Origin: a virus
DNA: 22,543 bases
Strand: one strand, 5' to 3'
Virus record (IMG/VR): IMGVR_UViG_3300011116_000263
Location: 1-22,543 of that record
The position numbers were made by a program, and so were the translations under genes. Below the pieces are notes generated by a model. It made no database searches and was not told where the DNA came from. It worked only from the letters and a program-made list of their open reading frames with translations. Below are positions 1 through 22,543 of the stretch, piece by piece (position 1 is the stretch's first letter; every line of letters starts with the position of its first letter).

Positions 1-653
1 GTACTGGGTTCAATGCAAAGGCAACAATTGTTGTATCGGGCAATGCCGTTACGTCAGTAACCATCACTGCGCGAGGATCAAACTTCATTGTTGGCAATGT
101 GTTAAGTGCAGCATCCGCATCTATTGGTGGGACAGGATCTGGATTTTCTTTTCCAGTAACTGCAATTTATGCGCAGGCAATTGAGCTTTCCTTGGCCGCG
201 ACAGCAAGCGGAACAAATACCTTGACGTTTTCAACGCCCCCAGACCTGATCAACTTCTACCAGCACGAGATTGGCACCGACGAGATCAACGGCCAAGAAG
301 TGACCGCCATCCCAAGCTATTTTGAGACCAATGATTTAGGCTGGGTAAGTGGTGGCCCGTCTCAGCCAGCAATGGATGGTGTAAACAGGTGGCTTCGGGT
401 TGACCGCATTGAGCCTGACTTCATCCAATCTGGCGACATGGAGGCATACGTTACTGGTCGGCCATTTGCCCAATCAGAGGATGTGACTACTGGGCCATAC
501 GTCTTTGGCGAGAACACTGGCAAGATAGATATGCGTGAGCAACGTAGGGAAATCAGGCTGCGGTTTGTCTCCAATGTTGTTGGCGGAAATTACCAGCTTG
601 GTAAGGTCATCATCACAGCCGAGATCGGTGATACGAGGCCATATGGCGCTTAA
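1..653 (+). CDS. Tail nozzle / stabilisation-like structural protein, C-terminal part
   Basis: The reading frame is already open at base 3, so the gene begins upstream of the window; 216 codons are visible before the TAA at 651-653. An internal ATG at 99 is not the real start. Residues from about base 60 to 170 carry a Gly-rich motif of the type G-SNFIVGN-LSAASASIGGTGSGF, a small beta domain seen repeatedly in phage structural proteins. The last ~130 residues (NFYQHEIG, VETND-like stretch, RVDRIEPDF, MREQRREIRLRF, ending GDTRPYG) resemble the C-terminal end of podoviral tail nozzle or P22 gp10-like DNA-stabilisation proteins, which close with an R-x-R-x-R strand and a GxRPxG tail. That assignment is by pattern memory only. 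It is followed at once by a small gene and the ejection-protein genes, as expected for a nozzle gene. It could instead be another tail or fibre subunit. Confidence 0.55.
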   Translation, partial: TGFNAKATIVVSGNAVTSVTITARGSNFIVGNVLSAASASIGGTGSGFSFPVTAIYAQAIELSLAATASGTNTLTFSTPPDLINFYQHEIGTDEINGQEVTAIPSYFETNDLGWVSGGPSQPAMDGVNRWLRVDRIEPDFIQSGDMEAYVTGRPFAQSEDVTTGPYVFGENTGKIDMREQRREIRLRFVSNVVGGNYQLGKVIITAEIGDTRPYGA

Positions 654-900
654 TCCAGCACAGGTCTATGACCCCCGCTACCACACGTTTGACTCGTGGG
701 CATCGCTCATGGTCGAACTATATGCGGCGCAACAGCTTTCAATACCCGACCAACTGACCGATTGGAAGACTTGGGGTAATGGCCTCAAAGCAATTGATGT
801 TTTTGCCAATGAAGCAATCCCACAGACTGAGGCTTTTGATGATTGGCAGGAGTGGGCGCTTGCATTGGTGAATGCTGTAAATCCAAGTTTAAGTGGGTAA
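643..900 (+). CDS. Small structural-module protein (85 aa)
   Basis: Start ATG 643 overlaps the end of the upstream structural gene by 11 bases and has GAGG at 635-638. A longer reading from 535 would lie wholly inside the upstream gene and is not supported. The product is acidic and Trp-rich (SWASLMVELYAAQQL, DWKTWGNGL, FDDWQEWALALVNAV), with two repeats of a D-W/S-W-x-x-W amphipathic-helix theme. Proteins of this size with a 'FDDWxEWAxxLV' ending commonly sit just after the nozzle gene in short-tailed phage genomes; no function is established. A minor tail or adaptor component is an inference from position only. Confidence 0.6.
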   Translation: MALNPAQVYDPRYHTFDSWASLMVELYAAQQLSIPDQLTDWKTWGNGLKAIDVFANEAIPQTEAFDDWQEWALALVNAVNPSLSG

Positions 901-904
901 CTGT

Positions 905-1390
905 ATGGCCGCACAAGGAATCCATCCCGTAGACTCAAAAAAGCATATGCTCAACCCTACTGACATTTTTGCAGTAGCGGCGCATGATGATAAATATGGT
1001 CAAAAAACTCTTGAAGAAGCGGCAAAAAAAGGGCACGTTTCTCCTGAGCGGATGCTTTACGCAACGATGATTAAGATGTACAGCAACAAAGGGTTGATAC
1101 GCATTAGAGAGGGAAACACCCTTTTTACAATTGCTGCATTTGAAGGTCGTGTTGGATTTGTTCAAAGCTACAACGGCGACACTGCAAGCAACTACATTGA
1201 AAATATGCACCAATTTATGGCCGCATCAAGAAAGTTGGGCTTTGATTTTTTGGTGGCAACTCCGCACACAAAAGAAATTGTGACGTTGTTAAAGTTAGCG
1301 GCCAAAAAAATGAAAGACCCAGAAGTTAAAACCCACTTTGGCAAAGAGGACGGTGTTTTTACTGTTTGCACTGGTAAGCAAAGGGGTTAA
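905..1390 (+). CDS. Conserved phage protein, possible GNAT-fold virion protein
   Basis: 161 residues from ATG 905; an in-frame GTG at 893 would add four residues and overlap the previous gene, and neither start has a strong ribosome binding site. The middle of the protein reads as strand-strand-helix (LIRIREGNTLFTIAAFEGRVGFVQSY, then NYIENMHQFMAASRKLGFDFLVATPH, then a Lys-rich helix). That order resembles the core of GNAT acetyltransferase folds. T7 gp13 and related small proteins beside ejection-protein genes are known to resemble acetyltransferases, and this gene sits directly before the giant internal protein. The fold call is an inference without a clear acetyl-CoA binding motif. There is no signal peptide or membrane segment. 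Confidence 0.55.
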   Translation: MAAQGIHPVDSKKHMLNPTDIFAVAAHDDKYGQKTLEEAAKKGHVSPERMLYATMIKMYSNKGLIRIREGNTLFTIAAFEGRVGFVQSYNGDTASNYIENMHQFMAASRKLGFDFLVATPHTKEIVTLLKLAAKKMKDPEVKTHFGKEDGVFTVCTGKQRG

Positions 1391-1392
1391 GA

Positions 1393-4300
1393 ATGAGTCT
1401 TACTAAAGCGGTTCAATGGCTTGGCGACCAAATTGGTGACGGACTAAGAGCCGTTGGAGATGTCGCGGGCGATGCTCTACGCGCTGTTGGCAAAGGAATC
1501 CAAAAACTAGGTGACTTTGCTGGAGACACAATTAAAGCAATCATCAAGGATCCGCTGCCGACTTTGTTGTCTTATGCCGGTACGTTTATTGGCATTCCGC
1601 CTTACGTTACTTCTTCCGTTATTACTGCGGCAAAAGGCGGAAATCTTGAAGACATAGCAAAGTCTGCTGCTATATCGTATGCCACAACCAGTTTCATGTC
1701 TGACACGCAAATAGGCGCGGACATCAAGAACTACACAACCAATCAGTGGGCAGGGGACTTTACCGACTCCATGATGGAGAAGTTTAATTTGCCAGCGGAT
1801 ACGGCTGTGCAGATTTCAAAGGTAGCCAGCGCTAGTTTGAACTCGTCTTTGATTGGCGGTATTAACGCAGCACTTAGCGGCAAGTCAATTGCAACGGGCA
1901 TCTCTTCTGGATTCACCTCTGGATTGATCTACTCGTCAACCGATAGCTACTTTGACTCAATCAAGAAAAATCCAAACTGGGGTTTAAGCGCTACCACCAT
2001 AGATTTGATGAAGGGCGCTACAAGCACCGCATTGAACACCATAGTGTCTGGCAAAGGTGATCCAGCACAAGCTGTTGGCAACTACATTGCTTACGCCAGC
2101 CTAAACATGGCTGGATCATCTTTGTTTAACAAGGCAAAAGAAACATACCAGTCATTAACAAAGAGCACCACCGAAGCAGAAAAAGCCCAAGAAAAATATG
2201 CTGCCGAAAAGTCCGAATACGACAAGCAATTAAAAGCTGCTGAAAATTTACGCAATTCGGTCAATGCCGATACCGCTGCGTACCAAAAAACAATTGATGA
2301 GCAATACAACCCATTTAAGAAACAATACGATGATCTAATTGCGGCAAACGATGTTCAGGCATCTACTTTTAATACAAACAAAAAAGCATTTGAAGACAAC
2401 AAGTGGGCGGTTGACAACTATGGCGCTAAGTTGGCCCAACTTGGTTACGAACCTGTTGATCTTGGAGAAGGTTATTCTTCATACGGCAGAGTCATTGGAT
2501 CTTCTAAATTCGTAAATCGAGGAGGGACTGAGTACACCAATTACACATACGCATATGATGCCCCTTCACAGCAATCGTTTATTGATGCGGCAAATGCAGC
2601 AGCAGATAAAGCAAATGCTGCCGCAGCCAAGTCAAAAGAAATTCAAGATGCTGCCACCAAGCTATACAACGACAACAAGCCAATGCTTGACTCGTTGCCA
2701 ATCAAAGCCGCTGATATAGACAAAAAAGTAGCAGACTTTAACGCCATCAAGTCTGATATTGAGACGCCAAAAGATGGCAACCTTGCTCAAAGACTTCAAG
2801 ACGCTTCTAAAGAGTACCAAAACAATTATGACATTTGGGCGGCTTCAAAATCCGAAGCAGACAAATCAGCAGAGGAATACACCAAGGCATTGGCCGAAGT
2901 AGCAACACGCGATGCAACTATTGATGCAATAAATTCTGGAGCTATCACTGCTACTAAGCAGGACAAAGATGGCAACTGGGTGTTGTCCAACAACATGACC
3001 TTGACCAAGGACGGCAAGTTTGTGCAAGAAGGTGTGCAGCAATTTACCAATGCTGCTGGCATCAACCAAAAGCCTCTGGATCTCACCAGCGCTGATGGAT
3101 CAAAAATTGACTTTAGCGAAGACGCTGGCCGCTTGTTGTCCACATCGGATGTGAAGAACTTAGCCCAGCGCGACTACGGTCTTTCCATTACGGACGAAGA
3201 AGCCAAAAAGTTTGCTGGCAAGGATTACACAGAAGCGGCTATTCCTGAGCTTGAATCTTTTGCGGCAACCAAAGCGAAGGAAGCAGGCTTTCCCGATTAC
3301 AAAGCGTACCAAGAATTTGGTGGCAATTTAGATCAGTACCAAAAATCAAAAGAATTGATGGACTCCATCAATTTGTTTAAAGCTGATTCGTCGGCAACTT
3401 TGCGAGATGAGATTAAAAATTCCAATTTAAGCGCGGATGAAAAAAGGTCACTGTATGAAGCTATGGGTGATGTGCAATCCGCGCAAGCATTGCCAAAAGT
3501 AACCACAGACGCAGGTAGTGTTGGGCAAGTTCGCATTGGAGCGCCATTTTCCGCCAACGATCCAAAAATTGCCCCAATACTTGCAAAAAATCCCGCTTTA
3601 CGTCAAAGCTATAACGAGTACGCAAATACGTTCGGGATTAGCTCTTCAGCTACGATAGATCAATATATTCAAAACTTAAAAGATGCGGCTGATGAATTTG
3701 GCCTAAGTCCCGATAGCAGCACCACATATGAACAAGAGCTTGCAGATATAGTAAATAAAGATCCGTCAAAACGAGCATTAGTGCCGGACAAATATTTGCC
3801 ATACGGCATGAGGGAGTTGCTTCCATTGGAAGAAGTGGAGCAAGCTCCCGGCGAAGTTGTCTCGGTTGATGCTGGTAGCAGTGAAGGCGTTGTGAAGGAC
3901 GAAGAGGCCACCGACAGCGGATATAAGCCAATTAGCTTTGACAACACTGCAACCATACTTGCAATCAATGCGAATGGAACTGCATTAGTCCAAAACGACA
4001 CTACTGGCGCACAGTCCACAGTGCCAACAATTGGTAATCCAGAAGTTGGGTCAAAGGTAGACATTAAAGTCAGCGCATCAACTGGAGAGGCTACTGCTGT
4101 TGCAAAGACTGAGCAGCTGCCTGTAACGCCTCCCGTTAACCCGCCTGTTACAACTCCACCTGTTGTAGAGCCTACCGAGGTTGAGCCTCCAGTGGTGACT
4201 CCACCTGTTGTAACTCCTCCAGAAGTTGTTCCGCCTGAAGTTATACCTCCTGTCGTGCAGCCTCCAATTGCGCCGCCTGAAGTGGTTCCTCCTGTTACGC

Positions 4301-6450
4301 CTTTAATTGAAAATCCGCCAGTTATTCCACCTGTGGTTACACCTCCGATTGAGCCGCCTGTTGTAACGCCCCCAGTTGTGACTCCGCCAGTTGTTGAGCC
4401 TACTGTCACACCTCCTCCTGTTGTGTCCCCTGTAGTCACGCATCCAGTTGTAGAGCCGCCTGTTGTTACCCCACCAGTTACACCTCCGGTAGTAGCACCT
4501 CCGGTAACTCCACCCGTAGTCACTCCGCCAGTAACCCCTCCAGTGGTTTCGCCTCCTGTCGCTCCAGCAACAAGTGGGGTAACTATTGATGCCGTCACAA
4601 AAGCAATCAATGATTCAATTGCTGGAATCAAGTTTCCCGCTGGAATTACTTCTGATGAAGTTGCTGAACAAGTCAGGGCCGCAATGGCGGCTAATCCAAG
4701 CCTGAGCGCTACAGACGTTACAAACGCCATAGCTGCATACATGACGGCCAACCCCGGATTGACCGCTTTGGATGTAAACACTGCCATTACTGGTGCCACA
4801 AAAGACTTAGCAACCAAAAAAGATGTTGAGGCAGCAATTGCTGGAATTCAGTTCCCAGCAGGCATTACTTCCGCCGATGTAGCAGAGCAAATTAAAGCGG
4901 CAATGGAAGCTAATCCTAATTTGAAGATAGCTGACGTTACCAAAGCAATAACCGACTATATGTCGGCCAATCCTGCGCTTACTGCTGCTGATGTGAATAC
5001 GGCAATTACTGGCGCTACTCAAAACTTGGCGACCCAAGGTCAACTTGATGCGGCAATAAAAAATCTTTCTGCTGACCAGAAAACTCAATTTGACAATTTG
5101 ACAAAGGCGCAGCAAGACGAGGTGGCCGCTCGTGTAAAACAAGGCGATGCAATACAAGATGCAATTATTGGCGCTACCAAAAACTTGGCAACTCAATCAC
5201 AGCTTGATGATGCAGTAAAAAATCTGTCTGCCGACCAAAAAACACAGTTCAATAACTTAACTCAATCTCAAAAAGATGAAGTAGATGCTCGTGTAAAACA
5301 AGGCCAAGACATTCAAAATGCTATTGCTTCAGCACAACAAACAACAAGCAATCAAGTTCAAAATATTCAAGGCGAATTAAATGGAAGAATTGACGCCCTT
5401 GTTAAGCAAGGCGTAGAAACAAATGCCGCAATACAGCAAGCAATTGCAGAGTCACAAACGCAAATAAATAGAAATGATGCAAACATCAACTCTAGAATTG
5501 ACGTACTTGTCGGTCAGGGTGTTGACTACCAAAAAGCAACGCAAATAGCTTTTGAGGAAACACGAGGAACAATAAACAATGTTGGAAAACAGCTTGCTGA
5601 CAAAATAAAAGCAGATGAAGCCGACAAGCAAGCTGCGGCAGAAGCCAAAAGGGTGGCAGATGCTGCTGCGGAAGAAGAGAAGAGAGTAGCTGCTGCTGCC
5701 GCATTGGCAAAAGACATTGCTGCCAAACAAGCGGCTGCAAAGGCATCAACTGCGGCCCAACAAAAAGCCGCAGGCCAAGGTGCCCTGTCTTTGCTTCAGC
5801 CAGCCGCAACGTCAGCATCTGAATTGGCAGCCGTAGCAGGCCCACTTACTGCCAGCTACTTGACGGCAAAAGAAGACCCCAACAAGTTTGAAAGCCCGTT
5901 GGAAAAATTCCTAAAAACGCAAAACCAAGCTCTTGGCAAAGAAAATCAGTACGGCATACAACCACAAGGAAATGCGATGAACGACCCCTCATACTCTTAC
6001 GGGACACAGCGCCCCATTGAGGACATCCTCGGCATGGGATCGGCCCAATCAACCCAAGCGGGCCAAGCGCCAGATTCCTCCATCCCAAGCTACCCTACGG
6101 CGGTCAATTACGCTCAGGGCGGCGGTACTCGGCACGGAAAGTACGCCCAAGGCGGTCTAAGCACCCCTCTGATGGCCTCTGGCGGCAAGATGCGGGTGGA
6201 TTTCCGCCACGGAGACGCCGTAACGGGGGCTGGAGACGGCCAATCGGACGATATTCCCGCCATGCTGGCTGATGGGGAGTTTGTTTTCCCCGCCGATGTG
6301 GTTGCCGCAATAGGAAATGGCTCACCCAAGGCAGGAAGCGATAAACTATACGACATGATGCACGGCATCCGCGCCCATGCCCGTTCTGCCAAACCCAAGG
6401 ATTTGCCGCCGCAGATCAAATCACCGCTTGATTTTCTCAAGCGAAGCTAG
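1393..6450 (+). CDS. Giant repeat-rich internal/ejection virion protein (1685 aa)
   Basis: AAGGGG at 1379-1384 precedes ATG 1393, two bases after the upstream stop. Domains in order: residues 1-110 are amphipathic repeats (GDGLRAVGDVAGDALRAVGK) followed by hydrophobic, Ala/Ser/Gly-rich helices; about 245-310 and 395-500 are coiled coil; 910-1058 is a Pro-Val-Thr linker made of PPVV/TPP units; 1076-1221 are two tandem 73-residue repeats (FPAGIT...ANP...VNTAITGAT); 1222-1315 are two shorter NLSADQKTQF repeats; 1320-1490 is a long Ala/Gln/Lys coiled coil; the last ~110 residues hold a Gly-rich stretch and the motif GQSDDIPAMLADGEFVFPADVV. That C-terminal motif is a recurring end module of very large proteins in uncultured short-tailed phages. 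The size and context fit a DNA-ejection or internal core protein comparable in role to T7 gp15/gp16. The role is inferred; a huge tail-associated protein is the alternative. Confidence 0.6.
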   Translation: MSLTKAVQWLGDQIGDGLRAVGDVAGDALRAVGKGIQKLGDFAGDTIKAIIKDPLPTLLSYAGTFIGIPPYVTSSVITAAKGGNLEDIAKSAAISYATTSFMSDTQIGADIKNYTTNQWAGDFTDSMMEKFNLPADTAVQISKVASASLNSSLIGGINAALSGKSIATGISSGFTSGLIYSSTDSYFDSIKKNPNWGLSATTIDLMKGATSTALNTIVSGKGDPAQAVGNYIAYASLNMAGSSLFNKAKETYQSLTKSTTEAEKAQEKYAAEKSEYDKQLKAAENLRNSVNADTAAYQKTIDEQYNPFKKQYDDLIAANDVQASTFNTNKKAFEDNKWAVDNYGAKLAQLGYEPVDLGEGYSSYGRVIGSSKFVNRGGTEYTNYTYAYDAPSQQSFIDAANAAADKANAAAAKSKEIQDAATKLYNDNKPMLDSLPIKAADIDKKVADFNAIKSDIETPKDGNLAQRLQDASKEYQNNYDIWAASKSEADKSAEEYTKALAEVATRDATIDAINSGAITATKQDKDGNWVLSNNMTLTKDGKFVQEGVQQFTNAAGINQKPLDLTSADGSKIDFSEDAGRLLSTSDVKNLAQRDYGLSITDEEAKKFAGKDYTEAAIPELESFAATKAKEAGFPDYKAYQEFGGNLDQYQKSKELMDSINLFKADSSATLRDEIKNSNLSADEKRSLYEAMGDVQSAQALPKVTTDAGSVGQVRIGAPFSANDPKIAPILAKNPALRQSYNEYANTFGISSSATIDQYIQNLKDAADEFGLSPDSSTTYEQELADIVNKDPSKRALVPDKYLPYGMRELLPLEEVEQAPGEVVSVDAGSSEGVVKDEEATDSGYKPISFDNTATILAINANGTALVQNDTTGAQSTVPTIGNPEVGSKVDIKVSASTGEATAVAKTEQLPVTPPVNPPVTTPPVVEPTEVEPPVVTPPVVTPPEVVPPEVIPPVVQPPIAPPEVVPPVTPLIENPPVIPPVVTPPIEPPVVTPPVVTPPVVEPTVTPPPVVSPVVTHPVVEPPVVTPPVTPPVVAPPVTPPVVTPPVTPPVVSPPVAPATSGVTIDAVTKAINDSIAGIKFPAGITSDEVAEQVRAAMAANPSLSATDVTNAIAAYMTANPGLTALDVNTAITGATKDLATKKDVEAAIAGIQFPAGITSADVAEQIKAAMEANPNLKIADVTKAITDYMSANPALTAADVNTAITGATQNLATQGQLDAAIKNLSADQKTQFDNLTKAQQDEVAARVKQGDAIQDAIIGATKNLATQSQLDDAVKNLSADQKTQFNNLTQSQKDEVDARVKQGQDIQNAIASAQQTTSNQVQNIQGELNGRIDALVKQGVETNAAIQQAIAESQTQINRNDANINSRIDVLVGQGVDYQKATQIAFEETRGTINNVGKQLADKIKADEADKQAAAEAKRVADAAAEEEKRVAAAAALAKDIAAKQAAAKASTAAQQKAAGQGALSLLQPAATSASELAAVAGPLTASYLTAKEDPNKFESPLEKFLKTQNQALGKENQYGIQPQGNAMNDPSYSYGTQRPIEDILGMGSAQSTQAGQAPDSSIPSYPTAVNYAQGGGTRHGKYAQGGLSTPLMASGGKMRVDFRHGDAVTGAGDGQSDDIPAMLADGEFVFPADVVAAIGNGSPKAGSDKLYDMMHGIRAHARSAKPKDLPPQIKSPLDFLKRS
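4126..4572 (+). repeat. Pro-Val-Thr repeat linker coding region
   Basis: About 150 residues of short irregular PPVV, PPVT and TPPV units, encoded by degenerate cct/ccg/cca-gtt-gta triplets. The units vary in synonymous codons, so the tract has been maintained at protein level rather than freshly expanded. On the opposite strand it gives a long Gly-Thr-rich open frame (3669-4817) that is an artefact. Such linkers form an extended rigid spacer. Confidence 0.85.
4618..5055 (+). repeat. Two tandem 73-codon repeats inside the giant virion gene
   Basis: Copies at 4618-4836 and 4837-5055 encode IAGI(K/Q)FPAGITS-(D/A)-(E/D)-VAEQ openings, an ANP(S/N)L segment, a second (T/S)ANP-LT segment and a VNTAITGAT close. 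DNA identity is clearly lower than protein identity, so the duplication is old. Each unit contains two ANPxL helix caps, suggesting a small helical repeat fold. Confidence 0.85.
5056..5337 (+). repeat. Two further tandem repeats (53 and about 41 codons)
   Basis: Copies begin at 5056 and 5215 with (I/V)KNLSADQKTQF, continue through a DEV-ARVKQG segment and end in an NAI-A or DAIIGATKNLAT stretch. The first copy ends with the same GATxNLAT(Q) element that closes the 73-codon repeats, so the two repeat types share a module. Predicted to be helical and coiled coil. Confidence 0.8.
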
Positions 6451-6459
6451 GAGATAAGT

Positions 6460-7506
6460 ATGTCAGTCTTTGATGTTTATGCAAATCCAAATGTAACGAC
6501 AACGGATACGCAGGCGACGACTTCGCCAGACTATTACACAAACCTGATGGCGGGTTTGTCTACTGCTGGCGTGCAGGCAATGGCAAATCCAAATCAGGTC
6601 GCACCTTTGACGGCTTTGCAGACCCAAGGATATGCTCAGGTGCCTACGGCAGCGGGAGCCTACCAACCCGGACTTACTACGGCGGAGCAAACAGCCAAGA
6701 CCGCAGCCGCTGGTGCGGCCCCGCAGATCAATAGTTTCATGAACCCGTACACCACTAACGTGGTGGATGAGATGGCGCGGTTGCAACAGCAAAATGTGCA
6801 AAAAAACCTGATGCCGCAACTCAAGGCTGGCTTTGTTGGCTCTGGTGCCCTTGGCAGCCAGCGTTACGCAAACGCAATGGGTCAAACTGCTGCTGATCTA
6901 CAGTCTAATTTAACTGGTCAACAGTATGGTGCTTTGTCTGCTGGGTACAAGTCTGCTGTTGAGCAAGCATTGCAAAATGTACAGAATCAAACTCAAGCGG
7001 GTCAACTGCAAGGCAACCTTGCCGAGAAAGAGCAGTCGCTTGGCCTCACTGGCGCTGGAGCGTTGACCAAAGCAGGCGCAGAGCAGCAGGCATACCAGCA
7101 ATCACTGATCGACGCCCCGCTGAAGACGGCCACCAACGCCTCTGCCTTGCTTCGCGGATACCAAGCGCCAAGCACCGTAACGTCCACCAAGACAGGCCCA
7201 TTGAGCAGCGCTTACTACCAAGGATCGCCTCTTAGCCAGACGCTCGGTATTGGTACAGCAATTGGCGCTGGCCTTGGCACGACCAAAACAACTGATCCAA
7301 GGACTGGCGTGGTTACTGAAACGCCAAATTGGCTTACCAAACTTTGGAACAGCGTAAAAGATCCAACGGCTCCTGCGGCCCCCGCAATTGATATTCCAAC
7401 TACCGGAGGCGGCATAACAACGCCCGGAACTCCACCGCCGCCAGATGTTGGTGGTGGATATTACATAACCAATGAAGATGGTACTGAAACTTGGATACCG
7501 GGGTAA
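6460..7506 (+). CDS. Ala/Gln-rich internal virion protein (348 aa)
   Basis: ATG 6460 lies ten bases after the giant gene's stop, with TAGGAGA at 6448-6454 overlapping that stop codon. The N-terminal third is Thr/Ala/Gln-rich. Residues about 88-170 hold the segment FMNPYTTNVVDEMARLQQQN, then GAGFVGSGALGSQRYANA-like glycine turns and Gln-rich helices. The 'NPY...V...A...Q...GAxGxSR' arrangement is common in internal or ejection proteins of uncultured podoviruses. A hydrophobic Gly-Ala segment (QTLGIGTAIGAGLG) lies near residue 260, and the C-terminus is Pro/Gly-rich. No enzymatic motif is seen. A structural role comes from composition and from the position between two other ejection-type genes. 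Confidence 0.6.
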   Translation: MSVFDVYANPNVTTTDTQATTSPDYYTNLMAGLSTAGVQAMANPNQVAPLTALQTQGYAQVPTAAGAYQPGLTTAEQTAKTAAAGAAPQINSFMNPYTTNVVDEMARLQQQNVQKNLMPQLKAGFVGSGALGSQRYANAMGQTAADLQSNLTGQQYGALSAGYKSAVEQALQNVQNQTQAGQLQGNLAEKEQSLGLTGAGALTKAGAEQQAYQQSLIDAPLKTATNASALLRGYQAPSTVTSTKTGPLSSAYYQGSPLSQTLGIGTAIGAGLGTTKTTDPRTGVVTETPNWLTKLWNSVKDPTAPAAPAIDIPTTGGGITTPGTPPPPDVGGGYYITNEDGTETWIPG

Positions 7507-7509
7507 ATT

Positions 7510-9036
7510 ATGGCAACAAAAGGTGCTTTATCCAGTCTTCCTAAGCTAACTCCAGCCTATGGGCTTGGAGAAGGTGAAACAGACGATGCTGTTGAGCGTG
7601 CAACTCAGAGGGTGATGGAGGCATATTCCGCTCGTCAGAACCTTGGCTACGACCCAACGCTAATGGCTTTTAGCCAAGGGTTGCTATCGTCCAGAGGAAA
7701 CTTTGCTGAAGGGCTTGGCGCTGGCCTCAAGGGCGCACAAGAGGCGCAACAGCTAAACAGGCAGCAAGACATTGAAGAGGCTCAAGCACAGCTTGCAATG
7801 GCGCAAGCGCAGCGTGAGCAGCAGAACGCCATGCGCTCTCAAGGCGCGTTCATGTCCACAATTGCAGGCGGTGCGCCAAAGCCTGCCATTGGATCGACTT
7901 CTGGCGAAGCTGGACAGCCTGCCGCATCTGGACAGCCCGCTGGCGTCCCCGTCACCATAGAATCGGCATTGAAGTACGCAGCTATGTTTCCTATGGCAAA
8001 GGAAAATGCAAAGCTGCTGATGGATGCTGCAAAGGCTGGCCTTGATCGTTACCTGATCTCGCAAAATGGCACAGTCTTTGACAAGATGACAAGCAAATAC
8101 TTGTCACAAGATATTCCCGGACAAGCTCAAACAGACTACAGCACTCCTCTTGGTCGGTACAAGATGACTGCTAATGAGTATTCAAAGCTACAGGCTGCTC
8201 AAGACAGAGGTCTTGGCAACGAGTGGATGGAAGCATTCAAGTATGGAAGCACCAAACTTGTTGATGACGTAGTGTCTGGCATATCAACCAAGCCTTTGGA
8301 TTTGGTAAAGACCACAGAAGGCAAAAAGCCTCAACGTTTGTCTGAAGCAGAGCAAGAGACGCAAACCGAATTGAGGAAGTCGGCAACAGGGCAAGAGGCT
8401 GCTCGTCGAAAAGCTATTGTTGACAACGCAGACGAGGCAGACAGTTCAATAGAACTTGCTCAACAGTTCCGAGCATTTGCTGATGACCCGGATGCAAAGC
8501 TGTATCAAGGTATCTTGAGCAACGATAAAACCATGTCTGCCATTATTAAGTTAGCGCAATCGGGCATTGGCGTACCCGGCTTTAGCATTGGCATTCCCGA
8601 AATAGAGACAGTTGTTAAAAATCTTAACTTGAAAGGCGAAGCGCAAGCAAAAGCCCAAGTGTATGCAATGTTGATTGCTCAAATGCAATTGTCTAAGACC
8701 AAGTACATGAAAGGCTCTGTCTCCAACTATGAGCAGGGCTTGATGGGTCGCGCTGGAGTTGGCCCAGACGATACGCCTGATTCTGTCCGCGCTAAGGCGG
8801 ATATGCTGGAACGCAGGGGAACTTTTGATAAAGACGTAGCAAGGTTGTACCAAAAAGTTGGCGGCAATGTAAGCGACTTCAAACAAACAGACGATTACAT
8901 GACGCTCAAAAAACAATACCTTGAAGACTTAAAAGGTCTTGCGACCATGCTAAAGCGCATTCCCTCTACTACGCCGGGAAAACCAGCGGAAAAAGGTAAG
9001 CGTGACAACGCATCTGCCGCAGAAAAACTTAATTAA
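7510..9036 (+). CDS. Putative internal virion protein (508 aa)
   Basis: ATG 7510 is four bases after the upstream TAA, with GGGG just before that stop as a modest ribosome binding site. Residues 30-120 contain an Ala/Gln/Arg helical coiled-coil segment (AQEAQQLNRQQDIEEAQAQLAMAQAQ) after a phage-typical 'FSQGLLSSRGNFAEGLGAGLKGAQ' stretch, a common N-terminal theme of large virion proteins. Residues 330-420 have a hydrophobic patch (IIKLAQSGIGVPGFSIGIPEI) followed by GYxxG-free helices with ...KGSVSNYEQGLMGRAG, another recurrent piece of phage internal proteins. The C-terminus is Lys-rich. No catalytic motif is recognised. It likely belongs to the ejection complex with the genes on either side. 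Confidence 0.55.
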   Translation: MATKGALSSLPKLTPAYGLGEGETDDAVERATQRVMEAYSARQNLGYDPTLMAFSQGLLSSRGNFAEGLGAGLKGAQEAQQLNRQQDIEEAQAQLAMAQAQREQQNAMRSQGAFMSTIAGGAPKPAIGSTSGEAGQPAASGQPAGVPVTIESALKYAAMFPMAKENAKLLMDAAKAGLDRYLISQNGTVFDKMTSKYLSQDIPGQAQTDYSTPLGRYKMTANEYSKLQAAQDRGLGNEWMEAFKYGSTKLVDDVVSGISTKPLDLVKTTEGKKPQRLSEAEQETQTELRKSATGQEAARRKAIVDNADEADSSIELAQQFRAFADDPDAKLYQGILSNDKTMSAIIKLAQSGIGVPGFSIGIPEIETVVKNLNLKGEAQAKAQVYAMLIAQMQLSKTKYMKGSVSNYEQGLMGRAGVGPDDTPDSVRAKADMLERRGTFDKDVARLYQKVGGNVSDFKQTDDYMTLKKQYLEDLKGLATMLKRIPSTTPGKPAEKGKRDNASAAEKLN

Positions 9037-9046
9037 GGATTAAGCG

Positions 9047-10654
9047 ATGTCAGCAAAACCACCAGAGCTATCGTTCCTTGATGGCCTTAGCCACGAGCAG
9101 ATTGTTTACGCCCACACCATTGCGCTGGCGGCGGAAAAGGCTGGGGTTCCGCCAAAACTTGCTGTGGCTATTGCTTACCAAGAAAGCAGGCTCAATCCGA
9201 ACGCTCCCAATGGTGCTGATGGTGAAGTTGGAATCATGCAGATCAAGCCCGCCACAGCAAAGGGCGAGGGCTTTAGCCTTGCTGACATAAAAAATCCTGA
9301 CAAGAACATTGATGCTGGAATCGCCTACCTCAAAAAGTCTTGGGAAAAGTCTGATCAAAATCCCAAGCTGGCGGCTTATGGGTACAACGCTGGCATTGAT
9401 GCGCCTTTGTTCTACGGCGGTGATCCTGATCCACGGGCAAAGAAGTACGTTGCCGATGTCGGCGGATATGGTGCCTATAACGGCTTGATGGAAGAAAAGG
9501 CTCCAGAGGAGCAACTGTCTTCTGCGCCAAAGCTAGAGGATCGACCAGCGCCCAAGCCTGCCGAGCCAGACACTTCTGGAGCCTCGCCCGGTGAGCGTTT
9601 TTTTGCTGGTGCTGCTGGCACGGGTGTTGGCACCACTGCGGCCACAGGAAAAGGGCTTTTGGCGGCAAAAGACTCTAGGTCGGTACGCATGGCCCAACTA
9701 ACCGCCGCAGCGGCAGAAAGGGGCAAATTAGAGGCTCAAGCTGCCGAACAAGCAGCGCAAGCTGGCAAGGTCGTGCCGCCGTCTGTTACTCCGCCTAGCT
9801 CTTTAACCAAATTAGAACCGATCAAGCCAATCCCTGTTGGTACGCAAGACGCTGGCCGTATGGCTGCTGGTCAGACCGGAAATATGCCGTACAACTACGC
9901 CAAGTCGGCAGGGTTGACCGACATTGAAGCTGGCCGTGCGTTGGACATGACCAAGCAAGCTGGCGGAGTCCATGACCTGTCCACCCAGCGCCGCGAGGGG
10001 CTAGGCAGGGTAAATCAAATTGCGCCCAACCAGTTTGTTGAAAATCCACGGTACGGCGGCATCATGACGCCAGACCAAGGCGGCGGCGGTGGCCCTCGCG
10101 CATCGTTCAAGGTTCAGGGGGCGCTCCCAACTGCTGACTTGCCGCCAGACTATATGCCCGGCCCAGCCGCGCCACCGCCTCAAGGCACCTTGGTTGAGCT
10201 TCCCAAGCCAACCCCGCCTGCGCCGCCTTCGCTTGCCCAGCGCACCGCCGCAGGATTGGATGAGGTTGCCAACCTATTCAAGTCCATGATTCGCCCTGTG
10301 GCCGCTACGGCTAAGTATGCTGGTAAGTACGCCCTGCCGCCCCTTGCTGGGTTGTCTGCTGGCTTAGATGTGGCTGAGATGGCCCACGAGTACGACAAGC
10401 CTGCCGACCAGCGCGATTACATCAAGATGGGCACCAAGGGTGCCGGTGTCGTCGGAGGGGCGTTATCCATGTTCCCGCCGACAGCGCCCGTTGGAGTACC
10501 GTTAATGCTCGGCGCAAGTGCCGTTGACCTGTACAGGGATCCAGCGGCTCGTGCTTACGCTGAGAAAAAGATGCAAGAGATGCAGCAAGGAGTTCAGCGC
10601 CGATTTGATCAAGTCCCATCAGGTTATTCAGACCCGATGGGGTATCCTCAGTAG
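9047..10654 (+). CDS. Lytic transglycosylase (SLT domain) ejection protein
   Basis: AAGGA at 9035-9039 precedes ATG 9047. Residues 15-150 form a family-1 lytic transglycosylase domain: catalytic Glu46 in the AYQESRLNP motif, GIMQIKPAT at 62-70, NIDAGIAYL at 87-95 and YGYNAG at 111-116. These enzymes cleave the MurNAc-GlcNAc bond of peptidoglycan with formation of an anhydro product. In virions they open a local path for DNA entry. The remaining 380 residues are Pro/Ala/Gly-rich with hydrophobic stretches (FFAGAAGTGVGTTAATG near 185 and a Gly/Pro-rich hydrophobic zone at 430-490), which could insert in the host envelope. As the last gene before the terminator at 10668, it closes the structural operon. 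The domain call is firm; the ejection role is inferred from context. Confidence 0.85.
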   Translation: MSAKPPELSFLDGLSHEQIVYAHTIALAAEKAGVPPKLAVAIAYQESRLNPNAPNGADGEVGIMQIKPATAKGEGFSLADIKNPDKNIDAGIAYLKKSWEKSDQNPKLAAYGYNAGIDAPLFYGGDPDPRAKKYVADVGGYGAYNGLMEEKAPEEQLSSAPKLEDRPAPKPAEPDTSGASPGERFFAGAAGTGVGTTAATGKGLLAAKDSRSVRMAQLTAAAAERGKLEAQAAEQAAQAGKVVPPSVTPPSSLTKLEPIKPIPVGTQDAGRMAAGQTGNMPYNYAKSAGLTDIEAGRALDMTKQAGGVHDLSTQRREGLGRVNQIAPNQFVENPRYGGIMTPDQGGGGGPRASFKVQGALPTADLPPDYMPGPAAPPPQGTLVELPKPTPPAPPSLAQRTAAGLDEVANLFKSMIRPVAATAKYAGKYALPPLAGLSAGLDVAEMAHEYDKPADQRDYIKMGTKGAGVVGGALSMFPPTAPVGVPLMLGASAVDLYRDPAARAYAEKKMQEMQQGVQRRFDQVPSGYSDPMGYPQ

Positions 10655-10667
10655 GCAGTTGCTACTC

Positions 10668-10693
10668 AGCCCCCATCTTCGGGGGCTTTTTTT
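10668..10693 (+). terminator. Intrinsic terminator of the structural operon
   Basis: Perfect 7-bp stem AGCCCCC (10668-10674) and GGGGGCT (10681-10687) around the loop ATCTTC, followed by a T-run to 10693. It lies 13 bases after the transglycosylase stop. The converging leftward operon ends at 10692, so the T-run overlaps that gene's stop codon. Read leftwards the hairpin has no U-run after it, so it is a strong terminator in the rightward direction only. Confidence 0.9.
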
Positions 10694-10916
10694 ATGGCCG
10701 CTGATTCTCTAAAGCCTTGGCGACTTCAGGGTTCAGTTCGGCCACGATAGCAACGCAGCGCTCATGCTCCGCTTTGGCTAGGTGGGGATGGGCATAGGCC
10801 AGCAGCTTGTTGGCAAACTGAACGATGTCTACCTCGTCCGCAATCATGGCGTTGGGTTCATGGATGTCGCAGTAGAAAAAGATCTGCTTGATGGTTTCTT
10901 CGGTTAGGTATTTCAT
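10692..10916 (-). CDS. Small conserved phage protein (74 aa)
   Basis: Last gene of the leftward operon. The start at 10916 is chosen because its ATG forms an ATGA overlap with the stop of the HNH gene; an in-frame start at 10940 would lie deeper inside that gene. The product begins MKYLTEETIKQIF and ends AEHERCVAIVAELNPEVAKAL. Its second half shares the E-x-E/R-x-C-x-x-(I/A)-x small-helix theme found in two rightward small genes of this window (15285 and 18809). It is soluble and acidic with no recognised domain, and its function is unknown. Confidence 0.6.
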   Translation of the reverse strand: MKYLTEETIKQIFFYCDIHEPNAMIADEVDIVQFANKLLAYAHPHLAKAEHERCVAIVAELNPEVAKALENQRP

Positions 10917-11536
10917 GTGTGTTTGTTCTTTAGTTGCCAATAGGTTTTTTTTGCCGCACTGATTTTTGCTTTGTTTTCAGGCCTTTGCATTGGATTGTTT
11001 TCTCCACGCATTCTTTCTTTATGTTCTTCTAAAAGCATATGACTTAATTTTCCTTTTCTTGTTTCGCTCATTTTATTTTTTGACTTTTCAGAATGTTTCC
11101 ATTTTGACGGGTCGCCTGAACGGGGGCGACCTTTTCTGACTGCGCTCATTTTGGCTTTTGTTTCATCGGATGCCTTAGACCCGGTTCTTGCTTTTGTTAT
11201 TGCCTCTACAACATGTAATGGTCTTTTTTTAGCGCTTAAGTGTTCAGCCCATTCTCTTTTTGCCATTTCGTAAAGCCGACTATTTGTTACTCTGCCATGT
11301 TGAACAAGGCTTTTATTCATCATCATTCGAGCAGCTTGCCACATTCCTTTTCCATGAATTTTAGCCAAAAGCATATGAGCTAAAAAATGCTCTCTACCAG
11401 ATAACGCCACTATGTTGCTTTTTGCATTTGACCCACCCAAAGACTTTGGAGTAATGTGATGTTTTTCAACATACCCCAAAATAATTTTGGATTTTGCTTT
11501 TTTAATAAGCAAGTCATAGTGGCGCTGATAGTTCAT
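10913..11536 (-). CDS. HNH homing endonuclease with NUMOD3 repeats
   Basis: 207 residues. The N-terminal 60 residues form an HNH nuclease core: KHHITPKSLGGSN (His-His of the first motif), NIVALSGREHFLAHMLL (Asn and second His). Three Lys/Ser/Thr-rich NUMOD3-type DNA-binding repeats follow (about 115-140, 150-170 and 185-200; e.g. SDETKAKMSAVRKGRP, KSKNKMSETRKGK). This is the standard layout of free-standing phage homing nucleases, which cut an allele lacking the gene and spread by repair. It sits between the exonuclease gene (two-base gap) and a small gene (4-base overlap) and is far more AT-rich than its surroundings; one 60-base line at 11041 counts 17 G+C. Its C-terminus (WQLKNKHT) resembles the exonuclease C-terminus (WYLKNKFNN), possibly a trace of insertion. 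Confidence 0.88.
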   Translation of the reverse strand: MNYQRHYDLLIKKAKSKIILGYVEKHHITPKSLGGSNAKSNIVALSGREHFLAHMLLAKIHGKGMWQAARMMMNKSLVQHGRVTNSRLYEMAKREWAEHLSAKKRPLHVVEAITKARTGSKASDETKAKMSAVRKGRPRSGDPSKWKHSEKSKNKMSETRKGKLSHMLLEEHKERMRGENNPMQRPENKAKISAAKKTYWQLKNKHT

Positions 11537-11538
11537 AA

Positions 11539-12312
11539 TTAATTGTTAAATTTGTTTTTTAAATACCAAAATGTTAAAAGACTGTGAAACATAAGCCAAC
11601 TACGCTCCAACTCCTCTTGGGAATGCTCAACAATTTTTATCAAACCCGGATAGTTTCTTGAGACAAAAACATTAGCGCATCTGGCGCGTGGTAAGCCCAA
11701 TCCTATACGATAAGCAGCTAACTGCATAGTGTTTTCTGAATACACCTCAACCTTTGCGGGGTCAGAGAATTCTTTTGTCTTAACGTCAATGACGAAGCCA
11801 TCACCTCGTTCATCGGCAGGGACAAATAAGTCGCACTTACCGCCAAAACCGAGGTCGTGTGCAAAAGATCGCTCCGATACCCAGCCCCAGTCACCGAAGT
11901 GGCCGTTGATCGCTTGTACGCAGGCCGTAACACTCTCGTTGTGTTTTCCTGTTGAATAACCTTCATAGTACCCTTGTATTGATGCATGGATGTCTGTTCC
12001 AGCGTCCGCAGCCGCACGCCCTTGCTCTTTCGAGTCATGGATGATTCTGGCTATGTATTGCTCTTCTGTCTCGCTATCTACTTTGGGCAATGTCAGCGCG
12101 GCCATCAGCACTTGCTGCTGCATCCAAGCTAACAAAGCGGGTTTTGCTGCCACGCCAAGGATGGTGGTGACCGAGGGCACCAGATTCATTGTGCGGGCAT
12201 CACGAAGGGTTGTGGCGCGTAGTCCGCCCTTCTTGGCTTCCACCGTGTACTGCGGAACGCCATCACGAGTGTACCAATGATTTGACTCACTGGCCCTGAT
12301 TACTGTACTCAT
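11539..12312 (-). CDS. PD-(D/E)XK exonuclease (phage recombination/Cas4-RecB type)
   Basis: 257 residues, ATG 12312 with AAGGAT just upstream. Motifs in order: GTDIH at 105-109, SERSF with Glu147, GGKCDLF with Asp161, IDVKTK with Asp176 and Lys178, and QLAAYR at 197-202. This is the RecB/lambda-exonuclease-type nuclease core in which Asp161, Asp176 and Lys178 bind the metal and catalyse, and the Gln of the last motif helps bind DNA. Such enzymes resect DNA ends for single-strand annealing recombination during phage replication. The ssDNA-binding-like gene two genes upstream supports this. No annealase of the Red-beta or Erf type is seen. The domain is clear; the exact substrate is inferred. 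Confidence 0.85.
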   Translation of the reverse strand: MSTVIRASESNHWYTRDGVPQYTVEAKKGGLRATTLRDARTMNLVPSVTTILGVAAKPALLAWMQQQVLMAALTLPKVDSETEEQYIARIIHDSKEQGRAAADAGTDIHASIQGYYEGYSTGKHNESVTACVQAINGHFGDWGWVSERSFAHDLGFGGKCDLFVPADERGDGFVIDVKTKEFSDPAKVEVYSENTMQLAAYRIGLGLPRARCANVFVSRNYPGLIKIVEHSQEELERSWLMFHSLLTFWYLKNKFNN

Positions 12313-12398
12313 ATCTATCCTTAAAGGGTGGGGTACTCGCTGCGTCTGCCTGTAGATAGCAAAGCTAACTGTTCAAGCAGCATCCGCTTTCCCCCGAT

Positions 12399-12725
12399 TT
12401 AAATTGCTCTCCACACTCGTTGTGCGCGACCAGCCTGCCCAACGATTTCTTTTTCAGTAGGCTGTGCGCGACCTGCTTTTTGCAGATCAGGAAGCCGTCG
12501 CCAAATCTGGTCTGGACGCAAACCAAGACGGGTTGCAAGCTGCTCAAAAGTGCCGTCGCCCTTTTTAAGTTCTTGGTAGATCTTGGCGCAAAGGTTGCCA
12601 GCAAATTCATCAACCCGAAGCGCAGCTTTCTTTGATGTGATTGGGTCTTTTCTTCGAGCCAATTTGCGTGGCTCGGTGTACTCAACAGAGTCAAAAAGAT
12701 CAAACGTGCGGTCATCTTGTTTCAT
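12399..12725 (-). CDS. Winged helix-turn-helix phage protein (108 aa)
   Basis: A strong GGAGG lies about seven bases upstream of ATG 12725. The N-terminus carries the frequent phage motif RRKDPITSKKAA. Residues 42-84 then form a helix-turn-helix (IYQELKKGDGTFEQLATRLGLRPDQIWRRLPDLQKAG), with the final helix ending in a short basic wing (RAQRVW). Proteins of this class occur in early recombination operons and probably bind DNA, but no target or regulatory role is known. It is 15 bases from the stop of the ssDNA-binding-like gene. The 86 bases between this gene and the exonuclease start hold only a 20-codon frame of doubtful value. Confidence 0.7.
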   Translation of the reverse strand: MKQDDRTFDLFDSVEYTEPRKLARRKDPITSKKAALRVDEFAGNLCAKIYQELKKGDGTFEQLATRLGLRPDQIWRRLPDLQKAGRAQPTEKEIVGQAGRAQRVWRAI

Positions 12726-12739
12726 AGCTGGCCTCCTTG

Positions 12740-13402
12740 TTAAAAGGGAATGAGATCATCTGCCATATCATCAAACCCAGACCCAGTGTTGAGCTTGGGG
12801 GCTTTACGCTCTGGGGCGGTAGAGTGTGCGGCTTTCCACTCAGGAGAGGCTTGGATCTTCTCCTTCATCTTCTGGCCAAAGGTCTCAAACAACTCCATGT
12901 CTGGCTCGTCCAAGTCAAATGCTTTGAGCGGATTGTGCCCAGCAGGCAGACCTGCACGCTTGATGTTGGACGGCACTGGGTTGATGCTGGAGATGTTTGT
13001 GTAGTCCTTGCCGTCTTGGCCCTTCTCGCGCACCACCGACAACATGGCCCAGACGCCCAGCACGTTCTTTAGCTGAAAGCCCCGCAACTCCTCCTCAGTG
13101 AAGGCGCGTGATCGCCAGTTCTCCAACTCAGTACGCAGCTTGGCTGTGTCAAAGAAGCTGGCCGTAAAGTTCTTGGAGATTGACAGGGGTTCGCCCTTCT
13201 CGGTGAGCAACGGATTGCCATCGGCGTCCTCGCTGTGAACCTCAAATTGGAACATCACCTTTGGCTGGAACTTGGTTTTGCCCTGCCATGTGGACTGCTG
13301 CGTGCCCATGTCCACGATTCGGTAGCACCGAGCAAGGTGCATCCCCGGAGGCACTTGTGCAAAGCCACCCCCGCCGTCTGTTTGACTTACTGTAAGACCC
13401 AT
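12740..13402 (-). CDS. Putative phage single-stranded-DNA-binding protein
   Basis: 220 residues, ATG 13402 preceded by TAGGAG. The central part (residues 18-135) is beta-rich (ARCYRIVDMG, PKVMFQFEVHSE, LLTEKGEPLSISKNFTAS, KNVLGVWAMLSVV), consistent with an OB-type fold. The disordered tail ends in GFDDMADDLIPF, close to the acidic DDDIPF tip of bacterial SSB that recruits replication and repair enzymes. The segment TAKLRTELENWRSRAFTEEEL is characteristic of a phage family usually encoded beside PD-(D/E)XK exonucleases. Here the exonuclease gene is two genes downstream in the same operon. Role as an SSB is inferred from the tip and context; the fold was not computed. Confidence 0.65.
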   Translation of the reverse strand: MGLTVSQTDGGGGFAQVPPGMHLARCYRIVDMGTQQSTWQGKTKFQPKVMFQFEVHSEDADGNPLLTEKGEPLSISKNFTASFFDTAKLRTELENWRSRAFTEEELRGFQLKNVLGVWAMLSVVREKGQDGKDYTNISSINPVPSNIKRAGLPAGHNPLKAFDLDEPDMELFETFGQKMKEKIQASPEWKAAHSTAPERKAPKLNTGSGFDDMADDLIPF

Positions 13403-13566
13403 TTTTCACTCCTAGTTTCAAGTTTCACTATGGGACTGGGGATGCCGCATTCTGCGCGGATCACCCACCAATCCCCCTCTGTAGCGACACCCGCCTGCGC
13501 CCGATCAAGGGCTTGGGCAAGCATCAGCATCTTTTCGGCCATTGCCTGTTCAAGTTCGCTGTCCAT
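13387..13566 (-). CDS. Small early protein (59 aa), first gene of the leftward operon
   Basis: Overlaps the start of the ssDNA-binding-like gene by 16 bases. ATG 13566 (MDSELEQAM) is chosen over a TTG at 13596 because the predicted leftward promoter places transcription start near 13589, downstream of the TTG. The leader would be about 23 bases with no convincing ribosome binding site. The product is a short helix (EQAMAEKMLMLAQALDRAQ) followed by GDWWVIRAECGIPSPIVKLE. No known domain is recognised. Being promoter-proximal and small, it could be regulatory or anti-host, but nothing in the sequence proves that. Confidence 0.6.
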   Translation of the reverse strand: MDSELEQAMAEKMLMLAQALDRAQAGVATEGDWWVIRAECGIPSPIVKLETRSEKWVLQ

Positions 13567-13580
13567 ATGGTTCACTTTTA

Positions 13581-13613
13581 GGTTAAACTGGAGCAACTAT
13601 ATCACGTTTAACC
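13581..13613. promoter_or_regulatory. Inverted-repeat operator in the divergent control region
   Basis: GGTTAAAC at 13581-13588 and its reverse complement GTTTAACC at 13606-13613, separated by 17 bases. The arms flank the -10 of the leftward promoter. Related elements nearby are GTTAAC at 13663-13668 and a small palindrome AAATC-gt-GATTT at 13636-13647. The centre-to-centre distance (25 bases) is more than two helical turns, fitting two bound dimers or one tetramer. The Cro/YdaS-like protein encoded at 13686 is the natural candidate ligand. Confidence 0.55.
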
Positions 13614-13624
13614 AGAAATTACAA
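13596..13624 (-). promoter_or_regulatory. Leftward sigma70-type promoter of the recombination operon
   Basis: Read on the minus strand: -35 TTGTAA (13624-13619), exactly 17 bases of spacer, -10 TATAGT (13601-13596). Predicted start of transcription is around 13589. A GGTTAAAC operator half lies inside the spacer and its inverted partner lies over the start point, so a repressor bound there would block the polymerase. No equally good rightward promoter is visible; TAACAT at 13654-13659 is a weak -10 candidate for the regulator gene. Confidence 0.65.
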
Positions 13625-13685
13625 AAAATTTTTCTAAATCGTGATTTTTAGTGTAACATCGTGTTAACTCAACAACAGGAGCTTT

Positions 13686-13925
13686 ATGACCCTAACCGAA
13701 TATTTCAAGGATAAACCGCGAGGCACGCAGCGGGATCTGGCCCTCAAGCTAGGCATCTCCAAAACGTGGCTATCACTGCTAAACACGGGGCGCAAACTGC
13801 CTAGTCCCGAACTGGCAAGAGCAATCGAAATCCACACAGGCAGGAAAGTGAAGAGGGTTGAATTACGACCCGATATTTTTGGAAAGACAGCGAAAAATGC
13901 ACTACTACCAACACCACATCGGTGA
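13686..13925 (+). CDS. Cro/YdaS-like helix-turn-helix regulator (79 aa)
   Basis: AGGAG at 13677-13681, four bases before ATG 13686. Residues 13-36 (TQRDLALKLGISKTWLSLLNTGRK) are a lambda-Cro-type helix-turn-helix, and residues 50-64 (HTGRKVKRVELRPDIF) match the strand-and-tail ending of YdaS/Cro-family regulators. As first gene of the rightward early operon, facing the leftward promoter with its inverted operator, it most likely represses one or both divergent transcripts. No CI-type repressor gene is present in the window. The C-terminal 15 residues lie in the overlap with the replication gene and are probably a consequence of that overlap. Confidence 0.78.
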   Translation: MTLTEYFKDKPRGTQRDLALKLGISKTWLSLLNTGRKLPSPELARAIEIHTGRKVKRVELRPDIFGKTAKNALLPTPHR

Positions 13926-14619
13926 CTACAGAGCGGCGACAGCCCACTTGACCAATGAAGAGGATCTGGCCTACAGACGCCTCTTGGATATGTACTACGA
14001 CACAGAGCAGAAGATTCCTACGGACACTGAGTGGGTGGCCCGTAGGATTCGCATGGATGTAACGGTCGTTGAATCCGTGTTGGTCGATATGTTTCAAGAG
14101 GAGCCTGATGGCTGGTTTCACAGCCGCTGTGAGCGCGAAATCGAGGCATTTAAGGGTAAGCTGGAGACCGCATCCAAGGCTGGAAAAGCCTCTGCTGCCA
14201 AGCGTGCAGCCGAGAAAATCAACGCACGTTCAACAACCGTTCAACCAACCAATAACCATAAACCATTAACCAATAACCATAAACCAATGAATACAGCGCC
14301 TGACGGCGTGTCAGAAAAAGTCTGGCAGGATTTTGTTCAGCTTCGCAAAGCCAAGAAAGCGGTCATCACGGATACGGGCATCAAGGGAATTTTGCGGGAG
14401 GCAACCAAAGCTGGCTACAGCCTTCAGGAAGCCTTGGAGACCTGCTGCACTAGGGGTTGGGTAGGGTTCAAGGCTGAGTGGGTCAAAACAGCCCTTAAAA
14501 CGCCTGCAAAGAGCTTTGCTGAGACCGAAAGGGAGTACAAGCAGCAGCAGTACGATGAAATGGTTGGCCGCAAGACCGTGGAAGTAACCGCACTGGAGAT
14601 CGAAAATGGTAGCAATTGA
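13897..14619 (+). CDS. DUF1376 (YdaU-type) replication initiation-like protein
   Basis: 240 residues from ATG 13897. That start is chosen because family members begin M-x-Y-Y-x-H-H-I-G-D, as here, and GGAAAG lies at 13881-13886; a TTG at 13858 would add 13 unrelated residues. Residues 1-80 are the DUF1376 winged-helix domain (HLTNEEDLAYRRLLDMYYDTE, PTDTEWVARRIRM). A basic helix (KAGKASAAKRAAEK) and an Asn/Thr/His/Lys-rich linker encoded by tandem DNA repeats follow. Residues 140-205 form a second helical domain (VSEKVWQDFVQLRKAKKAV...GFKAEWV) seen in lambda O-like and DnaT-like replication proteins. It overlaps the regulator gene by 29 bases and the next gene by 14. Likely role: origin recognition or primosome recruitment (inferred). 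Confidence 0.75.
   Translation: MHYYQHHIGDYRAATAHLTNEEDLAYRRLLDMYYDTEQKIPTDTEWVARRIRMDVTVVESVLVDMFQEEPDGWFHSRCEREIEAFKGKLETASKAGKASAAKRAAEKINARSTTVQPTNNHKPLTNNHKPMNTAPDGVSEKVWQDFVQLRKAKKAVITDTGIKGILREATKAGYSLQEALETCCTRGWVGFKAEWVKTALKTPAKSFAETEREYKQQQYDEMVGRKTVEVTALEIENGSN
14228..14288 (+). repeat. Tandem repeats inside the replication gene; possible origin iterons
   Basis: Two 11/12-base units starting GTTCAAC (14228-14238 and 14239-14250) run into two 21-base units (14247-14267 and 14268-14288) that differ at one position or so and read AACCAATAACCATAAACC. The 21-base units are in frame and encode TNNHKP(L/M). The tract is AT-rich and almost free of G on this strand. Its place in the linker of a replication protein gene parallels the lambda origin inside gene O. 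Confidence 0.6.
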
Positions 14620-15049
14620 TCGACTTTTCGAAAGGCTGGCCCTGACCTACGGGGGGGCTTGGCAGAATTCTTTTGGGGCGGCACCGATCACGGATGTCAA
14701 GTCCATGTGGCAGCACGAGCTTTCCAGCTTCTTGCAAAACAAGGAGACCATGAAGCGAATTGTCTGGGCGCTGGACAACCTGCCTGAGCGGGTGCCAAAC
14801 GTGATCCAGTTCAAGAACCTGTGCCGCCAAGCTCCAGCGCCAGAGGTGCTGATGCTGCCAGAGCCAGCGGCGGATCCTGAGCGGGTGGCTGCGGAGTTAG
14901 CCAAGATCGCCCCCATGATGTCGGAGAAAAAGTCGGGGCACGATCCCAAAGAGTGGGCCAAGCGGCTGCGCTTTCGGCACTTGGCTGGAGAGCGGCTGCG
15001 GTCAATCCAGATCCAGATGTACAAGCAGGCTCTGAAGGAGGAGGCGTGA
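14606..15049 (+). CDS. Phage replication-module protein, possible helicase-loader partner (147 aa)
   Basis: ATG 14606 overlaps the replication-protein gene by 14 bases, implying coupled translation. The product opens with LFERLALTYGGAWQNSFG and continues DVKSMWQHELSSFLQNKETMKRIVWALDNLPERVPNVIQFKNLCRQAP, a helical domain widespread in phage genomes immediately after DUF1376 or O-like genes. It has a Pro/Ala linker near residue 80 and a basic helical end (DPKEWAKRLRFRHLAGERL). The position equals that of lambda P, so recruitment of the host helicase is a fair inference. There is no AAA+ Walker motif, so it is not a DnaC-type ATPase. Confidence 0.6.
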   Translation: MVAIDRLFERLALTYGGAWQNSFGAAPITDVKSMWQHELSSFLQNKETMKRIVWALDNLPERVPNVIQFKNLCRQAPAPEVLMLPEPAADPERVAAELAKIAPMMSEKKSGHDPKEWAKRLRFRHLAGERLRSIQIQMYKQALKEEA

Positions 15050-15288
15050 ATGCGGCGCAAGAGGGAAAAGGTGAGGACGAGCATCGGCATCGCTGTCTCG
15101 TTCGGTGGGTTATCAAAACCCGAATACAAAATCGTGACGCTGCGGTGCGATTCCTCGACGGCTACCGTGACGGCACTGGGAAGACTGTCAAGGGATGGAA
15201 TCAACTTCATCCTAAATCCAATTTGGACAGAGACGTTAAAGAGCAATGGAGCAGAGGAAATAAAGGCAACGATGGAGAATGGAAATGA
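15046..15288 (+). CDS. Small conserved phage protein with RHRC motif (80 aa, GTG start)
   Basis: GTG 15046 gives a GTGA overlap with the previous stop and has a very strong AAGGAGGAG a few bases upstream. An ATG at 15050 in another frame opens an 83-codon frame but its protein has no family resemblance. The chosen frame contains DEHRHRCLVRWVIKTRIQNRDAAVRFLDGY and ends DVKEQWSRGNKGNDGEW, matching a widespread family of 70-90 residue phage proteins with an RHRCEVR-like opening and an EQWxRGNxG ending (a DUF7696-like group, from memory). It is basic and helical, probably nucleic-acid associated. Its function is unknown. Confidence 0.7.
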   Translation: MNAAQEGKGEDEHRHRCLVRWVIKTRIQNRDAAVRFLDGYRDGTGKTVKGWNQLHPKSNLDRDVKEQWSRGNKGNDGEWK

Positions 15289-15518
15289 ACCAGTTCACTA
15301 AGAACATTTTTTCACAGGGGCAAACCCTGTTCACGCAGCTTGAGTTTGACAAGGCGTTGGCAGAGGTCAGGGAGGAGATCCTTGGCTACGCAATGCACGC
15401 AACCCACATGGCTATCCTGATTGAGCGCGAAGCCTGCGCCAAGATGGCCGACGAGTGTGTGGACATCAAGAAGCTAGGGGACGCCATACGCAATCGAATA
15501 CCTGAGCAGCGCCAATGA
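15285..15518 (+). CDS. Small conserved phage protein (77 aa)
   Basis: Of two close ATGs, 15285 is preferred: it gives an ATGA overlap with the upstream stop and a seven-base spacing from GGAG at 15274-15277, while ATG 15279 would be one base from that site. The second half, AILIEREACAKMADECVDIKKLGDAIRNR, is a recurrent helix-turn segment in tiny phage proteins and is shared with the product of 18809-19048. No catalytic residues can be named and no membrane segment is seen. It lies directly before the resolvase gene with an ATGA overlap. Confidence 0.7.
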   Translation: MNQFTKNIFSQGQTLFTQLEFDKALAEVREEILGYAMHATHMAILIEREACAKMADECVDIKKLGDAIRNRIPEQRQ

Positions 15519-15868
15519 ACCCGCTCGAAATAACGCTGCCGTGGCCTCCATCGGTCAACACCTACTGGCGCATGGTCAACGGGCGGATGATCATCAGCAA
15601 GGACGGGAGAGACTACCGACAAGAGGTGGCCGACCAGATGCTGATACAGCGTGCCCAGAAACACTTTGACGGGCCGTTGTGCCTTACGGTGGAGGCTCAC
15701 CGCCCAGACAACCGCAGGCGCGACCTAGACAATCTTTTGAAAGCCGCACTCGACTCATTGGCTCACGCTGGCGTGTACGAGGACGACTCGCAGATAAAAG
15801 ACTTACGCATTTATTGGGCACCAACCATTGGCGGGATGCTTAAGATCAAAATTGAGGAGATGGAATGA
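15515..15868 (+). CDS. rusA: RusA-family Holliday junction resolvase
   Basis: 117 residues, close to the 120 of E. coli RusA. The opening LPWPPSVNTYWR is the family signature. The catalytic positions Asp70, Asp72 and Asp91 and the essential Lys76 all occur at the same numbers as in the E. coli enzyme, within RRRDLDNLLKAALDSL and YEDDSQI. The dimeric enzyme cuts four-way DNA junctions symmetrically, here resolving recombination or replication intermediates before packaging. The start forms an ATGA overlap with the previous gene. The last codons contain the 15-base repeat that bounds the following two-gene cassette, and the protein ends KIKIEEME. Confidence 0.93.
   Translation: MNPLEITLPWPPSVNTYWRMVNGRMIISKDGRDYRQEVADQMLIQRAQKHFDGPLCLTVEAHRPDNRRRDLDNLLKAALDSLAHAGVYEDDSQIKDLRIYWAPTIGGMLKIKIEEME
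15848..15862 (+). repeat. Left direct repeat bounding the dpdA-like/transporter cassette
   Basis: AAAATTGAGGAGATG, identical to 17001-17015. It lies in the last codons of rusA, in the same frame (K-I-E-E-M) as the right copy in the transporter gene. It includes the GAGGAG ribosome binding site of the next gene, and both copies are followed by two bases and an ATGA start/stop overlap. Confidence 0.9.
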
Positions 15869-16545
15869 TTCATTATCACGGAACACCAATCAGTCCCATT
15901 AAAGCCATTGAAACAATGGGCGGTAAGCATTTTTGTATTTCTTATGCCCGTCCTGATGATTTAAAGCGTTGCTTACGCATTGGTCAATCTTTGATGCTAG
16001 ACAACGGCGCATTTAGTGCAAAGACAAGAGGCTTGCCATTTGACCGGGATGGGTTTTATGCTTGGGTAGAACCCTTGCTGGCTCACCCACATTGGGCGGT
16101 TGTTCCTGATGTAATTGACGGCTCTGTGCAAGAACAGCGTGACATGGTTAAGTCTTGGCCTTTCCGCAAAGACATGGGCATTCCTGTGTGGCATCTTGGC
16201 CTTCCCATTTCCTACCTCATTGAACTTTGTGATGCTTGGGGACGGGTTTGCTTTGGCTCGGCTGGAGAGTTTTGGAAGATTGGCACAGCTAAGTGGTGTC
16301 ACCGCATGGATGAGGCATTCAACGCTTTGGTGAACGCTTATGGCAGGCAAATACCTTGGGTTCATGGGATGCGTATGCTTGGGCAATCAAGCGGCCCGTG
16401 GCCTTTAGCAAGTGCCGATTCAACCAATGTTGCACTGCATCATGCAGAGCATTTGGAATGTGCTGGATGTATGGCAAAACGCATTGACTCAACCAACCCA
16501 CCCACAAATTGGAAAATTCAACCATTACAGGAGTTTTTATGCTGA
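15865..16545 (+). CDS. TGT/DpdA-like 7-deazaguanine transglycosylase (226 aa)
   Basis: ATG 15865 forms an ATGA overlap with rusA, with GAGGAG at 15854-15859. Motifs: LMLDNGAFSA with Asp46, VVPDVIDG at 79-86, PVWHLG at 107-112, CFGSAGEFW at 129-137, WVHGMRML at 165-172 and SADSTNVA at 183-190 with Asp185. The order parallels tRNA-guanine transglycosylases (DSGGF with the acid/base Asp, a glycine-rich base pocket, then a nucleophilic Asp). This is how I recognise the phage 'deoxypurine in DNA A' group, which swaps guanine in DNA for a 7-deazaguanine. His192/His193/His196 and Cys199/Cys202 after the nucleophile motif could be a reduced metal site. It is shorter than bacterial Tgt (about 375 residues). 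The adjoining transporter gene supports the call. Residue assignments are by motif order, not alignment. Confidence 0.72.
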   Translation: MIHYHGTPISPIKAIETMGGKHFCISYARPDDLKRCLRIGQSLMLDNGAFSAKTRGLPFDRDGFYAWVEPLLAHPHWAVVPDVIDGSVQEQRDMVKSWPFRKDMGIPVWHLGLPISYLIELCDAWGRVCFGSAGEFWKIGTAKWCHRMDEAFNALVNAYGRQIPWVHGMRMLGQSSGPWPLASADSTNVALHHAEHLECAGCMAKRIDSTNPPTNWKIQPLQEFLC

Positions 16546-17021
16546 TTGCCGCCATCATTGTTTACGCCATTGCCATGACATTGGCAAATTTGTCAATTGC
16601 CATTTTTGGCGTGTGGGTCAGTCCTATAAACGCATTTCTGTTTATCGGCCTTGATTTGGCATTGCGGGATTGGTTGCAAATGCAAATTAAAGCATGGCAG
16701 ATGGCGGCTTTGATTGTAATCAGTGGGGCATTGACTTATGCATTTAACCAAAACGCTGGAATGATTGCCGTGGCATCTGCGGCATCTTTTACTTTGGCAG
16801 CATTGGCCGATTGGGCGGTTTTTTCAAAGGTTACCGGCTCATGGTTTAAGCGGGCTAATGTGTCCAATTTTGCTGGCGCAGCAGTGGACTCTGTGGTATT
16901 CCCCACCATTGCTTTTGGTGTGTTGATGCCAGAAATTATTGTTTTGCAATTTGCCGCAAAAATTGTCGGTGGATATTTTTGGTCTGTTTTACTAAAGAAA
17001 AAAATTGAGGAGATGCCATGA
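16539..17021 (+). CDS. VUT/YhhQ-like queuosine-precursor transporter (160 aa)
   Basis: ATG 16539 with AGGAG at 16529-16533; it overlaps the dpdA-like gene by seven bases, so the two are translationally coupled. About six hydrophobic helices are seen: 2-23, 28-43, 54-69, 75-95, 108-130 and 135-152. Family-type sequence includes SPINAFLFIGLDLALRDWL (28-46), ASFTLAALADWAVF (82-95) and NVSNFAGAAVDSVVFPTIAFG (107-127), with Asp39, Asp91 and Asp117 within or beside membrane segments. E. coli YhhQ of this VUT family imports preQ0/preQ1. The phage protein is shorter than YhhQ (221 residues), lacking mainly the termini. It would act in the host inner membrane, feeding precursor to the DpdA-like enzyme. 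Substrate is inferred from family and partner. Confidence 0.78.
   Translation: MLIAAIIVYAIAMTLANLSIAIFGVWVSPINAFLFIGLDLALRDWLQMQIKAWQMAALIVISGALTYAFNQNAGMIAVASAASFTLAALADWAVFSKVTGSWFKRANVSNFAGAAVDSVVFPTIAFGVLMPEIIVLQFAAKIVGGYFWSVLLKKKIEEMP
17001..17015 (+). repeat. Right direct repeat bounding the dpdA-like/transporter cassette
   Basis: AAAATTGAGGAGATG, identical to 15848-15862 and in the same reading frame of the transporter gene (K-I-E-E-M, then P and stop). Recombination between the copies would delete 1153 bases, remove both cassette genes, leave rusA intact apart from its last residue (E to P) and keep the ATGA overlap with the gene at 17018. Confidence 0.9.
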
Positions 17022-17230
17022 ACGAGGACGTAGCGCTGAAGTGCCTTTGGTTTACCAGCGCAAAGGGAACCATCGGCATAGCCAAGGTCAAGACCTACGG
17101 TGGAGAGATCGAATACAGGATAAGTTCAGTAGATGGATTTTTAGAAAACATGGATGTCCAGCAAGTGGTTGCATGGGGAGCAAGATTCCCTGACTCTGCT
17201 GGCGAAGCACTTTTTGGGAAACACGAATGA
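17018..17230 (+). CDS. Small hypothetical protein (70 aa)
   Basis: ATGA overlap with the transporter gene, using the GAGGAG of the right cassette repeat as ribosome binding site. Sequence: a beta-rich protein (LKCLWFTSAKGTIGIAKVKTYGGEIEYRISSVDGF) followed by a helix (MDVQQVVAWGARFPDSAGEALF). No family is recognised. If the upstream cassette is exchangeable, this gene was originally next to rusA. G+C returns to the higher level of the flanking early genes. A second open frame starting at 17005 on the same strand is a shadow. Confidence 0.65.
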   Translation: MNEDVALKCLWFTSAKGTIGIAKVKTYGGEIEYRISSVDGFLENMDVQQVVAWGARFPDSAGEALFGKHE

Positions 17231-17388
17231 AACAAGAACCAGAGTGGGTTGATGTGGTGGCAATGTTCGCCATGCTGGCGCTACTGAGCAGGCCCAAGAG
17301 CGCACAGCCAGAAGACATTGCTTATGTGGCCTACGAGCAGGCTCAAAAAATAATTGAAGAAAAGGATAGGCGGGATAAAAAAGTGTGA
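17227..17388 (+). CDS. Small hypothetical protein (53 aa)
   Basis: ATG 17227 gives an ATGA overlap with the previous stop; TGA at 17386-17388. The product reads MKQEPEWVDVVAMFAMLALL, then SRPKSAQPEDIAYVAYEQAQKIIEEKDRRD. It has a short hydrophobic helix at residues 8-20 and a charged helical tail with the frequent phage phrase 'AYEQAxxIIEEK'. It is probably a small helical protein with weak membrane affinity. Its function is unknown. Overlap and the continuing operon support it as real. Confidence 0.6.
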   Translation: MKQEPEWVDVVAMFAMLALLSRPKSAQPEDIAYVAYEQAQKIIEEKDRRDKKV

Positions 17389-17427
17389 TATGCTTTAACT
17401 TCAACTTAAACAGCGAAAGGAAATACA

Positions 17428-17757
17428 GTGCAAGACCGAGACCCTCACGAGGCGGTGGATTACATCCTAAGACACGCCAAGCAGTTCGCCAAAGCCAAGG
17501 CGGAGCGCACCTACATCGAGCATTACCGCAAGAGCCTCAAGGCCATCTTGATGAAGAAGTCCAACGAGTCAGCGATTGGTGCCCAAGAACGCGAAGCCTA
17601 CGCACACCCAGAGATGCTGGAGTTGATCAAGGGCTTACAGGCAGCGGTAGAGATCGAAGAGAAGCTCAAGTGGGACATCACCGCAGCCGAGCTTCGCGTC
17701 GAGATCTGGCGTACAGAACAAGCAAACAACAGACAAGAATTTAAGGTGACAGTATGA
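17428..17757 (+). CDS. Conserved phage early protein (109 aa, GTG start)
   Basis: GTG 17428 preceded by AAAGGAAA. This is one of the few breaks in the overlapping series (39 bases after the previous stop), so a new transcript could begin here, though no convincing promoter is seen. The protein is almost wholly helical: AVDYILRHAKQFAKAKAERTYIEHYRKSLKAILM, EREAYAHPEMLELIKGLQAAVEIEEKLKW, RVEIWRTEQANNR. This helix pattern, with 'AKAKAERxYLExxRKSxKAxLM' and 'EVWRTxQANNR', is very common in siphophage and podophage early regions. I recognise the family but know no proven function. High G+C, like the genes upstream of the cassette. Confidence 0.75.
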   Translation: MQDRDPHEAVDYILRHAKQFAKAKAERTYIEHYRKSLKAILMKKSNESAIGAQEREAYAHPEMLELIKGLQAAVEIEEKLKWDITAAELRVEIWRTEQANNRQEFKVTV

Positions 17758-17990
17758 AACTAAATGTATGGAAACACGCGCAAGAGATGGAGACACTTAT
17801 CTTGCATTTGGAATCAAGGATAAATGATCTTGAATCAACACTTTTTACTTTATTGTCAAAACCAAAGGCTGATGAAAACTGGATTTCAAAAATAAAAGAG
17901 AAAGAGCTTCTTGATCGCAAAGCACGACAACGTGTTTACGCACGCAAGTATTACCTGAAGAAAAAAGCACAACGTCAGGAGGCTAAGTAA
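17754..17990 (+). CDS. Small coiled-coil protein with basic tail (78 aa)
   Basis: ATGA overlap with the previous gene. Residues 8-40 are a heptad-like coiled coil (MKLNVWKHAQEMETLILHLE then SRINDLESTLFTLLSK); residues 48-78 are strongly basic (KEKELLDRKARQRVYARKYYLKKKAQRQ), suggesting nucleic-acid contact. It is AT-richer than the neighbour upstream. No known domain is recognised. Its stop TAA shares its last A with the ATG of the next gene. Confidence 0.65.
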   Translation: MKLNVWKHAQEMETLILHLESRINDLESTLFTLLSKPKADENWISKIKEKELLDRKARQRVYARKYYLKKKAQRQEAK

Positions 17991-18139
17991 TGCCTGCACT
18001 AATCGGATTTCTTTGCGTGGCTGCGTGGCTTACGCACGTTTTTACTTGCTTTGCACATGGCTTGTGGGGTTTCCTGTTGGCTGGTGCCATCTTGTTTCCC
18101 ATCGGCATATTGCATGGTTTTTATCTTTGGCTTAATTAG
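17990..18139 (+). CDS. Small two-helix membrane protein (49 aa)
   Basis: ATG 17990 overlaps the upstream stop by one base (TAATG), with AGGAGG at 17977-17982 as a strong ribosome binding site. The protein is two hydrophobic segments, ALIGFLCVAAWLTHVFTCFA and GLWGFLLAGAILFPIGILHGFYLWL, joined by a short His/Gly turn. The 'GFLxAGAxxFPIGxxHGxGxW' second helix is familiar from small phage membrane proteins. It could be a superinfection or holin-accessory protein; nothing decides this. Too short to be found by length-limited gene callers. Confidence 0.68.
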   Translation: MPALIGFLCVAAWLTHVFTCFAHGLWGFLLAGAILFPIGILHGFYLWLN

Positions 18140-18148
18140 GAGAGTGAC

Positions 18149-18373
18149 ATGAAAGACGAGATTGCAGGTACGATTTACGCCAAGGAATACACAGATTGGC
18201 ACATCAAGACAGGCGGCTTTGCAAAGGACATGACATTGCGCGATCACTTTGCGGGGTTGGCTATGCAAGCAATGATATTAAGCGGCAACATACCAGTGTC
18301 AGTAAGTGATGCAGAGATTGCAGATTTAGCATACAAAATGGCAGACTTAATGCTTAAGGAGCGTGCCAAATGA
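18149..18373 (+). CDS. Small conserved phage protein (74 aa)
   Basis: GGAGAG lies before ATG 18149. Central helix: MTLRDHFAGLAMQAMILSGNIPVSVSDAEIADLAYKMADLMLKER. The 'LRDxFAxxAxxxxL...A..AYxxADxML' pattern is one of the most frequent small phage families, usually of unknown function. It is soluble and acidic. It is followed by an ATGA overlap to the Cys-rich membrane protein. Confidence 0.75.
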   Translation: MKDEIAGTIYAKEYTDWHIKTGGFAKDMTLRDHFAGLAMQAMILSGNIPVSVSDAEIADLAYKMADLMLKERAK

Positions 18374-18588
18374 ACTGTTGTAACGCAAACGGTGATTGCA
18401 CACAAGGGCGTGACTGCCCTGTACGCAAGCAGCGTATTCAAGAAGTCAACGAGGCTTATATCAAAGGATACATGATGGGACAGGAAGACCCGCTGGATGA
18501 CCTTGCCGACACGTTTAAAGCCTTGCTTACCATGTTGACTGCGGTGCTTGGCGTGTGGATTGTGTGTTTAATTTTTTGGGGGAAGTGA
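18370..18588 (+). CDS. Small Cys-rich membrane protein (72 aa)
   Basis: ATGA overlap with the previous gene. Residues 3-16 hold four cysteines (CCNANGDCTQGRDC), which could form a small metal or disulphide knot. Residues 22-44 are helical with GYMMGQEDPLDDLADTF. Residues 49-69 form a single transmembrane helix (ALLTMLTAVLGVWIVCLIFW). The expected orientation is cysteines in the cytoplasm or periplasm depending on insertion, which cannot be told. Similar N-terminal CxxxxxCxxGxxCPxR motifs occur in small phage proteins of unknown role. Confidence 0.65.
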   Translation: MNCCNANGDCTQGRDCPVRKQRIQEVNEAYIKGYMMGQEDPLDDLADTFKALLTMLTAVLGVWIVCLIFWGK

Positions 18589-18812
18589 TGGCAAAACTAC
18601 CATACACATACACAATCTGCCCGCCGCAGGAAGAACCCAAGCGGTTTACCGCAAGCTGCAAAGAGATGGGGGAACTGTTGCAAAACAGTCCTGATGGCAA
18701 CCTGACCATTGATGACCGCCGCAACGGGCTGTGGCAATCGTGGGAAGGCAAGGGCGTAGCAGCCGAGCCGTTTGAAGACACGTTGCGCAGAATTGCAAGG
18801 AGCAGACCATGA
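18588..18812 (+). CDS. Small hypothetical protein (74 aa)
   Basis: ATG 18588 overlaps the previous stop by one base (TGATG), with GGGGGAAG as ribosome binding site; an in-frame ATG at 18555 lies inside the previous gene and is not preferred. The product starts MAKLPYTYTICPPQEEPKRF and continues ASCKEMGELLQNSPDGNLTIDDRRNGLWQSW. It is a mixed alpha/beta soluble protein with two cysteines. No family is recognised. Confidence 0.6.
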   Translation: MAKLPYTYTICPPQEEPKRFTASCKEMGELLQNSPDGNLTIDDRRNGLWQSWEGKGVAAEPFEDTLRRIARSRP

Positions 18813-19048
18813 ACATCGTTGAACTAGCTAAACAGGCTGAAGAATATGCAAACAATATTGTTCAGTCAAACGACAACGATTACGCTTGGGGATTTTTAAG
18901 AGATCAAAAGTTTGCCCACTTGGTAGCAGCAGCAGCCCGTGCTGACGAGCGAGAGGAGTGCGCTAAAGCGTGTGAAGAAGTAGGTCAATGGCCCTCGCTG
19001 GGGCCAAAAGACTGTGCGTATGCTATCCGCGAAAGGGGAACACCATGA
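18809..19048 (+). CDS. Small conserved phage protein (79 aa)
   Basis: ATGA overlap with the previous gene. Helical N-terminus (MNIVELAKQAEEYANNIV), then HLVAAAARADEREECAKACEEVGQW and CAYAIRERG. The ADEREECAKACEE...AIRERG half corresponds to the EREACAKMADE...AIRNR half of the protein at 15285-15518, so the two are likely distant paralogues or share an exchanged module. This motif is abundant in small phage proteins without known function. The end of the gene carries the first copy of ATGACAGGCTA. Confidence 0.7.
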   Translation: MNIVELAKQAEEYANNIVQSNDNDYAWGFLRDQKFAHLVAAAARADEREECAKACEEVGQWPSLGPKDCAYAIRERGTP

Positions 19049-19128
19049 CAGGCTATCAATATTATTGCGTGTATTGCAAACGACCTGTGTTCACAATATT
19101 AACCAAGTGTAGGAGTTGCGGAAAATGA
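19045..19128 (+). CDS. 27-residue zinc-ribbon miniprotein
   Basis: ATG 19045 with an ATGA overlap to the previous stop and AAAGGGGAA upstream; TGA at 19126-19128 overlaps the next start, again as ATGA. The product has CxxC at residues 8-11 (YCVYCK) and CxxC at 22-25 (KCRSCGK), a complete four-cysteine zinc knuckle and nothing else. The correct overlaps at both ends and the intact Cys4 pattern argue that it is real despite its size. It may bind nucleic acid or a host protein; that is speculation. Confidence 0.55.
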   Translation: MTGYQYYCVYCKRPVFTILTKCRSCGK

Positions 19129-19595
19129 CAGGCTACGAAAGCAAACGCGCTGCGGCGCAGGACAAGTTAGCGCAGCCAGCGCAGGAGTTTAATCGGACGT
19201 GGGTTTGTAACGAATGCGGTTCGCAGCAATTTACATCAGCAATTTGTGAAGCTGACCTTGACTATCTTGCGTGTTCAAATTGTGGGGGCAACGAATTTCA
19301 CAAAGAAGCCTTGGTACAGCCAGCGCAGGAGCCTGTGGCAAATGACAGAGCATTGCAACTTGTTACACATCAATTAAATCATTGGGTAGCTTATGCGACA
19401 GAGTTGCGAGAAAGGCTGAATAAGTACGAAGGCGGTGCGCCAATGCTTTTAAACACCACCCCACCACAGCGCACATGGGTAGACCTGACTAACGATGAAA
19501 TCAACAACTTGGCGGCAGGATGCCATCTTGGTAATTCTGTGCAAGATGCAATTTATAAAGCCTTAGCCAAGCTAAAGGATAAGAACAATGGTTGA
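19125..19595 (+). CDS. Zinc-ribbon-containing phage protein (156 aa)
   Basis: ATG 19125 is chosen for its ATGA overlap; an in-frame ATG at 19116 lacks one. Residues 16-21 (QPAQE) and 65-69 (QPAQE) are encoded by identical 15-base repeats. Between them lies a Cys4 zinc ribbon (C28xxC31, C50xxC53, plus Cys41). Residues 75-105 are a coiled-coil helix (ALQLVTHQLNHWVAYATELRERL). The C-terminal part, PPQRTWVDLTNDEINNLAAG...AIYKALAKLKDKN, is a module common at the end of variable small phage proteins. The mosaic build suggests a chassis protein carrying exchangeable inserts. Function unknown. Confidence 0.68.
   Translation: MTGYESKRAAAQDKLAQPAQEFNRTWVCNECGSQQFTSAICEADLDYLACSNCGGNEFHKEALVQPAQEPVANDRALQLVTHQLNHWVAYATELRERLNKYEGGAPMLLNTTPPQRTWVDLTNDEINNLAAGCHLGNSVQDAIYKALAKLKDKNNG
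19173..19331 (+). repeat. 15-base direct repeats flanking a zinc-ribbon coding segment
   Basis: CAGCCAGCGCAGGAG occurs at 19173-19187 and 19317-19331, 144 bases apart (48 codons, same frame). The segment between them encodes exactly the Cys4 zinc ribbon. Deletion by recombination between the copies would keep the reading frame. Confidence 0.85.
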
Positions 19596-19818
19596 AGAAG
19601 TATTGGTAGATGGCTTTGGGTCAAGAGCAATTGGCGCTATTGGTGTCAAGATAACAGAAGAACGAATTGAGTTTTCTTCCGATACTGGGTTTGGGCGCTT
19701 GTTGACAAATCCATTAAAGACCGACAACGGGCAGACAATCGGTGAGCGTAACAGAGCCTATTTGCATGCGAAGCTGGATGCATGGCTTGATAAAACTTTT
19801 GAGGAATCCGATGCGTAA
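19588..19818 (+). CDS. Small hypothetical protein (76 aa)
   Basis: ATG 19588 overlaps the zinc-ribbon gene by eight bases, with AAGGAT about eight bases upstream. Beta-rich first half (VEEVLVDGFGSRAIGAIGVKITEERIEFSS) and a helical C-terminus (TIGERNRAYLHAKLDAWLDKTFEE). No family is recognised. It overlaps the following gene by eight bases. Confidence 0.65.
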   Translation: MVEEVLVDGFGSRAIGAIGVKITEERIEFSSDTGFGRLLTNPLKTDNGQTIGERNRAYLHAKLDAWLDKTFEESDA

Positions 19819-20041
19819 GTCCAACCACCACGCCATAAGAGCATCATTAAGAAGCCACCCTGATGGCCTTACCGCTACTGAAATAAGTGAGCATACTGAA
19901 AAAGATCGCAGTGCTATCAGGAGGGCGCTACAAGAAATGCCAGATGTGTACATTGATCGCTGGGTAATACCAAAGCGGCGGCGCGTTTTGACGCCCGTGT
20001 ATGTGGCCGTCAATGTGCCAGAGGACTGCCCAAAGCCATGA
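19811..20041 (+). CDS. Winged-helix DNA-binding protein (76 aa)
   Basis: Start ATG 19811, with GAGG at 19801-19804 six bases before; a longer reading from 19742 lies inside the previous gene and is rejected. Residues 8-45 form a helix-turn-helix (AIRASLRSHPDGLTATEISEHTEKDRSAIRRALQEM), followed by a two-stranded wing (YIDRWVIPKRRRVLTPVYVAV). This small winged-helix type with 'GLTAxEIAxxxxxxxxxvRRxLxxMPDvYIDRW' is a frequent phage early protein. It may regulate the downstream nuclease or late genes, which is inference. It has an ATGA overlap to the Ref-like gene. Confidence 0.75.
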   Translation: MRKSNHHAIRASLRSHPDGLTATEISEHTEKDRSAIRRALQEMPDVYIDRWVIPKRRRVLTPVYVAVNVPEDCPKP

Positions 20042-20346
20042 CCAAAGACGAGAAGCGCCACCTCAGCGCGGTAGCCGAGCTAGGGTGCGCTGTCTGCCGC
20101 AGGATGGGGTACGAGGGCACCCCAGCCGAAATCCACCACAAAAGGGCTGGAACGGGGGCTGGAAGGCGCTCCAGCCACATGGATGTACTGCCTTTGTGCC
20201 CGCAACACCACAGAGGCTCAGACGGCATCCACGGGCTGGGCACCAAAGGCTTTGCCAAGCACTGGGGCTTTGACGAGGAGGATCTCCTGATGGACACCCG
20301 CCTGTTGCTAAATCTGGACATATTAGGGAAAACACCTAGAAAATAA
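20038..20346 (+). CDS. Ref-like RecA-dependent HNH-type nuclease (102 aa)
   Basis: Starts MTKDEKRHLSAVAELGCAVCRRMGY, with Cys17 and Cys20. It continues with EIHHKRAGTGAGRRSSHMDVLPLCPQHHRG (His33, His34, Cys54, His57, His58) and HGLGTKGFAKHWGFDEEDLL. This matches the C-terminal catalytic part of phage P1 Ref, an HNH-superfamily nuclease that cuts DNA in RecA-made displacement loops. Short stand-alone versions occur in many phages near recombination genes. The metal and catalytic residues look complete. The likely role is recombination or attack on host DNA; dependence on RecA is by analogy. Last gene before a short intergenic region containing a promoter candidate. Confidence 0.83.
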   Translation: MTKDEKRHLSAVAELGCAVCRRMGYEGTPAEIHHKRAGTGAGRRSSHMDVLPLCPQHHRGSDGIHGLGTKGFAKHWGFDEEDLLMDTRLLLNLDILGKTPRK

Positions 20347-20359
20347 TTTGGCAAAAGGC

Positions 20360-20386
20360 TTGAATCGTTTAATTTGGCGTTATACT
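20360..20386 (+). promoter_or_regulatory. Candidate sigma70 promoter after the Ref-like gene
   Basis: TTGAAT at 20360-20365 and TATACT at 20381-20386, spacer 15 bases, shorter than ideal. It lies in the 81-base gap before the gene at 20428, one of the few real gaps in the rightward early series. The -10 is good (five of six) and the -35 and spacing are poor, so an activator may be needed. Predicted start is near 20393. Confidence 0.4.
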
Positions 20387-20427
20387 AGCGCTACTGCAAT
20401 CCGCAGGTAACAGTGAAGGAAACAGCG

Positions 20428-20718
20428 ATGAACAACGATCTCAAACTCAACGAAGTAGACACCCTCGGCGCACTGCTGGCTCAGATCAAAGACCTGACCG
20501 ACCGCGCTGAGGCCATCAAGGACGCCATCAAAGACAGCGCCAGCGCAGGCGGTGCCAAGGTTGTAGAGGGTGCCATCTTCAAAGCCACTTACTCTGAGAC
20601 CAACCGCTCCTCGGTTGACTACAAAGCCCTGCTGGCTGAGTTGGGTGCCACTGCCCAGCAGATCGCCAACCACACAAAGACCACCGCCGTGTTTACGGTC
20701 AAGGTAACCAGTCGCTAA
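20428..20718 (+). CDS. Conserved phage early protein (96 aa)
   Basis: ATG 20428 with AAGGAA at 20417-20422; an in-frame GTG at 20413 would place the ribosome binding site inside the gene and is rejected. N-terminal coiled-coil helix (VDTLGALLAQIKDLTDRAEAIKDAIKD), then a beta segment (EGAIFKATYSETNRSSVDYKALLAELG) and VFTVKVTSR at the end. The 'LGxLxAxIxxLxxxxxxIKxxL...EGxxFxAxxSexxrxxvDxkall' layout is a very common small phage family, often beside replication or recombination genes. The proven role is unknown to me. It is the first gene after the candidate promoter and is high in G+C. Confidence 0.75.
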   Translation: MNNDLKLNEVDTLGALLAQIKDLTDRAEAIKDAIKDSASAGGAKVVEGAIFKATYSETNRSSVDYKALLAELGATAQQIANHTKTTAVFTVKVTSR

Positions 20719-20727
20719 TCAACAACC

Positions 20728-20741
20728 GGGGCTTCGGCCCC
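20728..20741 (+). other. TTCG-loop hairpin just upstream of a ribosome binding site
   Basis: GGGGC (20728-20732), loop TTCG, GCCCC (20737-20741): an extra-stable tetraloop hairpin directly abutting the AAGGAG (20742-20747) of the next gene. There is no T-run after it, so it is not a typical intrinsic terminator. It could protect the downstream mRNA 5' end after cleavage or slow translation. Confidence 0.6.
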
Positions 20742-20753
20742 AAGGAGAACATC

Positions 20754-20948
20754 ATGAAACAAGAGATTGAAACAGTCATCAACACCGAACACGGCGGGCG
20801 TGTAACCGTCAGCGAGTGGGACGAGGGCGGCGTCTGGCTGCACCTCGCCGAGCTCAGCGCCAGCATAAGCACGGTGCTCACCCGCACTGAGGCGCAGGCA
20901 CTGGCGGCTGGGTTGCAAGAGATACTGGCCAAAAAGGTGGCAGCATGA
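20754..20948 (+). CDS. Small conserved phage protein (64 aa)
   Basis: ATG 20754 with AAGGAG at 20742-20747. The sequence reads HGGRVTVSEWDEGGVWLHLAEL, then STVLTRTEAQALAAGLQEIL: a beta hairpin followed by a helix. The 'LTRxEAxxLAxxLxxIL' ending is shared by many small phage proteins of unknown function. It has an ATGA overlap to the next gene. Confidence 0.7.
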   Translation: MKQEIETVINTEHGGRVTVSEWDEGGVWLHLAELSASISTVLTRTEAQALAAGLQEILAKKVAA

Positions 20949-21082
20949 GCTACGACGAATACCTAAGCCGCCGAGAGTGGCTCATAGCCACCTACCACTT
21001 GACCTGCGAGGAGGCCACCGAAACGGCGTACTACGACACCGACCCACAAACATGGGCAGGTAGCCAGTGGGAGGCAGCATGA
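20945..21082 (+). CDS. Small hypothetical protein (45 aa)
   Basis: ATGA overlap at both ends (start 20945, stop TGA 21080-21082). The product MSYDEYLSRREWLIATYHLT continues CEEATETAYYDTDPQTWAGSQW. It is acidic, Tyr/Trp-rich and probably helical. No known family is recognised. Overlapping starts and early-gene codon use support it as a real gene although short. Confidence 0.55.
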   Translation: MSYDEYLSRREWLIATYHLTCEEATETAYYDTDPQTWAGSQWEAA

Positions 21083-21246
21083 ACAAAGGTGCCATCATTG
21101 CCGACATGGTGGTGGCCGTCATGGCCGCTGTCTGCCTGATCTTTGGCTGGGACGGAGACGGGGCGCTGCACAAGGCGGCGCTGACTTGGGGCGGAATGTC
21201 CCTTGGCTACATCATCACCACTTACCTGAACTTGGAGGATCTATGA
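21079..21246 (+). CDS. Small two-helix membrane protein (55 aa)
   Basis: ATG 21079 overlaps the previous stop (ATGA). Hydrophobic segments at residues 5-23 (AIIADMVVAVMAAVCLIFG) and 35-51 (LTWGGMSLGYIITTYL) are separated by an acidic turn (WDGDGALHK). The layout resembles very small holins or superinfection-exclusion proteins, but no endolysin gene is next to it, so that is only a possibility. Stop TGA 21244-21246. Confidence 0.58.
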   Translation: MNKGAIIADMVVAVMAAVCLIFGWDGDGALHKAALTWGGMSLGYIITTYLNLEDL

Positions 21247-21395
21247 ACGACTATGTGCGCGGCTTTGACGATGGGCGCGACTTTACCCTTGCTGAGATTG
21301 AGGATTGGATCAAGAAGAGCCAAGAGCCAAACTACGCGATGGAGGCGCTCCAGAGGCTTCTAAATCACCTGAAAACGATTGGTAAAGTGAAATGA
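21243..21395 (+). CDS. Small hypothetical protein (50 aa)
   Basis: ATG 21243 gives an ATGA overlap with the previous gene, and TTGGAGGAT lies just upstream. A frame opening at 21186 inside the membrane-protein gene is not the start. The product MNDYVRGFDDGRDFTLAEIE continues DWIKKSQEPNYAMEALQRLLNHL. The 'GFxxGRDxTLxEIxxWI' segment is common in small phage proteins that precede methyltransferase genes. It is helical and acidic, of unknown role. Confidence 0.65.
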   Translation: MNDYVRGFDDGRDFTLAEIEDWIKKSQEPNYAMEALQRLLNHLKTIGKVK

Positions 21396-22543
21396 AATAC
21401 TTATCTGTATGCTCAGGCATTGAAGCTGCAACAGTTGCTTGGCACCCATTGGATTGGGAGCCGGTAGCGTTTGGTGAGATTGAAAAGTTTCCCTGTCAGG
21501 TGTTAGCGCACCATTACCCGGATACCCCAAACTGGGGTGATATGACCAAATTTAAGGAGTGGTCAGATGCAAATGTCAATGTTCTCGTTGGAGGAACTCC
21601 CTGCCAGTCCTTCAGTGTCGCTGGACTCAGAAAAGGACTGGATGACCCTCGTGGCAACCTCATGCTTACCTGGCTTGCCATTGCTGCAAGATATCGGCCC
21701 AGGTGGCTGGTTTGGGAGAACGTCCCCGGCGTCTTATCCTCTAACGGAGGACTCGACTTTGCCTCCCTCCTTCGAGGGATGGGGGAACTCGGGTATGGGT
21801 TCGCGTACCGAGTTCTTGACGCTCAGTATTTCGGAGTGGCCCAGCGACGCCGTCGTGTGTTCGTTGTCGGATACCTTGGAAACTGGCGACCTGCCGCAGC
21901 GGTTCTTTTTGAGCGCCACAGCCTGTCAGGGCATCCTGCGCCGAGCAGAAAAGCGCGGGAAATTACTCCCACTTTCACTAAAGAATGCACTGGAGTTAGT
22001 CGCACAGGACACAATGAAGATGGATGGTATGTAGAAACACCATTAAAAACATTTTATGAAAGTAGTCTTGCACAGTACAAAGAATCTAATCTTGCAGGAA
22101 CAACTAAAGCAAGTGGTGGCGTTGCAGGTGGTGGAAGTGAAACATTTATCACCCAACCTATTGCCCTAGCCAAGAACACCATAGGACGCAAGCCTGAGAA
22201 CGGCAACAATGGCGATGGGTTTACTGAGGAAGGCCCGATGTACACGTTAAACGCAACAGGCGTGCATGGTGTAGCGCAGTCGGTTGGAGCATTCAAGCCA
22301 GGGCAGTCAGCATCAGCGCACAGCATTGGCTACGAGAGTGAGATGGCTCCGACGTTGGAAGCTGGAGAGGGTGGCAACAACAAGCCAGCGGTACACGTTG
22401 GCATGGCAGTACGCCGCCTAACTCCAAAAGAATGCGAACGCTTGCAAGGCTTTCCCGATAACTACACTGACATCAAGCCAAAGGGCAAGGCAACTCCCGA
22501 CGGGCCACGCTACAAGGCGCTGGGTAACTCTATGGCGGTGCCT
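21392..22543 (+). CDS. dcm: DNA cytosine-C5 methyltransferase, partial at window edge
   Basis: Open from ATG 21392 (ATGA overlap) to the window end: 384 residues seen, no stop reached. Motif I SVCSGIEAA (5-13), motif IV GGTPCQSFSVAG with catalytic Cys71, motif VI WENVPG (Glu109), motif VIII QRRRRVF (151-157), motif IX-like RRLTPKECERLQGFP (341-355) and the start of motif X ALGNSMAVP at the edge. The enzyme moves a methyl group from S-adenosylmethionine to C5 of cytosine. The region between motifs VIII and IX (about 160-340) is long, Gly/Asn/Thr-rich and is the target-recognition part; the sequence recognised cannot be read from it. No restriction endonuclease lies nearby, so it is an orphan, most likely guarding phage DNA. 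It is only a few residues short of complete. Confidence 0.95.
   Translation, partial: MKYLSVCSGIEAATVAWHPLDWEPVAFGEIEKFPCQVLAHHYPDTPNWGDMTKFKEWSDANVNVLVGGTPCQSFSVAGLRKGLDDPRGNLMLTWLAIAARYRPRWLVWENVPGVLSSNGGLDFASLLRGMGELGYGFAYRVLDAQYFGVAQRRRRVFVVGYLGNWRPAAAVLFERHSLSGHPAPSRKAREITPTFTKECTGVSRTGHNEDGWYVETPLKTFYESSLAQYKESNLAGTTKASGGVAGGGSETFITQPIALAKNTIGRKPENGNNGDGFTEEGPMYTLNATGVHGVAQSVGAFKPGQSASAHSIGYESEMAPTLEAGEGGNNKPAVHVGMAVRRLTPKECERLQGFPDNYTDIKPKGKATPDGPRYKALGNSMAVP

Follow-up and report, generated by a model that had tools for sequence, protein, structure and literature searches.

Organization of the gene pair

The window, by which we mean the whole stretch of DNA analysed, is an entire IMG/VR record of 22.5 kb and represents a linear fragment of a freshwater phage. 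Its plus strand carries a dpdA-like gene (15865..16545), encoding a 226-residue protein of the TGT superfamily, and a second gene (16539..17021) for a 160-residue membrane protein of the VUT/YhhQ family. Both frames were found where a preliminary description of this DNA had placed them; they are intact, with 226 and 160 codons, and overlap by seven bases. The transporter gene begins with an ATG at 16539, five bases behind a Shine-Dalgarno AGGAG (16529..16533, plus strand) that lies within the end of the dpdA-like gene. Overlaps of four bases also join the pair to its neighbours, between the rusA stop upstream and the enzyme start and between the transporter stop and the next start downstream, so that translation can run through on both sides.

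The overlap is retained in 23 sampled relatives, at 4-13 bases, as is a Shine-Dalgarno-like site within the last part of the enzyme gene, which upholds the tight coupling behind the earlier proposal that the two proteins are co-translated. Both genes are under strong purifying selection, with pairwise dN/dS of about 0.02-0.07 for the enzyme and 0.05-0.18 for the transporter, values obtained with synonymous sites nearly saturated in most pairs.

Elsewhere in the window, a C5-cytosine DNA methyltransferase gene (21392-22543, plus strand; PF00145, E=9.6e-50) is cut by the window end, so that the phage possesses a second DNA-modifying gene; the listed ORF at 21567-22034 is another frame of it, and homologues occur within a few kb of the pair in several relatives. 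A protein of the HNH/NUMOD3 homing-endonuclease type (10913-11536, minus strand) is encoded between the structural and the replication genes, and a structural-looking protein of 1685 residues (1393-6450, plus strand) with a long Pro/Val/Thr-rich repeat stretch is without PHROG match.

Family, fold and conserved residues of the enzyme

The enzyme matches phrog_887 ("queuine tRNA-ribosyltransferase") with E=3.5e-46, and the same profile is matched by 24 of 24 diverse relatives. No Pfam family was matched, PF23859 (DpdA) and PF01702 (TGT) included; PF01702 was unmatched by the enzyme at E<=1 and by 65 homologues at E<=0.1. The protein is consequently assigned to phrog_887, and not to the PF23859-type DpdAs among which it had been placed.

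An AlphaFold model based on the 65 homologues is of high confidence (pLDDT 94, pTM 0.90); an earlier model from close relatives alone had a poor C-terminal quarter, which was cured by adding homologues from bacterial genomes. The best 50 VIA-align matches listed all belong to the TGT superfamily, with Z 13.7-14.5 and some 200 of the 226 residues superposed at about 3 A. Rank 1 is Cap10 of type IV CBASS (9ntn, Z 14.5), tied with ordinary TGTs (14.2), and the ranking thus indicates "TGT superfamily" only. With Foldseek alone, nothing in the PDB was retrieved at E<=0.001, and the named matches among viral models were mostly phage queuine tRNA-ribosyltransferases. At the sequence level, family profiles found no match in the PDB, no significant profile-profile alignment was obtained between the enzyme family and 16 host TGTs, and a local profile alignment paired only DNGAF with DSGGF, which is non-significant on its own. 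As modelled, the enzyme has a TGT-type TIM barrel fold, in agreement with its original description as a TGT-type protein.

All motifs quoted in that description are present: LDNGAF (D46), PDVIDG (D82), GSAGE (131), VHGMR (167) and SADSTN (D185). Asp46, Asp82, His110, Gly131, His167, Arg170 and Asp185 are found in every one of the 65 homologues, and Asp46 is likewise invariant in the 24 diverse ones; the loss of both aspartates in relatives, which had been named as a finding that would speak against the assignment, does not occur in this set. The order of the motifs DNGAF, PDVIDG, GSAGE and SADST parallels that of TGTs. By analogy, Asp46 (codon 16000..16002), in the counterpart of DSGGF, is the candidate general acid/base, Asp82 (16108..16110) the candidate for base recognition and Asp185 (16417..16419) the candidate nucleophile, all three codons lying on the plus strand. 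The CxCxxC...H zinc motif of tRNA TGTs is absent from the sequence and the chain terminates 41 residues past Asp185, without a C-terminal extension, both of which argue against a tRNA substrate. A CxxC (C199, C202) is conserved within the close clade and not beyond.

The sole dpdA of Pantoea phage MED16 is a homologue of the enzyme (42% identity), and MED16 DNA holds dADG at about 0.13% of G (PMC8306585). The dpdA of OR850331.1, a 1.7 kb "Staphylococcus phage" record, is as identical to the query as that of many Salmonella phages, and the record is probably mislabelled or contaminated.

Family of the transporter

The transporter scores 34.1 bits against PF02592, above the curated cut-off of 27.2 (E=4.2e-8), which confirms the proposed VUT/YhhQ membership, and it matches phrog_4899 with E=1.6e-32. 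E. coli YhhQ aligns with the phage transporter profile in hhalign (94.7%, E=6e-8). Against the YhhQ equivalog model NF008406 the transporter reaches 18.4 bits at a cut-off of 252. YhhQ is required for preQ0/preQ1 salvage in E. coli, its transport having been shown indirectly and for that protein only, and COG1738 is heterogeneous in substrate (PMC5372724); the phage transporter may instead carry queuine or another purine. That COG1738 genes occur in bacteria whose DNA is modified with deazapurines was noted in 2017 (PMC5372724). The linkage described below refines the annotation of phrog_4899, which is currently of "unknown function".

Recurrence of the pair

A VUT gene lies directly downstream of the enzyme in 77 of the 80 viral relatives found at 65-96% identity, a set that includes near-identical viruses from different samples; one of the 77 (L050) has it split over two frames. 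It is absent in two of the remaining three (L030 and L046), and in the third (L075) the contig ends at the enzyme. The outer neighbours of the pair, by an automatic survey of the 80 loci, belong to 30 upstream and 22 downstream families. A fixed rusA operon including the pair was considered and dropped, the rusA of the window and the downstream ORF being without detectable homologue in the 80 viral loci.

The association extends to isolate phages, and a VUT gene is adjacent to or near the enzyme in RHph_N3_2, RHph_X2_30, Pam5, AB3P2, PEAT2, Tbat1_6, Opt-719, Lg3, RCIP0319 and Phc, preceding it in some and following it in others. On the enzyme tree, VUT presence requires about ten changes, at least six of them forced by starred branches, and involves both gene orders. 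In phiLM21 a VUT gene adjoins a PF23859 DpdA, and in Aoka it is separated by one small gene from an annotated DpdA-like protein (phrog_15826), so that VUT genes are found beside DpdAs of three families in total, two beyond phrog_887. The adjacency survey suggested in the preliminary description thus finds the pair in many unrelated phages, and it looks like a small cassette and not like a one-off. Since VUT is kept downstream in 77 of 80 relatives while the outer neighbours change, and since the association changed repeatedly on the enzyme tree and occurs in both orders, the pairing is not due to chance.

The transporter is optional, as 72 of 80 homologues of the enzyme in bacterial genomes are without VUT within 5 kb and two viral relatives keep the enzyme alone. 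An exception to the pairing is seen in the mEp021-type phages, whose VUT-family gene lies beside a DNA methyltransferase and has no DpdA nearby; in phage mEp021 itself (locus L110, 2956-3468) the two genes overlap, and no use for 7-deazaguanine is obvious.

Precursor supply in phages and hosts

The preliminary description had concluded from the window that the phage makes no precursor. The window is a linear fragment and insufficient by itself, and this conclusion therefore needs support from relatives, which is provided by a profile search of 49 records (32 viral records of the window's clade of up to 43 kb, the window included, and 17 isolate phages), none of which contains QueC, QueD or FolE above cut-off. 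What comes nearest is a weak partial QueD/PTPS-like gene of 98 codons that directly precedes dpdA in Caulobacter phage DMCA (locus L101, 2705-3001), and is perhaps an alternative route to raise precursor.

Of 79 bacterial genomes carrying the enzyme, all but five have a convincing QueC. Three of these five carry VUT, as against 5 of the 74 with QueC (Fisher p 0.006, and p 0.015 when restricted to alphaproteobacteria). The independent pairs are too few for a test that takes kinship into account, and several genomes are metagenome-assembled. A preference of VUT for enzyme-bearing genomes that lack QueC is accordingly suggestive only. One QueC-lacking genus is without QueC in five of five genomes. 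The enzyme is rare in hosts, with one occurrence in 297 genomes of one alphaproteobacterial order. Only one bacterial genome, a betaproteobacterial MAG (L114), carries a locus closely related to the pair of the window. It possesses QueC, and its sole PF02592 match is the phage-like VUT gene; its host may hence make preQ0 itself, and import there would add to synthesis and not take its place. A TGT of their own is present in all 16 bacterial genomes tested. QueC, a TGT/DpdA-like protein and VUT lie within about 6 kb in one genome (G051, that of locus L133; contig 24, 473050-479173), and QueC and VUT are neighbours in two others (G038 and G040).

Proposed function and alternative explanations

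We consider it fairly probable, judging from sequence, that the two genes form an "import and insert" cassette, which combines DpdA-type base exchange in phage DNA with YhhQ-like uptake of the precursor. The first gene would yield a short DpdA-type base-exchange enzyme, whose Asp185 would attack the sugar of the target guanosine in phage DNA and release guanine. The enzyme would then accept a 7-deazaguanine such as preQ0, possibly converted later to 7-amido-7-deazaguanine. Translation of the second gene, on the same message, would provide a YhhQ-like transporter raising the uptake of preQ0/preQ1 from outside, as the phage appears to make no precursor. The benefit would presumably be protection of phage DNA from host nucleases. 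That the substrate is DNA, that preQ0/preQ1 is what is imported and that the benefit lies in nuclease protection are all inferred.

A role in tRNA has to be weighed against this reading, as the TGT fold is common to tRNA enzymes: the enzyme would modify host or phage tRNA, and VUT would feed queuosine in tRNA and so aid translation during infection. Hutinet et al. propose effects on tRNA in phages with preQ0 genes and without DpdA (PMC6884629). The enzyme is, however, unmatched by PF01702, it lacks the zinc motif, its chain ends soon after Asp185, and a second TGT would be redundant in bacteria that already have their own. Moreover, 7-deazaguanine is present in the DNA of a phage with a homologous singleton enzyme (PMC8306585), and we judge the tRNA explanation distinctly unlikely. 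Still less credence is given to action on protein or some other interference with host defence, in the manner of Cap10, which is of the TGT family and has been remodelled so that it binds a protein N-terminus modified with deazaguanine (PMC11996544). Cap10 is the best structural match, but only in a tie with ordinary TGTs, and a QueC-like Cap9 partner was not found above cut-off in the records searched. Both TGT aspartates are invariant, and the homologue-bearing phage has modified DNA (PMC8306585), so that such a function seems very improbable.

A third explanation retains DNA as the substrate and lets the host make the precursor; VUT would carry another substrate (queuine, a purine or a vitamin) or serve another purpose, and the overlap would reflect operon packing. 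DpdA-only phages do have modified DNA (MED16 without VUT; 7-11, PMC6884629), COG1738 is heterogeneous (PMC5372724), and the mEp021 phages have VUT without DpdA nearby. Against it speak the recurrence of VUT beside DpdAs of three families and in either gene order, the persistence of the pair while its outer neighbours change, and the crude enrichment of VUT in QueC-lacking hosts, and we regard it as unlikely while leaving it some weight. The "import plus insert" reading of the preliminary description is thus supported in part, and in silico, by the TGT fold with its two invariant aspartates, Vut_1 membership, the tight coupling, the lack of QueC, QueD and FolE in the related records searched and the association repeated among unrelated phages, but not in its claims of unusualness and of PF23859 type.

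Novelty and implications

The transporter strategy had been called unusual, and is less so than claimed. A 2019 study (PMC6884629) already dealt with YhhQ homologues in phages, with DpdA-only phages and with uptake of precursor from outside, and in 2021 a phage preQ0 transporter clustered with dpdA and the full pathway was published (PMC8310023). New is the recurrent, coupled two-gene form, whereas singleton DpdAs, phage YhhQ homologues and the idea of uptake were already published; the linkage of enzyme and VUT in the phrog_887 family is unreported in the 2019 survey.

Among published dpdA phages, those with dpdA alone form the largest group, and the DNA measured contained traces of the modified base or none (PMC6884629, PMC8306585), with 0.02% of G in phage 7-11, which is DpdA-only, 0.13% in MED16 and none in Orion. 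The low levels in MED16 and 7-11 would fit a scarce precursor, and precursor supply is one explanation for the traces in dpdA-alone phages. It is quite conceivable, if not quite probable, that phages have repeatedly combined DpdAs of different families with one VUT family into a mobile two-gene cassette, by which their DNA is modified with scavenged 7-deazaguanines. If this is true, modification of phage DNA depends on release by neighbouring cells and is possible in hosts unable to make preQ0. Pair-bearing phages are predicted to modify their DNA according to the precursor in the medium, also in hosts without QueC, and the protection of phage DNA would be linked to public-goods metabolites by an enzyme-tied transporter.

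Comparison with known systems

The closest counterparts of the enzyme are singleton phage DpdAs (group 3 of Hutinet et al. 2019; MED16 and Salmonella phage SEN1), likewise phrog_887, short, TGT-like and without preQ0 synthesis genes. No VUT gene was seen in MED16, SEN1 and SfI, whereas the enzyme of the window has a translationally coupled one. Bacterial and archaeal TGTs (PDB 1pud, 1iq8, 2ash) resemble the model in fold (Z about 14; about 200 of 226 residues superposed at an rmsd of about 3 A) and share the order of aspartate motifs, but the window enzyme differs in the lack of a Pfam TGT match, of the CxCxxC...H zinc motif and of the C-terminal extension.

E. coli YhhQ (COG1738/QPTR, PF02592) belongs to the same family as the VUT protein of the window, and the conserved region of Asp117-Ser118 and Phe126 aligns between the two. 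It is longer, with 221 residues against 160, and the equivalog score of the window protein (18.4 versus 252 bits) sets the two further apart. In Seuratvirus / Enterobacter phage EC151, a phage-borne preQ0 transporter clustered with dpdA is proposed to raise cellular preQ0 (PMC8310023); EC151 also has folE, queD, queE and queC, while the pair of the window consists of enzyme and transporter only. The same arrangement is found in gp25-gp26 of Sinorhizobium phage phiLM21, where a DpdA gene is immediately followed by a VUT gene of the same kind, the DpdA being of another subfamily than the window enzyme (PF23859/phrog_1279; PF23859 E=2.4e-43).
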